Positions 1 to 64,000 of a stretch of 64,000 bases of DNA are shown in pieces. The stretch lies in contig NHDL02000001.1 in the NCBI GenBank assembly GCA_002167555.2, positions 136,114 through 200,113 on the forward strand. Direction: 5' to 3'. The notes beneath the pieces were generated by a model that saw only the letters and a list, made by a program, of their open reading frames with translations, made no database searches and was not told the DNA's origin. A program made the position numbers and the translations under genes. Within the stretch, counting starts at the first letter, position 1. Each line of letters begins with the position of its first letter. This DNA is from Deltaproteobacteria bacterium TMED58. GTDB taxonomy: Bacteria > Desulfobacterota_D > UBA1144.

Positions 1-215
1 ATGGGCAGGTAGTAATGTTAGGCGAGGTTGAGGTTGAGTCAACAATTAATGATAATTCTATAGAAAAATGGAAGAATATTATGTCCACAGGTATTAGCTT
101 AATAGTATTTGTCCCAAAAGAAAAATTAAAGTTAGCCAGAGATATGTGTTGGGAAAATAAATTGATAGAGAAAATTAAAGTATCCTCCTTTTCAGTCGAG
201 ATTCCTATTAAATAA
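1..215 (+). CDS. C-terminal fragment of an unrecognised protein (cut by left edge)
   Basis: The reading frame is open from the first complete codon of the window (base 3) to TAA at 213-215, so this is the tail of a gene that starts outside the window. An internal ATG at 15 is not needed as a start. The visible ~70 residues are mixed alpha/beta in character, with one hydrophobic strand (GISLIVFVP) and a Lys-rich helix, and no motif I can assign. Its 3' end overlaps the convergent fmt gene by 8 nt. Function unknown. Confidence 0.5.
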   Translation, partial: GQVVMLGEVEVESTINDNSIEKWKNIMSTGISLIVFVPKEKLKLARDMCWENKLIEKIKVSSFSVEIPIK

Positions 216-1134
216 ATTCTATATGAGATTTAAATGAAATCCCGTTAATGAAGTCTTTGCCTGAAATTTTTTTTTGCCCACTTTTTTGAATATGTAATAT
301 CTCGATATTTGTATCTTTACAGCCTACAATCATACAGCCATTAACTTTTTTAATAACTCCAGGGGGAATTTTCTCTGAATTATTCTGAGTAATTTGATAA
401 ATCTTTATCATAGATTTATCAAGTTTGGTGTATGCAACGGGCCAAGGATTACACCCACGGATTAAGTCATTAATCTCATTAAAACTCTTCTCCCAATCAA
501 TTAAACCATCCTCTTTTGTCATCTTTGGAGCAATTGTTGCCTTGCTATGATCCTGCTTCTTTGAATTAATAATTGGGTTAATATCAAGCTCTTTGATTAG
601 CTTAACTATTTGACTAGCACCTAGATTTGCTAATTTTTCTGTAAGAGATATCGTGGTGTCAGCACTTTGAATGCCGATTTTAGAGATGGATATTATATTT
701 CCTGAATCCATTCCCTCATCCATTTCCATTAACGTTATACCTGTTTCTTTATTACCATTTATAATGGCTCTATTTATAGGCGCCGCACCTCTAAGCTGTG
801 GAAGTAATGATGCATGAATATTTATACAGCCAATTTTTGGTATCGATAAGATTTCTTTAGAGAGAATTTTACCATAAGCCGCCACGACAATAATATCTGG
901 TTCAATATCATTAATTTGAGATAAAAAATCTTTATTGTCTTTAATTTTTTCTGGTTGCAAGAATTTAACATCTCTATTAATACAATAGGTTTTTACAGGA
1001 GAAAAAATTATTTCTTTTTTTCTTCCTGTTGGCTTGTCAGGTTGAGTAACAACAAGACTAACGTTGAAATGTTGATTGATGGACTCTAAGCTTTTTAATG
1101 CAAAATGTGGAGTTCCCATAAAAATTATTTTCAT
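208..1134 (-). CDS. fmt: Methionyl-tRNA formyltransferase
   Basis: Formylates the initiator Met-tRNA using 10-formyl-tetrahydrofolate in the cytoplasm. The N-terminus MKIIFMGTPHFA is the family opening. The formyl-transfer core shows NIHASLLPQLRGAAPINRAI followed by a glycine-rich MDEGMDSGNI segment carrying the catalytic Asp. The C-terminal part is the tRNA-binding OB-like domain. Length 308 aa is normal. I chose the ATG at 1134, one base after the stop of the upstream thiolase-like gene. A TTG at 1143 is in frame but would overlap that gene and add three residues before the family start. It is probably co-transcribed with the thiolase-like gene. Its 3' end overlaps the convergent partial gene. 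Confidence 0.96.
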   Translation of the reverse strand: MKIIFMGTPHFALKSLESINQHFNVSLVVTQPDKPTGRKKEIIFSPVKTYCINRDVKFLQPEKIKDNKDFLSQINDIEPDIIVVAAYGKILSKEILSIPKIGCINIHASLLPQLRGAAPINRAIINGNKETGITLMEMDEGMDSGNIISISKIGIQSADTTISLTEKLANLGASQIVKLIKELDINPIINSKKQDHSKATIAPKMTKEDGLIDWEKSFNEINDLIRGCNPWPVAYTKLDKSMIKIYQITQNNSEKIPPGVIKKVNGCMIVGCKDTNIEILHIQKSGQKKISGKDFINGISFKSHIEFI

Positions 1135-1135
1135 T

Positions 1136-2635
1136 TTATTCAAATAAGTCTAAGAGGCCTTTTATATTTCTTCTCACAAAGAATTTAATCTGATCAATAT
1201 AAGAAGTTTTTCTGAAATAAACCGTTTCATTCTCTTTAAAGACTGTTATGCTTCCCCCTATTTCAAATTCTCCTTCAAAGAGTGCTCTTGCAAAAATTCT
1301 TTTGTGTTTCAAAGTATCAATTATCCCCAGTGTTAGAGGTGAGTCAAATCCCTCCGGAGTAACGTAGAGAGTCGTATAGCTCGCAAGTTTTCCTTCTAAC
1401 TCCTCACCCTCATTTATAAGCTGAGCACTATCAGGTATTTTTTGAATAATTGCATGATCTATTTGATTGTAATTAGGAATAGTTGTATTTCTATATGCAA
1501 CTTTTTCTAGGATATTTACAAAAATATTGTTTCCCATTCCACCGATAGAGTGACAAAGGGCAATATTATTCTTTTCAACTTGTCTTGAATCAGATACTTT
1601 ATTTCGCATTTGCTTAACACAATCTACTATTTGGGCGAGACCCGTTGCACCTACAGGGTGCCCTCTAGATTTTAGGCCGCCAGATGGATTAATAGGAAGA
1701 TTACCTTTTAATTTTGTTTCATCATTAAGTATGTGGATATAAGATTTACCCTGATCAAAAAAACCTAAGTCCTCAGTATTTATGGCCTCGAAGCTAGTAA
1801 AGGCATCATGAACTTCAGCAAAATCAATATCTTTAGGTGAAAGCGATGAAGACTTATAGGCTTTTTTTGCCGCAAGTTTTGTTGCAGCAAAATGGCTTAA
1901 AGATACCCTATTTTTTAGGCTTACGGTATCAGTTGCATGCCCTAGACCACTAACCCTTATATCGGTCTTTTCACATGACAGCATCAAGCCAACTGCACCG
2001 TCCGAAATAGGTGAACAGTCATACATTTTTAAAGGATTAGATATGACTTTACTATTATTATAATCATCTTCAGATATTTCTTTTTGGAAATGCGCTAAGG
2101 GATTCATAGAGCCATTGTAGTGATTTTTTATCGCTATAGTTCTTAATAATTCATTTAATAATTCTTTATTCATTTTATATCTAAGTTTATATGCCATAGT
2201 TACCATAGCTGCGAGTGAAGGCATACTTGCTCCGGATTCTCTTTCATTTTCTTCAATGACTTTTGCTAGTATTTTAGTAACCTTTTGTGTCTCTAACCCT
2301 GACATTTTTTCCCCTGCGATCAGAAGTATATTTTTATAAATACCTGAAGCAATCAAATTACAACCTAAACTAAATATTGCCGCGCCTGAAGATGATGCTG
2401 TTTCTATTCTTAATGAGGGGATACCTTGAATGTCTAAGTAATCTGCCACTAATGAGGAAATATTGGAATTACTACTGAATTCTTCTGGATTCATTGATCC
2501 AATTAAAAGACAATCCGGTTTTCTTTTAGAGTCCGCTATACATTCCATACCCGCTTGTGTGGTCAGTTGCCTCAGACTTAAGTCAAAACGACCAAATTTT
2601 GTCATCGAAGTGTTCTCTACATAAACTTCACGCAT
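1136..2635 (-). CDS. Thiolase-like protein fused to a DUF35-type OB-fold domain
   Basis: Residues 1-~375 match the SCP-x/acetyl-CoA acetyltransferase-like thiolase fold. The VHDAFTSFE segment, the SRGHPVGATG loop with the catalytic His, and a C-terminal CHSIGGMG motif are all present. The nucleophile position normally reads Cys-x-Ser-Gly, but here it is Ser81-Ser-Ser-Gly, so the classic acyl-accepting Cys is replaced. Residues ~385-499 resemble the OB-fold half of DUF35 proteins (a Tyr-Thr strand followed by PEGFDSPLTLG), without a Cys zinc ribbon. Such OB proteins usually occur as a separate partner of thiolases. The protein may bind or condense CoA esters in an unusual way, or be a non-thiolytic homologue. 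Substrate unknown. Confidence 0.8.
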   Translation of the reverse strand: MREVYVENTSMTKFGRFDLSLRQLTTQAGMECIADSKRKPDCLLIGSMNPEEFSSNSNISSLVADYLDIQGIPSLRIETASSSGAAIFSLGCNLIASGIYKNILLIAGEKMSGLETQKVTKILAKVIEENERESGASMPSLAAMVTMAYKLRYKMNKELLNELLRTIAIKNHYNGSMNPLAHFQKEISEDDYNNSKVISNPLKMYDCSPISDGAVGLMLSCEKTDIRVSGLGHATDTVSLKNRVSLSHFAATKLAAKKAYKSSSLSPKDIDFAEVHDAFTSFEAINTEDLGFFDQGKSYIHILNDETKLKGNLPINPSGGLKSRGHPVGATGLAQIVDCVKQMRNKVSDSRQVEKNNIALCHSIGGMGNNIFVNILEKVAYRNTTIPNYNQIDHAIIQKIPDSAQLINEGEELEGKLASYTTLYVTPEGFDSPLTLGIIDTLKHKRIFARALFEGEFEIGGSITVFKENETVYFRKTSYIDQIKFFVRRNIKGLLDLFE

Positions 2636-2644
2636 TTCTTTTTA

Positions 2645-2653
2645 ATTTTAGCA
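2645..2653 (-). promoter_or_regulatory. Extended -10 element of the thiolase-like gene
   Basis: On the minus strand TGC is followed directly by TAAAAT, ending 9 nt before the ATG at 2635. There is no Shine-Dalgarno sequence between them, which fits a leaderless or near-leaderless transcript. No strong -35 is visible. Confidence 0.45.
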
Positions 2654-2673
2654 TATCAGAAATATTTAACTGG

Positions 2674-2694
2674 ATACAATTCTATGAATTGTAT
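2674..2694. promoter_or_regulatory. Perfect 9-bp inverted repeat in the divergent thiolase/degP promoter region
   Basis: ATACAATTC, TAT, GAATTGTAT form a perfect palindrome with a 3-nt centre. It lies in the 73-bp gap between two divergent genes and directly abuts the likely degP -10 (TATATT, 2694-2699, 9 nt before the degP ATG). The position suits a repressor or activator operator. It could also be transcribed as a hairpin if transcription starts further upstream. No regulator can be named. Confidence 0.45.
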
Positions 2695-2708
2695 ATATTT
2701 TATTAATA

Positions 2709-4073
2709 ATGATTAGAATTCCAAAGTTTTTCAATATCCTTTTATATCTATTCCTTTTTTTATTTTCATGGAATAGTCTAGTCAAAGCATCAAGCTTGCC
2801 TGATTTAGTGGAACAATTAACTAGTTCAGTAGTCAGAATAGAGACAACAAATATTAGTAAACAAAATCTAAGTATCACAGGAGACCCTTTTTTTGATGAG
2901 TTCTTCAGAAGACAGTTTGGTGATGATTCCCAACCTAGGACTTCCAAAGGCCTGGGCTCTGGCTTCATTTATTCCAAAAATGGGTATGTTGTTACAAATT
3001 TTCATGTTATTGAAAAAGCAAATGATATTTCAGTAGTACTAAATAATGGAAATCGATATGATGCTAATGTTGTTGGAACAGATTCGAGAACCGACTTAGC
3101 CTTATTGAAAATCTCTACAAATGAATCTTTAAATGTAGTTAAAGTTGGTAATTCAAACAAGTTGAGAATTGGTGAAGACGTTATTGCAATTGGAAATCCA
3201 TTAGGGTTTGGAGCAACAGTCACAACTGGAATAATAAGTGCTAAAGGTAGGTATATTGATGGACTAGGAACTTATGTTGATTTCTTACAAACAGATGCAG
3301 CATTAAATAGGGGGAATAGTGGGGGACCCCTCTTTAATTTTAAAGGAGAAGTCGTAGGTGTTAACACTGCAATAGCAGCAAATGGGCAAGGAATTGGATT
3401 TGCAATACCTATTTCAATGGCAATCGATGTTATTAAGGATTTGCAGGAGAATGGAAAGGTTCGAAGGGGTTGGATGGGTGTAGTTGTACAAAAAATAACT
3501 CCGGAAATTTCAGATTCCTTAAATCTTAGTTCAACTAATGGTGCCTTGGTAAGCAAGGTTTTAAATGACGGTCCTGCATTTAAGTCAGATTTGAGAAGGG
3601 GAGATATAATAAAATTTATTAATGGGATTAAGATTATTACATATGAAGATTTGCCTAAGGAGGTAAGTAAACTTAAGCCTGGAACAGAAATTAGTTTAGT
3701 TATTTTGCGTGAATCAAAGGAAATAAATATTCAAATTATCTTAGGTGATATCCCCGAGCCAAAAGGTACTCAATCTTTAAATTCTAACAAGGGAGCTAAA
3801 AAATTCGGCATCATAGTTACTCAAATTCCCGATTCACAAGATAAAGAAAAGACCAAGATAATAGTCTCTAATGTGGCTAGGTCATCTGATAATACAAAGT
3901 TTTTTCTTAAAGGGGATATTATTTTAGAAATTAATAGGCAGCTCGTAACTGATATTGATTCTTTTAATTCAGCAATGAAGAATATTAAATCAGGTCAGAA
4001 TTCTCTTTTTCTAATACAAAGACAAAATAGAGATTCTGAAGTTACCTTATATAAATCAATTAAATCTAATTAG
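2709..4073 (+). CDS. degP: Periplasmic DegP/HtrA-type serine protease (Do family)
   Basis: Degrades or refolds misfolded envelope proteins. A signal peptide with a long hydrophobic core ends near residue 27. The trypsin-like domain carries the full triad: His99 (TNFHVIE), Asp129 (SRTDLALLK) and Ser204 (RGNSGGPLFN). Two PDZ domains follow (about 240-340 and 360-450), the first with the RRGWMGVVVQ start and a GDIIKFING carboxylate-binding segment. Length 454 aa is standard for DegP/DegQ/MucD. The ATG follows a TATATT -10 by 9 nt with no ribosome-binding site, so the message may be leaderless. It converges on thiG with 2 nt between stops. Confidence 0.95.
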   Translation: MIRIPKFFNILLYLFLFLFSWNSLVKASSLPDLVEQLTSSVVRIETTNISKQNLSITGDPFFDEFFRRQFGDDSQPRTSKGLGSGFIYSKNGYVVTNFHVIEKANDISVVLNNGNRYDANVVGTDSRTDLALLKISTNESLNVVKVGNSNKLRIGEDVIAIGNPLGFGATVTTGIISAKGRYIDGLGTYVDFLQTDAALNRGNSGGPLFNFKGEVVGVNTAIAANGQGIGFAIPISMAIDVIKDLQENGKVRRGWMGVVVQKITPEISDSLNLSSTNGALVSKVLNDGPAFKSDLRRGDIIKFINGIKIITYEDLPKEVSKLKPGTEISLVILRESKEINIQIILGDIPEPKGTQSLNSNKGAKKFGIIVTQIPDSQDKEKTKIIVSNVARSSDNTKFFLKGDIILEINRQLVTDIDSFNSAMKNIKSGQNSLFLIQRQNRDSEVTLYKSIKSN

Positions 4074-4075
4074 AT

Positions 4076-4840
4076 TTATCTTTTAAACGGAATACCAATC
4101 ATTGTAGTAGAAGGGGTTGCAAAATTTCTTTTAGGAATTAGACCCGAACTTATCGATTTCGTTACAGCTTCTAATGAAAGTTTCAGAGCGTGAGCAAATT
4201 CTTCCGGGTAATTTGCTTTTGAGATAGCTGTATTAAGTAGTATTCCATCATAACCCATTTCAAATGCCTGACAAACGTGAGATATCCTTCCAATTCCTGC
4301 ATCAATTATTAATGTCAGATTAGGCATTTCTTCCCTAATTTTCATAAGTTTTTCAGGGTTTTCTAGTCCTCTACCAGAACCAATTTGAGAACCCCAAGGC
4401 ATAATTACTTCACAACCCAAGGATTCAAGAGTTTTAGTAAATTTGAAGTCATCTGTAGTATACGGAAGAACTTTAAATCCCTTTTTAATTAGTGATTCTG
4501 TTGCTTTGATTGTATTTTTTATCGAAGGTTTTAATGTAAGATCATCTTCAATAACCTCAAGCTTAATTAAATCTGTTTCAAAAAGTTCTCTTGCCATTTC
4601 TGCTGTAACAATTGCCTCTTGGGCAGAGAGACACCCAGCTGTATTTGGAAGTATAGTGCATTTTGATTTTTTAATTAATTTAAAAAAGGAATTATCATCA
4701 GCGTCATTTAGCCTACGAACTGATACTGTAACCATCTCAGTTTTTAATATTTTTATACAGTTAAGTAAAACCTTAGGCGAAGGATAACCTGAGGTACCTA
4801 GTATAATGTTTGTTTTAAAATTTTGCCCATATATTTGCAT
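4076..4840 (-). CDS. thiG: Thiazole synthase ThiG
   Basis: Makes the thiazole phosphate of thiamine from deoxyxylulose 5-phosphate, dehydroglycine and ThiS-thiocarboxylate. It is a 254-aa TIM barrel of normal length. The TVSVRRLN strand, LPNTAGCLSAQEA segment, VLPYTTDDFKF strand, and the phosphate-binding MPWGSQIGSGRG and IDAGIGRISH loops are all recognisable. It is the last gene of thiO-thiS-thiG; the ATG is immediately next to the thiS stop, so translation is coupled. The dehydroglycine donor is presumably made by the ThiO encoded upstream, an aerobic arrangement. Confidence 0.96.
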   Translation of the reverse strand: MQIYGQNFKTNIILGTSGYPSPKVLLNCIKILKTEMVTVSVRRLNDADDNSFFKLIKKSKCTILPNTAGCLSAQEAIVTAEMARELFETDLIKLEVIEDDLTLKPSIKNTIKATESLIKKGFKVLPYTTDDFKFTKTLESLGCEVIMPWGSQIGSGRGLENPEKLMKIREEMPNLTLIIDAGIGRISHVCQAFEMGYDGILLNTAISKANYPEEFAHALKLSLEAVTKSISSGLIPKRNFATPSTTMIGIPFKR

Positions 4841-5041
4841 TTATCCACCTGGGTGAGCTGAAACAACTTCAATTATATCGCCTTTAACGATAATTGTATT
4901 TTTATACTTTGATTTTGGTACAAATTCATTATTGACCGCCACTGCATATGAATATGAATCTGAAAAATTAGTCTTTAAGATTTTTTCCAAATTAATATCA
5001 TTCTTTATCTGAGTTTTAACACCATTAATAAAAATCATCAT
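4841..5041 (-). CDS. thiS: Sulfur-carrier protein ThiS
   Basis: A ubiquitin-like sulfur carrier of about 66 aa whose C-terminal Gly-Gly is thiocarboxylated and donates sulfur to ThiG. The sequence ends SAHPGG, with the required diglycine exactly at the terminus. ATGs at 5041 and 5038 and a TTG at 5044 are consecutive in frame; I chose the ATG at 5041. It lies between thiO and thiG with almost no spacing. Confidence 0.93.
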   Translation of the reverse strand: MMIFINGVKTQIKNDINLEKILKTNFSDSYSYAVAVNNEFVPKSKYKNTIIVKGDIIEVVSAHPGG

Positions 5042-5046
5042 CAATC

Positions 5047-6111
5047 TTAATTATAAATGTAACTTAGGTTTTTGTCTTTTTTATCTTTTAAACATAAATC
5101 AATTACAAGGTCAGCGATTAGTGGAGATAAAAGGTAGCCGTGCCTAAATAATCCATTAACAGAAATATGTCCATCTTTTCCTTTTAAATGAGGAAGATTA
5201 TCGCTGTATGCCGGTCGACAATTTGAAGATAATGATATAATTCTAGCTTCAGAAAATCTTTTGCAAATAAATATCGATGAATTTAGGAGTTCAATTGCGG
5301 AACGTACGGATACTGGGGAAAAGTCCTCACTTTCTATTTCAGTCGCACCTATTAAATATGTGTCTTTTTCTCTTGGTGCAATATATATAGGATATCTAAA
5401 ATGATTAAGTCTGATAGGCCTAGATATTTTTACTCCTGGTGCAAAGACCTTTATTATTTCACCCCTTACGCCTCTTATATCACTTTTACTCCTTTGTGAG
5501 CCTAATCCTGTACATTCTATAATATGATCGAAAGATTTTTTCTCATTATCTTTTAATGTAAGGGTGTTATTTTTAATTTGTTTAACTTCACAGCCATAAT
5601 TAATTATCGAATTATTTTCAGTTAAATATCTTGATAGGGAATCGATAATTTGCTCCGAATCAATTTGTCCTTCCTCTTTGAAAAACACTCCATTTAAGTC
5701 AGTCGAATCGATTGCAGGTTCAAGTTTTCTAAGTTTAGAATTTGAAATTAAAGAGAAATTAGATCTTGAATAGCTATTGATCCTTGAACAAATCGATTCC
5801 AAATCAGCCACTTCTTCTTTGTGTGAGATAATTAGGCTCCCTTTTGTTTTAAAGAAAATCTTTTTATTTAAATCTTTAATTATTTCTTTCCATCTTAAAA
5901 TTGAATCAAAACCCAGGTCAAATATCTTTTTGTCACTATGAATAAGTTCACAGAATGGTGACAACATACCAGCTCCGGTGATACTACAATTTGTAAGATT
6001 AAGTTTTTTATCTTTTTCGTAGATTGTTACTCTGTGCCCTTTTTTTTGGAATTTATATCCAACCAGCAGTCCTACAATACCACTTCCAACTATACCAATA
6101 TTTTTTTTCAC
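5047..6111 (-). CDS. thiO: FAD-dependent glycine oxidase ThiO
   Basis: A DAO-family flavoenzyme of 354 aa. An N-terminal dinucleotide-binding motif (IGIVGSGIVGLLVGY) is followed by an acidic residue after the second strand (TIYEKD). Conserved DAO features follow: GALMSP-like TGAGMLSPF, RGVRGEIIKV, and near the C-terminus NGLFRHGYLLSP, which contacts the flavin. It oxidises glycine to iminoacetate for ThiG using oxygen. The start codon is GTG at 6111; a TAAAAT -10-like element lies 6 nt upstream and no ribosome-binding site is seen. First gene of the thiO-thiS-thiG operon. Confidence 0.92.
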   Translation of the reverse strand: MKKNIGIVGSGIVGLLVGYKFQKKGHRVTIYEKDKKLNLTNCSITGAGMLSPFCELIHSDKKIFDLGFDSILRWKEIIKDLNKKIFFKTKGSLIISHKEEVADLESICSRINSYSRSNFSLISNSKLRKLEPAIDSTDLNGVFFKEEGQIDSEQIIDSLSRYLTENNSIINYGCEVKQIKNNTLTLKDNEKKSFDHIIECTGLGSQRSKSDIRGVRGEIIKVFAPGVKISRPIRLNHFRYPIYIAPREKDTYLIGATEIESEDFSPVSVRSAIELLNSSIFICKRFSEARIISLSSNCRPAYSDNLPHLKGKDGHISVNGLFRHGYLLSPLIADLVIDLCLKDKKDKNLSYIYN

Positions 6112-6163
6112 TATATTATTTTACACAATGTAACTTGATGATGTAATATTTATCCCACTTATA

Positions 6164-6172
6164 TGCTATATT
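6164..6172 (+). promoter_or_regulatory. Extended -10 promoter of the PpiD-like gene
   Basis: TG, one base, then TATATT is a textbook extended -10. It ends 7 nt before the ATG at 6180 with no Shine-Dalgarno site, which predicts a leaderless message. Confidence 0.5.
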
Positions 6173-6179
6173 CATTCTT

Positions 6180-7691
6180 ATGTTTTTTTCAAAAATTAAA
6201 AGCTTTGTCAGCATATTTATCATAGCCCTTTTAGTTTTAGGGCTTGTTTTAAGTCTGAGTGTGGGAACTGATATAGTTTCCTTCGGAATGTCTGATAAAA
6301 TAATCGCAAAAGTTAATAAAGAAGAGATTACTTTGGAGGAATTTAATTATTTTAGGGGACTTAGATTCTCTGAATTACCCAAAGAAGTTTTATCAGATAA
6401 AGATTCTATAAGAATAATTGATAGAGAGATTGTTAATACAATAGCAAGAAGAAAAGTTTCAGCATTTGAGGCTGAAAAGCTAGGTTTGTTTGTGTCAGAT
6501 ATTGAAATTAAAAATAAAATAAAAAATACAAATTTATTTAATAGAAATGGTCAATTTATTGGGTTTGAGGAATATCAACTAAGAGTGAAGGATATTTTTG
6601 GATTAGGTACGGATATATTTGAACAAATTCTTAGAGAGGAAGCTTTAGCAGAAAAACTTGAATTTTTCTTCTCTTCTTTTATTTCCGTATCTGATAATGA
6701 AATAAAGAGTAAGTATATCAATGATTCTACTAAGTTAAATTTTTATATCATAAGACCAAAGAGCACAAATTATAAATTACCAACTTTTTCTAATGAGGAA
6801 GTTGATAATTATATTCAAGAAGAAGTCACAAAATTTTCAGGTGAACCTGTCTCTTTCAGAACAGCTATTCTTGATTACAACGATATAACTGTTGATATAG
6901 ATATTACTAAGAAGGATATTGATACATTTATTTTAAATTATTCTTCTGATCAAGAGAATCTTACTGATGAAAAAGCACGGGTTCTGATTCGTAAAAGAAT
7001 AGCTTTAAATATTTTCCCTGAAAAGTTTGAATACCTTACTAAATTATCTCAAAACAAAAATTTTGAAGATATTATTAATCAGTTAGGAATTTCCGAAGAG
7101 GCAAATAATATTAATATCCAATCATCTGAAATTTTGCTTCCACAAGATTTAATTAATCAAATCCAAGCTGCTAAGTTCGAAAATAAAAAACCTAAGGTAT
7201 TTTATGCGGGTGATGCAATATGGATAATATCAAGAACAAGTAAAAATATATATTCAAAAGAGGAAGCATTAGAAAGTTTGAAGTCCCAACATCTTACAGG
7301 GTATAAAATTCAACTACTTGAAAAATTATTATCTGAAAGTCAACAGAATCATAAGTTAATATTTGAATCTATAAAAGCAAGTAGTGATTTTAGCTATGAA
7401 TTTAATTATGATATAAACTTTGCTGATTTTAGTGCTGTTACCAATGATAAAGTAGGATATAAGTCTCTGAAAGAAGAAGAATTTATACCTTTTATTATAA
7501 ATATCGAATCCGAGAATTTTATAATATTTATTGAGAAAATAAGAAAAGCTAATTCAGATTTTTTATTATTGGACAAAGATAAGATTAAGAAAGACTTATC
7601 AATCCCAAGAAAGAAAAAGATTTACAGTGTTTTCCTGTCCGAAATTTATAATTCATCAACCATTGAATATAATACAAAATATATAAATTAA
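6180..7691 (+). CDS. PpiD/SurA-like membrane-anchored periplasmic folding factor
   Basis: 503 aa. One N-terminal transmembrane segment (residues ~8-32) is followed by a SurA-N/PpiD-type chaperone domain that opens ...IIAKVNKEEITLEEFNYF and contains the helix-rich segment IVNTIARRKVSAFEAEKLGL. The middle part (~220-400) holds at most a degenerate parvulin-like isomerase region; I see no clear HxxP-type active-site motifs. The C-terminal part is alpha/beta and unassigned. It probably chaperones newly exported proteins at the periplasmic face of the inner membrane. The overall layout matches PpiD, but isomerase activity is doubtful. Confidence 0.75.
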   Translation: MFFSKIKSFVSIFIIALLVLGLVLSLSVGTDIVSFGMSDKIIAKVNKEEITLEEFNYFRGLRFSELPKEVLSDKDSIRIIDREIVNTIARRKVSAFEAEKLGLFVSDIEIKNKIKNTNLFNRNGQFIGFEEYQLRVKDIFGLGTDIFEQILREEALAEKLEFFFSSFISVSDNEIKSKYINDSTKLNFYIIRPKSTNYKLPTFSNEEVDNYIQEEVTKFSGEPVSFRTAILDYNDITVDIDITKKDIDTFILNYSSDQENLTDEKARVLIRKRIALNIFPEKFEYLTKLSQNKNFEDIINQLGISEEANNINIQSSEILLPQDLINQIQAAKFENKKPKVFYAGDAIWIISRTSKNIYSKEEALESLKSQHLTGYKIQLLEKLLSESQQNHKLIFESIKASSDFSYEFNYDINFADFSAVTNDKVGYKSLKEEEFIPFIINIESENFIIFIEKIRKANSDFLLLDKDKIKKDLSIPRKKKIYSVFLSEIYNSSTIEYNTKYIN

Positions 7692-7725
7692 TGTAATTTA
7701 TATTCAAATTTATTAATATTAACTA

Positions 7726-7754
7726 TTGCCTTTATATCTAATGTATTTTATTAT
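7726..7754 (+). promoter_or_regulatory. smc promoter (TTGCCT-17-TATTAT)
   Basis: -35 TTGCCT (7726-7731), 17-nt spacer, -10 TATTAT (7749-7754). The -10 ends 8 nt before the smc ATG, so transcription should start at or next to the start codon. Confidence 0.55.
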
Positions 7755-7762
7755 TTGCAAAA

Positions 7763-10700
7763 ATGAGAATAAAGTCCTTATATATTAAAGGTTTTAAGAC
7801 GTTCTATGAGAAATCCATAATAAATTTTGATTCTGAAATTTCCACAATTGTTGGTCCAAACGGTTGTGGCAAGACCAATTTATTGGATGCGATGAGATGG
7901 GTTCTTGGAGAGCAAAACCCTAGATTACTTAGGCTGGACTCAATGTCTCAAGTTGTAGCCGATGGAAACGATAACCTGCCCAAGCAAAATTTTGCTGAAG
8001 TATCTTTATTGGTCGAGAATGAAGAAGAGAATGAGTTCATAGAAACAGAAATAAAAAGAAAGCTCTACAGATCCGGTGAGAGTGAATATTATTTAAATGG
8101 AACTCAATGTAGATTAAAAGATATTACAAATATTATAATGTCTGAAGGAGCTGGCTCCAGAAGCTTTACCATAATTCCACAAGGACAAATTGACACTTAT
8201 ATAACATCTAAACCTGAAGAAAAAAAGAATTTAATTGATGAAGCAGCTGGTCTAGCAATTTACAAATCCAAGAGAGCCGAAACAGAACGAAAGATAATAT
8301 TGGTTAAAGATAATTTAGAAAGGATGAGAGATATTCAGATTGAAGTAAAAAATCAAAAAGACACCTTAGAAGATCAAGCTAGGAAGGCTAAATCATATTC
8401 GGAATTAGTTGATAAATTTAAAAGTCTAGAGAAGCTTTTTTATAAAAATAGATTTAGGGATTTAAATAATAAGTTGTCAAAATTTTCAAAAGAAAAAGAA
8501 GAGTTCAGCAATATTACAAATGAATTTGAAAAAGCTAGAAGTGAAATCAAAGCAAATCTTCATACTTCTAGCGATAATCAAAATAAAGTTGTTAAAACCA
8601 TTGATGATTTAAATAATTCCTACCTAGAATTAAAAGAAGAGAAGATTGAGGTTTCTTCTGAAGTGAATATTATGCAAAAAGAAAATATGATATTAATTGA
8701 TGAACTAGATAGAGTAAAAGATACTAAGAAAGATTTAAGAGATGAAGTCGATAGTATGATCCTGGAAACTGAAAATATTAGTAAAAGTTATAAGGATTTG
8801 CAAAAAAAAATCTTTGATGCTAATGAGCAAATTAATTTCTCTTCTCATGACAATGAACGTGATTTAGATATTACTCAGGATGAAGTAAAAATTAAACTTT
8901 TAGACGCAGTTGAGCGCTACTCTTCTTTGAAAACTAGCTATTCAATTATTGAAAATGAATTAAGTGACCTATCAACAAAACAACTTAAATATGAGGATGA
9001 ATCTAGTAAGTTAGAGGAATCTATTTCTAGTATTGAAATAAAAATGAGGGAAATTAAAGAAAAGTCATCAGAGCTTGAATTGATTAGAGATAATTGTATA
9101 AAGAATAAAAAAGAGGAAACAGAGAAGCTTACTTGTATTAATACCGAGCTTAAAGATATAAATATAAAATATTCAAAAATTCTTTCAGATCTCGAAGCTA
9201 CTAATTCTAGAGTTAAAGTTTTAGAAAATATTGAGTCTACATATGGTTGGCTGCCAGAGGGTATTAGGAATTTTGTTCATCAACTTAAAGGAAAAAGTAT
9301 AAATGGTACTGTATCTGATTTTATCAAATCAAAAGAAGGATATGAAAAAGCTGTAGAATCTGCCTTAGGAGAGAAACTCAAGTGGATTTTAATTAACGAT
9401 AAGAATAATACAATCGATACAATTCAAACTTTTAAGAATACATGTTCTGGTAGAGGAACTTTTATTTCTTTAGATAACAGGAGGCTTGCTGGTGGAAGTC
9501 TAAGATTAAGCCAAATAAGCATTATGGACTGTATAGAATGTAGCCAAGAAAACCGTCCATTTTTAAGCTCAATACTTGGTGATACATATGTTTCAGATGG
9601 GTTAGTAGAAGCTATTAAAGCCAGAGAAGAATTTCCAGGGTTTAACTTTGTAACAAAAGATGGAGAATTTTTTGATGCAAATGGTTCAATATCAGTAGGA
9701 TCAGCTCCAGAGAATATATTACAGATAAAAGATGAAATCAAAGATTTAAATAATCAAAAATTGGAATACGATAAGAATATAGATTTAGTTGGTATTGAAA
9801 TAAAAAAAATCGAGGAAGAAATTTTTGATATTAACAATAGGATAAATTCTTTCGATAACGAGATTTCATCATATACGGATTCTTATGAGGTTATTTCACG
9901 AAAACTAAATGATTTTAACTCCAGGCTATCAGGCGAGACATCTCTTAGAGAAAATATTCAATCTCAAATAAAAGAGCTTGAAGCAAGCTTGATGCTAAAA
10001 AAGAAAAAACTTGATGATATATATGATGAAATTAATGTAATAATTGAAGAAAAAGATGAGTTTGAAAGAAAGTTTAATTTATTAGAAAAAGCTAAAGATA
10101 TCTCATCCTCAGAAATTATACTTGAATCTAAAAAGACTGAAATTAAGAATCTTGAGGAATCTCTTAATAATCAGGGGAACTCTAAAAAAAATCTTAGTGA
10201 AAAGATTGATTCAGTTTCTTTAAAAATCGAAACAGAAACAAGCAGGATTATTGAACTTGAAGATAAAATAGAATTAAATTCCCTTAAGATAAAAAAATGC
10301 GGACAGACATTAGAGAACTTGGGACTATCCGAGGCAGGACTGGTGCAGGATATATCTGAATCGAAAAAAGAATTAGAGAATATAAAGATTAGCTTATCAA
10401 ATGGTAGTTCTGAAATCGAAAAAAGCGACGAAATCTTAGAAGAAAGAAGAATTAAAGGATTTGAATTGGATTCTAATATCCAAAAAGTTGAGATTGAAAT
10501 TGAGCAATTACTTGAAAATCTCAACCCTGATATTGATGCTTCTGAAATCAAAAAGGTTAATTCCGATGAATCTCTAAGAATTGATGAATTAGAGAAAAAT
10601 AATGATTTATCTAAGTCAAAATTTTATAAATTACAAAAAACAATAGAAGGTTTTGGCCCAGTAAATCTATTGGCGCCAGAGGAGTTTGAGAAGTTACAGG

Positions 10701-11248
10701 AAAGATTTGATTTTACAAATTCACAAATTGAAGATTTGGATGAATCATTAATGAACTTAAATAAAACAATTAGCAAGATTGATGGGGAGTCTGAGACTGC
10801 TTTTATGGAAACATTTAATAAAATATCAGATAAATATGATCAATATATAAAAACATTATTTGGTGGGGGAGAGGGCAAGCTTGTATTGACTAATCCAAGC
10901 TCTATCAAAGATACAGGAATTGAAGTAATGCTTAAGATAGGACTGAAAAAATACAGAAATCTTAAGTCTTATTCAGGTGGTGAACGAGCCCTTGCAGGAA
11001 TAGCACTATTGCTTTCAGCTTATTTTGTCAAACCTGCACCATTCTTATTGCTTGATGAAGTAGATGCACCCCTTGATGATAAAAATATAGACAAATTTGG
11101 GTTGATGCTGAAAGAAATATCAGCTAAATCTCAAGTTGCAATAATTACTCATAATAAAAAAACTATGAAATTTTCAAATAAATTAATAGGTATTACATCC
11201 AAGCTAGAGGGTTTAAGCGAGGTTATCCCCGTGGACTTATCAGAATAG
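7763..11248 (+). CDS. smc: Chromosome segregation/condensin ATPase SMC
   Basis: 1161 aa, normal for bacterial SMC. The N-terminal head has Walker A (GPNGCGKT, residues 31-38) and continues LLDAMRWVLGEQ. Long coiled coils run from about 165-480 and 650-1000. They flank a hinge domain (about 485-640) with the TVSDFI and AVESALGEKL segments. The C-terminal head has the ABC signature YSGGERALAGIALL near residue 1070 and Walker B/D-loop FLLLDEVDAPLDD. It loops and compacts chromosomal DNA with ScpA/ScpB, which are not in this window. secA follows 22 bp downstream. Confidence 0.98.
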   Translation: MRIKSLYIKGFKTFYEKSIINFDSEISTIVGPNGCGKTNLLDAMRWVLGEQNPRLLRLDSMSQVVADGNDNLPKQNFAEVSLLVENEEENEFIETEIKRKLYRSGESEYYLNGTQCRLKDITNIIMSEGAGSRSFTIIPQGQIDTYITSKPEEKKNLIDEAAGLAIYKSKRAETERKIILVKDNLERMRDIQIEVKNQKDTLEDQARKAKSYSELVDKFKSLEKLFYKNRFRDLNNKLSKFSKEKEEFSNITNEFEKARSEIKANLHTSSDNQNKVVKTIDDLNNSYLELKEEKIEVSSEVNIMQKENMILIDELDRVKDTKKDLRDEVDSMILETENISKSYKDLQKKIFDANEQINFSSHDNERDLDITQDEVKIKLLDAVERYSSLKTSYSIIENELSDLSTKQLKYEDESSKLEESISSIEIKMREIKEKSSELELIRDNCIKNKKEETEKLTCINTELKDINIKYSKILSDLEATNSRVKVLENIESTYGWLPEGIRNFVHQLKGKSINGTVSDFIKSKEGYEKAVESALGEKLKWILINDKNNTIDTIQTFKNTCSGRGTFISLDNRRLAGGSLRLSQISIMDCIECSQENRPFLSSILGDTYVSDGLVEAIKAREEFPGFNFVTKDGEFFDANGSISVGSAPENILQIKDEIKDLNNQKLEYDKNIDLVGIEIKKIEEEIFDINNRINSFDNEISSYTDSYEVISRKLNDFNSRLSGETSLRENIQSQIKELEASLMLKKKKLDDIYDEINVIIEEKDEFERKFNLLEKAKDISSSEIILESKKTEIKNLEESLNNQGNSKKNLSEKIDSVSLKIETETSRIIELEDKIELNSLKIKKCGQTLENLGLSEAGLVQDISESKKELENIKISLSNGSSEIEKSDEILEERRIKGFELDSNIQKVEIEIEQLLENLNPDIDASEIKKVNSDESLRIDELEKNNDLSKSKFYKLQKTIEGFGPVNLLAPEEFEKLQERFDFTNSQIEDLDESLMNLNKTISKIDGESETAFMETFNKISDKYDQYIKTLFGGGEGKLVLTNPSSIKDTGIEVMLKIGLKKYRNLKSYSGGERALAGIALLLSAYFVKPAPFLLLDEVDAPLDDKNIDKFGLMLKEISAKSQVAIITHNKKTMKFSNKLIGITSKLEGLSEVIPVDLSE

Positions 11249-11259
11249 ATCTCTATAAT
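11232..11259 (+). promoter_or_regulatory. Candidate secA promoter overlapping the smc end
   Basis: A -35-like TGGACT (11232-11237) inside the last smc codons, a 16-nt spacer and a consensus TATAAT (11254-11259), 11 nt before the secA ATG. Read-through from smc is also possible. Confidence 0.45.
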
Positions 11260-11270
11260 CTGAATTTATA

Positions 11271-13907
11271 ATGTTGAATTTAATAAAAAAAATATTTGGT
11301 TCGGATAATAAAAGGGAGCTCTCACGAATTGGCAAACTCGTAATTTCCATTAATAAACTCGAGGAAGAAGTATCATTAAAGTCAGATTTAGAACTTAAAA
11401 AAGAAGTTGAGGTAATAAAAGCTAATATACGAAGTCCTCAAGAATTAGAAGAACATCTTGTAAGAGTACTGGCTATTGCCCGTGAAATTTCCAATAGAAA
11501 GCTTGGATTAAGACCCTTTGATGTTCAGCTTATAGGAGCTATAGCTATTCATGAGGGAAAAATTGCAGAAATGAAAACAGGTGAAGGTAAGACCTTAGTT
11601 GCTTCATTAGCTGTAGTATTAAACTCTATTTTTAGCTCTGTACATTTGATTACTGTTAATGATTATTTAGCAAGGAGGGATGCTTTATGGATGTCACCGA
11701 TTTATATATCTTTAGGACTTAAAGTAGGAATACTAAATAACGACAAGTCCTACCTTGTTGAACAAAATGCAACAGGAGAATATATTTTATCTGAATCAGA
11801 AAGAAGTGATGTTTATAAGTCAGACATTGTATACGGTACAAATAGTGAATTTGGTTTTGATTATCTTAGAGATAATATGAAGTATTCTTTAGATGAAGTA
11901 GCACAAGGGGATCATTTCTTTGCTATTGTAGATGAGGTAGATAGTATCCTTATCGATGAGGCAAGAACACCCTTGATTATTTCAGGCCCAACAGATAGCT
12001 CTATGACTGACTATTCAAATATTAATAATCTTGCAAAAACTTTAAAGTTAGAGGATATTACAAAAGATGAAAAAACTAAGCAAGTTTTTATTTTAGAATC
12101 TGGAATTGAAAAAATAGAGAAAAGTCTTTCTTTAGAGAACCTATATGATCCAGCAAATCTTTCTACTTTACACTCAGTAACACAGTCTCTTAGGGCTATT
12201 CATATGTATGAAAAGGATAAGGACTATGTTGTTCAGGAAGGTAAAATTGTGATAATTGATGAGTTTACTGGACGCTTGATGCCAACTAGGAGATGGGGTG
12301 AAGGTTTACATCAAGCGGTTGAAGCAAAAGAGAGGCTAAACGTTGAGGAGGAGAATCAAACCCTAGCGTCAATTACTATCCAGAATTATTTTAGAATGTA
12401 TGATAAGTTATCTGGGATGACAGGTACAGCTGATACAGAAGCTTTAGAATTTGATAATATTTATGATTTAAAAGTATTGGTAATTCCTACTAATTCTCCG
12501 ATGATCAGAGAAGATTTGAATGATTTAATATATCGAACTGAGAAAGAAAAATTTGATGCCGTTGTAGATTCTATTGTAGATTTTAATAATAAAAGAAATC
12601 CTATCTTAGTTGGTACAATTTCAGTGGAAAAATCAGAACAACTAAGCAGAGAGTTAAATAAAAAAGGAATAGAGCACAAAGTTTTAAACGCAAAGAACCA
12701 TGAGTCAGAGTCAGAAATCATAGCAGATGCAGGAAAAATGGATGCAGTAACTATAGCTACTAATATGGCTGGAAGAGGGACTGATATTAAGCTAGGAGGA
12801 AATCCTGATTACATTGAGAATAATCCTTTGTCTTTAGAAAAAATAGAGAAAGAGAAAAATGATATATTGGATTTGGGTGGACTAGTTGTTCTCGGTACCG
12901 AGAGACACGAGTCTAGGAGGATTGATAATCAATTGAGAGGAAGGTCAGGGAGACAGGGTGATCCAGGAAGAAGCCAATTTTTTGTATCAATGGAAGATGA
13001 TTTAATGAGGTTGTTTGGTTCAGAGAGAATTTCTTCAATGATGACAAAATTTGGTTGGAAAGATGGAGAACCAATAGAACATAAAATGATTACAAATTCC
13101 TTAGAAAATGCTCAAAAGAAGGTTGAAGGTAGAAATTTTGAAATAAGAAAATATTTACTAGATTATGATGACGTTCAGAATAAGCAACGTGAGGTAGTCT
13201 ATGGGATAAGGAATAAGTTGTTAAGAGATGAAGAAATAAGTGAGATACTCTCAGAAATTTCAGAAGAAGTTTTTTTAGGAATCGAAAATACTTATGATAA
13301 TCAACAATCTTTAAATGAAAGCGACAGTCAATCTATGATAAGTTCTTTGGGATTGGAGAGTAACATTGAGTTTAAGAATTTACAGGAATTTAAAGACTTA
13401 GTTGAGAATAAGATTAATGAAAAAATCTCATCTCTAGGCGAACTCTATAAGCCTGTGTCAAAATATATTCTGTTAACAACATTAGACATGAGTTGGAAAG
13501 AACATTTATTGGGAATGGACTATTTACGAGATAGTGTTGGTTTACGAGCTTATGGTCAAAAAAATCCTTTACGGGAATATAAAAAAGAAGGCTTTGATAT
13601 GTTTGAAGAAATGGTAGAACGCTTTAATTTTGATGCTTTAAGAAGCTTTTTGGCTGTAGAGCCAGTAACAAATGAAGAAATTATTAGACTAGAAAAAGAA
13701 AAAGATAATCAAGAGAAAATGCAATATCTAAGTGATGCTGAAATAATTGACTCCAATGAGAGTGAAAATTCTCAATCCATAATGGAAAACGATTCTGAGT
13801 CAAATAAAAATAAGATTATTTCTAAGAATAAAATGCAAAAAGAAAAAATTAAAAGAAGAAGTCTTGAAAAGAAAAAGAGACTCCAAAGGAAGAAGCAAAG
13901 GAAATGA
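11271..13907 (+). CDS. secA: Preprotein translocase ATPase SecA
   Basis: 878 aa. Drives export through SecYEG. Walker A is MKTGEGKT (101-108). Walker B/DEAD region reads DEVDSILIDEARTPLIISGP. The helicase-like second nucleotide domain has ATNMAGRGTDIKLGGNPDY and RGRSGRQGDPGRSQFF. The helical scaffold/wing with DMSWKEHLLGMDYLRDSVGLRAYGQ is present. The C-terminus ends in a Lys/Arg-rich tail and lacks the usual CxCxSGxxYKxCC zinc motif that binds SecB and lipids. It overlaps the following small membrane-protein gene by 4 nt. Confidence 0.98.
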   Translation: MLNLIKKIFGSDNKRELSRIGKLVISINKLEEEVSLKSDLELKKEVEVIKANIRSPQELEEHLVRVLAIAREISNRKLGLRPFDVQLIGAIAIHEGKIAEMKTGEGKTLVASLAVVLNSIFSSVHLITVNDYLARRDALWMSPIYISLGLKVGILNNDKSYLVEQNATGEYILSESERSDVYKSDIVYGTNSEFGFDYLRDNMKYSLDEVAQGDHFFAIVDEVDSILIDEARTPLIISGPTDSSMTDYSNINNLAKTLKLEDITKDEKTKQVFILESGIEKIEKSLSLENLYDPANLSTLHSVTQSLRAIHMYEKDKDYVVQEGKIVIIDEFTGRLMPTRRWGEGLHQAVEAKERLNVEEENQTLASITIQNYFRMYDKLSGMTGTADTEALEFDNIYDLKVLVIPTNSPMIREDLNDLIYRTEKEKFDAVVDSIVDFNNKRNPILVGTISVEKSEQLSRELNKKGIEHKVLNAKNHESESEIIADAGKMDAVTIATNMAGRGTDIKLGGNPDYIENNPLSLEKIEKEKNDILDLGGLVVLGTERHESRRIDNQLRGRSGRQGDPGRSQFFVSMEDDLMRLFGSERISSMMTKFGWKDGEPIEHKMITNSLENAQKKVEGRNFEIRKYLLDYDDVQNKQREVVYGIRNKLLRDEEISEILSEISEEVFLGIENTYDNQQSLNESDSQSMISSLGLESNIEFKNLQEFKDLVENKINEKISSLGELYKPVSKYILLTTLDMSWKEHLLGMDYLRDSVGLRAYGQKNPLREYKKEGFDMFEEMVERFNFDALRSFLAVEPVTNEEIIRLEKEKDNQEKMQYLSDAEIIDSNESENSQSIMENDSESNKNKIISKNKMQKEKIKRRSLEKKKRLQRKKQRK

Positions 13908-14140
13908 TGAGAAACATTAAAATTACAACATCATCTATTTTAAGCATCATAATAATAGTTGGCTTAGTTTTTGTTTTTGGATCAATTTTTTTAATTATTT
14001 TGGCTATATTTTTCCTAACTAAGATTTATAGTCTTTTTTTTAAAAAGAAGAAAGTAGATGCTTCTCACGAAAGTAATTTAAAGAATGAAAGCGAAGTAGA
14101 CATTGTTGATGTAGACAAAGATGATTACAAAATAGATTAA
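13904..14140 (+). CDS. Small unknown membrane protein after secA
   Basis: 78 aa. One long hydrophobic stretch (residues ~12-42, one or two membrane passes) is followed by a Lys-rich and then acidic Ser/Asp/Glu tail. The ATG at 13904 overlaps the secA TGA; a second ATG at 13907 is equally possible. Translational coupling suggests a link to secA but no family is recognisable. Its stop overlaps the convergent pterin dehydratase gene by 4 nt. Confidence 0.6.
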   Translation: MMRNIKITTSSILSIIIIVGLVFVFGSIFLIILAIFFLTKIYSLFFKKKKVDASHESNLKNESEVDIVDVDKDDYKID

Positions 14141-14412
14141 ATATCATCAATATTATTTGCTAATTCTACATCCAAATTTGATAAGCCATCAATTGAATGA
14201 GTCGATAAATATATTTCAACTTTGTTATAAGTATTTTGAATATTAGGGTGATGGTTCAGTTTCTCTGATTCAATTCCAACTTGCACTATAAATCCTAGTG
14301 CATCAGAAAAATTTGAGAAAATAAATTTTTTGTATAACTGATTTTTTTTTATTGACCAGGTTGGTACCATAGCTTTTATTTTATTCTTAGGAATAACTTT
14401 AGGTTTTTTCAT
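14137..14412 (-). CDS. phhB: Pterin-4a-carbinolamine dehydratase (PCD/DCoH family)
   Basis: 91 aa. Carries the family core EKLNHHPNIQNTYNKVEI with the catalytic His-His-Pro and the C-terminal THSIDGLSNLDVELA. In pterin-dependent hydroxylase systems it dehydrates 4a-hydroxytetrahydropterin. In bacteria without a hydroxylase nearby it is often linked to pterin or molybdopterin metabolism, so the exact role is open. The ATG at 14412 gives the family's usual start (MKKPKVIPKNK); an upstream in-frame TTG at 14445 would place the promoter inside the gene. folK lies divergently 60 bp away. Confidence 0.88.
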   Translation of the reverse strand: MKKPKVIPKNKIKAMVPTWSIKKNQLYKKFIFSNFSDALGFIVQVGIESEKLNHHPNIQNTYNKVEIYLSTHSIDGLSNLDVELANNIDDI

Positions 14413-14421
14413 AATAAAATG

Positions 14422-14450
14422 AAGATAAACAGAAAATATTAACAAGTCAA
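14422..14450 (-). promoter_or_regulatory. phhB promoter (TTGACT-17-TATCTT)
   Basis: On the minus strand -35 TTGACT (14445-14450), 17-nt spacer, -10 TATCTT (14422-14427). The -10 ends 9 nt before the ATG, so the message should be almost leaderless. Confidence 0.6.
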
Positions 14451-14460
14451 AAAAATAAAT

Positions 14461-14466
14461 TATAAT
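14461..14466 (+). promoter_or_regulatory. folK -10 element (TATAAT)
   Basis: A consensus TATAAT ends 6 nt before the GTG start of folK at 14473. No Shine-Dalgarno site fits in between, which predicts a leaderless message starting with GTG. Confidence 0.5.
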
Positions 14467-14472
14467 TAGTAA

Positions 14473-15006
14473 GTGTTTGAATTTTATTTATCTTTAGGAT
14501 CAAATTTAGGAGATAGACTTTTAAATTTGAGAAAAGCAATTAAACATCTCTCTTTATATAAAGAAAATAATGAAGAAATTATATTCATTGAAGAAGTTTC
14601 TAGTGTTTATGAAAGTTCTCCAATTCCTTCATCTGACCAGCCAAATTTTTTTAATATAATATTAAGAATAAAGAGCAAAATTGAGCCTATCGATTTGCTA
14701 GATATTATTAAGATAATTGAGCTTGATTTCGGACGAGACTTATCCCATAAAAATCAGCCTCGTATTATAGATATTGATATAATATTCGTGAGATACTACG
14801 AAAATCATATTCTAATTGAACCTAATGAATACGGTGGAAGACTAGAGGTACCTCATCCTCGGGCTCATCAAAGAGCCTTTGTTTTAATGCCCTTACTAGA
14901 AATAGATTCTGATATAATCCATCCATTGATTCATAAAACCATTAAAGAAATATTTATAAATTTAGAGAAACAAGAAATTTTAAAATTAGGGAGTATTAGT
15001 TATTGA
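14473..15006 (+). CDS. folK: 2-amino-4-hydroxy-6-hydroxymethyldihydropteridine pyrophosphokinase
   Basis: Transfers pyrophosphate from ATP to the pterin alcohol in folate synthesis. 177 aa. The N-terminal strand-loop LSLGSNLGDR, the VYESSPIP segment, the metal-binding RIIDIDIIF and the C-terminal PHPRAHQRAFVLMPLLEI are all characteristic of HPPK. The start is GTG (14473), chosen because it gives the family N-terminus and follows a TATAAT by 6 nt. It sits in a folate/pterin neighbourhood with phhB and folD. Confidence 0.95.
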   Translation: MFEFYLSLGSNLGDRLLNLRKAIKHLSLYKENNEEIIFIEEVSSVYESSPIPSSDQPNFFNIILRIKSKIEPIDLLDIIKIIELDFGRDLSHKNQPRIIDIDIIFVRYYENHILIEPNEYGGRLEVPHPRAHQRAFVLMPLLEIDSDIIHPLIHKTIKEIFINLEKQEILKLGSISY

Positions 15007-15036
15007 AAACTCTAAATCAATGTATATCATTTTCTT

Positions 15037-15369
15037 ATGAGCACAAAGCCAGCGAAATTTAAATTAGGCGCAATTGTTAAGCATAAAAAGTTTCATTTTA
15101 GAGGAATAATATTTGATGTTGACCCTATATTTAATAACACGGATGAGTGGCTAGAGAGAATACCTGAAGACCGTAGACCCAAAAAAAATCAGCCGTTTTA
15201 TCATCTCTTAGCTGAGAATGAAGATAAAAGTGTTTATATAGCCTATGTTTCTCAGCAAAATCTTGAAGAGGATTTAGAGAAAGAACCATTTACACATCCG
15301 TCAGTAAAATTAATATTTGATGGAAAGGACACGGAAGGTAATTATATAGTTAAGCAATCAACTAATTGA
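15037..15369 (+). CDS. hspQ: HspQ/YccV-like protein
   Basis: 110 aa. Matches the YccV/HspQ (hemimethylated-DNA-binding-like) fold: KFKLGAIVKHKKFHFRGIIF, the NQPFYHLLAENED segment and YVSQQNLEED near the C-terminus. In E. coli HspQ is a Lon-linked heat-shock factor and substrate-specificity enhancer; here that role is an inference. A TATCAT (15025-15030) ends 6 nt before the ATG, so this gene may also be leaderless. It overlaps the convergent folD by 12 nt. Confidence 0.85.
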   Translation: MSTKPAKFKLGAIVKHKKFHFRGIIFDVDPIFNNTDEWLERIPEDRRPKKNQPFYHLLAENEDKSVYIAYVSQQNLEEDLEKEPFTHPSVKLIFDGKDTEGNYIVKQSTN

Positions 15370-16212
15370 TTTTTCAAGTGAAGTTAGAGTATTCCAAAGC
15401 AACATTGTTATAGTCATTGGTCCAACACCCCCAGGAACTGGTGTGATAAACCCAGATATCTTTTTCACAGCTTCAAAGTCCACATCACCTGCAAGTTTTC
15501 CTGTATCTAGCCTGTTAATTCCAACATCAATGACAATGGCCCCTTCTTTTACCATTTCTTTTTTTACAAAATGTGCACGCCCAATCGCAGCTACAATTAT
15601 ATCTGCTTCTTTTAAAACATCTTCTAAATTTTTTGTTCTAGAATGACAGATTGTAACTGTTGCATTTTTTTGCAATAAAAGTATTGCTGCTGGTTTGCCG
15701 ACAATATTACTTCTTCCCAGTACAACAGCATTCTTCCCTTCAATATCTATATCATAAAATTCAAGCATTTTAATTATTCCATGCGGTGTACAGGGTATAA
15801 ATTGTGGTTTTCCTTCAAATAGGTAACCGGCATTTATTGGATGAAAACCATCAACATCTTTCTCAGAGGAAACTGAATTTAATATTAATGAATCGTCAAT
15901 ATGTTTTGGTAATGGTAATTGAACTAAAATGCCATTAATTTTTTTGTCATTATTTAATTTATTAATTAACTCAAGCAACTCATCTTGAGTTGTTGACGCA
16001 GGTAGCTTATGTTCTTCAGAGTATATGCCAACATCTTCACAGGATTTTCTTTTATTCCTAACGTAAATTTGTGAGGCTGGGTCTTCACCAACTAGAACTG
16101 CGGCTAGACCTGGAACTCTTGAATGTTTATCTTTTATAGCCTTCGTTTTTTCTTTAATCTTTTCTCTAATACTAGCTGATACTAATTTACCATCTATAAT
16201 TTTTGCATCCAT
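15358..16212 (-). CDS. folD: Bifunctional methylenetetrahydrofolate dehydrogenase/cyclohydrolase
   Basis: 284 aa. Interconverts methylene-, methenyl- and formyl-tetrahydrofolate with NADP. The conserved YVRNKRKSCEDVGI carries the catalytic Lys. GILVQLPLPKHID, the DVDGFHPINAG loop, the Rossmann-domain VVLGRSNIVGKPAAILL and the C-terminal TPVPGGVGPMTITMLL are all diagnostic. GGAG precedes the ATG. It supplies formyl donors used by Fmt. It is in an operon after thiD with a 10-nt gap. Confidence 0.97.
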   Translation of the reverse strand: MDAKIIDGKLVSASIREKIKEKTKAIKDKHSRVPGLAAVLVGEDPASQIYVRNKRKSCEDVGIYSEEHKLPASTTQDELLELINKLNNDKKINGILVQLPLPKHIDDSLILNSVSSEKDVDGFHPINAGYLFEGKPQFIPCTPHGIIKMLEFYDIDIEGKNAVVLGRSNIVGKPAAILLLQKNATVTICHSRTKNLEDVLKEADIIVAAIGRAHFVKKEMVKEGAIVIDVGINRLDTGKLAGDVDFEAVKKISGFITPVPGGVGPMTITMLLWNTLTSLEKSIS

Positions 16213-16222
16213 TTTGACTCTC

Positions 16223-17017
16223 CTATGTAAAATGATTTAATGGTCCATGTCCTTTTCCGATATTAAAAGAATTTTTTATGGCCATATTTATGAATTGTTT
16301 CGCATTTTTCGTTGCATCTAATAAATTCATTCCTAAAGCTATATTACCAGAAATAGCAGCAGAAAGTGTACATCCAGTTCCATGAGTATTAGAGGTAGCG
16401 TATCTTTTCCCTGAAATAGTATAGATTTTATTATTAAAGCTCAAATAGTCGATAGACTTGCTTTTGTCTTCTGAATGACCACCTTTTATTAAAACATTAC
16501 TAGCTCCTAGTTTAGTAAATTCATTAAAACACTCTTCAATATCCTTTTTGGTTTTAATTTTTTTCATTTTTGTTATTATCGAGGCTTCATGAAGATTTGG
16601 AGTAACAAGAAAAGAACCAGGCAAGATGTTTTTTACAAAAAAATTTATAGAACCGGACTTTAATAGATAATCACCCGATTTAGAAATCATTACAGGGTCA
16701 AGAATAATTGGAATATGTTTAAATTTTTTTAATGATTTAGAGACAGTTTGCATTATTACTTTGTCATATAGCATACCTATTTTAATCGAAGAAACTTTAA
16801 AATCCTTCAAAACGGCCTTTATTTGATCAGATACAATATTGGGCTGTTGTCTTTTGATTGATATAACTTCTTGTGTATTTTGAGCAGTTATACATGTAAT
16901 AGCCGTAGTTGCAAAAACTCTTAAAGTATTTAAGGTTTTAATATCTGCCTGAATACCTGCACCTCCCCCAGAATCAGAGCCTGCAATGCATAAAACAACT
17001 GGTATATTCTTTTTCAT
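16223..17017 (-). CDS. thiD: Hydroxymethylpyrimidine/phosphomethylpyrimidine kinase
   Basis: 264-aa ribokinase-family enzyme that phosphorylates HMP and HMP-P for thiamine synthesis. Signatures: CIAGSDSGGGAGIQADIKT at the N-terminus, VLDPVMISKSGD in the middle, and the anion-hole/catalytic TSNTHGTGCTLSAAISG near the C-terminus. Together with thiOSG and thiC it shows the window's organism makes thiamine de novo. No ThiE partner is visible here. Confidence 0.95.
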   Translation of the reverse strand: MKKNIPVVLCIAGSDSGGGAGIQADIKTLNTLRVFATTAITCITAQNTQEVISIKRQQPNIVSDQIKAVLKDFKVSSIKIGMLYDKVIMQTVSKSLKKFKHIPIILDPVMISKSGDYLLKSGSINFFVKNILPGSFLVTPNLHEASIITKMKKIKTKKDIEECFNEFTKLGASNVLIKGGHSEDKSKSIDYLSFNNKIYTISGKRYATSNTHGTGCTLSAAISGNIALGMNLLDATKNAKQFINMAIKNSFNIGKGHGPLNHFT

Positions 17018-17119
17018 TTGATATTTATTATTTTAAAGGATTTTTTCTTATATAAAAAATCTTAATTTTTTTCTGTAATTTAGTGTAAAATTATATTATT
17101 ATCCCCTGTTGGCTTTATT

Positions 17120-20100
17120 ATGAAAAAAAATAGACTTTTATATGAAAAGCAATTTGAACATGATGCATGCGGAGTTGGTTTCGTTGCCGATATAAATGGC
17201 AAAAGAGCTAATAAAATCCTTCAAAAAGCCTTGGAAGGAGTAGTTAATCTTACTCATAGAGGTGCCGTGGGCGGCGATAAAAAAACTGGAGACGGAGCAG
17301 GAATTTTAACTCAGCTCCCCTTAGAGCTTTTTAACGATTTTTTGACAAATAGTAAAGTTGATAATATTACTTTAGGAAATTTTGCTGTTGGCATGTTCTT
17401 TCTGCCTAATATTGATACTCCAGAATTCGATAAATGTGTTGAAACTATAAAAAGTTCTATAAGTAAAGATTTTAATTTGATTGCTGTTCGTGAAGTACCT
17501 ATCAATTCTTCAACTATAGGAACAAAAGCACGTGAAAGCCTACCTGAAATATATCAATTTTTTGTATCTTGTAATAATTTTACTAATCAGGATGATTTTG
17601 AAAGAGATTTATATAAATTAAGAAAAACTATTGGAGCAAAGATTGGTAATTTAAAAAATTACTATTGTTGTTCATTTTCTTCTAGAACGATTCTTTATAA
17701 AGGAATGCTACAAGCGCATCAACTAGATCAGTTCTACTTAGATTTAAGAAACCCGAATTTTAAAACTTCCATAGCTATTTTTCATCAAAGATATAGCACT
17801 AACACCTTTCCAGATTGGAAAAGAGCTCATCCATTCAGGACTTTAGGACATAATGGTGAAATTAATACTATCCAGGGAAATAGAAATTGGATGAAAGCCA
17901 GAGAAAATTGTGCTAGTTCTGACATTTGGGGAGAAAACATTGAGCTACTAAAACCCTTCATAGATGATGATGGAAGTGATTCATCTGAGTTAGATAATGC
18001 ACTTGAATTGATGACTTTATCTGGAAGAAATATATTAGAATCCATTTGTATGCTAGTACCAGAAGCCTATGAAAAAATCTCTGATTTATCCGATAGTGCT
18101 AAAGCTTTTTATGACTATAGCTCATGCATTGTTGAGCCATGGGATGGTCCTTCAGCTATTGTATTTACCGACGGGAGGTATATAGGTGCAATCTTGGATA
18201 GAAATGGTTTAAGACCAATCAGATATCATATAACCAGAGATGATATGATTATCTTAGGCTCTGAAGCTGGAATGTTAAATCTTAATCCCTCCGATATAAT
18301 TAGATCCGGTAGAGTTGGGCCTGGCAAAATTTTAGCAGTTGATACAAAAGACAAAGTTCTTCTCTTTGATAAAGAGGTCAAGGAAAATATCTCTGGTAAT
18401 AAAGATTTTATTAAATGGTCTAGTGAAAAGTTCCTTAATGCTAATGAAATAATTAAATCAAACGAAGATGTTATTGAGGAACATTCTTTCCTTGATGAAG
18501 ATAATTTGCTACACCTTCAAAAGGCTTTTGGATATTCGTTGGAAGATTTAGAAAGACTGATTGAGCCAATGAGCCTAACAGGTAAGGAGCCAATTGGTTC
18601 AATGGGAGATGATACTCCAATAGCAGCCTTATCATCGAAGCCAAAATCAGTTTTTTCTTATTTTAAGCAAAGATTTGCCCAAGTTACTAACCCTCCTATT
18701 GATCCATACAGAGAAGACAGTGTAATGTCCCTTAGGGTTGTAATTGGTGATAAATCTAATTTTTTTAATTTAATTAATGACAAAAATGATTATTTATTTT
18801 TTGATTCACCTGTTTTAACTAATAAAGAATTTTCATGGATTAAGAGTTTAAAATCATCTTCATTTAAAGTTTCCAGATTAGATACTCTTTTTAATATTAG
18901 TAAAAACAATTCCTTGGAAGAGTCTTTGTTAGATTTAAAAAAATTAGCAATTAAAGAAGTTGAAGCTGGAGCTACAATTTTAATCCTTTCAGACAGAGGC
19001 ATTTCTAAGGAATTATGTCCTATTCCAATAATGCTCGCAGTAAGCACTATTCACAACCAATTAATTGCCTCAGGCAAAAGGATGAATGTCTCAATTATTG
19101 TAGAGAGTGGAGAAGTTAAAGAAGACCATCATATATGTTGCTTATTAGGCTATGGAGCATCAGCCATAAACCCCTATTTAGCTTTTGCAAGTGCCAAAAA
19201 TTGGATGTCAAAATTTGATGGAAATTTAGACGATTATGAATCTAATTATAAATTAGCATTAGAAAGAGGAATCTTAAAAGTGATGTCAAAGATGGGGATA
19301 AGTACTGTTGCAAGTTATACAGGCTCACAAATATTTGAGATAATCGGTATTGATGAAGGAACATCAGCTAAATTTTTCCCAGGAACTGTAAGTAGACTAG
19401 GTGGTGTCTCATTAGAAAATTTTGCAACAGACACTCTCGCGCTTCATTCAAGAGCCTATGAACAAGGTGATGATAAATTAAAAGAAGAGGGTATTTACAG
19501 ATTTAGAAAAGATGGAGAATTTCATTCTTTAAATCCCCCTGTATTTAAAGCTATAAGAAGAGCTTCTAAGACTGGTTCATATGATGATTATAAAAGATTT
19601 ATAAAAATGTCAGAGGATAGACCACCCTTTTTAATTAGAGATTTATTAAAGTTTAATTTAAAAAAACAAATTGATATTGAAGAGGTCGAATCAGTTGACC
19701 AAATTATGAAAAGGTTCAGGACAGGAGCAATGTCTCATGGCGCTCTTAGTACAGAGGCACATGAAGCTGTAGCAATTGCTATGAATGAAATTGGTGGAAA
19801 GAGTAATAGCGGTGAAGGCGGCGAAAACTCAGAAAGATTTACGAAAGATGACAACGGTCAATTCAGGAATAGCGCTATTAAGCAAGTAGCCTCTGGAAGA
19901 TTTGGGGTAACTCCGGAATATTTAGCTTCTGCCCAACAAATAGAAATAAAAATGGCACAAGGTGCCAAGCCAGGTGAGGGAGGACAAATACCTGGAGAGA
20001 AAGTCACTGAAGAAATTGCCTCGCAAAGACTTTCGGTTCCAGGAGTTGGTTTAATATCCCCCCCGCCGCATCATGATATTTATAGCATTGAAGACTTAGC

Positions 20101-21616
20101 CCAATTAATATATGACTTAAAGCATTCGAACCCACAAGCAAGGGTAGGAGTAAAATTAGTTTCAGAAGTTGGAGTAGGTACTGTTGCTGCTGGTGTAGTA
20201 AAGGGGTATTCAGACTATGTTCAGATTTCTGGGTCAGAAGGTGGAACTGGAGCTTCACCGCTGGGTTCAATTAAACATGCTGGAATACCTTGGGAGATGG
20301 GCTTGGCCGAAACCCAACAAGTTCTAGTAATGAATGATTTAAGAGGTAGGGTTTGTCTAAGCGTAGATGGGGGCTTTCAAAAAGGTTCTGATGTAGTGAA
20401 GGCGGCAATTTTAGGAGCAGAAGAATTTGGATTTGGAACTTCTGTTTTAGTAGCTCTAGGTTGTGTTATGGCAAGACAGTGTCACGTAAATACTTGCCCT
20501 GTTGGTATAGCTTCACAAAAGCCAGAACTAAGAAAGAAGTTCCCTGGAGTTCCTCAGGATGCGATTAATTATCTTTACTCCATAGCTTCTGAGGTCAGAG
20601 AAATCTTAGCAAGTATTGGGGTAAAAACACTTGACGAAATTATAGGAAGACCAGAATATCTAAGGCAAGATACAGATGTTGATTTCCAAAAAACAAAAAA
20701 TATTGATTTATCAAGATTAATTGCTGATCCTGATCCAACAAACGTAAAGCCCAGAAAAAAAATAATTGATAGGAATAATAGGAATGAAGAGCCTATTGAC
20801 TATGAGTTAATAAATATTTTTACATCTAGCATACACGAGTTCAAAAAGAATTCATTTGATATGATGATTAGGACTAAAGATAGATCTGTTGGGGCTATTT
20901 TGTCTTCTGCTATAGCGAAAAAGTTTGGTAACAAAGGACTTCCAAATGACACAATCTCAATCAACTTCAGAGGAAGCGCTGGACAATCTCTAGGCGCTTA
21001 CCTTATAAATGGGGTAAAAATAAGTCTCGAAGGTGAAGCAAATGACTATGTTGGTAAATCGATGCACGGGGGTACAATTATCATTCATCCTGATAGAGAA
21101 TCAAATTTTTCAACCGATGGAAACTCTATAATTGGAAATACAGTTCTCTATGGCGCTACTGCTGGAAGCTTATTTGCCGCTGGAACCGCGGGTGAAAGGT
21201 TTTGCGTAAGAAATAGTGGAGCTGTTGCAGTAATCGAAGGTGTAGGTGATCATGCCTGTGAGTATATGACAGGTGGTGAAGTATATATTTTTGGACCAAT
21301 AGGGAAGAATCTGGGTGCTGGAATGTCTGGTGGAATAGCATATATTTTAAATGAAAATGAAAATATTTCTGAACAGGTTAACCATGATATGGTTTCAATT
21401 GAACAAGTTAATGATAAGGACTTAAATAAAATTAAGGAAATACTTAATAGACATGTAGAAACAACAAATAGCGCTAGAGGGATGCTGCTTTTAAAAGATT
21501 TTGATAAAATAAGTAGCCAATTTGTTAAGATTATTCCTAAAGAGATTTCAAAATTACTTGCTTCGAAAGGAATCAGTATAGATGATTTTGATTTTATTAA
21601 TCCAGATTTAAATTAG
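17120..21616 (+). CDS. gltB: Glutamate synthase large subunit
   Basis: 1498 aa, full length. The class-II glutaminase domain begins at Cys17 (ACGVGF) after a short propeptide. The central and FMN-binding synthase domain holds GEGGENSERF, QGAKPGEGGQIPG and SPPPHHDIYSIEDLAQLIYDL. A 3Fe-4S binding triad is at Cys1115, Cys1121 and Cys1126 (CVMARQCHVNTCPVGIA). The C-terminal GxGxG beta-helix carries GGTIIIHP and GGEVYIFG repeats. No gltD lies next to it, so electrons come from a small subunit encoded elsewhere or possibly ferredoxin. A TAAAAT at 17086-17091 is a candidate -10. It overlaps tsaD convergently by 20 nt. Confidence 0.97.
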   Translation: MKKNRLLYEKQFEHDACGVGFVADINGKRANKILQKALEGVVNLTHRGAVGGDKKTGDGAGILTQLPLELFNDFLTNSKVDNITLGNFAVGMFFLPNIDTPEFDKCVETIKSSISKDFNLIAVREVPINSSTIGTKARESLPEIYQFFVSCNNFTNQDDFERDLYKLRKTIGAKIGNLKNYYCCSFSSRTILYKGMLQAHQLDQFYLDLRNPNFKTSIAIFHQRYSTNTFPDWKRAHPFRTLGHNGEINTIQGNRNWMKARENCASSDIWGENIELLKPFIDDDGSDSSELDNALELMTLSGRNILESICMLVPEAYEKISDLSDSAKAFYDYSSCIVEPWDGPSAIVFTDGRYIGAILDRNGLRPIRYHITRDDMIILGSEAGMLNLNPSDIIRSGRVGPGKILAVDTKDKVLLFDKEVKENISGNKDFIKWSSEKFLNANEIIKSNEDVIEEHSFLDEDNLLHLQKAFGYSLEDLERLIEPMSLTGKEPIGSMGDDTPIAALSSKPKSVFSYFKQRFAQVTNPPIDPYREDSVMSLRVVIGDKSNFFNLINDKNDYLFFDSPVLTNKEFSWIKSLKSSSFKVSRLDTLFNISKNNSLEESLLDLKKLAIKEVEAGATILILSDRGISKELCPIPIMLAVSTIHNQLIASGKRMNVSIIVESGEVKEDHHICCLLGYGASAINPYLAFASAKNWMSKFDGNLDDYESNYKLALERGILKVMSKMGISTVASYTGSQIFEIIGIDEGTSAKFFPGTVSRLGGVSLENFATDTLALHSRAYEQGDDKLKEEGIYRFRKDGEFHSLNPPVFKAIRRASKTGSYDDYKRFIKMSEDRPPFLIRDLLKFNLKKQIDIEEVESVDQIMKRFRTGAMSHGALSTEAHEAVAIAMNEIGGKSNSGEGGENSERFTKDDNGQFRNSAIKQVASGRFGVTPEYLASAQQIEIKMAQGAKPGEGGQIPGEKVTEEIASQRLSVPGVGLISPPPHHDIYSIEDLAQLIYDLKHSNPQARVGVKLVSEVGVGTVAAGVVKGYSDYVQISGSEGGTGASPLGSIKHAGIPWEMGLAETQQVLVMNDLRGRVCLSVDGGFQKGSDVVKAAILGAEEFGFGTSVLVALGCVMARQCHVNTCPVGIASQKPELRKKFPGVPQDAINYLYSIASEVREILASIGVKTLDEIIGRPEYLRQDTDVDFQKTKNIDLSRLIADPDPTNVKPRKKIIDRNNRNEEPIDYELINIFTSSIHEFKKNSFDMMIRTKDRSVGAILSSAIAKKFGNKGLPNDTISINFRGSAGQSLGAYLINGVKISLEGEANDYVGKSMHGGTIIIHPDRESNFSTDGNSIIGNTVLYGATAGSLFAAGTAGERFCVRNSGAVAVIEGVGDHACEYMTGGEVYIFGPIGKNLGAGMSGGIAYILNENENISEQVNHDMVSIEQVNDKDLNKIKEILNRHVETTNSARGMLLLKDFDKISSQFVKIIPKEISKLLASKGISIDDFDFINPDLN

Positions 21617-22604
21617 AAGTTATTTTAGTACTACTAAAAACTGGAAAAGAATTATCGTAATCAGTCTTTTTAATTTTAATTTTTTGTAAACCGCGCATGG
21701 CAATCATCGCGCCATTATCAGTGCAGAATTGATTAGATGGGAAAATTGCTTTATTTTTGAAAATTTCCTTTGCCCTATCTCTTAATCTTGAATTACAAGC
21801 AACTCCACCAGCAAATAAAATATTTTTTGATTTAAATTTATCGGCAGCCTTAACTGTTTTTGATAATAATGAGTCAACAATTGCTTCTTGATAACAGCAT
21901 GAAATATCATTTATGTTATCTTTCCAATTCTTGTTTTTTTCAACATAATATCTAAGAGATGTTTTAAGCCCACTAAAACTAAAGTCAAAATCAGATTCTA
22001 GATTTGGTATCGGAAAGGAGTGAAATTTATTTGATCCCCTCTTTGATAACCTATCTATTTCTATCCCTCCAGGGTAGCCAAGCTCAAGAATTTTTGCTCC
22101 TTTGTCGAAAGCTTCACCTGCAGCATCATCCCTTGTCGATGAAATAAGATTAAAATTATTTTCATTTTCGAGTAGGTATAGGTTTGTATGACCGCCTGAA
22201 GCAACTAAACAAATCGATGGAAAACTAATACTGTTTTCAATAAAGCAGGACGCAATGTGACCCTCCAAATGATTTATAGGTAGTACTGGAATGTTCTGGA
22301 GTAAGCCAATAGATTTACTAGTTGCTACACCAATCATTAAACAGTTAATTAACCCAGGCCCATTTGTTACACATAAATAGTCGATATCTTCAATATTCTT
22401 TTTTGCTTCTGATAAGGATGAATCGATTACAGGTAGAATTTTTTTAAGATGATTTTTTGAGGCAATTTCTGGAACTACACCACCATATTTTTTATGAATA
22501 TCAATTTGACTAAAGGTTGAATTTGAAAGAACCTCTGAATTAGAATTCATAACTGATACACTAGTTTCATCGCATGATGTTTCAATTCCCATTACGTGGT
22601 ACAT
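21597..22604 (-). CDS. tsaD: tRNA N6-threonylcarbamoyladenosine synthase TsaD
   Basis: 335 aa. Universal ASKHA-fold enzyme that completes t6A37 of tRNAs together with TsaB/C/E. It opens with GIETSCDETSVSV, has the metal-binding NHLEGH, CLVASGGHTNLYL, the long-loop GEAFDKGAKILELGYPGG and the C-terminal GGVACNSRLRD and FCTDNGAMIA motifs. A GATAAT (22612-22617) ends 7 nt before the ATG. Convergent 3' overlap with gltB. Confidence 0.97.
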   Translation of the reverse strand: MYHVMGIETSCDETSVSVMNSNSEVLSNSTFSQIDIHKKYGGVVPEIASKNHLKKILPVIDSSLSEAKKNIEDIDYLCVTNGPGLINCLMIGVATSKSIGLLQNIPVLPINHLEGHIASCFIENSISFPSICLVASGGHTNLYLLENENNFNLISSTRDDAAGEAFDKGAKILELGYPGGIEIDRLSKRGSNKFHSFPIPNLESDFDFSFSGLKTSLRYYVEKNKNWKDNINDISCCYQEAIVDSLLSKTVKAADKFKSKNILFAGGVACNSRLRDRAKEIFKNKAIFPSNQFCTDNGAMIAMRGLQKIKIKKTDYDNSFPVFSSTKITSNLNLD

Positions 22605-22660
22605 AAAATAAATTATCCATAATATATTTGTTTTACAAAATAAACTAATTAGTAAATTTA

Positions 22661-22669
22661 TGTTAAAAT
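22661..22669 (+). promoter_or_regulatory. Extended -10 promoter of thiC
   Basis: TG, T, TAAAAT ends 9 nt before the thiC ATG at 22679. The 74-bp gap to tsaD has no Shine-Dalgarno site and nothing resembling a TPP (THI-box) riboswitch. Confidence 0.5.
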
Positions 22670-22678
22670 GAGTAGTAA

Positions 22679-24565
<1,887 letters not shown>

Positions 24566-24584
24566 TTAGATAAGTTTTCATATT

Positions 24585-27500
24585 ATGCCAAAGAGAATCG
24601 ATATCCAATCTATATTAGTAATTGGTTCCGGCCCTATAGTAATTGGCCAGGCTTGTGAGTTTGATTATTCGGGTACACAGGCTTGTAAGGCACTTAAGGA
24701 AGAAGGCTATAGAGTGATTTTGGTCAATAGTAATCCAGCGACTATAATGACGGATCCTGATTTTTCTGATAGGACCTATATTGAGCCGTTAAATGTTGAA
24801 ACTTTAGAAAAAATAATATTTAAAGAGAAGCCTGATTGCGTACTCCCTACAATAGGAGGACAAACTGCTTTAAATTTAGCAATGGAATTAGATGCTAAAG
24901 GGATTTTGACAAAATATAATGTGGAGCTGATAGGAGCAAGTATCCAATCAATTGAAAAAGCTGAAAAAAGAGAAAGTTTTAAAAAAGCTATGGAATCGAT
25001 TGGTTTACGTACCCCTAATAGTACTATAATATCCAACTATGAGTCAGGACTTAAGCAAATTAATGATATAGGATTCCCAGCAATAATAAGGCCATCATTT
25101 ACTTTAGGTGGGACTGGGGGGAGTATCGCTTACAGTATTGAAGAATTTCGTACCTTATTAAAGGATGGCTTAGAAGCTAGCCCAATTTCAGAAGTACAGG
25201 TAGATGAGTCAATAATTGGATGGAAGGAGTTTGAATTAGAAGTTGTTAGGGATAGTAAAGATAATGTAGTTATTATTTGTTCGATAGAAAATTTTGACCC
25301 TATGGGTGTCCATACAGGTGACAGCATAACCGTAGCACCTGCTCAAACTTTGACTGACAAGCAGTATCAAATTTTAAGAAATTATTCCATTGATATAATA
25401 AGAGAAATTGGAGTTGATACTGGTGGATCAAATATTCAATTTGGTATTAATCCTAAAAATGGTGATGTGGTAGTTATCGAAATGAATCCAAGAGTTTCAA
25501 GAAGCTCAGCACTTGCATCAAAAGCAACTGGTTATCCAATTGCAAAGATTGCTGCAAAGCTTGCAGTTGGGTACACATTAGATGAATTGCCAAACGATAT
25601 TACAAGAGATACTCCAGCATCATTTGAGCCTACTCTAGATTACGTTGTTGTTAAAATTCCTAGGTTTACCTTTGAAAAATTCCCACAAACGAAACCCCAA
25701 CTAGGAACACAAATGAAGTCCGTAGGTGAGGTTATGTCTATTGGAAGTACTTTTAAAGAGTCCTTAGGTAAAGCAATGAGATCTTTAGAAGTTGATAGCA
25801 TTGGGTTCGATAAAATGGAAAAAAATAAAGATAAAATAATTGAAGTTTTGTCATCAAATAATCCAGAAAAACTTTGGTATTTGGGAGACGCTTTAAGAGT
25901 TGGCCTATCAGTTGATGAGATTTTTGATTTAACAAAGATAGATAAATGGTTTTTAAATAATATTAAAGAAATAATAGATTTAGAAAAATTAATAGCATCA
26001 TGCTCGATAAATAACATAGAGCCCGAACTAATTTTGAATGCTAAGAAATTTGGATTCTCAGATTTAATGCTGTCAACTTTATTAGATACAGAGGAAAAAA
26101 TGATTAGAAATTTTCGCGAAGAAAATTCTATATCACCCTGCTTTAAGATGGTTGATACTTGTGCAGCTGAGTTTGAAGCTTATACTCCCTATTTATATTC
26201 TACTTTTCAATCAGAAGATGAATCGGCTCCAACTAGTAAAAGAAAAGTTGCAATACTTGGGAGTGGACCAAATAGGATTGGTCAAGGAATTGAATTTGAT
26301 TACTGTTGTGTGCATGCATCTTTTTCTCTTAAAGAGGAAGGATTCGAGACAATTATGATTAATTGTAATCCTGAAACTGTGAGCACAGATTATGATACTT
26401 CAGATAAACTTTATTTTGAGCCTTTAACTGTTGAAGATACTTTATCAATATTAAAAAAAGAGAAACCAGAGGGCGTTATTGTTCATTTAGGAGGACAGAC
26501 TCCGTTGAAGCTCGCTTTAGACTTGGAGAAAGAGGGAATCCAGATAATGGGTACTTCTGCTGATAGCATTGACATAGCAGAAGATCGAGAACGCTTTAAA
26601 AATTTAATGAATGAGCTTAAGATACTACAACCTGAATCTAGAATTGCCAAATCAAAGGATGAAGCACTTCAATTATCAAAAGAGATTAGTTATCCCATGG
26701 TCGTAAGACCTTCATACGTTTTAGGTGGAAGGTCCATGGAAGTAGTATATTCAAACTCTGATTTAGAATCATACTTAAAAGAGGAAGTTGATATATCTAG
26801 TAATAGACCATTATTAATGGATCAGTTTCTCAAGGATGCAAAGGAAATAGATGTAGACGCTCTATGTGATCAAGAGGATGTTGTAATATGTGGAATTCTT
26901 GAGCATATAGAAGAAGCAGGAGTGCATTCTGGAGATAGTACAATGGTATTACCTCCATATTCTTTATCTGAAAAATTGTTAATTGAAATTAAAGAGAAAA
27001 CAAAACAAATCGCGATAAGATTGAAGGTTAAAGGGCTTATAAATATTCAGTTTGCCATCAAAGACGAAGACTTGTATATGATAGAAGTTAATCCAAGGGC
27101 AAGCAGAACAATACCATTTATAAGTAAGGCGATTGGTGTCCCCATTGCTAAGATTGCCGCTAAAGTAATGTCAGGAAGAAAATTAGCAGAATTGAATTTC
27201 TTGGAAGAGATTAATATTGATCACTATTCGGTAAAAGAATCAGTTTTCCCATTTATAAAGTTCCCTGACGTAGATACAATTCTTGGACCTGAAATGAAAT
27301 CAACAGGAGAAGCGATGGGAATTGATTCAGATTTATCAGCTGCTTTTGCAAAAGCACAGATTTCGTCTGGCAATAGTTTACCTAATTCAGGTAAGGCATT
27401 TGTTAGTGTGAAAGATGAGGACAAAGCAAAAATATTACCCTTATGTAAAGACTTAGTTGCTTTGGACTTCGAAATTGTTTCAACTATAGGGACGCATGAA

Positions 27501-27794
27501 TTTCTAAAATCGAATCATATTGAATCTGAAGTTGTCAAAAAAGTAAAAGAGGGTAGTGGGAATATAGTTGATTTGATAAAAAAATCTGAGATAGATATCT
27601 TGATTAATACAACCTCAACAAAAAAAGAAATTTTGGAATCTTTTAGTATAAGAAGGACAGCTTTAATTAAACAAGTTCCATATTTTACAACCATTGCGGG
27701 AGCTGTTGCGGCTATTAATGCCATAGATTACTTAAAAAAAGGTATAATTAGTGTTAAACCTCTTCAAGAGTTTACTAAAATAAGTAAGGTATAA
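24585..27794 (+). CDS. carB: Carbamoyl-phosphate synthase large subunit
   Basis: 1069 aa, the complete two-half synthetase. The N-terminal carboxyphosphate half starts [22 protein letters not shown]. The second, carbamate half starts [20 protein letters not shown]. Each half has its ATP-grasp motifs and [21 protein letters not shown] or its equivalent. The last ~130 residues are the MGS-like allosteric domain. It supplies carbamoyl phosphate for pyrimidines and arginine. The small subunit carA is not in the window. Confidence 0.98.
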
Positions 27795-27800
27795 AATTTT

Positions 27801-28271
27801 ATGGATAAAATGCCTATAACACCTAATGGTTTTCAATTTTTACAGGATGAATTGAAGCGTTTAAAAAACGAAGAGAGACCAAAAATAATTAAAATGATAG
27901 AATTTGCTAGGTCACTTGGTGATTTATCAGAAAATGCGGAATATGAAACTGCAAAAGACAGGCAAGCATTTAATGATAAAAGGATTAACGAATTAGAAAG
28001 TAAATTATCTTCTTGTGTCGTGATTGATCCATCAAAGATAAAAGATAAAACTAAGCTACTATTTGGTTTGTCCTTCGAAATCGAAGACTTAGATACCGGT
28101 GAAAAAAAGACATACCAACTTTTAGGCCCCGAAGAATCGAATCCTGAAAAAGGTTCGATTTCAATAGAGTCCCCAATTGCTAGAGCTGTATTAGGGAGAG
28201 AAGAAGGGGATGAATTCGTGGTAAAAACGCCCTCGGGCCCTAAGGAATATGTGTTGAACAAGATTTTCTGA
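27801..28271 (+). CDS. greA: Transcription elongation factor GreA
   Basis: 156 aa. The N-terminal antiparallel coiled coil, including ERPKIIKMIEFARSLGDLSENAEY with the acidic tip residues, projects into the RNA polymerase secondary channel to stimulate cleavage of backtracked RNA. The C-terminal FKBP-like domain (SIESPIARAVLGREEGDEF) completes the family layout. It starts 6 nt after carB; its TGA overlaps the lspA ATG. Confidence 0.97.
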   Translation: MDKMPITPNGFQFLQDELKRLKNEERPKIIKMIEFARSLGDLSENAEYETAKDRQAFNDKRINELESKLSSCVVIDPSKIKDKTKLLFGLSFEIEDLDTGEKKTYQLLGPEESNPEKGSISIESPIARAVLGREEGDEFVVKTPSGPKEYVLNKIF

Positions 28272-28735
28272 TGAAAGATTTTTTTTTAATCTTACTTCTT
28301 TTTTTTTTAGATCAAATTAGTAAAACTTATATTGTAAATTCAATGATATTAAATAGTTCGCTTGAAATAAATTCATATTTCAATATTGTTTTTATATATA
28401 ATAGGGGATTCCTGTTCGGGTACTTATCGAATCTACCAGAGTCACTCCTTTTTTATATTCATTTTATTTTATTTTTAGCCTCAATTTACATTATCTATAA
28501 ATTTTTATATGTTAAACAAAGTACTAGAATAATATCTCTTTTTTTATTTGCTGGCGCTTTAGGCAATTCGTTTGATAGATTATTTAGGAATGGAGTTGTA
28601 GATTTTCTAGATTTTCATTATTTAGATATTCACTGGCCTGCCTTTAACCTAGCCGACTCATTCATTTTAATTAGTGTTATTATATATTTGATTAAACACA
28701 TAAGGAGTGAAAAAATTGTTCACAGGAATTGTTGA
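28271..28735 (+). CDS. lspA: Lipoprotein signal peptidase LspA
   Basis: 154-aa, four-helix aspartyl protease of the inner membrane that cleaves diacylglyceryl-prolipoproteins. The catalytic Asp pair is seen in GNSFDRLFRNGVVDFLDF and WPAFNLADSFI; the FLDQISK and YNRGFLFG family motifs are present. Presumed substrates in this window include the lipoprotein-like products at 42779-43468 and 58076-58570 and possibly ActB. It overlaps the ribE start region. Confidence 0.96.
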   Translation: MKDFFLILLLFFLDQISKTYIVNSMILNSSLEINSYFNIVFIYNRGFLFGYLSNLPESLLFYIHFILFLASIYIIYKFLYVKQSTRIISLFLFAGALGNSFDRLFRNGVVDFLDFHYLDIHWPAFNLADSFILISVIIYLIKHIRSEKIVHRNC

Positions 28736-29309
28736 GGACGTTGGTAAAATTGAGAAAAAAATTTTACAGAAAACTGGCGAATATTTAATCAGAATTAAAT
28801 GTAATATGCTAAACCCAAAGAATTTTAAATTAGGCGAATCAATTGCTGTAAATGGAGTTTGTCTAACAGTAACAAAAAGTGGTAAGACTTATTTTGAGAC
28901 TCTGGCATCATTAGAGACTCTTTCAAAGACTAATTTGGGAAATAAATCAGTTAATGATTATGTAAATCTTGAAAGAGCTATGAAAGCAAATGGACGCTTT
29001 GGTGGCCATATTGTAAGTGGTCATGTTGATACGCTAGGCAAAGTTACAAATGTGAAAAAAGCTGGAAAATCAGTTGAATATTGGTTTCGTATAAATAAGA
29101 AATTAACTAAATATATTATTGAGAAGGGATCTATAACAATAGATGGAATAAGCCTGACGATTAATATAGTAAGATTGAATATCTTTTCAGTAAATATAAT
29201 TCCTCACACTTCTCAAAACACAATTTCAAATTCATGGTTAAATAAATCAGAGGTTAATCTAGAATTTGATATGATTGCAAAATATATAGAGAAGATGGTG
29301 AAAAAATGA
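28716..29309 (+). CDS. ribE: Riboflavin synthase alpha chain
   Basis: Dismutates two lumazines to riboflavin. 198 aa with the two tandem lumazine-binding halves: FTGIVEDVGKI...NGVCLTV...GRFGGHIVSGHVD and TIDGISLTI...IPHTSQNT. The start is the TTG at 28716, because it gives the invariant MFTGIVE beginning and lies 8 nt after AAGGAG (28702-28707). An in-frame GTG at 28707 sits inside that ribosome-binding site. The first 20 nt overlap lspA. Confidence 0.93.
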   Translation: MFTGIVEDVGKIEKKILQKTGEYLIRIKCNMLNPKNFKLGESIAVNGVCLTVTKSGKTYFETLASLETLSKTNLGNKSVNDYVNLERAMKANGRFGGHIVSGHVDTLGKVTNVKKAGKSVEYWFRINKKLTKYIIEKGSITIDGISLTINIVRLNIFSVNIIPHTSQNTISNSWLNKSEVNLEFDMIAKYIEKMVKK

Positions 29310-29812
29310 AAAGCATATTTCTAGTGGGCTTTATGGGTGCAGGGAAAACTACTGTTGGTTCTATTTTATCAGAAAAAATGAAATTTGATTTTTGTGATAC
29401 CGATCAAATGATTGTCGAAGAGGAGTCAAGGGAAATAGTAAATATATTTAAGACGGATGGTGAAGAATATTTTAGAGATTTAGAATCAAAAAAATTGTAT
29501 GAAGTACAAAATCGCGAGAATACTATTTTTTCTACTGGCGGGGGAATAATTTTGCGTGAAGAAAATCGAGAAATTCTTAATAAAAATTTTAGTGTATACC
29601 TTAAAGCGTCTTATGAAGAAATATTCTCTAGAATAAAAAAAGATACAACCCGACCTTTACTAAATAATGAGGATCCATATAATACAGGCCTTAAGATTTT
29701 TGAATCGAGAAAAGAATTATATGATTCATTTTTATTATTTGTAGAGACAGATTTTATTTCTCCTGAATTGGTTGCAGACAAGATTTATAACTTGTATAGA
29801 AATAAAACATGA
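29306..29812 (+). CDS. aroK: Shikimate kinase
   Basis: 168 aa, P-loop kinase of the aromatic pathway. Walker A is GFMGAGKT (8-15), followed by CDTDQMI with the shikimate-binding acidic residue, EYFRDLE, the STGGG motif, and the lid Arg region DTTRPLL. It overlaps ribE and queG by 4 nt each (ATGA type). Confidence 0.96.
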   Translation: MKSIFLVGFMGAGKTTVGSILSEKMKFDFCDTDQMIVEEESREIVNIFKTDGEEYFRDLESKKLYEVQNRENTIFSTGGGIILREENREILNKNFSVYLKASYEEIFSRIKKDTTRPLLNNEDPYNTGLKIFESRKELYDSFLLFVETDFISPELVADKIYNLYRNKT

Positions 29813-30867
29813 AGAAAGAATTAGACCTAACAAACCAGATTAAGAATATAATTTTATCTAATGGTTTTGATTCAGTAGGAGTTTCTGAGGCTCATAAATT
29901 AGATGATGAATTCTTTCTCGCAAATTGGATTCAGAAGGATTTTCATGGAAGCATGAAATATATGGAAGATGTCGAAAAGAGGTCTGATGTAAGGAAAATT
30001 GATTCAAATTTTAAATCAGTGATTAGCTGCACCCTAAACTACAATACTTTAGATAAAGAAAAAAGCTCCATGTTGGCAGAAAAAAAAGGAAAAGGTTGGA
30101 TTTCAAGATATGCGATAGGCGATGATTATCATAAAATAATTGAAAAGAAACTAAAAAAAATAGGATTTCTTATAAAAAAACTATATTCAGAAACAGTTAA
30201 CGTTAGAGCATATGTTGATACTGGTCCTTTACTTGAAAGAGCATATGCGTCACGGTCTGGATTGGGTTGGATAGGAAAGAATTCTTGTTTGATCAATAGA
30301 GGTCAGGGTTCATGGATTTTTCTTTCTAACATTCTACTAGACCAGAAGCTAAAGTTTGATGATGTAACTACTAAAGATTTTTGTGGGACATGTACTTTGT
30401 GTATTGATTCATGTCCTACTAATGCGATAGTCGATAATAAAATTATTGATTCCAGAAAGTGTATTTCCTATTTAACAATTGAAAACAGAAATTACATTGA
30501 AGATGCTTTGGCTAGTAAGATTAAGAATAATATATATGGTTGTGATATTTGCCAGGAAGTTTGCCCGTGGAATAGAAAATCAATAATTGATTTAGAAAAT
30601 GGCATTAATCCTAAAAATTTATTGATTGAACCTGACATAATTAATCTGATTTCCATAGTTGAGGAAGATTGGGAAACTCTTAAAATAAAAAGCCCTTTGA
30701 AGAGGGTTAAGAAAGATGGATTAATAAGAAATATTTTGATAGTTATGGGCAATTCTTTAAATAAAAAATATTTATCTATTTTACAGAAGTATTTAGAAAG
30801 TAAGAATCTGATTCATTCAATGACAGCTAGAGATTCAATTAAAAGAATTAAGAGTCATATATCTTGA
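29809..30867 (+). CDS. queG: Epoxyqueuosine reductase QueG
   Basis: 352 aa. Cobalamin- and iron-sulfur-dependent reductase for the last step of queuosine formation in tRNA. The SRYAIGDDYHKI and YVDTGPLLERAYASRSGLGWIGKN segments are diagnostic of QueG. Two ferredoxin-like 4Fe-4S motifs follow: CGTCTLCIDSCPTNAI and GCDICQEVCPW. The protein is close to the usual length (about 350-380). Last gene of the thiC-to-queG string. Confidence 0.95.
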   Translation: MKKELDLTNQIKNIILSNGFDSVGVSEAHKLDDEFFLANWIQKDFHGSMKYMEDVEKRSDVRKIDSNFKSVISCTLNYNTLDKEKSSMLAEKKGKGWISRYAIGDDYHKIIEKKLKKIGFLIKKLYSETVNVRAYVDTGPLLERAYASRSGLGWIGKNSCLINRGQGSWIFLSNILLDQKLKFDDVTTKDFCGTCTLCIDSCPTNAIVDNKIIDSRKCISYLTIENRNYIEDALASKIKNNIYGCDICQEVCPWNRKSIIDLENGINPKNLLIEPDIINLISIVEEDWETLKIKSPLKRVKKDGLIRNILIVMGNSLNKKYLSILQKYLESKNLIHSMTARDSIKRIKSHIS

Positions 30868-30892
30868 CACCATTATCTAATATGTTTAGTTT
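30864..30892 (+). promoter_or_regulatory. tpx operon promoter (TTGACA-17-TAGTTT)
   Basis: Consensus -35 TTGACA at 30864-30869 overlaps the queG stop. With a 17-nt spacer the -10 is TAGTTT (30887-30892); TTTAAT three bases later is an alternative. A leader of ~20 nt leads to the GGAGG of tpx. Confidence 0.55.
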
Positions 30893-30915
30893 AATAGTGT
30901 TAATTGGAGGTTAAT

Positions 30916-31434
30916 ATGAGTAATGAAAGAGAGGCAGCAGTAACTTTAAAAGGTAACCCAATAACCTTGGTTGGGCCAGAGCTTAAGGTCGGTGATAAGG
31001 CTCCTGATTTTGTTTGTGATCAAGGACTTGCTCCTACAATATCTTTATCTGATATGGTTGGCAAAGTTAAAATATTCAATGTTTTACTTTCAATTTCTAC
31101 ACCTGTATGCCAGGCGCAGACTAGAAAGTTCAACGAGGAATTATCTACAATTGGTGGCGATTTAGAAGCATATATTGTTAGCTCGGATTTGCCAATGTCA
31201 CATAAAACCTGGTGTGGTGCTGAGGGCATAGAGCTGATAAAAGGTATTGCTGATTATAAAGATAATGTATTTGGTTCAACTTATGGTGTCTTAATGAAGG
31301 ATCATAAATTACTATGCAGAGCTGTTTTTGTAATTGATAAAGAAAATATAATAAGGCATGTAGAATACGTTAGTGAGATTTCTCAGGAACCAGATTATGA
31401 TAAAGCTTTATCTGTAATCAAGGGTTTGGTATAA
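30916..31434 (+). CDS. tpx: Thiol peroxidase Tpx
   Basis: 172-aa atypical 2-Cys peroxiredoxin. The peroxidatic Cys65 lies in STPVCQAQTRKFNEE and the resolving Cys100 in SSDLPMSHKTWC, the spacing seen in E. coli Tpx. The start is ATG 30916, placed 5 nt after GGAGG (30906-30910); an upstream in-frame TTG (30904) would include the ribosome-binding site. First gene of a redox/cofactor operon with bcp and bioD. Confidence 0.95.
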   Translation: MSNEREAAVTLKGNPITLVGPELKVGDKAPDFVCDQGLAPTISLSDMVGKVKIFNVLLSISTPVCQAQTRKFNEELSTIGGDLEAYIVSSDLPMSHKTWCGAEGIELIKGIADYKDNVFGSTYGVLMKDHKLLCRAVFVIDKENIIRHVEYVSEISQEPDYDKALSVIKGLV

Positions 31435-31439
31435 AATTT

Positions 31440-31742
31440 ATGTCTGTTACAAAGGAAAATGTTTTAGAAGTTCTATCAGATGTCTATGACCCTGAGATTC
31501 CTATTGATATAGTAAACCTGGGTCTAGTTTATGACGTCGAAGTCGAAGGAACAGTCGTAAATTTAAAAATGACTATGACTTCACCCGGTTGTCCTTCGGC
31601 AAGAGAAATTGTTTTAGAATCTCAGACTCTTGTTAGCGAGATGGATGGGGTAACGGAAGCAAATGTCGAAATTGTCTGGGATCCCCCTTGGACGCCAGAA
31701 AAAATGAGTGATGAAGCTCGTGTTAGTATGGGTATGGATTAA
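31440..31742 (+). CDS. MIP18/DUF59 family Fe-S assembly-like protein
   Basis: 100 aa. The family core DVYDPEIPIDIVNLGLVYDV, the MTSPGCPSAREI segment with the conserved Cys, and the C-terminal WDPPWTPEKMSDEAR are characteristic of SufT/PaaD-like DUF59 proteins, which help mature Fe-S enzymes. No suf or paa genes are next to it. Its partners may be Fe-S proteins elsewhere, and the window itself encodes several. Confidence 0.88.
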   Translation: MSVTKENVLEVLSDVYDPEIPIDIVNLGLVYDVEVEGTVVNLKMTMTSPGCPSAREIVLESQTLVSEMDGVTEANVEIVWDPPWTPEKMSDEARVSMGMD

Positions 31743-31744
31743 TT

Positions 31745-32194
31745 ATGAAGTCTTTAAATATTGGGAATAAAGCTCCTAAGTTTAGTTATAAAAATAGTGA
31801 TGGAAATAAAGACTCATTGGACAATTATCTGGGATCTAAAGTTCTACTTTGTTTCTACCCTAAAGATAATACTCCTGGTTGTACTTCTGAGGCTTGTTCC
31901 TTGAGTGAATCAATTGTTAAGTTTGATGAGCAAAAAGTAAAAGTTTTTGGAATAAGCAAGGATAATGAAGTGTCACATCAAAAGTTTGTTAGTAAATATA
32001 ATTTAAAAATAACTCTGATACCTGATCCTGAATTAAAAATCATTACAAAATATGGAGTTTTAAACGATAAAGGTTCTGCAAAGCGAACAACTTTTCTAAT
32101 AGATGAAGACGGAAAAATAATTAATATATGGTTTAAGGTAAATACGAAAGCTCACGCTGAGGAAGTACTCCAATTTATTGATGAGAATTCATGA
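31745..32194 (+). CDS. bcp: Peroxiredoxin of the BCP/PrxQ type
   Basis: 149 aa. Reduces hydroperoxides with thioredoxin-type donors. Active-site motif YPKDNTPGCTSEAC gives peroxidatic Cys46 and nearby resolving Cys51. A C-terminal KRTTFLIDEDGKI strand completes the thioredoxin fold. It is in the operon after tpx and the DUF59 gene; its stop overlaps the bioD start. Confidence 0.95.
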   Translation: MKSLNIGNKAPKFSYKNSDGNKDSLDNYLGSKVLLCFYPKDNTPGCTSEACSLSESIVKFDEQKVKVFGISKDNEVSHQKFVSKYNLKITLIPDPELKIITKYGVLNDKGSAKRTTFLIDEDGKIINIWFKVNTKAHAEEVLQFIDENS

Positions 32195-32934
32195 TTTTCT
32201 TTGTCTCAGGTAACGATACAAATATTGGAAAGACTTTTGTCTCTTCATTGTTAATTAAGCTTCTTAAAAGTAAATATGAGAAAGTTGCTTATATAAAGCC
32301 TATAGAAAGCGGGATTAAAAATTTAAAAAACTCCGATTTATCTAAAGTAAGGAATCTTTATAATCTAGGAGAAGAGGTAGATTTTTATCAATTTAGCATT
32401 TTTAATGAGCCCGTAGCACCTTTAACTGCTTCAATAATTGAAAAGAAAAAAATTAATTACCAATCTATAGTTAAAAAAATTAAAAAATTAGAGAGTGAAT
32501 ATGACATCATGCTAATAGAAGGGGCAGGTGGACTTAGAGTCCCATTGACAATGGATAAGGAAATAGTTGATTTAATAAAATCAATAAAGGCAAGAGTATT
32601 GTTGGTTATTAGCCCTAATTTAGGGACTTTAAATCACACATATATGTCAATTGAAACTTTAAAATCCAGAAAAATTAAATTTGAAGGCATAATCATAAAT
32701 TCCTATCCAAAAAATCCAAATATTTCTAATCTTCATAATCCTATTTTAATTAATAAGAAAAAAATCAACATTCTTGGTGTTGTCCCTAAAATCTCAAAAA
32801 GTAATCAAAAAAATAAAAATTTTAGGTTAAAAAGTTTTTTTCATCCTCTTTTAGGTGGCCAATTTAGTCAACGAGAATTTATAAAAAAATGTCAAGATAA
32901 ATTCAACATACTGTTAAAGAAATACGCCAATTGA
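32191..32934 (+). CDS. bioD: Dethiobiotin synthetase
   Basis: 247 aa. ATP-dependent ring closure in biotin synthesis. P-loop GNDTNIGKTFVSSLL, substrate-binding YIKPIESG, and EGAGGLRVPLT are typical. The last ~30 residues beyond the usual ~225 aa are basic and not assigned. No other bio genes are adjacent. It overlaps bcp by 4 nt. Confidence 0.92.
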   Translation: MIFFVSGNDTNIGKTFVSSLLIKLLKSKYEKVAYIKPIESGIKNLKNSDLSKVRNLYNLGEEVDFYQFSIFNEPVAPLTASIIEKKKINYQSIVKKIKKLESEYDIMLIEGAGGLRVPLTMDKEIVDLIKSIKARVLLVISPNLGTLNHTYMSIETLKSRKIKFEGIIINSYPKNPNISNLHNPILINKKKINILGVVPKISKSNQKNKNFRLKSFFHPLLGGQFSQREFIKKCQDKFNILLKKYAN

Positions 32935-32958
32935 CAGTAATTATGACTATGATATCAT
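32931..32958 (+). promoter_or_regulatory. act operon promoter (TTGACA-16-TATCAT)
   Basis: Consensus -35 TTGACA at 32931-32936 overlaps the bioD TGA; 16-nt spacer; -10 TATCAT at 32953-32958. It leaves a leader of ~40 nt with AGAGG before the TTG start of actA. Confidence 0.6.
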
Positions 32959-33003
32959 TTTTACCAGTCCCCATACTCAAGTTGCAAAAGAGGAATTATA
33001 AAG

Positions 33004-33792
33004 TTGTCGAAGAAGCTCACAATAGTAACGATATTAGCCTTATTGGCAACAGTTTTAATTTCTTATTTTGCTTTTTTTAAAGACTACGAACCTCATCAGC
33101 CAATCGCATTTAGTCACAAAATACACTCGGGTGTAAATGAGATTCCATGTACTTATTGTCATGCTTATGTAGGGAAGTCATCTCAGCCCGGCATACCTTC
33201 AGTCATGGAGTGTATGGGCTGTCATAAATATGTTAATGCAAAATATGACCCTAAGGACCCAAAAAGGATTTATGAATATAATGGTGAGCTGATTGATCCT
33301 ACAAACTACTTGTATGATGGAAGAAAGAGAATTAATTTCGAAAATGAGATAAAAAAACTTACGGGTTATTGGGAAAGAAAGGAATCCATTGTGTGGGTTA
33401 ATTATCATTACGTACCAGAGCATGCCAAATTTCCTCACAAGCCACATATAAGATATGGATTAGAATGTAAAACTTGTCATGGAGATGTTGAAAATATTGA
33501 CCAGCCTAGACCAATTACAACAATGCAGATGGGTTGGTGTATAAGTTGTCACGAAGAGAAATTACAGAAGAAATTTGATGATTTTGAAAAAATCCATCCT
33601 AATATATCTAAATTAAGTGAACATGAGAAGCGAAATATGTCTCACACAGGTAGAATTCAATCTAGAAAATTATATAAAGATTTCGATAGAAAATTAGGAG
33701 ATGAACATAAACTTAATAAAGGAAAAGAGAAGTTAATCAATATCAATAAGGAGGTTGCTTGGTTGAAAGACTGTTCAACTTGTCATTATTAA
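33004..33792 (+). CDS. actA: Alternative complex III pentahaem cytochrome c subunit ActA
   Basis: 262 aa. One N-terminal membrane anchor (residues ~7-24), then five CxxCH haem motifs: CTYCH, CMGCH, CKTCH, CISCH and CSTCH. This is the ActA pattern, carrying electrons from the menaquinol/ubiquinol oxidising complex on the periplasmic side. The start is TTG at 33004, preceded by AGAGG; no ATG exists nearby in frame. First gene of a complete act operon. Confidence 0.93.
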   Translation: MSKKLTIVTILALLATVLISYFAFFKDYEPHQPIAFSHKIHSGVNEIPCTYCHAYVGKSSQPGIPSVMECMGCHKYVNAKYDPKDPKRIYEYNGELIDPTNYLYDGRKRINFENEIKKLTGYWERKESIVWVNYHYVPEHAKFPHKPHIRYGLECKTCHGDVENIDQPRPITTMQMGWCISCHEEKLQKKFDDFEKIHPNISKLSEHEKRNMSHTGRIQSRKLYKDFDRKLGDEHKLNKGKEKLININKEVAWLKDCSTCHY

Positions 33793-33813
33793 CCAGGTAA
33801 CATTTAGTAAATT

Positions 33814-36753
33814 ATGAGTAACGATAAAGGAAAAAAGGGCACGCTAAACAGAAGAGATTTCTTAAAGGCTTTAACTGCTATTGGTGGTGCAGCAGTGGTA
33901 TCATCAGGATGCACACCTGAGCCACTAGATAAATTAGTGTCTTATGCTATCCCACCTGAAGATGTTATTCCTGGAATACCAAATTATTATTCAACTGTTT
34001 TACCCTTCTCACCTGTCGGAGCTCCTGTTGAAGTAAAAGTTAGGGAAGGAAGAGCTATATTTATTGGGGGAAATAAACTTGACCCGATATCTAATGGTGG
34101 TGTTTCTTCAGAATCACAAGCCTCATTGCAGGGTCTTTATGATCCAGACAGAATTAAACAGCCACTGTATAAAAATAATAGAGGAGATTTATCGCCTATT
34201 TCTTGGGGATCAGCTCTTGAAATCTTAACCAAGAAATTAAATGAAAAAAATCAGAATATATATATAATTACCGATAACACTACCGGCACTTTAGATAATC
34301 TTCTTACAAATTTTTCCACCAAAATTGGAGCAAATAGAATCAAATATGAAACTTTTTCTTTTGAGCATATTGCCGAAGCAAATAAAGTTACATTTGGACA
34401 AAAACTTATACCAACTTATAAAATTGATCAGGCAAATTATCTACTTAGCTTTGGAGTTGACTTTCTTGAGACATGGCTATCTCCAAATGAGTATGGTGCT
34501 AGATTTGAGAAGATGCACTCTTTAAAAAAGGACTCCAAAGGAAAGTTTGTACAAGTGGAGCCGAAACTAACTTTGACAGGTGCAAAAGCTGATGACTGGG
34601 TACCAGCAAAACCAGGTACAAATTTATATTTAGTACTAGGAATAATAAATTATATAAAATCTAAAAGACTTAATAAAAAATCTGTTCCAGAAACTTTTAC
34701 AAATTTATCTAATTTTACTTTGGAAAAAACCAGTAATCTAACTGGTATATCTATCGAATCTATAGAGAAGATTGCAATTGATTTTGCTTCATCAGATTCT
34801 TCCTTAGCAATTGGTGGTGGGATAGCATCTGCTGATGAGAATCAATCAAAAACTATGATTGCAATTAATATCTTAAATTATATTACTGATAACCTAGATA
34901 AATATGACTTTGATAATCACTATATGATTTCAAATGCTTCATCATATCAGGAAATTTTAAAATTCAGAGAAGATGCCGCTAACGGCAATGTAGACTTATT
35001 AATCTCATATAATGCTAACCCTGTATATAACCTGTCTGATTCTCTCAATATTCAATCAGCATTACAAAAAATTCCATATAAAGTAAGTTTTTCATCTATA
35101 TTAGATGAAACCTCAGAGTTATCTGACCTTATTTTGCCAGACCAACACCCACTAGAGCAGTGGGGTGATTATGAAGGCAAAAAAAATACCAGGTATATAA
35201 TGCAACCGACAATGAAAGCGCTTTATGGGAACTTGTCAATCGGAGATTCCATAGTTTCTATTTTTAATAATGTAGAGCCAAAAAACCAAAAAATAGAAGA
35301 GAGCTCATATCTAGATTATTTAAAAAATTCCTGGGCAGCGACTTATTCTCCAACCTCTTTTAGATCTTTTTGGAACCAAGTTTTAAAGGATGGAGGCGTA
35401 TTTAATCAAGTTCCTCCTAAAGTTGAAGCTAGCTTTAATCCTAATAAAAAATTTACCGTTAAGATTAAAGATGACATTGGGGATAGATTAAATTTATTTA
35501 TAACACCTAACTACAGACTTTATGACGGGCGTGGTGCCAACAAGACATGGCTTCAAGAATTACCGGACTTACTTACTACCGCAGTTTGGGATTCATGGGT
35601 TGAGATTAATTCTAAGCTTGCTGAGAAGTTGAATATAATTGAAGGTGATTTTGTTGATATAGAAACAGATCATGGAAAGGTCACCACACAAGCTTATTTA
35701 TCAAAAGCTATGAGACCTGACACAATTTCTATAACCCTGGGACAAGGGCATACTTCATATGGTAGATATGCCGAGAATAGAGGTGTTAACCCTGTAAACC
35801 TTCTAAATGGTACTAGTGTTGGAGATGCTGGAAATTTAAATTGGTCTTCCGGTAAAGTGTCAATAAATAAAACTGGAAATTGGGAGAAGTTAGTTAAAGT
35901 CCAGCATTCATATTCCCAAGATAACAGAGATATAGCTCAAACTATCGCCTTATCCGAAATTGTTAAGCATGACGATCATCATGATGATCATCATGATGGA
36001 CATCATCATGCTAGAGATATGTACAGAGAGTATGATTACTTTATCCACAAATGGGGTATGAATATAGATTTAGATAAATGTACTGGATGTGGCGCTTGTG
36101 TTACCGCTTGCTATGCGGAAAATAATATCCCTGTTGTAGGAAAGGAACAAGTTGGAAATGGGCGATATATGTCTTGGCTAACCTTAGAGAGGTTTCAGAC
36201 TGAGGAAGAAGACTATTTAGATTCTGTAAGAGTTGATACAAGAGTTATACCACAGCTATGTCAACATTGTGAAAATGCTCCATGTGAACCTGTTTGTCCA
36301 GTTTTTGCTACATATCATAATCCAGAGGGAATTAATGTAATGGTTTATAGTAGATGTGTTGGAACAAGGTATTGTTCTAATAACTGCTCATATAAAGTTC
36401 GAAGGTTTAATTGGTTTAAATATGAAATGCCAGAGCCATTAAACTTACAACTTAATCCTGATGTGACCGTTAGGTCAAGAGGAATCATGGAGAAGTGTAA
36501 TTTTTGCATACAAAGGATTACGGCAGCCAAAGATGTAGCTAGAGATGAAGATAGAAAATTAAGAGATGGTGAAGTTGAGACTGCATGCCAAAGTGTATGT
36601 GGCTGTAATGCAATAGTCTTTGGAGATCTTAATGAACCAAGTTCTAAAGTATCAAAAATGGTTGAAGATAAAAGGTCATATAAGTTATTAGCTGAACTTA
36701 ATACAAGGCCATCAGTGTCTTACCTTAAAAAAATCGAGTGGGATAAATCATGA
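33814..36753 (+). CDS. actB: Alternative complex III iron-sulfur subunit ActB (molybdopterin-like plus ferredoxin-like fusion)
   Basis: 979 aa. A twin-arginine signal (Arg13-Arg14, NRRDFLKAL) ends in a lipobox-like SSGC (Cys33). Residues ~50-700 form the molybdopterin-oxidoreductase-like domain, which in ActB carries no cofactor. Residues ~745-960 form an NrfC/PsrB-like four-cluster ferredoxin domain (CTGCGACVTAC, CQHCENAPCEPVC, CVGTRYCSNNC, CNFC with a later CQSVCGC). A linker at residues 719-732 is exceptionally His/Asp rich (8 His in 14). The protein overlaps actC by 4 nt. Confidence 0.95.
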   Translation: MSNDKGKKGTLNRRDFLKALTAIGGAAVVSSGCTPEPLDKLVSYAIPPEDVIPGIPNYYSTVLPFSPVGAPVEVKVREGRAIFIGGNKLDPISNGGVSSESQASLQGLYDPDRIKQPLYKNNRGDLSPISWGSALEILTKKLNEKNQNIYIITDNTTGTLDNLLTNFSTKIGANRIKYETFSFEHIAEANKVTFGQKLIPTYKIDQANYLLSFGVDFLETWLSPNEYGARFEKMHSLKKDSKGKFVQVEPKLTLTGAKADDWVPAKPGTNLYLVLGIINYIKSKRLNKKSVPETFTNLSNFTLEKTSNLTGISIESIEKIAIDFASSDSSLAIGGGIASADENQSKTMIAINILNYITDNLDKYDFDNHYMISNASSYQEILKFREDAANGNVDLLISYNANPVYNLSDSLNIQSALQKIPYKVSFSSILDETSELSDLILPDQHPLEQWGDYEGKKNTRYIMQPTMKALYGNLSIGDSIVSIFNNVEPKNQKIEESSYLDYLKNSWAATYSPTSFRSFWNQVLKDGGVFNQVPPKVEASFNPNKKFTVKIKDDIGDRLNLFITPNYRLYDGRGANKTWLQELPDLLTTAVWDSWVEINSKLAEKLNIIEGDFVDIETDHGKVTTQAYLSKAMRPDTISITLGQGHTSYGRYAENRGVNPVNLLNGTSVGDAGNLNWSSGKVSINKTGNWEKLVKVQHSYSQDNRDIAQTIALSEIVKHDDHHDDHHDGHHHARDMYREYDYFIHKWGMNIDLDKCTGCGACVTACYAENNIPVVGKEQVGNGRYMSWLTLERFQTEEEDYLDSVRVDTRVIPQLCQHCENAPCEPVCPVFATYHNPEGINVMVYSRCVGTRYCSNNCSYKVRRFNWFKYEMPEPLNLQLNPDVTVRSRGIMEKCNFCIQRITAAKDVARDEDRKLRDGEVETACQSVCGCNAIVFGDLNEPSSKVSKMVEDKRSYKLLAELNTRPSVSYLKKIEWDKS

Positions 36754-38093
36754 GTCAGATAGCAGAAGCAGATAAGTACTCCAATCTAAACAAGACTGTT
36801 ATGAATATGCTCAATAAGCCTTCTTTTGGCTGGTGGGCAATATTTATTTTTGATATGATTTTCCTTGCTTTTGGAATATATTGCTTTATTTATCAAGTTT
36901 ATACTGGATTAGGCGTAGCAGGATATAGCCATCCAGTATTGTGGGGAGTCTATATTACGGACTTTGTGTTTTGGGTTGGTATAGCTCACTCTGGTACTTT
37001 GATTTCTGCGGTTCTATTTTTATTTAGAGCTAAATTTAGAATGTCTATTTATAGAATAGCTGAAGCAATGACTGTTTTTGCTGTTGCAACTGCGGGATTA
37101 TTTCCAATAATTCATTTAGGGAGACCGTGGAATTTCTACTGGCTTTTGCCTTATCCAAACCAAAGAGGTTTGTGGGTTAATTTTGATTCTCCTTTACTAT
37201 GGGATGTTTTTGCGGTTAGTACGTATGCAACCATTAGCTCAGTTTTCTTCTTTATTGGAATGATTCCTGATATTGCTGCAATTCGTGACACTGTAGTAGG
37301 GAAGGCAAAAAAAGCACTTTATTCTGTGTTATCTCTGGGATGGAAAGGTTCAAATTGGGAATGGAGCACTTATACTAGGGCTTATTTTTATTTTGCATGT
37401 TTTGCTACACCTCTTGTTATATCTGTACACAGTGTTGTTTCATGGGATTTTGCAATGGCAAATACTCCTGGATGGCATACAACTATTTTTCCGCCATATT
37501 TTGTCGCCGGAGCTATTTTTTCAGGATTAGCGATGGTTATAACTTTATGTATCCCACTAAGATTGATTTTTAAATTAGAGGACTATATAACAATGGAAAA
37601 TTTTGAGGGAATGTCTAAGATGATAATTTTAACCTCATGCATTGTTTTTTATGCATACCTAATCGAGTTTTTCATTGCCTGGTATAGTGGAAATAAATAT
37701 GAATATGATCAATTCTTATATAGGGCCAATGGAGACTATGCATTCTTTTATTGGACTATGATGTTCTGTAATGGAATTGTTCCTCATGCCTTATGGTTCA
37801 AAAAAATAAGAAACAACCTTGTTATATTATTCATAATTTCTTTATTAATAAATGTTGGGATGTGGTTTGAAAGATTTAATATTATTGTAATATCACTATC
37901 TAAAGAATTTGAGCCCGGGTCTTGGGGCCTATACAAGCCATCATGGGTTGAGCTCGGAATAACTGTTGGTAGCTTCGCATGGTTCTTTATGTTCTTCTTG
38001 ATTTTTGTAAGAACACTTCCTGCTCTCTCAATTGCAGAGATAAAAGAAATACTTCCTGTTCCAAGAAAGAATGGAGGTTCAAATCATGAGTGA
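36750..38093 (+). CDS. actC: Alternative complex III NrfD-like quinol-binding subunit ActC
   Basis: 447 aa, polytopic, about ten hydrophobic segments of the NrfD/PsrC family. Typical features are SFGWWAIFIFDM at the start of TM1, GVAHSGT-like GIAHSGTLISAVLFL, and HLGRPWNFYWLLPYP. It forms the quinol-oxidising membrane site together with ActF. Start overlaps actB; the C-terminal coding end contains the ribosome-binding site of actD. Confidence 0.95.
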   Translation: MSQIAEADKYSNLNKTVMNMLNKPSFGWWAIFIFDMIFLAFGIYCFIYQVYTGLGVAGYSHPVLWGVYITDFVFWVGIAHSGTLISAVLFLFRAKFRMSIYRIAEAMTVFAVATAGLFPIIHLGRPWNFYWLLPYPNQRGLWVNFDSPLLWDVFAVSTYATISSVFFFIGMIPDIAAIRDTVVGKAKKALYSVLSLGWKGSNWEWSTYTRAYFYFACFATPLVISVHSVVSWDFAMANTPGWHTTIFPPYFVAGAIFSGLAMVITLCIPLRLIFKLEDYITMENFEGMSKMIILTSCIVFYAYLIEFFIAWYSGNKYEYDQFLYRANGDYAFFYWTMMFCNGIVPHALWFKKIRNNLVILFIISLLINVGMWFERFNIIVISLSKEFEPGSWGLYKPSWVELGITVGSFAWFFMFFLIFVRTLPALSIAEIKEILPVPRKNGGSNHE

Positions 38094-38739
38094 TAGTAGA
38101 AAGATTTTGGCAATTTACTCTTATATGGACCTATTAATTGATACAATTAAGGAACTCAGAAGTAAAGGGTTTGAGGATATTCGGGCCTTTTCTCCTGTCC
38201 CAAGCCATGAGATAGAAGATGCACTAGATAGGGGTTATGAGCCTAGTAAGGTTAAATACTTTACTCTTTGTGGAGCAATTTTAGGAGCATGTGTTGGAGC
38301 GGCATTTACAGTTTTAACATCTTTAGATTGGCCTATAGTAACAAGTGCTAAACCAATAGTATCAGTACCTCCCTATATGATAATTATTTTCGAATGTATG
38401 ATTTTAATTGGTGGATTGTCGACTTTTCTTGGATTGATAATTAACTCTAGATTAAGAAAAAACGTTGACCCTATTCACTATGACGAAAGATTTAGCAATG
38501 ATAAGTTTGGAATACTAGTAACAGTTGATAGTGGTGATTTTGAGCAGGTAGAACATATATTAAGAGATTTTGGCTCAGAAGAATTAAAGTTGAATGGTGA
38601 AGTTTTAGAAGAGAAAGTTATTGAAGAGGAAACTGAGGAAGAAAAACCAGCGGAAGCAGCAGCTGATGAAAAACCAGTTGAAACTGAGGAAGAAAAACCA
38701 GCGGAAGCAGCAGCTGATAAAAAAGAGAGTGATTCATGA
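38086..38739 (+). CDS. actD: Alternative complex III subunit ActD (DUF3341)
   Basis: 217 aa. An N-terminal ferredoxin-like DUF3341 domain (AIYSYMDLLIDTIKELRSKGF) is followed by two transmembrane helices (~55-75 and ~95-125), then a short domain (ILVTVDSGDFEQVEHILRDFGSEE). The last ~40 residues are an acidic Glu/Pro/Ala tail made of a 17-residue repeat. The ATG at 38086 follows GGAGG by 8 nt; the in-frame ATG at 38071 lies upstream of that site. It overlaps actC and actE. Confidence 0.93.
   Translation: MSDSRKILAIYSYMDLLIDTIKELRSKGFEDIRAFSPVPSHEIEDALDRGYEPSKVKYFTLCGAILGACVGAAFTVLTSLDWPIVTSAKPIVSVPPYMIIIFECMILIGGLSTFLGLIINSRLRKNVDPIHYDERFSNDKFGILVTVDSGDFEQVEHILRDFGSEELKLNGEVLEEKVIEEETEEEKPAEAAADEKPVETEEEKPAEAAADKKESDS
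38629..38718 (+). repeat. Exact 39-bp direct repeat (51-bp period) in the actD 3' end
   Basis: Bases 38629-38667 and 38680-38718 are identical by eye. The period of 51 bp encodes ETEEEKPAEAAADEKPV and then a second partial copy. The perfect nucleotide identity suggests recent duplication or active slippage in the acidic tail. Confidence 0.85.
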
Positions 38740-39251
38740 GTAAATCTATTACTTTTATTTTTTATGTTTTTTTAGGATTCATAGTTTTTATGGATGATTC
38801 TTTTTCTTTACCCTGGTCCACTGATTTATGGGAACATCCTAGTATCAAGCCATACGAGGAAGCAAGAGATTATCCTGAGGGCTCGGTTTTTAAGAGCGAA
38901 GAATCTCCTGAGCTTGATAGAAAGGAGTACGAAGCAATTGTTACTGGGCCTAACAAGGGAGAGCTATCTATTTCAAAAGGTAAAGAGTTATACGAAATAA
39001 ATTGTTATTCATGCCATGGTATGACGGGGCTTGGAGATGGACCAGTCATAAAAAATGATTTAAGACCCAACGCGTATTTTTACCCAGTAAATCTAAGACA
39101 ACAGCAAACAATTAATAGAACAGATGGATATATTTATGCCTATATTCGTTATGGTGGATATGTTATGATGCCAGCTTACGGCAGAATTACCCCTGATGAA
39201 GCATGGGATATAGTTTATTACGTAAGATATTTGCAAGGAAAGGTTAAGTAA
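38736..39251 (+). CDS. actE: Alternative complex III monohaem cytochrome c subunit ActE
   Basis: 171 aa. N-terminal hydrophobic signal (residues ~5-24), then a cytochrome c domain with one CYSCH haem motif (INCYSCHGMTGLGDG) and a Met-containing YVMMPAYGRI loop near the C-terminus that can supply the axial ligand. It delivers electrons to the terminal oxidase. ATGA overlap with actD. Confidence 0.93.
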   Translation: MSKSITFIFYVFLGFIVFMDDSFSLPWSTDLWEHPSIKPYEEARDYPEGSVFKSEESPELDRKEYEAIVTGPNKGELSISKGKELYEINCYSCHGMTGLGDGPVIKNDLRPNAYFYPVNLRQQQTINRTDGYIYAYIRYGGYVMMPAYGRITPDEAWDIVYYVRYLQGKVK

Positions 39252-39262
39252 AGGATTTTGTT

Positions 39263-40531
39263 ATGAGTATAGATATTAATGCTTTATTAGATAGAAAAAT
39301 TGAATTTCCTAAAACGTTAGATTATTTCTTGTACGGTGGATTTATACTTGGTCTTTTGACTTTTTTATACACTCTTTCTAACGGTCACGCAGATATTGCA
39401 TGGACTGCTTTTCATTTAAATTTCGTTTTCTGGGCTGGCGTCAGCCACGGTGGGGTCCTTTTTGCCTGTGCTATGAGAATCACTAGTTCTAGTTGGGGAA
39501 GATCTATAATGCGTATTTGCGAGTCTTTTGCTGCATTTATGCCAGTTGTGTTTATATTCTTACTTGTACTGCTTTTTATTGATGGAGAAAAAACTCTAAT
39601 ATACTTTTCAGAAGATTATCGAAATTATGATTATATTACTAGTAGAAAATATGATCTCTGGCTAAACTTTAATTCTGTATTCATAAGAAGCATATTATTG
39701 ATTGGAACTTTGCACATACTAACATACTATTATTTGTATCATTCAATTAAACAAGATTGTGAAGGAACTGGCAGATTTAAAGGGTTTTTCTCGTTTTTAT
39801 CATCCACACCAGAAGAAGGAAAAGAGGTTGACCATGATAATAAGCTTTATAAGTATTCTATAGCTATTGCCTTTGCATATTCGCTATCAATGACTTTCAT
39901 TGCATTTGATTTTATTATGTCTCTTGATGTGCATTTCTATAGCACATTATTTGGTGTTTATTATTTTATGGCATCAGTTTTAGCAGCTTTAGGTTTGATT
40001 GTGATAATTTCGTCTATGATGACTATTAAATTTAAACTAGAACAAGTTATTACAGAATTTCAATATTATGATGCCGCAAAATTGATGTTCGGTTTAAGTG
40101 TTTTTTGGCTATATACTTTCTTTTCCCAGTTTTTGCCAATTTGGTATGCAAATATGCCCGAAGAAACTGGATTTATTGCATCAAGGGTATTTGATGAGCC
40201 TTATAAGTCTTTATCCTGGGCTATTTTGACATGTATTTTTGTAATCCCTTTTGTGACTTTAATCCCTAGAACAACCAAAGTTGTAAAACCCATTTTAGTA
40301 ACCATTGCTTCAATATCTTTCTTAGGATTATTTGTGGAAAAGATTGTATTAATTTATCCTTCACTAATGCATGATCATTTTCATTTTGGCCTGGAAAGCA
40401 TTCTAATATCATTTGGATTTTTATGTTTATTTTTGTTATGCATAACGAAGTTTCTTTCTTACTTCCCAATTTTTGGACTAAAAGATAAAAAATTAATAAA
40501 AAAACTTTCTAGCGGGGGAGGTCATCATTAA
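39263..40531 (+). CDS. actF: Alternative complex III second NrfD-like membrane subunit ActF
   Basis: 422 aa, about ten transmembrane segments. Related to ActC but divergent, with FHLNFVFWAGVSHGGVLFA and a long periplasmic or cytoplasmic loop around residues 160-195. The C-terminus is cytoplasmic-type and His-ended (GGGHH). AAGGA precedes the ATG. Its TAA shares a base with the ATG of the 49-codon ORF downstream. Confidence 0.94.
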   Translation: MSIDINALLDRKIEFPKTLDYFLYGGFILGLLTFLYTLSNGHADIAWTAFHLNFVFWAGVSHGGVLFACAMRITSSSWGRSIMRICESFAAFMPVVFIFLLVLLFIDGEKTLIYFSEDYRNYDYITSRKYDLWLNFNSVFIRSILLIGTLHILTYYYLYHSIKQDCEGTGRFKGFFSFLSSTPEEGKEVDHDNKLYKYSIAIAFAYSLSMTFIAFDFIMSLDVHFYSTLFGVYYFMASVLAALGLIVIISSMMTIKFKLEQVITEFQYYDAAKLMFGLSVFWLYTFFSQFLPIWYANMPEETGFIASRVFDEPYKSLSWAILTCIFVIPFVTLIPRTTKVVKPILVTIASISFLGLFVEKIVLIYPSLMHDHFHFGLESILISFGFLCLFLLCITKFLSYFPIFGLKDKKLIKKLSSGGGHH

Positions 40532-40680
40532 TGGACAAGAAGAGTGACAGGCTAGGTACAGCCGGAGCAATAGGATTTGCATTAGGTGTTTTTGGATTTA
40601 TATCAACTTTATTGATAATATCTTTTCTAGGGCCTTTACTTCCAGACTTGATAAGGAAGGCTTTTGGAGTTATAAATTAA
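40531..40680 (+). CDS. 49-residue single-span membrane protein at the end of the act operon
   Basis: The ATG at 40531 overlaps the actF stop (TAATG) and the frame ends at TAA 40678-40680, 6 nt before purM. The peptide has a charged start (MDKKSDRL), one hydrophobic helix (residues ~11-37, rich in Gly/Phe/Leu/Ile) and a short basic tail (LIRKAF). It fits the kind of single-helix accessory subunit found in purified alternative complex III preparations, but I cannot assign it to a named subunit. Translational coupling to actF is the main evidence. Confidence 0.65.
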   Translation: MDKKSDRLGTAGAIGFALGVFGFISTLLIISFLGPLLPDLIRKAFGVIN

Positions 40681-40686
40681 TTCTTA

Positions 40687-41700
40687 ATGAAGTCGAAAAT
40701 TACTTATAAAGATTCTGGAGTTGATATTAAAGTTGGTAATGACTTCGTAGCTAAAATTCAACGTGATATTAAAAAAACCTTAAATAGTAATGTAATTGGA
40801 AAAACAACATCTTTTGCTGCGCTTTATTCTATTACAAAAGAGAAAATAAAAAATCCTGTTTTGGTTTCTTGTACAGATGGTGTAGGGACTAAAATAGAGC
40901 TGGGAATTAAGACAAATAAACTTAGAGGACTAGGAATTGATCTAGTTGCCATGTCAATCAATGATTTGATTTGTACTGGGGCCAAGCCACTTTTCTTTCT
41001 AGACTATTTAGCAACTTCGAAACTAAAAGTTAACTACCATTCTGAGGTTATTAAGGGAATTGTCGAGGGTTGCATTCTTTCTTCATGCTCTTTAGTAGGG
41101 GGGGAAACCGCAGAAATGCCTGGAATGTATAAGGGTAAAGATTTTGATTTAGCTGGTTTTGCGGTTGGAATAGTTGATAAAAATAAAATCATACAAACAA
41201 AGAAGATTAGAGGAGGAGAGTTACTAATAGGACTTCCTTCTAGTGGACCACACTCAAACGGCTACTCTTTAATTAGAAAACTTTTTTTTGAAAAAAGAAG
41301 TAAGTTTATTCAAGATAAGAGATTTATTAATTCTGTAATGAAGCCAACTAGAATTTATGTTGATATAATTTCTAGTATTTTAAGAAAAATTAAGGTTAAA
41401 GGGATGGCACATATAACTGGAGGCGGACTTGTTGAAAATATCCCTAGGATTTTGCCAAAGGGCATGGGTATAGAGATTTATCATTCTAGAATGCCAAAGA
41501 ATAAACTTTTTAAAGATATACAAGACTATTCAGGTCTAAATTTTGAAGAAATGACTAAAGTTTTTAATATGGGGATTGGTTTTGTTATTTGTATAAATGA
41601 AAAAGACTTGGGAGCTTTATCAAAAATTTTAAACTCTAAAAATGAAAAATTTTATGTATTAGGTAATGTTGTCAAAGGAAGCGAATTTAAAATTACTTAA
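40687..41700 (+). CDS. purM: Phosphoribosylformylglycinamidine cyclo-ligase (AIR synthetase)
   Basis: 337 aa. Makes AIR, the common precursor of purines and, through ThiC, thiamine. Signatures: SCTDGVGTKIELG, MSINDLICTGAKPLFFLDY, LVGGETAEMPGMY, GLPSSGPHSNGYSL and HITGGGLVENIPRI. Full length. It follows the act operon by 6 nt and converges on the TolA-like gene with a 4-nt overlap. Confidence 0.97.
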   Translation: MKSKITYKDSGVDIKVGNDFVAKIQRDIKKTLNSNVIGKTTSFAALYSITKEKIKNPVLVSCTDGVGTKIELGIKTNKLRGLGIDLVAMSINDLICTGAKPLFFLDYLATSKLKVNYHSEVIKGIVEGCILSSCSLVGGETAEMPGMYKGKDFDLAGFAVGIVDKNKIIQTKKIRGGELLIGLPSSGPHSNGYSLIRKLFFEKRSKFIQDKRFINSVMKPTRIYVDIISSILRKIKVKGMAHITGGGLVENIPRILPKGMGIEIYHSRMPKNKLFKDIQDYSGLNFEEMTKVFNMGIGFVICINEKDLGALSKILNSKNEKFYVLGNVVKGSEFKIT

Positions 41701-42476
41701 TAGTACCAACCTTGAGGGGAATAATTGAAAGTTATATTTACGTTTAGCTTGTTTAATGTCCAAGCCGAAGGGAATGGACCAAATGGTGCTGCTTGATATA
41801 CCGCATCACCTGCTTCATTATCCAAGTCAGCATAGCCTGAAGATTTAAGAATTTCGCTATTTATGAGTTTCCCCTTTTTATTTAATGTTATTTTTAGAAC
41901 AACTTGACCCGTTTCTCCCCTCTGAAGTGAGGAAGTGGGATATGACCATGTCATTTCAATCTTTCTTTTTATCCTTAGAAAATATGAAATATACTTAAAT
42001 TCCTGTGTATTGAAGTCAACAGTTACTTCGTCGTTACTCTCAGGGTCAGTAGGACCCGGATTGAATAAACTTTCTGTAGATTTTGATGATTTATCTGCTA
42101 GTTTCTTCTTTTCGGACTTATTCTTTGTTTCTAGGTCTCCTTTTTCTGTAATTTTTTTCTCTTCTTTAGATAAGACTTTATTGCTCGCTTCACTTTTTTT
42201 CGAATCAACTGATTTTTTATTTGAATTTTTAATTGGTGATTTTCTAATTTTTTCTTCAATAACTTTATTTGAGTTTTTCGCTAATCTACCTGAATCATTT
42301 ATAATCTTATTTGAGTCAGGGATATCGATTTCTGTGATTTCCAAATATTTTAGGGGTTTTTGAAAGCCTTTAAAGAATAAATTATAGTTTTGAAAAATCA
42401 TAATTATCAGCAGATGAATCATAATTGAGATAATTATGAATTTTTGTTTTTTTATTTTTGATTCTAATTTTTTCAT
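41697..42476 (-). CDS. TolA/TonB-like envelope protein
   Basis: 259 aa. One N-terminal transmembrane anchor (~13-35), a long Lys/Ser/Glu-rich extended linker (~55-150), and a C-terminal TonB/TolA-type domain (~160-259) with QVVLKITLNKKGKLINSEILKSSG and a GYADLDNEAGDAVYQAAPFG segment. It probably transmits energy from the ExbB/ExbD-type motor, encoded 19 kb away at 61154-62178, to the outer membrane. TolA is slightly more likely than TonB because no receptor is nearby. Confidence 0.82.
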   Translation of the reverse strand: MKKLESKIKKQKFIIISIMIHLLIIMIFQNYNLFFKGFQKPLKYLEITEIDIPDSNKIINDSGRLAKNSNKVIEEKIRKSPIKNSNKKSVDSKKSEASNKVLSKEEKKITEKGDLETKNKSEKKKLADKSSKSTESLFNPGPTDPESNDEVTVDFNTQEFKYISYFLRIKRKIEMTWSYPTSSLQRGETGQVVLKITLNKKGKLINSEILKSSGYADLDNEAGDAVYQAAPFGPFPSAWTLNKLNVNITFNYSPQGWYY

Positions 42477-42494
42477 TTTATTTTATCTAATAAA

Positions 42495-42785
42495 ATGTAT
42501 CATTATGTAGTGATTAGAAAAGTTTTTTTTCTCTTGATTTTACTACTAATAAGCTTTTTTATAAATGATTCCTATGCATTAAAGTCCCCTAGGGAAAAGT
42601 GGAATTATCAAAAAAAGGAAGATAATATTAAGCATCATACTATTAAAGTTAGGATTAAATCAAAAAAGAGCGAAAAAATAGAAAATTCCTCTGATAGTAA
42701 TGAATATAATTCTGTAATAAACGAAATAGGAGAGGATGGAACTAAAAAAATAGACAGGCCTGGTTCACCTAGAGACAGATGGTAA
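42495..42785 (+). CDS. Unknown exported basic protein
   Basis: 96 aa. An N-terminal signal peptide (hydrophobic core FFLLILLLISFF, likely cut after DSYA) is followed by a short Lys/Ser/Glu-rich, low-complexity mature part. The ATG is at 42495; a GTG at 42510 that lies 6 nt after TATCAT would give a tidier signal peptide and match the leaderless pattern. Only 18 bp separate it from the divergent TolA-like gene. Overlaps the next gene by 7 nt. No family recognised. Confidence 0.55.
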   Translation: MYHYVVIRKVFFLLILLLISFFINDSYALKSPREKWNYQKKEDNIKHHTIKVRIKSKKSEKIENSSDSNEYNSVINEIGEDGTKKIDRPGSPRDRW

Positions 42786-43468
42786 ATTTTATAAAGTACA
42801 GAAATTTTTATATTATTTTTTTATCCCTTTTTTTGCTTAATTCGTGTTCTTGGCTTTCTAAGGAGTGGGAAGATAGACCAAAATGGCTTATGCCTGACAC
42901 AGTTGAATCTAAAGACGTAAACCCAACAGCTTCTTCTAATACAGTTCTAGTCTCAGGATTTAATCTTTCCTCTTCGCAAAGTGAAGTTAAAAAGAAAATA
43001 TCTAATGGAGGCTTGAAGTATGAGAAGTCACAAAATGATAAAAAAGATAAGCTAGTTAGTTTTTCATTCGGTGGAACTTTAATCAATCTTCCAAATCAGT
43101 TTAATTATTCTTCTTCTAACTCTACTGTGAATTTTTTTGAAGGGTCAATCTTATCTACTAGGGTAATATTTAATGCAATAAATGAGGAGAATTTAGAGGT
43201 AATTGTAAATTCTCTTTATAATGTCCTAATAGAGAATTATTCTAATCCAGATTCTGAAAACTCTATCTATTCTTTCCAGACGTATAAATGGGATAATGAA
43301 AACCTAGAAATTTTTCTTTCTGTTGACGAGGAAAATAAAAGGGTTTTGATAACTGAAATTAATTCACAACTAGAAGAGACAAGAAGTTTTAAAGAATTTA
43401 AGAATAAATATATAGAACAGTATCAAACCTATGATGAAGAAGTAAAGTATGGGAAGCCTAACCGTTAG
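42779..43468 (+). CDS. Unknown predicted lipoprotein
   Basis: 229 aa. N-terminal signal with a lipobox (FLLNSC, Cys at residue ~23) and a downstream WLSKEWEDRPKW segment. The mature protein is alternating polar/hydrophobic, beta-rich in appearance, with no recognisable domain. It is co-transcribed with the preceding exported protein and divergent from the TolA-like gene, so an envelope role is likely. Its 3' end overlaps ecm by 11 nt convergently. Confidence 0.6.
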   Translation: MVNFIKYRNFYIIFLSLFLLNSCSWLSKEWEDRPKWLMPDTVESKDVNPTASSNTVLVSGFNLSSSQSEVKKKISNGGLKYEKSQNDKKDKLVSFSFGGTLINLPNQFNYSSSNSTVNFFEGSILSTRVIFNAINEENLEVIVNSLYNVLIENYSNPDSENSIYSFQTYKWDNENLEIFLSVDEENKRVLITEINSQLEETRSFKEFKNKYIEQYQTYDEEVKYGKPNR

Positions 43469-45428
43469 TCATTTCTTTATTAACTATATTCGCAAAGTCT
43501 TCCATAATTTTGTTTAAAGAGTAATCTTTAGGTGTATAAACTGCTCTAACCCCTGATTTTTTTAATGTGGCGTGATCCTCGTCCGGTATAATTCCACCAA
43601 CTATCAAAGGTGTATTACCGCACCCTTTCTCTTTCATTATTTCTATAATTCTTGGAACAACTGTAAGATGTGAGCCAGATAAAATACTCAATCCAATCAG
43701 GTCTACATCTTCTTGTTCTACAGTACTAACAATTTCATCAGGAGTTAATCTAATACCATGGTAAATGACTTCCATTCCTACATCCCTTGCTCTAACTGCA
43801 ATTTGCTCAGCCCCATTAGAGTGACCATCAAGACCAGGTTTTCCAACTAATATTTTTATTGGTCTTCCAAGCCTTTTATTTACATCTTTAACTTTATCTC
43901 TAACAAGCGTGATTTCTTCATCATTCACATCAGTTGATATTCCAGTTCCTGTAGGTGGCCTATATTCTCCAAATACTTCTCTAAGAGCACCTGCCCATTC
44001 ACCAGTCGTTATACCATTCTTTGCGCACTCTATTGATATTGGCATTATATTGTCTGCGTTTTTAATCACATTCTTGAGTTTCTCCAAACTTGCTTTAACC
44101 TTTTTTTCATCTCTTTTTTCCTTATATTTAAATAGTGAATTAATTTTATCAGAAACAACTTTATCGCTTACTTTTTGTATTGATTCATCAACGGAGAGAG
44201 GTGATTGTTCAGTTTCCTGGAAAATATTTACACCTATAATTTTTTTATCTCCACTTTCAATATCATGCGATCTTTTTGCAAGAGAGCTCACTAAAGCCTC
44301 TTTCATATATCCATTTTCAAGGGCAACTGCAGCTCCACCCATTTTATCAATTTTATCGATCTCATCATAAGCTAATTGTTTTAATTCTTTTACTTTCCCT
44401 TCGATTATTGTGGAACCTTCGAATATATCCGAAAATTCTAGTAAGTCAGTTTCAAAGGCAAGAATTTGTTGGAACCTCAGAGACCATTGTTGATCCCAAG
44501 GCCTTGGTAGCCCCAGAGCTTCATTCCAACCAGGTAATTGAACAGCTCGAGCTCTTGCATTCTTACTAAGAGTTACAGCTAGCATTTCGATAATTATTCT
44601 AGCAACATTATTCTCTGGTTGCTGTGCGGTTAAACCAAGCGAATTTACTTGAACTCCATATCTAAATCTTCTAAACTTAGGATCCTCTACGTTATATCTT
44701 TTTTGGCATATTTCGTCCCACATTTCTGTGAAAGCTCTCATCTTACATAGTTCCTCGACAAATCTAATTCCTGCATTTACAAAAAAAGATATCCTGCCAA
44801 CTACTTTAGGAAAATCTTCTTCGGGGATTTGACCTGATTCTTTAACTGTGTCTAATATGCAAATTGCATTAGATAAAGCGAAAGCAATCTCCTGTACAGG
44901 AGTTGCACCTGCTTCTTGAAGGTGATAGCTACAAATATTAGTAGGATTCCACTTAGGAATCTTTTTATAGCAAAATACAATCATATCAGATATAAGATTT
45001 ATTGATTCCTTTGGAGGAAAAATATATGTACCTCTGGAAAGATATTCCTTTAATATATCGTTTTGTGTAGTACCTTGGAGCTTAGAAATATCAACATTAG
45101 ATTTTTCTGCTGTTGCACAATAAAGGGATAACAGCCAAGCGGCTGGAGCGTTAATGGTCATAGATGTATTCATTTGATCCAGAGGTATATCTTGAAAAAG
45201 TTTATTCATATCATCTAAGTTAGATATAGGAACGCCAACTTTTCCTACTTCACCTTGAGATAGGATATGGTCTGAGTCATAGCCAGTTTGTGTTGGCAAA
45301 TCAAAAGCCACACTTAATCCAGTTTGACCTTTACTAAGGTTCATCTTGAAAAGTTTATTAGATTCCTCTGCTGTACTGTGTCCAGCATAAGTTCTCATAA
45401 TCCAAGGTCTATCTGTTTTATTAGCCAT
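43458..45428 (-). CDS. ecm: B12-dependent acyl-CoA mutase, probable ethylmalonyl-CoA mutase
   Basis: 656 aa, one chain holding both the catalytic TIM barrel and the C-terminal cobalamin domain. It begins RPWIMRTYAGHSTAEESN and has AFDLPTQTGYDSDH, KLQGTTQNDILKEY, SYHLQEAGATPVQE and LGLPRPWDQQWSLR, the Ecm/MeaA subgroup pattern. The base-off B12 motif is Asp534-x-His536-x-x-Gly539 (GLDGHSNG) with SILSGSHLT and a GG segment. It is shorter than methylmalonyl-CoA mutases (~700+ aa). Its neighbours mcl and mcd catalyse later steps of the ethylmalonyl-CoA pathway, which strengthens the call. A MeaA-type methylmalonyl-CoA role cannot be excluded. Confidence 0.85.
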   Translation of the reverse strand: MANKTDRPWIMRTYAGHSTAEESNKLFKMNLSKGQTGLSVAFDLPTQTGYDSDHILSQGEVGKVGVPISNLDDMNKLFQDIPLDQMNTSMTINAPAAWLLSLYCATAEKSNVDISKLQGTTQNDILKEYLSRGTYIFPPKESINLISDMIVFCYKKIPKWNPTNICSYHLQEAGATPVQEIAFALSNAICILDTVKESGQIPEEDFPKVVGRISFFVNAGIRFVEELCKMRAFTEMWDEICQKRYNVEDPKFRRFRYGVQVNSLGLTAQQPENNVARIIIEMLAVTLSKNARARAVQLPGWNEALGLPRPWDQQWSLRFQQILAFETDLLEFSDIFEGSTIIEGKVKELKQLAYDEIDKIDKMGGAAVALENGYMKEALVSSLAKRSHDIESGDKKIIGVNIFQETEQSPLSVDESIQKVSDKVVSDKINSLFKYKEKRDEKKVKASLEKLKNVIKNADNIMPISIECAKNGITTGEWAGALREVFGEYRPPTGTGISTDVNDEEITLVRDKVKDVNKRLGRPIKILVGKPGLDGHSNGAEQIAVRARDVGMEVIYHGIRLTPDEIVSTVEQEDVDLIGLSILSGSHLTVVPRIIEIMKEKGCGNTPLIVGGIIPDEDHATLKKSGVRAVYTPKDYSLNKIMEDFANIVNKEMTNG

Positions 45429-45434
45429 ATTAAC

Positions 45435-46469
45435 TTATTCGTTTGACCCTAAAATATCATAACCAGTGATTGACTTACTTTTTTCAGCCATTAAATCAAG
45501 ATATTCTTTGTCTACTAAGCCTGCAAGATAAGCTTTTGAAACTCTCATTAAAGCAATCTTTGCAGTAGCTTCATCAATCATTTCACCTGTTTCAGGATTA
45601 AACATTGAGCCACCACCCATTTCATGATAAAAATCTAGTTGTTGTTTTGCTTCTTTTATTTGCTCATCGTTTGGTGTGAAAGCGTCATTAGATATTACAG
45701 CTTGTTGAGGATGTATTACCCACGTTCCATCCATACCAATCAAAGCAGAGCCCTGTACTTTTTTTCTCAATCCTTCTTCTACTTTTGCCACTTGCTCTGG
45801 TGTATCATCTTTTCTCCATAATCCTAAATAAACATTATCGATTGCATGAAGCCCTGCAGCCTTAGCGGCAGTTATAACAGCTTTTTTTTCATAATAAAAA
45901 ACTTCATTTTGAGCATCCAAGCAAGCACTAGGATCTACACCAAGTTCCGCAGTATAATCAGCAATTCCGAATATAAGCCCAGCCATTCTTGGAGAGGCTT
46001 TAGCCATATCAAATGCATATTCTAGTGCTCTAGGCCTTTCAATAAGAGCTTCTATTGCTAACTTAGTTTTCCATCCATGCTTTGACTCCAATTCATCTAA
46101 AGTATCTGAAACTAATTTTACGTCTTCTGGTCCATTACATTTTGGGATAATTATTCCGTGAAACTTATCTACTGCTCCACTTAATACTGCTTCCATGTCA
46201 CCTCTAAAAAATTCAGACCTAAGGTTGTTTGGTCTTACAGTTATAACTTTTTTTCCAAAATCCAAGGTATTTAAAGCTTCTACCATTGTAGCCCTACTTT
46301 TATCACCTTTGAATTCGTAAGGACAGGCGTCCTCTAAATCAGCCATAACATGATCAACTGGTGTTTTTTCTGCACTAGCTGCATTTGTGTGGAGTTTCAT
46401 GTTGTGTCCCGGATATGTAAGTTCAGTCCTTGGAACCACTACTCTTGTACCTTCATCTAATATAAACAA
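45435..46469 (-). CDS. HpcH/HpaI-family CoA lyase, probable malyl-CoA/beta-methylmalyl-CoA lyase
   Basis: 344 aa. The TIM-barrel lyase has the acidic metal-binding VMADLEDACPYEFK, KVITVRPNNLRSEFF with the substrate Arg, KLAIEALIERPRALEYA with the second metal Glu, and GMDGTWVIHPQQAVI. In the ethylmalonyl-CoA pathway this enzyme splits beta-methylmalyl-CoA to glyoxylate and propionyl-CoA and can condense glyoxylate with acetyl-CoA. Citrate-lyase-beta-like or malyl-CoA thioesterase activity is the alternative. Placed between mcd and ecm, 6 nt upstream of ecm. Confidence 0.8.
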   Translation of the reverse strand: MFILDEGTRVVVPRTELTYPGHNMKLHTNAASAEKTPVDHVMADLEDACPYEFKGDKSRATMVEALNTLDFGKKVITVRPNNLRSEFFRGDMEAVLSGAVDKFHGIIIPKCNGPEDVKLVSDTLDELESKHGWKTKLAIEALIERPRALEYAFDMAKASPRMAGLIFGIADYTAELGVDPSACLDAQNEVFYYEKKAVITAAKAAGLHAIDNVYLGLWRKDDTPEQVAKVEEGLRKKVQGSALIGMDGTWVIHPQQAVISNDAFTPNDEQIKEAKQQLDFYHEMGGGSMFNPETGEMIDEATAKIALMRVSKAYLAGLVDKEYLDLMAEKSKSITGYDILGSNE

Positions 46470-46493
46470 TTTAATTTCCTCCTAGATTCTATT

Positions 46494-47654
46494 TTATTTT
46501 AATATAGCTTTAGCGATAACTTCGTGTTGTATTTCACTTGTCCCCTCAAATATGCTAATTACTCTTCCATCTCTCCAGTATCTTTCAACAGGAAACTCTT
46601 TAGAGTATCCATATCCTCCAAGGATTTGCATAGCTTCTCTGGTTATAAACTCTACAGCTTTTGCAGCCTTAACTTTAGCCATTCCTGCTTCTAGATCACA
46701 TCTTTTCCCCGAGTCTTTTAATGAGGCAGCATAATAGGTAAGTTGTCTTGCAGCTTCTAGCTCAACTTTCATTTCTGACAACTTCATTCTTATAGCTTGA
46801 TGCTCGCAAATTGGTTTACCAAATTGCTCCCTTTCTTTTGAATATTGAAGTGCAAAATCAAATGCAGCTTGTGCCACACCAACCGCACGGGCAGCTGTTT
46901 GAAGTCTAGCACTTTCATAACTAACCATTAATTGATAAAAACCCTTATTCTCTTCTCCGCCTAATAGAGAATCTTCAGGAACAAAAACATCTTCAAAGGC
47001 TAAATTAAACGATCTCATTCCATGATATCCCACTGTCGGTATAGGCTCGCCTTTTATGTTTGGGTGAACTATTTTTTCTGCTGACTCTTTTTCAACAAAA
47101 AACATACTTAGACCTTTATGTCTTAGGGAGGTGTCAGGATTTGTTCTTGCAAGAACCATTAAAACATTTGCTCTATTTGCATAAGTACACCAAGCTTTTG
47201 CACCATTTAATAGATATCCTCCATCTGTCTTTGTTGCTTTCATTATCATGCTAGCTGAATCAGAACCTGAATCTGGTTCGGTGAAAGCCGCGGCAGGTAG
47301 AACCGTACCTGTCGCGAGTCCAGGAATATATTTCTTTTTTTGCTCATCAGTGCCATGTGCTTCGAGCAATGTTCCCATTATAACCCCTCTTGTCATAACA
47401 CTTCCTACGCTTAACCATCCTTTGCTTAATTCTTCGGCAACTATGGTCATAGTAATATTATCAAGTCCTAGACCATCGTATTCTTCTGGGAATAAAACTC
47501 CAAAATAGCCTTGTTCTGCCATTTTGGTTATTATTTCCATAGGAATTTCTTCGTTTTTGGCATCTAAATCTGATGCAATAGGTATTATTTCCTCTTCAGT
47601 AAACCTTCTAACCGCACTTCTAAATTCTTCGTGATCACTAGTAACAAAAGACAT
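46494..47654 (-). CDS. Acyl-CoA dehydrogenase, probable methylsuccinyl-CoA dehydrogenase
   Basis: 386 aa, full flavin fold: PEEYDGLGL, AAFTEPDSGSDSASM, TYANRANVLMVLART, GLSMFFVEK, SARLQTAARAVGVAQAAFDF and the C-terminal GGYGYSKEFPVERYWRDGRV with an IFEGTSEIQ catalytic region. Several segments (FTEPxxGSD, ESARxQTAARAxGVAQ, GQ/KRCDLEAGMAK) resemble methylsuccinyl-CoA dehydrogenase of the ethylmalonyl-CoA pathway, although that enzyme usually has a ~150-aa N-terminal extension that is missing here. Operon position with mcl and ecm supports the assignment. Confidence 0.78.
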   Translation of the reverse strand: MSFVTSDHEEFRSAVRRFTEEEIIPIASDLDAKNEEIPMEIITKMAEQGYFGVLFPEEYDGLGLDNITMTIVAEELSKGWLSVGSVMTRGVIMGTLLEAHGTDEQKKKYIPGLATGTVLPAAAFTEPDSGSDSASMIMKATKTDGGYLLNGAKAWCTYANRANVLMVLARTNPDTSLRHKGLSMFFVEKESAEKIVHPNIKGEPIPTVGYHGMRSFNLAFEDVFVPEDSLLGGEENKGFYQLMVSYESARLQTAARAVGVAQAAFDFALQYSKEREQFGKPICEHQAIRMKLSEMKVELEAARQLTYYAASLKDSGKRCDLEAGMAKVKAAKAVEFITREAMQILGGYGYSKEFPVERYWRDGRVISIFEGTSEIQHEVIAKAILK

Positions 47655-47816
47655 AATTATACACCCTCCATGTAATTTTAATCTCAGTTTAAATCGGGGT
47701 AAACTCAGTGTTAATTATACATTGCAGAAAATGAATGAAAAGGGTAAAAAAACTTTTATATGTTGAAATTATATATATATTAATAATATCTACATTTATA
47801 GATAAAGGAGTTTATT
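47655..47816. promoter_or_regulatory. Divergent control region of the mcd-mcl-ecm operon and cyclophilin gene
   Basis: 162 bp. On the minus strand a TATAAT -10 lies in GCAATGTATAATTAAC. Downstream of it are two direct ACTGAG copies and an AGTTTA/TAAACT inverted repeat around a GC-rich centre (about 47681-47710), which is operator-like. GGAGGGTG precedes the mcd ATG. On the plus strand AAGGAG precedes the cyclophilin ATG. No RNA gene is seen. Confidence 0.4.
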
Positions 47817-48284
47817 ATGGGAATTACACATATTAGAATTAAGCTTGAAACAGGGAATGTAAAAATAAAATTGAGACCCGATCTTGCTCCAAATCATGTT
47901 CAACGAATAATTGAGCTAGCATCAGAAGGTTTTTATAACGGAGTTGTTTTTCATAGAGTTATTCCTAACTTTATGGCGCAGACCGGAGATCCAACTGGGA
48001 CAGGGACAGGAAGTTCAGACAAGCCAAATCTAAACCAAGAATTCTCAAGTGAAAGTCATGTTAGGGGAACTGCATCAATGGCAAGATCGGCGGATCCCAA
48101 TAGTGCAAATTCACAGTTCTTTATCTGTTTTGGTGATTGCTCTTGGCTAAATAATCAATATACTATTTGGGGAGAAGTAGAAGAAGGAATGGAGCTAATC
48201 GATCAAATTAAAAAAGGGGAAGATGAAAGTGGAATGGTTAGAGACCCAGATAAGATGATTGAAGTAGTTACTTTAGAAGGTTAG
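47817..48284 (+). CDS. Cyclophilin-type peptidyl-prolyl isomerase
   Basis: 155 aa, a single cyclophilin domain with the catalytic region VVFHRVIPNFMAQTGDPTGTGTG, SMARSADPNSANSQFFICFGD and WLNNQYTIWGEV. No signal peptide, so cytoplasmic. Standard bacterial PpiB-like length. AAGGAG lies at good spacing before the ATG. Confidence 0.95.
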   Translation: MGITHIRIKLETGNVKIKLRPDLAPNHVQRIIELASEGFYNGVVFHRVIPNFMAQTGDPTGTGTGSSDKPNLNQEFSSESHVRGTASMARSADPNSANSQFFICFGDCSWLNNQYTIWGEVEEGMELIDQIKKGEDESGMVRDPDKMIEVVTLEG

Positions 48285-48293
48285 GTGAATTTT

Positions 48294-48857
48294 ATGAAGA
48301 TAAATGAAATACCTTTTTTTAGAGACAATGGATGGATATTTATGCCAATAGCTTACTTAGCATTAATTGCTTTAGTAATTCTAATTTATTTCAATATCAA
48401 TTCATCTCATCATAACTCATCTTACAACGTAGGTTCAGTAGATGATATTACAATTAATGAAATAGTGACTGAGAAAAAAGCTATATATAAATTTTCCGAA
48501 ACAACTTCTAGAGAATACCTGCAAGTTTCAAATGTAGTTAATACAAAAAATATTGATTTGTTAATTCGTGAAACTAATCTTCAAGATTTAAAAAATCCCT
48601 TTTCTTTTTATCTAATTAATTCTGAAGGGTCTGTTCGAAGTGTTGGATATTTTGGGTATAACGAAGATGACTGTAATAAGCTAAAAGCTATTTCAATAAG
48701 TAAATTGGGCACTCATTCAATATCAAAAGTTGATAATGGAATTAGTGAAACTTTAACTTGGAAGTCAGATGATTTTAATTATGTTTTTTTAAATAAATAT
48801 TTGTCCGATGGAATTCAGCTTGGAAATTTTTGCTCATATATAGCCTTTAATAAATAA
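48294..48857 (+). CDS. Unknown single-span membrane protein
   Basis: 187 aa. One transmembrane helix (~14-36: MPIAYLALIALVILIYF) with the larger part, about 150 residues, outside or in the periplasm; no motif recognised. I chose the ATG at 48294 with AGGTGA 5 nt upstream rather than an earlier GTG at 48285. It directly follows the cyclophilin gene. Confidence 0.6.
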   Translation: MKINEIPFFRDNGWIFMPIAYLALIALVILIYFNINSSHHNSSYNVGSVDDITINEIVTEKKAIYKFSETTSREYLQVSNVVNTKNIDLLIRETNLQDLKNPFSFYLINSEGSVRSVGYFGYNEDDCNKLKAISISKLGTHSISKVDNGISETLTWKSDDFNYVFLNKYLSDGIQLGNFCSYIAFNK

Positions 48858-48861
48858 ATCT

Positions 48862-49614
48862 ATGGGTAATTCTTTAGAGTATCGCACATTTGAATCCCTA
48901 CAAAATTCCTATGATTATCAAGATAATTCAGCTTTTTTCCCCCCAGCTCTTGATAATGAAAATTGTTTTTCGAGACACCTTTTAGTTAATAAATTTTTAA
49001 ATACCAAAGAACCAAAGTTTCTCTTTTGGTCAATCGAAGCTGATTCAAACGTGATAATGGATCCCTTTTGTGTTGAAACTGTAAATTATTGGAAGAGCAT
49101 GCTGATAGATTCAATTGATGAGAGTAAAAGAGAGATTATTGAAACCTTGTTAAAGAATATAGGTTTAGGGCTTAGTAGGCAGAGAAAACTCACAGACTCA
49201 TACCACTATGATTCAGGTTTTGTAAATAATTTTGATGGTGAGAATTCCTATATATCTTTCGAAGTTCATCCACCAAGAAGATGCTTTAGACTGGTAGAAA
49301 ATTTCGAGAAAATAGTAAATAAAATAAATCAAATAAAGATTTTGGGACTTGATTTAAAATTAGAACTAGAGGCTAAGTATAAAGTAAAAGATTTGAACGT
49401 AAATTTTTCGGAACCTAGCAATATAGCTGCCCAAGTTATGTCAATAAATCATAATGATTTAAAAAAGAATATTAACGATAAGACCAACCTTTTTTTAACC
49501 CCTTATATTGCTGAAGAAATTTATAAAGACGCTAAACAGTTTACTTTGGGGTTAGAGTACATAGTAGATACTTTTCAGGTGGTAGATTATTGGAGCCCAG
49601 ATAAAAAGAGGTAG
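48862..49614 (+). CDS. Unknown cytoplasmic protein
   Basis: 250 aa without signal or membrane segments. Mixed alpha/beta, with an Arg/His/Pro segment (FEVHPPRRCFRL) in the middle and several acidic patches. I do not recognise a family. It follows the membrane protein by 4 nt, suggesting the two are co-expressed. Its 3' end overlaps the convergent membrane-protein gene by 28 nt. Confidence 0.55.
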   Translation: MGNSLEYRTFESLQNSYDYQDNSAFFPPALDNENCFSRHLLVNKFLNTKEPKFLFWSIEADSNVIMDPFCVETVNYWKSMLIDSIDESKREIIETLLKNIGLGLSRQRKLTDSYHYDSGFVNNFDGENSYISFEVHPPRRCFRLVENFEKIVNKINQIKILGLDLKLELEAKYKVKDLNVNFSEPSNIAAQVMSINHNDLKKNINDKTNLFLTPYIAEEIYKDAKQFTLGLEYIVDTFQVVDYWSPDKKR

Positions 49615-50156
49615 AAAAATTTTTTAAATTTATCTACACCTGAATAAATAGCAATATTTGCAATAAACATTACTAATTTGCCGAATACAGTTATTCTAGA
49701 AAAATAAGTAGAAATAAATATAAACTGACAAATCCACATCCAAACAGTAATTACAAGAAATGCACCAAGTTTCATTTGATCGTAGTAGTTGATATTGCAA
49801 TCAGTTGTAAGCGATAAAATAATAAGGATAATCGAGCCAAAAATTACTGGAGAAAGAGTATAGCTATATCCTTTTAGTATTGCGCTAAATGAAAGTTGCA
49901 ATGGTGCCCCTCCGAATAGTCGACCTAGAAAAACTAGAAAAAAACAACTTAAAACTATTTCACTGAAATAAAATATAAAACTAAAATTCGATAATGCATA
50001 TTTATTATCAAATACATAATATGCAACATCATCCAATAGTGTAGCTAATATTATAATTGTAAAAGCTCGGGTAGTAGCAATATAGTTTTTATTGAGCGAA
50101 GCAGCCATGTATATCTTGTTGCTAAAGAATAGGGATGCTAATAAATTCAAAATCAT
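49587..50156 (-). CDS. Polytopic membrane protein, possibly Yip1-like
   Basis: 189 aa with about five hydrophobic segments. The pattern (short cytoplasmic start, TM near 30-50, LGRLFGGAPLQLSFSAILKGYSYTLSPVIFG in the middle) is reminiscent of Yip1-domain proteins, but the match is weak. Function unknown. Confidence 0.5.
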   Translation of the reverse strand: MILNLLASLFFSNKIYMAASLNKNYIATTRAFTIIILATLLDDVAYYVFDNKYALSNFSFIFYFSEIVLSCFFLVFLGRLFGGAPLQLSFSAILKGYSYTLSPVIFGSIILIILSLTTDCNINYYDQMKLGAFLVITVWMWICQFIFISTYFSRITVFGKLVMFIANIAIYSGVDKFKKFFYLFLSGLQ

Positions 50157-50174
50157 GGCAAATTAAAAAAGTAA

Positions 50175-50203
50175 TTGAAATTTTCTATTATAAATAGTAT
50201 ATA
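50175..50203 (+). promoter_or_regulatory. Promoter of the flippase-like gene (TTGAAA-17-TATATA)
   Basis: -35 TTGAAA (50175-50180), 17-nt spacer, -10 TATATA (50198-50203). About 40 nt of leader contains GGAG (50242-50245) 7 nt before the TTG start, so this gene is not leaderless. Confidence 0.6.
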
Positions 50204-50252
50204 TTAAACCACTATACCTATTCTATAGTTAATTTCTTATTGGAGACTGAAA

Positions 50253-51221
50253 TTGGGCGGAAATGATAATAAAAAACCATTAAAAAAGAAAATTATTGAA
50301 ATTTTAGGCTACCTTGTGAGCATTATAGCCCTATATTTTGTTTATAAATATGTAGTTAATATTGATTTAGAGGCTGCTAAACAAAAATTAAGCCTTTCTT
50401 GGATACCCTTACTTCTTTTATTTATTGTAATTTATATAGTTTTAATGGGATTTCTAGCAACTGGATGGAGATATATGCTAGAGCTTCTTCATGGATCAGA
50501 CTTACCTAAGTGGAGAATAATAGGGATATATACCAAAACACAGATTTATAAATACATACCATCAAATTTAATGCATGTTATAGCAAGAATCTATTTTGCA
50601 ACTAAGCTAGGACCATCAAAAGCAAATGTGGTCCAAAGCTACTTTTTAGAGATTGTTTTTATGGTCTTGATAGGATTAATAATAGTCCTAACTTCGGTCT
50701 ATACTGGATCCTTTACTCTTTCCGAGGAACTAATTGGTAAAATAAGAGATTTCTCTGGTGGCAAGGTAAAAGGGTTTTCGTTTGGCATTTTAATTTTCGG
50801 TGCGTTAGCAATAACCTTTTATCTCTTTAAAGCATTGAAAAATTATAAATCTTCTTTTTCATCGGAAAATTTAATGAGGCTTCTTAAGCTATTTGTTCTT
50901 TTATTAGGTTTCTTTATTGGAATGGGTTCTGTTGAGTATTTTGTTTTCTCTAGTTTACTAGGTATGGATATTGGATTCTTTTATGTAGTCTCCCTTTTTA
51001 CTATTACTTGGCTTGGAATGTTTATAATTCCTGGTGCTCCTGGTGGCATAGGGATTAGAGAATTTATTGTAATTGCGCTACTTTCCCCTATATATGGACC
51101 AGATGATCCTACAATTGGAATATTAATTTTTAGAGTTGTAACAGTGCTTGGAGATGCTATTTTACTGCCTATTGGGACCATTTTCGTCCCTGAGGAGGTA
51201 TCCGAAGCAAAAGAAATTTAA
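50253..51221 (+). CDS. Flippase-like membrane protein (UPF0104/AglD-MprF membrane-domain family)
   Basis: 322 aa, seven or eight transmembrane segments. Matches the lysylphosphatidylglycerol-synthase transmembrane-domain family: an early GWRYMLELL, a YIPSNLMHVIAR motif, and the late PGAPGGIGIREFIVIALL segment. Such proteins move lipid-linked or lipid head-group substrates across the membrane; no catalytic domain is attached. The start is TTG 50253 after GGAG. No sugar-transfer genes are near, so the substrate is unknown. Confidence 0.75.
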   Translation: MGGNDNKKPLKKKIIEILGYLVSIIALYFVYKYVVNIDLEAAKQKLSLSWIPLLLLFIVIYIVLMGFLATGWRYMLELLHGSDLPKWRIIGIYTKTQIYKYIPSNLMHVIARIYFATKLGPSKANVVQSYFLEIVFMVLIGLIIVLTSVYTGSFTLSEELIGKIRDFSGGKVKGFSFGILIFGALAITFYLFKALKNYKSSFSSENLMRLLKLFVLLLGFFIGMGSVEYFVFSSLLGMDIGFFYVVSLFTITWLGMFIIPGAPGGIGIREFIVIALLSPIYGPDDPTIGILIFRVVTVLGDAILLPIGTIFVPEEVSEAKEI

Positions 51222-51228
51222 AAACATA

Positions 51229-51257
51229 TTGACAAAATTACTATTTTTATGTACTTT
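51229..51257 (+). promoter_or_regulatory. Promoter of the small RNA candidate (TTGACA-17-TACTTT)
   Basis: Consensus -35 TTGACA at 51229-51234, just after the flippase-like gene, a 17-nt spacer and a weaker -10 TACTTT (51252-51257; TATAAA at 51257-51262 is an alternative). Initiation is expected near 51264. Confidence 0.55.
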
Positions 51258-51263
51258 ATAAAC

Positions 51264-51342
51264 ATCAGGTTGAGTTAGAGACAAAATTGTTTGTCTCACG
51301 TAGAAAGCTAAGAGATTAGCACTAAAACTCAACTTTTTTTTT
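51264..51342 (+). ncRNA. Small structured RNA candidate, three-way junction with intrinsic terminator
   Basis: About 79 nt between two convergent genes. A closing stem GTTGAGTT (51269-51276) pairs perfectly with AACTCAAC (51326-51333) and is followed at once by nine T. Inside are two perfect hairpins: GAGACAAA/TTTGTCTC (51278-51285/51290-51297, loop ATTG) and GCTAA/TTAGC (51307-51311/51316-51320) with a GAGA loop of the GNRA type. Its own promoter lies upstream. The U-rich tail suits an Hfq-type sRNA. It is not a tRNA and matches no riboswitch consensus I know. It ends ~10 nt before the stop of cysH, which is on the opposite strand. Confidence 0.6.
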
Positions 51343-51352
51343 CGCCTTTTTT

Positions 51353-51973
51353 CTAGTCACCATGCAATCCACACTCTCTTTTTTCTTCCACCTTAGTGGG
51401 GTCAAAATAATCATACTCATTCTCTAGTGAGTATTCTTTTAAGTAATTATCTAAATCCTTGTCTGACGAGTAGTAAAAGGGACATGCTTTTATCAAACCA
51501 CTCTTGGTTTGACTAATAACATCGATAGTGTCTCTAAAGTTTGTTTGACCTTTCCTTAAGTTTGTTATCCAAAGATTAGGGCTTAATTCTTCCATCGCCC
51601 TTCGGAAGGGCTCGAGTTTAACTTGTTCTGTAAACTCTTTATGAATTGGATCATTAATACTTGGAATTCCACCCATAATAATATCTCTAAATTCTTTTGT
51701 AAGCTTGGGGGCATATATATGAATATTAAGGTTAAATCTCTTTATAATCTTTTCCGCATATGTATAAGTAGCCTTGGTGTTGTAACCTGTGTCGCACCAA
51801 ACTACTTTAATCTCAGGCATTACCGTGGAGCATAAATGAAGTATTGTGCATTCATAGGGTCTAAAGTTAGTAGTTAAAATAGGATTTTCATATTGATTTA
51901 GGGCCCACCTGACTATCTCATCTGGTCTTTTATTTTTTAACTTATTATTGAGATCAATAATATTTTCATTCAT
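51353..51973 (-). CDS. cysH: APS/PAPS reductase-family protein CysH
   Basis: 206 aa. PP-loop fold reductase that releases sulfite from adenylyl sulfate. The N-terminal substrate-binding part has TTNFRPYECTILHL and VVWCDTGYN. The C-terminal RECGLHGD holds the catalytic Cys201. The CC...CxxC pairs that bind the 4Fe-4S cluster of APS reductases are absent, which points to the PAPS type, yet no APS kinase (CysC) is encoded in this operon. It is the last gene of the sulfur operon and overlaps the permease gene by 4 nt. Confidence 0.85.
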   Translation of the reverse strand: MNENIIDLNNKLKNKRPDEIVRWALNQYENPILTTNFRPYECTILHLCSTVMPEIKVVWCDTGYNTKATYTYAEKIIKRFNLNIHIYAPKLTKEFRDIIMGGIPSINDPIHKEFTEQVKLEPFRRAMEELSPNLWITNLRKGQTNFRDTIDVISQTKSGLIKACPFYYSSDKDLDNYLKEYSLENEYDYFDPTKVEEKRECGLHGD

Positions 51974-52953
51974 TTTGATACCTCAATTAGAATATTGGTT
52001 ATTAGAAAAGCTATAACGATGCATGCGATTGGAGCTAGAACCCAAAAAGATACTATTTGGAAAACACTTTTCTTTTTAAAGGTTTCTCTAAAACCAGAAG
52101 TTGAACAAGAAAAACCTATTATTCCCGAAGTTATTATTTCTGCCATAGATATAGGTATCCCGTAGAGAGATGCTATTGCAAGAAAAGCTCCACCAGTAAA
52201 GTTTACAGATATTGCTCTTATAACAGAGAGTGATGTTATATTGGTTGCAATATTTTCAATAATCCTTCCACCAAAGATTAACGCTCCAAATGCCATAAAA
52301 AAACCTGAAATAAGTGCGGCATCATTTGCAGTAATTAGGTTAAGTCCCACAATTGGCGCTGCAGCATTAGCAGCGTTATTCGCACCTGCAAAAAGAGCTA
52401 GAAAGCATGCGGAGGAAATCAATAGGAATTTTAAAGTAGAGCTAATTTTTTGTGTTCTTCTTCCATCTAGACTAATTAACTTATCAATTAATTCAAAATA
52501 AATGTATTTACCTATTAGATAATTTAGTAACCAAATGGCGATAGGTGTAGCTATCCACCAAGCCACAATTTCAATCATTTTTTCTATATTTAGGGTATTG
52601 AATCCTAGTCCTATACCAAATATTGTGCAAACAACTATATGAGTTGTAGCTATTGGGATTTTAAATTTATTCGCCGCTAAGATTGATAAAATTGGAATTA
52701 TCAAAATCAAATAAATGAAATAGTAATTTAATTTTATAAATTCTATGCTTAATAATCCTCTTCCAACTGTTGCAACAACATCTTCGCCAAATAGTGAGGC
52801 TCCCATGAAAACAAATATAAAAGCTAAAGAAACGGTTCCAAGTTTTGACATTATTTTAGCGCCAAACACCGTAGACATTGAAGAGGCTGCATTATTTGCT
52901 CCAACATTGAAGGCTAGTACCAAGCTCAATATTGAGATTATGAAAACTTCCAT
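51970..52953 (-). CDS. PiT-family anion permease, probable sulfate transporter (CysP-like)
   Basis: 327 aa, about ten transmembrane segments arranged as the two inverted halves of the PiT family. Each half has the duplicated GANNAA signature (NVGANNAASSMSTVFGAK and FAGANNAANAAAPIVG). The family is usually a phosphate transporter. In this operon it sits between cysN and cysH, as CysP does in Bacillus, so sulfate import is the better guess. It overlaps cysN by 1 nt and cysH by 4 nt. No ABC-type sulfate transporter is in the window. Confidence 0.82.
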   Translation of the reverse strand: MEVFIISILSLVLAFNVGANNAASSMSTVFGAKIMSKLGTVSLAFIFVFMGASLFGEDVVATVGRGLLSIEFIKLNYYFIYLILIIPILSILAANKFKIPIATTHIVVCTIFGIGLGFNTLNIEKMIEIVAWWIATPIAIWLLNYLIGKYIYFELIDKLISLDGRRTQKISSTLKFLLISSACFLALFAGANNAANAAAPIVGLNLITANDAALISGFFMAFGALIFGGRIIENIATNITSLSVIRAISVNFTGGAFLAIASLYGIPISMAEIITSGIIGFSCSTSGFRETFKKKSVFQIVSFWVLAPIACIVIAFLITNILIEVSK

Positions 52954-54206
52954 TAATTAATGATTCCTGCAGCAACTGTATTATTTGAATCAGTATCAAT
53001 AATTATGAATGAGCCTAATACTTTGTTAGATTCATAAGTATCAAAAACAATATCATTTTGAACTTTTATTATCACATTACCAATATCGTTCATTTTAATT
53101 GAATCCTCTGACTGTATTTTTTCAAGCGATTCAATATTAATTTTATCCACAACTTCTTTAATTAAGATTTTTGAAATTTTATTACTATGTTTTATAAGAT
53201 ATTTTTTGTTAGGGTCAAGTTCTTCGTCGCTCATCCAGCATATTTGAGCCGAAATTGTACTATCTATCCTAGGGTTATAATTTAATGATGTAACCGTATC
53301 TCCTCTTGAGATTTGAAGCTCATCTTTTATCAATAATGTTCCTGATTGATTTTTGGTTATTTTATTTGTATTTGAGCCTGATACTATAATATTTTTTATT
53401 TCAGATTCTTTCTTACCTGGAAGAATACGAATTTTATCTCCAATTTTAAATTCTCCAGAAGCTGTCATTCCCATGTAACCACGAAAATCATTAATTTCGT
53501 CATTATCAACTCTAGATACCAATTGAACAGGGAATGATGAATGACTTGATTCATCATTAGAATGTACAACAGTGTTTTCTAGCATACTTAATAATGTTTC
53601 CCCTTTATACCAAGGTAAATTATCCCTTCTTTTGACAATCATATCTCCATGGAGCGCAGAAATTGGAATAAATTTTATGGATTTTATAGATAATTTTTTT
53701 GCAATTTGATTAAATTCATTTTTGATTGAAAAAAATTTTTTTTCACTATATTCAATAAGATCCATTTTATTTACAGCAACAATTATATCTTTGATACCCA
53801 GCAAATAGCTTATATATAAATGCCTTCTAGATTGTTCTAATACACCTTTTCTAGAATCAATTAATATTATAGCTAGATTTGAATTGCTAGCACCAGTGAA
53901 CATATTTCTAGTGTATTCTTCATGTCCAGGAGTATCGGCTATTATGAATTTTCTTTTTGTAGTAGAGAAGTATCTGTAAGCTACATCAATCGTAATCCCT
54001 TGCTCTCTTTCATCTTTTAAACCATCGGTTAGATGAGCAAGATCAATATTTTTTTGATTTTTCAATTTCGAGTCATTTTCTAATGCTTCAAGTTGATCTG
54101 AAAATATTCCTTTCGAATCATAAAGTAACCTACCTATTAAAGTTGATTTTCCATCATCTACACTTCCAGCTGTAGCAAATCTAAGTATTCCAATTGAATC
54201 TTTCAA
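52953..54206 (-). CDS. cysN: Sulfate adenylyltransferase GTPase subunit CysN
   Basis: About 417 aa, an EF-Tu-like GTPase with GSVDDGKST (P-loop), DTPGHEEY and NKMDL motifs and two beta-barrel domains. It couples GTP hydrolysis to APS formation by CysD. It ends without a CysC (APS kinase) domain. The start is uncertain: I chose TTG 54206, one base after the cysD stop, with AAGGAAGG 11 nt upstream. An in-frame ATG at 54254 lies within cysD and would add 16 basic residues. Confidence 0.9.
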   Translation of the reverse strand: MKDSIGILRFATAGSVDDGKSTLIGRLLYDSKGIFSDQLEALENDSKLKNQKNIDLAHLTDGLKDEREQGITIDVAYRYFSTTKRKFIIADTPGHEEYTRNMFTGASNSNLAIILIDSRKGVLEQSRRHLYISYLLGIKDIIVAVNKMDLIEYSEKKFFSIKNEFNQIAKKLSIKSIKFIPISALHGDMIVKRRDNLPWYKGETLLSMLENTVVHSNDESSHSSFPVQLVSRVDNDEINDFRGYMGMTASGEFKIGDKIRILPGKKESEIKNIIVSGSNTNKITKNQSGTLLIKDELQISRGDTVTSLNYNPRIDSTISAQICWMSDEELDPNKKYLIKHSNKISKILIKEVVDKINIESLEKIQSEDSIKMNDIGNVIIKVQNDIVFDTYESNKVLGSFIIIDTDSNNTVAAGIIN

Positions 54207-54207
54207 T

Positions 54208-55092
54208 TTAAAAATAACCTTCCTTTTTTTTATCTTCCATAGAATTTGAACCATGATCTATAATTCTTGTCTCTCTTTCACTTCTCTTTGCTCTGATTGT
54301 CTCTTCTATTATCATGTCAATATTAGTTGCATTAGACTTTACGGCGCCTGTACATGGCATACAGCCAAGTGTTCTAAATCTCGAGTTGACCTCTGTTAAA
54401 TCAGAATTTTTATTTTCTTCACTAGGTATTAAATTTTTACCTTTTAATACCATCTTTCTTTTTTTTGAGAAATATAATGGAGTAATTTTTATTTTTTCAT
54501 GTTTAATGTAATTCCAAATATCAGATTCTGTCCAACTCGATAAAGGAAAAATTCTTACCGATTCGTTTTCATCTATTTCTGCATTGAAAATATTCCATAA
54601 TTCAGGTTTTTGAGACTTAGGATTCCATTGTCCAAAAGAATCTCTAAAAGAAAATACTCTTTCTTTTGCTCTTGATTTTTCTTCATCCCTTCTGGCTCCA
54701 CCTATAGCAGCATTGAAATTATACTTACTGAGTGCATTCAATAGAGCCTGAGTTTTTAGAGCACCACAACACTTCGCTATTCCGTTTTTTGCTGGATGAA
54801 AACCTTTTTTAATAGCTTCTTCATTACGATGAACAATGAGCTTTGCTCCGATTTCTTTAGTAAACGAGTCTCGGAATTCATACATCTCTCTAAACTTGTA
54901 CCCCGTATCTACATGTAGAAGAGGAAACGGTATTCTAGATGGATAAAAAGCTTTTCTAGCCAAATGGAGCATAACACTAGAGTCTTTTCCCACAGAATAA
55001 AGCATCACAGGGTTAGTAAATTCAGCTACTACCTCTCTTAATATAAATATTGCCTCACTTTCTAGTTCTTTTAGATAGGAATTCGTACTCAT
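54208..55092 (-). CDS. cysD: Sulfate adenylyltransferase catalytic subunit CysD
   Basis: 294 aa. PP-loop family: LYSVGKDSSVMLHLARKAF, HVDTGYKFREMYEFRD, and AAIGGARRDEEKSRAKERVFSF followed by RFRTLGCMPCTGAV. Forms APS from ATP and sulfate with CysN. Close to the E. coli length. Its ATG is adjacent to the cysI stop. Confidence 0.96.
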   Translation of the reverse strand: MSTNSYLKELESEAIFILREVVAEFTNPVMLYSVGKDSSVMLHLARKAFYPSRIPFPLLHVDTGYKFREMYEFRDSFTKEIGAKLIVHRNEEAIKKGFHPAKNGIAKCCGALKTQALLNALSKYNFNAAIGGARRDEEKSRAKERVFSFRDSFGQWNPKSQKPELWNIFNAEIDENESVRIFPLSSWTESDIWNYIKHEKIKITPLYFSKKRKMVLKGKNLIPSEENKNSDLTEVNSRFRTLGCMPCTGAVKSNATNIDMIIEETIRAKRSERETRIIDHGSNSMEDKKKEGYF

Positions 55093-56784
55093 TTATATGA
55101 CCTCTTTCCTTAAAAGTTCAAAATCAGTTCTATTGCAAAAATCTCCAAAAGGCTCTTCCTCTGCATTTTTATTTTTTTTCCAATAATTAACTAATTTTGA
55201 AATTTTATATGCAAGCTCGCTATCATCTACGAGTTCCATGAACAACTTGTTCAATCGAGTTCCGTAAAAATCTCCACCTAAATATATATTATATTTTTTT
55301 GCTGTGGCACCAATTAAACCTACCTCTGATACAGGTGGTCTTGAACAAGAATTAGGGCAACCACTCATTCTAATTTTTATTTTTTCGTCCCCTAGTCCCA
55401 TATGTTCTAGCTCATCTATAAGAGAAGGTAAGAATCTTTCAGCTTCGGCTACGGCTAAACTACACGTAGGAAGTGCAGGGCATGCCATCGACGCTAACCT
55501 CAAATTAGAATATCTTTCATTAGTATCAATATTATGCTCTGCTAACATTTCCTTGATACCCTCAACATTTTGTTTATCAATATTTACAAGAATTAAGTCC
55601 TGAGTAGCTGTTAATCTTGTCTCCACATTGTATTTCTTTATTATTTTTGCCAAGCCTGATTTTAACTTCACAGAACCTTTGTCTTTAATTCTTCCATTCT
55701 CAACAAAGATTCCACAATAAAACTTCCCTGTTTGTTTTTGTTTATGCCAACCGTAGTAATTATCAATTTTCGTTAAAGACTTTTTTATGTATTCATTAAG
55801 CTTAAATCCAATTCTTAGTTCAAGTTCTGCTCGAAACTTATTTACTCCCCAATTTTCTAGTAAATATTTCATTCTAGCTTGCTTTCTATCAGTTCTAACT
55901 CCATAATCTCTTTGAATACTAATTATTCCTTTGACTACATCAATAACTTGATCTTCTTCACACATACCTAATTCATCTGCTAACCTTGGAAAAGTTTGTG
56001 ATTGTCGATGATGGCTTCCCAACCCACCACCAACTAAAATATTAAAGAATTTCTTATCACCATCTATAACAGGGAGTATTCCAATATCCTGTGTATAGAT
56101 ATCTATAGAATTATCCAGCTGATGTCCTACTCCTATCTTAAATTTCCTAGGCAAGTATGTTTTTTTATAGAGTGAATCTTCTTCAATTTTATCCTTATTT
56201 ATTTTAGTATTTATTTTTTCACCATCTACCCATATTTCATAATATCCTTTAGATTTTGCCAGAGTCTCTTTATCAATCTCTTTTGCAAGCGATTGTGCAT
56301 CATAACTAAAATCTTCTCTAATATCCGAAATTGGAGAGGCAACGGTGTTTCGTACAATATCACCACAAGCACCATAAGAAGTTATTAGATTTTTATTTAA
56401 GGTATTAACTAGTTCTTTTAAATTTTTTTTGCCAATTCCATGAAATTGAAAACATTCTCTAGTTGTTATTCTTAATGTTGGATTTGCCCACTTACTTGTG
56501 ATTTCATCCATTATTAGCCATTGTTCAGGTGTTATGTTTCCTCCACCTGGGTTTTTTGTTCTAATCATAAAACTATAATCCTTTTCTTGCTTGGCCTTCA
56601 TCAAAGCCTTTCTTTTATCTCTATCATCTTGCTGGTAAATTCCATGGAATTTTAAGACTTGTTGATTATCACCTGTAAATTTTATGGACTCAGAATCCAT
56701 TAGTTCTTCATGAATCGTACCTCTCAATCCATTACTTGATTCTTTAATTCCTTCATTTTTTACTAGCTTTAATTCTTTTTTCAT
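55093..56784 (-). CDS. cysI: Assimilatory sulfite reductase haemoprotein subunit CysI
   Basis: 563 aa. Six-electron reduction of sulfite to sulfide on a siroheme coupled to a 4Fe-4S cluster. The cluster/siroheme ligands are ACPALPTCSLAVAEAERF and SGCPNSCSRP. Ferredoxin-like repeat pieces MIRTKNPGGGNITPEQW and RITTRECFQFHGIGK are present. The start is ATG 56784, 3 nt after GGAGAGG; a TTG at 56796 lies upstream of that site. No flavoprotein cysJ follows, so the electron donor (ferredoxin or a distant CysJ) is unknown. First full-length gene of the operon and downstream of an elaborate regulatory leader. Confidence 0.95.
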   Translation of the reverse strand: MKKELKLVKNEGIKESSNGLRGTIHEELMDSESIKFTGDNQQVLKFHGIYQQDDRDKRKALMKAKQEKDYSFMIRTKNPGGGNITPEQWLIMDEITSKWANPTLRITTRECFQFHGIGKKNLKELVNTLNKNLITSYGACGDIVRNTVASPISDIREDFSYDAQSLAKEIDKETLAKSKGYYEIWVDGEKINTKINKDKIEEDSLYKKTYLPRKFKIGVGHQLDNSIDIYTQDIGILPVIDGDKKFFNILVGGGLGSHHRQSQTFPRLADELGMCEEDQVIDVVKGIISIQRDYGVRTDRKQARMKYLLENWGVNKFRAELELRIGFKLNEYIKKSLTKIDNYYGWHKQKQTGKFYCGIFVENGRIKDKGSVKLKSGLAKIIKKYNVETRLTATQDLILVNIDKQNVEGIKEMLAEHNIDTNERYSNLRLASMACPALPTCSLAVAEAERFLPSLIDELEHMGLGDEKIKIRMSGCPNSCSRPPVSEVGLIGATAKKYNIYLGGDFYGTRLNKLFMELVDDSELAYKISKLVNYWKKNKNAEEEPFGDFCNRTDFELLRKEVI

Positions 56785-56819
56785 ATTCCTCTCCAAATTT
56801 TTTTTATTAAAATGCTTTG

Positions 56820-56886
56820 CTAATTTGATATGAATAAAACCATTCCTTAGAAATGAAGTACTTACTTGATTGAAATATCAAATTAG
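56820..56886 (-). promoter_or_regulatory. 12-bp perfect inverted repeat between the leader ORF and cysI
   Basis: Arms at 56820-56831 and 56875-56886 are exactly complementary (12 bp). The 43-nt interval holds an additional CATTTC/GGAATG hairpin. The downstream arm ends ~25 nt before the cysI ribosome-binding site and the upstream arm begins 14 nt after the leader-ORF stop. There is no T-run after the stem, so it is not a simple intrinsic terminator. It may be the expression platform of an attenuator. Confidence 0.55.
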
Positions 56887-56899
56887 TATTATTTTGTTA

Positions 56900-56983
56900 T
56901 TAGTTACAACAACAAGAGCTTGATTGATTAATACAGCATAAATTTTTATCATTTAAGGATAAAAAGGTTTTGAAAATAAACAT
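56900..56983 (-). CDS. Polycysteine leader peptide of the sulfate-assimilation operon
   Basis: 27 codons: ATG at 56983, TAA at 56900-56902, with GCGGAG 6 nt before the ATG. The peptide reads MFIFKTFLSLNDKNL, then CCINQ, SSS, CCC, N. Five of 27 residues are Cys and three are consecutive UGU codons just before the stop. That is the design of an amino-acid-specific attenuator: ribosomes should stall on the UGU run when Cys-tRNA is scarce. It is on the same strand as, and 115 nt upstream of, cysI. The frame is far too short for length statistics; the case rests on position, ribosome-binding site and Cys content. Confidence 0.68.
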   Translation of the reverse strand: MFIFKTFLSLNDKNLCCINQSSSCCCN

Positions 56984-57006
56984 AACAAACTCCGCAAATT
57001 AATTTG

Positions 57007-57086
57007 TAACTCTAAGAGGAAAGACAAACCAGATGTATGTCTTTGCTCTGTTTAGCAGTTATTTAAGGTCGCTGCAAGTAGAGTTA
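57007..57086 (-). promoter_or_regulatory. Alternative (anti-aptamer) fold overlapping the SAM aptamer
   Basis: TAACTCTA (57086-57079), which includes the aptamer's pseudoknot loop, is exactly complementary to TAGAGTTA (57014-57007). Between them AAAGACA/TGTCTTT (57044-57038/57026-57020) and AGAG/CTCT form a hairpin. Forming this fold destroys the SAM pseudoknot, as expected for a switch. TTCCTCT at 57021-57015 is also complementary to the AGAGGAA of the cysI ribosome-binding site. Confidence 0.5.
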
Positions 57087-57095
57087 AATGACGAC
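57046..57095 (-). promoter_or_regulatory. SAM-II/SAM-V-like S-adenosylmethionine riboswitch aptamer
   Basis: Read on the minus strand, P1 is GTCGT (57095-57091) paired with GCGAC (57072-57068, one wobble). Its loop is CATTTAACTCTACTTGCA and carries the AUUUAAC and UUGCA elements of SAM-II. The 3' tail contains UUAAAU and GCUAAA, then AGAG (57049-57046), which pairs with the loop CUCU (57083-57080) as the pseudoknot. Every landmark of the SAM-II consensus I remember is in order and spacing. It starts right at the expected transcript start of the sulfur operon. Confidence 0.75.
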
Positions 57096-57101
57096 GAATC
57101 A

Positions 57102-57131
57102 ATTATAGCACTATTTATTATTGAACATCAA
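57102..57131 (-). promoter_or_regulatory. Promoter of the sulfate-assimilation operon (TTGATG-18-TATAAT)
   Basis: Minus-strand -35 TTGATG (57131-57126), 18-nt spacer, consensus -10 TATAAT (57107-57102). Initiation near 57095-57099 places the SAM aptamer at the very 5' end and gives a leader of about 310 nt to cysI. Confidence 0.65.
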
Positions 57132-57153
57132 GTTTTTTTAAAAAATATTTAAT

Positions 57154-58083
57154 ATGATATATTATTTTTCTATGGATAATTCTAATTTTGAGATAATTAG
57201 TTTTTATAAGTTTATCAACTTAAAATTTACAAATAAATTAAAAGATGAGCTTTATGTAATTTGCAAGAAAAATTCTATTCTAGGAACAGTAATTCTTTCA
57301 AAAGAGGGAGTAAATGGGATGTTGGCAGGCTCTAAAGATTCTATTGAATTGATAACTAGTTTTTTTATCAAACACGGTGTTTTGATTGATGATTTTAAGT
57401 TTTCAAGCTCAGTAACTAAGCCTTTTCATAGGTTGAGAATAAAAATAAAAAAGGAAATTATTAGTCTCGGTCACCCCGAGCTATCTAATCCAAATGAACT
57501 GGTTGGGAAGTACGTTGAACCCGAGGATTGGAATAAATTAATTGAGGAAGAAAATGTTGTTCTAATTGATACTAGAAATAAGTATGAAACCTCTATTGGA
57601 ACATTTAAAAATGCAATCGTACCACCTTTGAGAAATTTTAAAGAATTTCCTAACTTTATTAAAAAAAATGATCTTAATAAAAATTCTAAAATCGCTATGT
57701 TCTGTACTGGTGGAATAAGATGTGAGAAAGCTAGCTCATATTTACTGAAGTCAGGTTTTAAGGAAGTCTTACATTTGCATGGAGGAATAATAAAATATTT
57801 GGAAACAGTTCCCTCAGAAGACTCTAAGTGGGAAGGTGAATGTTTTGTCTTTGATAATAGAGTTTCGGTAGAACAAAATCTTAAACAAGGTACCTACTTA
57901 AACTGTAATGGGTGTGGTGAACCTCTTAAAAAAGAAGAGGTTTTAAGCCCAAAATATAGAAAAGGAGTTTCATGTCCTAAATGTTATAATAGTTTGACAA
58001 AAAAGAAAATACAAAAATCATCAGAAAGACAAAAACAAATTGAATTATCAAAATTAAGGGGAGAGGTACATATAGGTGAGTAG
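57154..58083 (+). CDS. trhO: tRNA uridine(34) hydroxylase / rhodanese-domain protein TrhO
   Basis: 309 aa. An acylphosphatase-like N-terminal domain (TVILSKEGVNGMLAGS) is followed by a rhodanese domain with DTRNKYET and the active-site loop MFCTGGIRCEKAS (Cys184). A C-terminal zinc-like CNGCG...CPKC segment completes the YceA/TrhO pattern. It hydroxylates U34 of some tRNAs. ATG 57154 was taken; ATG 57172 is an alternative. It is divergent from the cys operon. Confidence 0.9.
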   Translation: MIYYFSMDNSNFEIISFYKFINLKFTNKLKDELYVICKKNSILGTVILSKEGVNGMLAGSKDSIELITSFFIKHGVLIDDFKFSSSVTKPFHRLRIKIKKEIISLGHPELSNPNELVGKYVEPEDWNKLIEEENVVLIDTRNKYETSIGTFKNAIVPPLRNFKEFPNFIKKNDLNKNSKIAMFCTGGIRCEKASSYLLKSGFKEVLHLHGGIIKYLETVPSEDSKWEGECFVFDNRVSVEQNLKQGTYLNCNGCGEPLKKEEVLSPKYRKGVSCPKCYNSLTKKKIQKSSERQKQIELSKLRGEVHIGE

Positions 58084-58570
58084 GTTATTAATCTTTTTGA
58101 TTTCCATATTCTTTTTTTCCTGTGATTCTAACGAACAAGTATATCAGGCACAAGGAGAATTTATAAACTCTAATAATATCAAAATAGGGACAGTTGAAAT
58201 AGTTCAACAAGGGAGTGGGTCAAATTTTAGAATACATCTCGATACTCTCCTCCCAGGCTACTATGCAATGCATATTCATAAAAATGGCAAATGTGAATCA
58301 CCAGAATTCTTAAGTGCGGGTGATCATCATGGATTAAAGCCTAACGGCTCATTCTCTGGAGACTTTAAACCTATTCATGTTAAAAATGAAGTTAGCAAAT
58401 ATACTGGTAAGCTCAAAAAGTTTAGCCAAATAATCTTCTTAAAGGATATCTATCTGAATCCCGATTTAGAATCTACCATTATGGATAAAGATGGTTCTGC
58501 TATTATTATTCATGAAAATGAAAATGGTGGTAAACGGATTGCTTGCGCTAATATTGTAAAAAAGTCTTAA
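58076..58570 (+). CDS. sodC: Cu/Zn superoxide dismutase-like lipoprotein
   Basis: 164 aa. N-terminal signal with a possible lipobox Cys16. The SOD core is recognisable: MHIHKNGKC (copper ligands His66 and His68, disulfide Cys73), SAGDHHG (His84/His85), Asp96, and a late IIIHENENGGKRIACANI (copper ligand His146, disulfide Cys157). The zinc sub-loop is shortened compared with family members (no second and third His at the usual spacing), so metal content may be copper only. The start is GTG 58076, overlapping trhO by 8 nt. Confidence 0.82.
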   Translation: MSRLLIFLISIFFFSCDSNEQVYQAQGEFINSNNIKIGTVEIVQQGSGSNFRIHLDTLLPGYYAMHIHKNGKCESPEFLSAGDHHGLKPNGSFSGDFKPIHVKNEVSKYTGKLKKFSQIIFLKDIYLNPDLESTIMDKDGSAIIIHENENGGKRIACANIVKKS

Positions 58571-58803
58571 GGTAGTTTTCCCTCTTCATTTAACTTGTTT
58601 AAATCATCAAATCCCCCAATAAACTCATCATTTATTATTATCATTGGGACAGTTCTCCAATTGTATTTTGTTGAAACTTCAAGCCTCTTTTCTAAATCTG
58701 TACTCAAGTCAATTTCTGTATATTCTAGATTTTTACTAGATAAAAGATTCTTGGCTGATACACAAAAGGGACACAATTTAGTTGTATAAATTATAATTTC
58801 CAT
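58567..58803 (-). CDS. Glutaredoxin (dithiol, CPFC)
   Basis: 78 aa. Thioredoxin-fold redox protein with active site Cys11-Pro-Phe-Cys14, TVPMIIINDEFIGGFDDL (cis-Pro and glutathione-binding loop). I chose the ATG 58803, 7 nt after GGAGG; an upstream in-frame start would extend into the neighbouring membrane-protein gene. Convergent with the SOD-like gene with a 4-nt overlap. Confidence 0.94.
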   Translation of the reverse strand: MEIIIYTTKLCPFCVSAKNLLSSKNLEYTEIDLSTDLEKRLEVSTKYNWRTVPMIIINDEFIGGFDDLNKLNEEGKLP

Positions 58804-58804
58804 A

Positions 58805-59212
58805 TTAGTACCTCCTATAAATAATTGCGATAGATAAATAAAAAATAAAAAATGCAATTAAGTCTTGTACAAGATATAGCTGAATATAATTTAACCTATT
58901 TAAGTCAAAAGAGAATAAAAGAATTAATATGTATAACATAAAGATAGTTAGAGCGACTATTATTCCCGTTAAAAATCTAGGGGTTGGAATTTTTTTAGAG
59001 AGTATGTGATACAGGTAACCAAAAATAATACCTGCCATATATAGGGTAATTTTTGGATTAAATGAGTAGCTAGTTAGTTTATAGATTAATCCTTGAGAAT
59101 AATAAGAAATATCTACTGACTCAAATGGATAAGCGGCATTCATATAATAAGTATCTACAAGAAAAACCCCTAAAAAAGTTGATAGATAAAAAGATAACCT
59201 TAAAGGAATCAT
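58805..59212 (-). CDS. Unknown four-helix membrane protein
   Basis: 135 aa with hydrophobic segments near residues 7-25, 55-70, 80-102 and 110-130. No recognisable family. It is followed directly by the glutaredoxin gene (1-nt gap), whose ribosome-binding site lies in its last codons, so they are probably co-transcribed. Confidence 0.6.
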   Translation of the reverse strand: MIPLRLSFYLSTFLGVFLVDTYYMNAAYPFESVDISYYSQGLIYKLTSYSFNPKITLYMAGIIFGYLYHILSKKIPTPRFLTGIIVALTIFMLYILILLFSFDLNRLNYIQLYLVQDLIAFFIFYLSIAIIYRRY

Positions 59213-59245
59213 AATAGATTATACGGGATTGGATTTTAAAAGAAA

Positions 59246-59291
59246 TTAGAAAATGACCAGATAAAGTTTATCTCTTCCTGGTCATTTCTAA
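59246..59291 (-). terminator. Intrinsic terminator after the 66-aa gene
   Basis: A stem of AAATGACCAG/CTGGTCATTT (10 bp) is extended by TTAG/CTAA past one bulged base. On the minus strand it is followed by TTTC and TTTT-rich sequence. It lies 9 nt after the stop of the small gene at 59300-59500 and is the clearest gene-end terminator in the window. Confidence 0.7.
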
Positions 59292-59299
59292 AAATATTT

Positions 59300-59500
59300 C
59301 TATTGATTAACAGCTCTTCTATGTCTTGACTGTCCTTCAGGTCTTCCGAAGTCTAGGCCTACTTTTGCAGCCCAGTTTTGGAATCCATTTACATGTCCCG
59401 CATATCCAAGTGCTTTTTGAGGATCATGAGCAGAAACAGCAGTATCTTTACTTACTTGTCTTGCCCAATTTCTCATTGGTGAATTTTGTTGATCTGGCAT
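59300..59500 (-). CDS. Small, probably highly expressed, unknown protein (66 aa)
   Basis: 66 aa, hydrophilic, rich in Gln, Asn, Ala, Gly, Arg and His, with no membrane segment or Cys. It reads MPDQQNSPMRNWARQVSKD, has KALGYAGHVNGFQNW in the middle and ends in a basic SRHRRAVNQ tail. The gene is a visibly less AT-rich island. It has a near-ideal promoter, GGAGG 4 nt before the ATG, and a strong terminator, the signature of an abundant stand-alone transcript. I do not recognise the protein; DNA or RNA binding is only a guess from the basic tail. Confidence 0.7.
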   Translation of the reverse strand: MPDQQNSPMRNWARQVSKDTAVSAHDPQKALGYAGHVNGFQNWAAKVGLDFGRPEGQSRHRRAVNQ

Positions 59501-59514
59501 ATTGCACCTCCATT

Positions 59515-59528
59515 ATTGATATATCAAT
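59515..59528. promoter_or_regulatory. 14-bp palindrome at the start of the 66-aa gene transcript
   Basis: ATTGATA/TATCAAT is a perfect palindrome located between the -10 element and the ribosome-binding site of the small gene, covering the expected transcription start. It is well placed for a repressor. Confidence 0.45.
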
Positions 59529-59555
59529 TGTAGCAAAACAAAATTTTAAATTCAA
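59527..59555 (-). promoter_or_regulatory. Promoter of the 66-aa gene (TTGAAT-17-TACAAT, extended -10)
   Basis: Minus-strand -35 TTGAAT (59555-59550), 17-nt spacer ending in TGC, -10 TACAAT (59532-59527). This is one of the best promoters in the window. Confidence 0.65.
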
Positions 59556-59566
59556 CAATTTAAAAA

Positions 59567-59884
59567 TTATTCAACATCTAAATCTACAATAAGATCGGTC
59601 AATGGTGTTGCGATACATAGCAAAACACTATTATTTTCTATATCTTCCTGACTTAGGGTGTCTGGCTCTGGCTCTTCAATATATTTAAATTCACCCTTTA
59701 TTACCTTTGCTATACAGGTTGTACACATACCCTGCATACAACTAAAGGGCAGCTTGCCACCTTGATTATTAGAGCTTGTGACTATAGAGTCACCTTCAAG
59801 AATATCATAAGACGTATTTTTATTTATAAAAGAAACTTTATGTTTTTTTTCCAATGTAGTTCGAAATCTCCTTATCAAAATCAT
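59567..59884 (-). CDS. Plant-type [2Fe-2S] ferredoxin
   Basis: 105 aa. Cluster ligands Cys49, Cys54, Cys57 and Cys90 (FSCMQGMCTTC ... LC) in the CxxxxCxxC...C arrangement of the plant-type/ring-hydroxylase ferredoxins. It could serve as a local electron carrier (for example for CysI or GltB, which lack adjacent reductase subunits), but this is inference only. Divergent from lysA with a 23-bp gap. Confidence 0.9.
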   Translation of the reverse strand: MILIRRFRTTLEKKHKVSFINKNTSYDILEGDSIVTSSNNQGGKLPFSCMQGMCTTCIAKVIKGEFKYIEEPEPDTLSQEDIENNSVLLCIATPLTDLIVDLDVE

Positions 59885-59894
59885 ACCTTGTGTA

Positions 59895-59900
59895 TATAAT
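59895..59900 (+). promoter_or_regulatory. lysA -10 element (TATAAT)
   Basis: Consensus TATAAT ends 7 nt before the lysA ATG at 59908; no Shine-Dalgarno site is present. Another predicted leaderless start. Confidence 0.5.
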
Positions 59901-59907
59901 AATTTAA

Positions 59908-61152
59908 ATGTTAAATATGCAAGATAATAAGTTATTTATTGAAGAAGTAAGCTTCGAAGAATTAGCAGAGAGATTCGGGACACCCTGTTATGTATATAGC
60001 AAAAGTTCTTTAGTTAATGAGTTTTTAGAATACAAAGAAGCTTTCAAGTCATATTCCGATACTACAATTTGTTATTCTGTTAAGGCAAGCTCTAATCTTT
60101 CTATATTAAAGGTTTTTAATAGTCTTGGTTCAGGTTTTGATATTGTTTCTGAGGGGGAGCTAGATAGGATTATAAAAATTGGTGCTAATCCAAAAAAAGT
60201 TGTTTTCTCAGGTGTTGCAAAGTCTGATTTAGAAATTAGAAAAGCGCTGGATTTTGGTATATGTTTTTTCAATGTTGAGTCATTTGATGAACTTGTAGCA
60301 ATTAATAGGGTTTCAAAGGATGTTGGAGTTAATGCAAAAATCTCAATACGCGTTAATCCAGACATTGACCCTAAGACCCACCCCTATATATCAACTGGAT
60401 TAAAAACAAGTAAATTTGGAATTGCTATTGAAGATTCATATGATGCATACATTGAAGCATCTAAAATGAAGAACATTGATGTAGTGGGAATTGATGCGCA
60501 TATAGGTTCTCAGATTTTTGATTTACAACCCTTTGAAGACTCTCTTCTAAGGCTAGAAGAGTTGTACCACAAACTGAATGATTTGGGGATTAATATTAGA
60601 TTTATTGATATAGGTGGAGGATTAGGAATTAAATATAAAGATGATGACATTCCACCAACTAAGAAGGAATTTGCAGAAAAAATAATTAAAACTATGAAAA
60701 AAATTAATTGTAGCTTAATTTTAGAGCCTGGTAGGTCATTAGTTGGAAATGCTGGGTACTTGATTTCTAAAGTTCTATATAAAAAGAAAAGTAATCAGAA
60801 AAATTTTTTGATAATAGATGCTGGAATGAACGATATATTGAGACCTTCTTTATATAATGCTTACCACAAGGTTTCTAAATCTATACAAGCGTCTGACAAC
60901 TCAGAAATTTTTGACATTGTAGGGCCAATTTGTGAAACAGGAGATGTTATTTCTTATGACACCACATTAAATGACGCAAAAATTGGAGATAATATAATAA
61001 TACATTCTGCCGGAGCATATGGATCTGTAATGTCGTCAAATTATAATTCAAGACCAAAAGTCCCAGAAGTTTTAGTATCAGGTAAAAGTATGAGCTTAAT
61101 CAGAAAAAGAGAGACTATTGAGCAGATTTTAGAGAACGAGGTAGTTCTATAA
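59908..61152 (+). CDS. lysA: Diaminopimelate decarboxylase
   Basis: 414 aa. PLP enzyme making lysine. The PLP Lys is in CYSVKASSN; SGFDIVSEGEL, GIDAHIGSQIFDL, FIDIGGGLGI, LEPGRSLVGNAG and the C-terminal GPICETGDVISYD (active-site Cys from the partner subunit) are all present. exbB follows after one base. Confidence 0.97.
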   Translation: MLNMQDNKLFIEEVSFEELAERFGTPCYVYSKSSLVNEFLEYKEAFKSYSDTTICYSVKASSNLSILKVFNSLGSGFDIVSEGELDRIIKIGANPKKVVFSGVAKSDLEIRKALDFGICFFNVESFDELVAINRVSKDVGVNAKISIRVNPDIDPKTHPYISTGLKTSKFGIAIEDSYDAYIEASKMKNIDVVGIDAHIGSQIFDLQPFEDSLLRLEELYHKLNDLGINIRFIDIGGGLGIKYKDDDIPPTKKEFAEKIIKTMKKINCSLILEPGRSLVGNAGYLISKVLYKKKSNQKNFLIIDAGMNDILRPSLYNAYHKVSKSIQASDNSEIFDIVGPICETGDVISYDTTLNDAKIGDNIIIHSAGAYGSVMSSNYNSRPKVPEVLVSGKSMSLIRKRETIEQILENEVVL

Positions 61153-61153
61153 G

Positions 61154-61783
61154 ATGAATGAATTATTCATTGTTTCATTATTGTCCAAAGGCGGATTTTT
61201 TGTATATCCTATTTTGTTGTGCTCGGTTGTGGCGTTAGCAATTTTTCTAAAAAAATTTTTTTTAATACAAGAAAAAAAAGTTTTACCTGAGTTTTTTTTA
61301 AATAAATTGCAGTCATATCTATCTGCCTGCGAAGTCTCAAATGCAATTGCTTTATGTAAATCAAATAAATCTTCATTTGCAAAAATTGCCTTAGCAATTT
61401 TATCTAATCATAATTTGTCAAAAGTTGAGATTGAAAAAGTTGCTGAGGATGAGGGCTCAAGACAAATTTTTATATTATCACAATCGAACGAACTATTAGG
61501 CTCATTAAGCAATATAAGTACTTTGTTAGGTCTTCTGGGAACTATTTCAGGGATGATTACAGTTTTTCAGGTAATTTCAACTCAGACAGTTGTAGACCCA
61601 CCGAGCTTGGCAGGGGGTATTTCTGAGGCTCTTTACACTACAGCTTTTGGTCTTATAGTGGCAATTCCAACCTTTATTGGATATAAGTTTATTAATAATA
61701 AAGTGCTAGAAATATCAAATAAACTTCAGACAGAATCTGATAAATTAATTAATGAGTTAAGGAAAATTTCTGAACCAAAATGA
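61154..61783 (+). CDS. ExbB/TolQ-type proton channel protein
   Basis: 209 aa, three transmembrane segments. The conserved second/third helices TLLGLLGTISGMITVFQVI and GGISEALYTTAFGLIVAIPTFIGY carry the MotA/TolQ/ExbB signature. With ExbD and the TolA/TonB-like protein at 41697 it forms a proton-driven energy transducer. TolQ versus ExbB is not decided. Confidence 0.93.
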   Translation: MNELFIVSLLSKGGFFVYPILLCSVVALAIFLKKFFLIQEKKVLPEFFLNKLQSYLSACEVSNAIALCKSNKSSFAKIALAILSNHNLSKVEIEKVAEDEGSRQIFILSQSNELLGSLSNISTLLGLLGTISGMITVFQVISTQTVVDPPSLAGGISEALYTTAFGLIVAIPTFIGYKFINNKVLEISNKLQTESDKLINELRKISEPK

Positions 61784-62178
61784 ACTTTAATAAAAGAATT
61801 AACATAGAAGATTCACTAATGGATTTGACCCCTATAGTTGATGTTGTATTCAATCTTTTGATTTTTTTTGCACTCTCATTGAACTTTTCTCAAGTCGTAT
61901 CGAGTATTAATATCAAGTTACCTAAAGCCAAAAGTTCTGAAGTGGTAACAGAGAAACAAGTAGTAGTTAGTATTGAGAGAAATAATAAAGTTTATATCAA
62001 TGATCAAGCTTTATATTTGGATCAAATACCAAACTATCTTGATAAAATTAATAAAGACAATGTGGTAGTAGTTAAGGCAGATAAAGAGATTGATCATGGA
62101 TTTGTTGTTCAGATTATGGATTTAATTAAAAGGTCAGGATTCAAAAAATTAGGCATCGCTGTAACAAAACAAGAATAG
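61780..62178 (+). CDS. ExbD/TolR-type protein
   Basis: 132 aa. One transmembrane helix carrying the conserved Asp21 in LTPIVDVVFNLLIFF, then a periplasmic domain ending KLGIAVTK. Works with the upstream ExbB/TolQ protein; ATGA overlap. Confidence 0.93.
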   Translation: MNFNKRINIEDSLMDLTPIVDVVFNLLIFFALSLNFSQVVSSINIKLPKAKSSEVVTEKQVVVSIERNNKVYINDQALYLDQIPNYLDKINKDNVVVVKADKEIDHGFVVQIMDLIKRSGFKKLGIAVTKQE

Positions 62179-62221
62179 TTTCTTTAACTATTTTATTTAA
62201 AGCTTAATAAAGGATTATAAT

Positions 62222-63133
62222 TTGAAAAGTAATATGATTAATAAGAAGCAAAATGTACTAATTGCATACGCATTAGTTATGGGCACGGCCTTCTTTACAG
62301 CTTTTTCATATATTTTTGGAAAAAAAGTATCAGAAGATTTATATCCTGAAACAGTTGCCTTTTATTGGTTTTTTGGTGCCTTCTTATTTGCTGTAATTAA
62401 AAGACTAATTTTTATGGTCTTTGGAACCAAGTTTAGAGTCCCTATTAAGGAACTCTCTAGATATAAGGAAGTAATGATTATTTCTTCAATTATTACAGTT
62501 TTTGGAGTAGCTTTCTGGGTTATAGCATTACGGTCAGTAGGACCACCAGTCACTTCTTTTTTAATGAAATTCCAAGTTGTCTTTTCTGTAATTTTAGGAG
62601 CAGCCTTATTAAACGAAAGATTAAGAAAGCTAGAAATATTTGGAATTATTTTAACTATAATGGGAGGAGTTGTGATTGCTTATGATACTTCTGGGTTTGA
62701 ATTAAAAGGATCTATTTTTGCCATAATGGCGGCTTTTTGTTATTCGTGTCTTTTTATTATTGTCAGAAAAAGATCTTCAAATTTAAATATGATGATGGTT
62801 GCAACACTTAGGTCCCTAGGGGTCTCGATTATTGGGATATTGTACCTATTGTTTAGTGATAGATTCCAACTTCCCTCAAATATAGACTTAATTTATATGT
62901 TGATTGGCGGAACTTGTGGCGCTTATATTGGAAAAGCTCTACAGTTTCAGGCAATAAAACTAGTTGATGTTTCACGAACTACCGCCGTAACACCCTTAGA
63001 GGCGGTATTCGTAGTACTTTTGACTTTTTTCTTTTTTGATACTATTCCTAGTTCATCAAAACTAATAGGGGGCGGGTTTATTGTTGTTGGTGTTATTTTT
63101 CTATTAATCTTTAGAAAAGAAAATTTAGATTAA
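62222..63133 (+). CDS. EamA/DMT-family transporter
   Basis: 303 aa, ten transmembrane segments in two EamA repeats. Signature-like stretches are GPPVTSFLMKFQVVFSVILGAALLNERL in the first half and VSRTTAVTPLEAVFVVLLTFFFF in the second. Drug/metabolite exporter superfamily; substrate unknown. The start is TTG 62222, placed 7 nt after AAGGA; ATG 62234 is less well spaced. Confidence 0.85.
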   Translation: MKSNMINKKQNVLIAYALVMGTAFFTAFSYIFGKKVSEDLYPETVAFYWFFGAFLFAVIKRLIFMVFGTKFRVPIKELSRYKEVMIISSIITVFGVAFWVIALRSVGPPVTSFLMKFQVVFSVILGAALLNERLRKLEIFGIILTIMGGVVIAYDTSGFELKGSIFAIMAAFCYSCLFIIVRKRSSNLNMMMVATLRSLGVSIIGILYLLFSDRFQLPSNIDLIYMLIGGTCGAYIGKALQFQAIKLVDVSRTTAVTPLEAVFVVLLTFFFFDTIPSSSKLIGGGFIVVGVIFLLIFRKENLD

Positions 63134-64000
63134 ACAAAGTTTGTAATTAACTTTTGCTTTTTTTCAAATTCAACCTCAGAAGATTGAATTAAAATACTGA
63201 TAATTTCTTTTAGCTCCAAACCCTCTTCATTCAAAAGCTTAGGGAACATGCTTATTTCTGTGAATCCAGGAATAGTATTGACTTCGCTGAGATAAAGCTT
63301 CGATTTTTTTGTACTACTAGTTTTACCAAAAAGAAAGTCTATTCTTGCCATCCCAGTACATTGAAGAATTTTATAGATTTTAATAGACGTTTCCTTAATT
63401 TCATTCGATAAAGCAGGATTTTCCAAGCTCCTTTTATATGGAATTTCCATGCTGGATTTTCCATCCAAATATTTTGCCTTATAAGTATAGAATTCATCTG
63501 AAGATATGACTCTTCCTGGTTTAGAGACTATGGTTTGATCGCCTTGCAATACGCTAACTTCAACTTCTTCTGGATTGATAACAGCTTCTTCAACTAGGAC
63601 TTTGTTGCTAAATTTAAATGTATTTTGAATCTTAGAATTTAAATCACTTTTATTTTTAACTTTATAAACGCCAACACTTGAACCTAAATTTGACGCTTTT
63701 ACAAAACAAGGAAATTTTATATCACTGACAATTTTTTTAATTATATTTGTTTTATTGGTTTTCCACTCATCTTTTGCATAACTATAGAATTTAGTTGTTC
63801 TTATTGACTCATTAGACAAAATTTTCTTTGTTAAAATCTTATTCATGCAGATAGAAGAACTCTCTACATTGCATCCAATGTAAGGTTTATTAATAGTTTC
63901 CAATAATCCTTGGATTGATCCGTCTTCACCTCCAGTTCCATGAATCAAAGGAAAAAAAATATCAATTTTTCTTTTATCCATAATTTTATTGTCTTTTATT
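63130..64000 (-). CDS. ddl: D-alanine--D-alanine ligase (N-terminus beyond the right edge)
   Basis: ATP-grasp ligase for the peptidoglycan dipeptide. Seen here: DIFFPLIHGTGGEDGSIQG, FPCFVKASNLGSSVGV, VLVEEAVINPEEVEVSVLQG, GMARIDFLFG and LSEVNTIPGFTEISMFPKLL. An internal ATG at 63981 is not the start: the frame stays open through base 64000 and the family normally has ~70 more residues before the first motif seen. It converges on the EamA transporter with a 4-nt overlap. Confidence 0.93.
   Translation of the reverse strand, partial: IKDNKIMDKRKIDIFFPLIHGTGGEDGSIQGLLETINKPYIGCNVESSSICMNKILTKKILSNESIRTTKFYSYAKDEWKTNKTNIIKKIVSDIKFPCFVKASNLGSSVGVYKVKNKSDLNSKIQNTFKFSNKVLVEEAVINPEEVEVSVLQGDQTIVSKPGRVISSDEFYTYKAKYLDGKSSMEIPYKRSLENPALSNEIKETSIKIYKILQCTGMARIDFLFGKTSSTKKSKLYLSEVNTIPGFTEISMFPKLLNEEGLELKEIISILIQSSEVEFEKKQKLITNFV

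Follow-up and report, generated by a model that had tools for sequence, protein, structure and literature searches.

Mycobacterial leader ORFs with runs of cysteine codons were reportedly tested by Canestrari et al. in 2020. The prediction of such poly-Cys leaders in Actinobacteria, where they lacked terminators, dates from 2005 (PMC1262725), and those of mycobacteria act as cysteine-responsive attenuators according to the papers that refer to this work (doi 10.1111/mmi.14498, cited by PMC9094748 and PMC13236596). Small ORFs under riboswitch control are likewise on record for M. tuberculosis, i.e. the B12 riboswitch with uPPE2 (PMC11260477) and the Mbox with its uORF (PMC12810186), and the abstracts and cited passages do not describe these uORFs as amino-acid sensors. 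SAM-II riboswitches usually have a promoter a few bases before P1 (PMC1273637).

The window, i.e. the whole stretch of 64,000 nucleotides that was analysed, features a leader upstream of the cysI operon that joins elements of both kinds. We consider it likely that it constitutes an RNA device with two inputs that governs the supply of sulfur, in which a SAM-II-type switch is combined with a Cys-run leader. As in tandem riboswitches, including those of the SAM-II/SAM-V type, two sensors are placed in series in one sulfur/methionine mRNA leader, but the second Dadabacteria sensor would be a translated codon run and not an aptamer (PMC9481103). A term search of that review for leader peptides or cysteine gave no mention of either, and the open-access literature on riboswitches in Dadabacteria yielded only incidental co-mention. 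The combination of riboswitch and Cys-run leader thus appears to be undescribed, each component being of a known kind. The genes behind the leader, all encoded on the reverse strand, are:

55093..56784, minus strand: cysI, sulfite reductase hemoprotein, first gene of the operon (Pfam NIR_SIR; NCBIfam NF010029, 676 bits, cutoff 457), SD at 56788-56794
54208..55092, minus strand: cysD (NF003587, 434 bits, cutoff 195)
52953..54254, minus strand: cysN (TIGR02034, 507 bits, cutoff 336)
51970..52953, minus strand: PiT-family transporter (Pfam PHO4; NF053884 sulfate permease, 198 bits, below the cutoff of 400)
51353..51973, minus strand: cysH-like PAPS/APS reductase (Pfam PAPS_reduct, 64.9 bits; PRK02090, 107 bits, below the cutoff of 154)

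The order cysI-cysD-cysN-PiT-cysH given in the initial annotation is right. The likely start of cysI is the ATG at 56784, preceded by the SD GGAGAGG, and not the TTG at 56796, and the distance from the leader ORF to cysI amounts to 115 nt. The PiT-family transporter is probably a CysP-like sulfate permease, judging from its family matches. A gene for a UPF0176/rhodanese-domain protein (TrhO-like) at 57154-58083 (+) is transcribed divergently from the riboswitch, and a similar gene resides at this place in at least two relatives (L019, L030).

The leader itself comprises:

56900..56983, minus strand: leader ORF of 27 codons encoding MFIFKTFLSLNDKNLCCINQSSSCCCN, read from the sequence and conserved at related loci
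56990..56993, minus strand: Shine-Dalgarno sequence GGAG of the leader ORF, from the sequence
56906..56914, minus strand: UGU UGU UGU Cys run, the proposed sensor codons, from the sequence; additional UGC UGU at 56933-56938

The reverse complement of 56983-56900 (-) reads exactly ATG TTT ATT TTC AAA ACC TTT TTA TCC TTA AAT GAT AAA AAT TTA TGC TGT ATT AAT CAA TCA AGC TCT TGT TGT TGT AAC TAA. The ORF of 27 codons with five Cys in total, the C-terminus SSSCCCN and GCGGAG 5' of the ATG had been noted before, and this description is borne out by the sequence, by its being the only one of 477 in the window with three Cys in a row and by conservation at 15 distinct loci. Among the 477 ATG-started ORFs of 15-45 codons in the window, an SD-like motif precedes 29, and three consecutive Cys are encoded in the leader ORF only. 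The pattern TGYTGYTGYNNN-stop occurs at eight sites in the 1.01-Mb genome, one of which, the leader ORF, closes an ATG-started ORF; these genome-wide counts of Cys runs are pattern searches, and the CysCysCys-X-stop pattern misses leaders with more codons after the run, e.g. CCCNYK. The leader ORF is beyond chance. An ORF ending in CCCK and equipped with an SD (L081), which emerged from a genome-wide search for TGYTGYTGY, was rejected as a leader because it sits within a long coding frame.

The initial annotation identified the Cys-codon leader correctly and overlooked that a SAM-II-type riboswitch is situated directly upstream of it:

57102..57131, minus strand: sigma-70-type promoter TTGATG - 18 nt - TATAAT with TG before the -10 box, from the sequence; start expected at or just before the aptamer
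57046..57095, minus strand: SAM-II-type aptamer with P1 and P2 pseudoknot and the core AUUUA, UUGCA, UUAAA and GCUAAA (Rfam RF00521 match)
57020..57044, minus strand: expression-platform hairpin AAAGACA...TGTCTTT, with covariation; predicted to be lengthened by AGAG/CUCU in the SAM-free fold
57006..57019, minus strand: CCUCUUAGAGUUAC with CUCU, for which two partners are predicted, riboswitch AGAG in the SAM-free state and the leader SD GGAG in the SAM-bound state, both pairings being kept in more than 90% of cells

The promoter ends 7 nt before P1. A crude script detected a TATAAT-like box not more than 10 nt upstream in 25 of the 30 riboswitch copies, and the others have a visible one too; the transcript probably starts at the riboswitch. 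Rfam RF00521 (SAM-II, SAM_alpha) matches 57105-57031 (-) with 31.9 bits, at E-values of 5.5e-4 (14-kb search, all families) and about 9e-6 (9.3e-6; this family, per genome). The gathering score of 36 bits is missed by the window copy and in every genome examined, the best relative reaching 35.8, and the element is therefore named SAM-II-type. In 29 distinct copies, pairing is kept in 100% of cells for P1 and in 96.6% for the P2 pseudoknot. The core AUUU, UUGCA, UUAAA and GCUAAA aligns with the Rfam consensus in related copies and is present in the window sequence. The aptamer probably senses S-adenosylmethionine. With SAM-II riboswitches (RF00521; PMC1273637) the element shares P1 and the P2 pseudoknot, the core nucleotides, a promoter few bases before P1 and the company of methionine/sulfur genes. 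It differs from them (RF00521; PMC1273637) in that the Dadabacteria copies stay below gathering, possess an added platform hairpin and in three of the four copies in the genome would regulate a leader peptide and not an enzyme.

The platform adjoins the leader Shine-Dalgarno sequence. Its hairpin AAAGAC...GUCUUU is paired in 95% of cells and contains five pairs with two-sided changes in the 29 copies; for the same set the covariation score of the whole riboswitch structure exceeds that of all 500 shuffles, such that covariation in the alignment supports the expression-platform hairpin. The AGAG strand of P2 can alternatively pair with CUCU, by which the hairpin is lengthened; the helix lengthened in this way has 95.8% of its cells paired and is the form that RNAalifold picks unaided. 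Pairing of CUCU with the leader SD is possible in 96.3% of cells. AGAG thus has two mutually exclusive partners and, given the alternatives AGAG/CUCU and CUCU/SD, SAM should free CUCU onto the SD while lack of SAM should occupy CUCU. When the window copy was folded with the aptamer blocked, the modelled probability of SD-CUCU pairing was 0.99 in the SAM-bound and 0.00 in the free state. Modelled sequestration of the SD reached at least 0.48 in eight of the 26 copies computed (out of 29), and one copy was sequestered in both states. We infer a translational OFF switch for the leader. An SD sequestered in the mRNA leader is also found in the S. meliloti metA SAM-II riboswitch, where the riboswitch SD drives translation from the downstream metA AUG and the abstract reports no separate Cys-run peptide (PMC9373788).

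A further pairing concerns the leader SD and the codons preceding the Cys run, a complementarity that had escaped notice in the earlier description of the leader:

56916..56922, minus strand: CAAGCUC, part of the codons for Gln-Ser-Ser-Ser, with complementarity to GAGUUUG at the leader SD

The motif reads CAAGCUC in the window leader and CAAACUC in most others. Summed over 15 leaders, the energy of pairing with the SD is -171 kcal/mol as compared with -116 +/- 9 for synonymous recodings and lies below all 1000 of them, whereby the leaders are related and their independence is overstated. The comparison points to selection at the RNA level on the codons before the Cys run.

The leader at cysI had been noted as a single case; it is indeed present, and the unit of riboswitch and Cys run was overlooked at two further sulfur loci. 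In a DNA search of the organism's own genome, the stretch upstream of, and including, leader SD and ATG proved to be repeated at three other sites, and since the next-best RF00521 match has only 14.8 bits, the genome contains four riboswitch copies. Three of them open a Cys-run ORF and one directly opens a threonine-synthase-like gene. Protein names were taken from Pfam and NCBIfam, several matches being under the curated NCBIfam cutoffs. The first of the additional copies (L009) precedes MVEIISVLHACLADTCCCNFTNSCCCNYK (followed by a stop) ahead of a gene for a rhodanese-family mercaptopyruvate/thiosulfate sulfurtransferase; this gene is followed by an ORF that resembles SufU/NifU by eye. The second (L006) precedes MVKxFSVxFSNTNTSCCNFSNLCCCNYR and a stop, with x standing for a codon with an undetermined base, ahead of a gene for a protein of the SBP56 family, to which methanethiol oxidase belongs. 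The third (L007) lies directly before the threonine-synthase-like gene, without a peptide:

L007 1619-2860 (G000:C6:36419-37660): threonine-synthase-like PLP enzyme with a SAM-II-type riboswitch directly ahead

A second threonine-synthase-like gene in the genome is 27% identical and lacks a riboswitch, and a search of the genome for the MetB/MetY/MetZ family gave weak partial matches, none of them convincing. Streptomyces has an enzyme that makes homocysteine from O-phosphohomoserine. On the grounds of the second gene and the weak MetB/MetY/MetZ matches, the SAM-II-controlled protein may be an O-phosphohomoserine-dependent homocysteine synthase. If so, the methionine step would sense SAM only, while the supply of sulfide would sense SAM and cysteine. 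Genome G008 contains two near-identical SAM-II-controlled threonine-synthase-like genes on different contigs (G008:C14:17553 and G008:C20:17081).

A pattern scan of named genomes located the riboswitch element in marine Candidatus Dadabacteria and in unnamed marine MAGs; viral contigs did not contain a copy of the pattern. Six genomes from two genera provided 15 distinct leaders whose aptamer is intact; six of them stand at cysI, six at the sulfurtransferase gene and three at SBP56. These counts are not independent because the leaders share ancestry. All 15 end in at least CCC followed by one to three codons and a stop, the stop being uncertain in one SBP56 leader due to undetermined bases. 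The run follows the ATG at distances of 16, 17, 20, 22, 23 or 27 codons, i.e. at six lengths and always in frame. Cys makes up 21% of the leader residues as compared with 1.2% in ten ordinary proteins encoded in the window, and the Cys codons (79 TGT and 10 TGC) vary synonymously while the run is kept. The alignment of cysI leaders that had been suggested as a check shows the Cys run in six of six genomes with a riboswitch at cysI and drift of the N-terminal residues, and a Cys-codon leader upstream of sulfate assimilation outside Actinobacteria, as originally proposed, is supported by this conservation in six genomes. In the genera in which it was found, the threonine-synthase-like gene is preceded by the riboswitch and by no peptide. 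In one genome, at L055 3668-3820 before SBP56, the riboswitch has lost GCUAAA, that is its P2 half. The leader MLIISQVCSCFRLLNCFCGFNNIH is still recognisable there by comparison with that of L036 (MLxISKxxSCFCLLNCCCCS...), its CCCC having decayed to CFCG. Joint decay of riboswitch and Cys run, read from this one case, is what linked function predicts.

It is conceivable, albeit improbable, that the ORF encodes a functional Cys-rich microprotein, e.g. a binder of thiols, sulfur or metal, that is made at low SAM and simply forms the first gene of each operon. An own SD and start under riboswitch control and the retention of Cys at many loci would fit such a protein, but outside the C-terminal Cys block the leader sequence is barely conserved and the N-terminal parts drift, whereas cysI itself is 70-84% identical. 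Furthermore, the ORF has no match to a Pfam or PHROGs family, the codons before the run look constrained at the RNA level and its position is always directly before a sulfur gene. Somewhat less probable still is a real regulatory uORF in which the Cys run acts via the nascent peptide, by redox- or metal-dependent arrest, and not via the supply of Cys-tRNA. Consecutive Cys and some extra pairs or triplets might coordinate metal or become linked by disulfides inside the exit tunnel; however, the downstream genes all concern sulfur supply, and upstream Cys vary in position and number such that the near-terminal run of at least three alone is constant. We regard it as very unlikely that UGUUGUUGU is a structural or protein-binding motif of the RNA and the ORF incidental. 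Such a motif would accord with the last three Cys codons being all UGU in 13 of the 15 leaders and with the run adjoining a hairpin in the sulfurtransferase/SBP56 group, but UGC replaces UGU in the other two leaders, additional in-frame Cys are present upstream and at each of the six distances the run shares its frame with an ATG that has an SD before it, with no stop between. A functionless chance ORF in a riboswitch 5' UTR, for which its shortness and lack of a database family could be quoted, is contradicted by conservation at 15 distinct loci in six genomes against a background of one in 477 in the window, and hardly deserves consideration.

Between the Cys run and cysI, the following elements were noted:

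56875..56886, minus strand: 5' arm CTAATTTGATAT of the post-leader hairpin; can also pair locally with ATCAAGT at 56864-56870
56820..56831, minus strand: 3' arm ATATCAAATTAG of a long hairpin located between the leader and cysI, in six orthologues

In the six cysI leaders the long hairpin is paired in 84.8% of cells and four of its 11 pairs have two-sided changes, with 11 of 500 shuffles being equally well paired. The sulfurtransferase and SBP56 leaders have a common hairpin just 5' of the downstream SD with weak covariation support, and in most models the downstream SD is within the extension of that hairpin. These pairing statistics for the leader-to-gene RNA are based on six to nine related sequences only, and the folding z-scores are unremarkable (means of -0.55 and -1.29). 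A common hairpin directly after CCC in the sulfurtransferase/SBP56 group was discarded, as two sequences fold in a different register and its covariation does not clearly exceed that of shuffles. A classical transcription attenuator was rejected as well because no terminator-like site, and hence no intrinsic terminator, is present in 56750-57200. Neither is a stalled ribosome likely to simply free the downstream SD: folding models with a ribosome on the Cys codons give no consistent change, and the stability of the RNA between leader and gene is not out of the ordinary. Control at the level of translation, or an effect on RNA decay or via Rho, is more likely than classical attenuation, and there is a faint hint that the last step is translational rather than terminator-based.

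The two-input device could then work as follows. With SAM bound, the P2 pseudoknot would hold AGAG, CUCU would be free to mask the leader SD and the leader would stay untranslated. When SAM is scarce, AGAG/CUCU would lengthen the platform hairpin and the leader would be translated, its CCC run near the stop serving as a gauge of cysteinyl-tRNA. With ample cysteine, the ribosome would complete the leader and depart; with cysteine in short supply, it would wait on the UGU codons, the fold of the downstream RNA would change and expression of the cysI operon would rise. The waiting ribosome would also cover CAAGCUC and thereby expose the leader's own SD. What the sequences and their comparison show are the parts, their conservation, their recurrence at sulfur genes and the alternative pairings; SAM binding, ribosome stalling and the direction in which control acts are inferred. 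The series arrangement predicts that a shortage of cysteine would evoke little response as long as SAM is abundant.

Sulfide or transferable sulfur is required for cysteine and methionine alike. The three operons with a Cys leader can be read as routes to this sulfur, i.e. sulfate reduction, methanethiol oxidation and the sulfurtransferase. On balance, we lean towards a two-input regulon in which the SAM riboswitch gates the reading of a leader that senses cysteinyl-tRNA, sulfide supply answers to both pools and the methionine-side enzyme has the SAM switch alone, and which represents a second, independently evolved family of cysteine-sensing leaders outside Actinobacteria. The genes for sulfurtransferase and SBP56, which are located outside the cysI operon, gain a testable role through the common device. 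If true, poly-Cys leaders with a sensing role have also arisen outside Actinobacteria, and a single leader can link a metabolite riboswitch in series with a sensor made of amino-acid codons; the device would likewise show how uncultured, streamlined bacteria of the ocean keep sulfate reduction, the use of methanethiol and sulfur transfer in step.

Actinobacterial poly-Cys leaders and those seen here have in common a short ORF with a Cys run near the stop ahead of several cysteine/sulfur operons per genome, and an intrinsic terminator is not evident in either case. The mycobacterial ORFs are leaderless with the AUG at the 5' end, whereas those of Dadabacteria have by sequence the SD GGAG, a 5' UTR of about 110 nt and a SAM-II-type riboswitch before the ORF. 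Dadabacteria are a distant phylum, and the gene set consists here of the cysI operon, sulfurtransferase and SBP56. The Dadabacteria leader would act in the manner of the poly-Cys uORFs of mycobacteria without being a member of that group. With the B12/uPPE2 and Mbox uORFs of M. tuberculosis it would have in common that a translational riboswitch controls a small ORF before the regulated gene, and in the case of uPPE2 translation of the small ORF is stated to set expression of the following gene (PMC11260477). uPPE2 overlaps the start of its gene (termination-reinitiation), whereas 45-120 nt separate the leader stop from the downstream SD in Dadabacteria.

The initial annotation had suggested an independent or much wider mechanism. 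Because the architecture differs, an origin independent of mycobacteria is likely, whereas wider spread is not borne out: neither a riboswitch nor a Cys leader was present at the cysI loci examined, be it in the genera g2, g3 and g4, which belong to the same family, or in further families of the class. In genus g3, two loci (L071 and L074) feature repeats such as AGAAACCCGTT and AGAAACTCATT roughly 50-150 nt upstream of cysI, and these promoter repeats are perhaps operators of a protein regulator.
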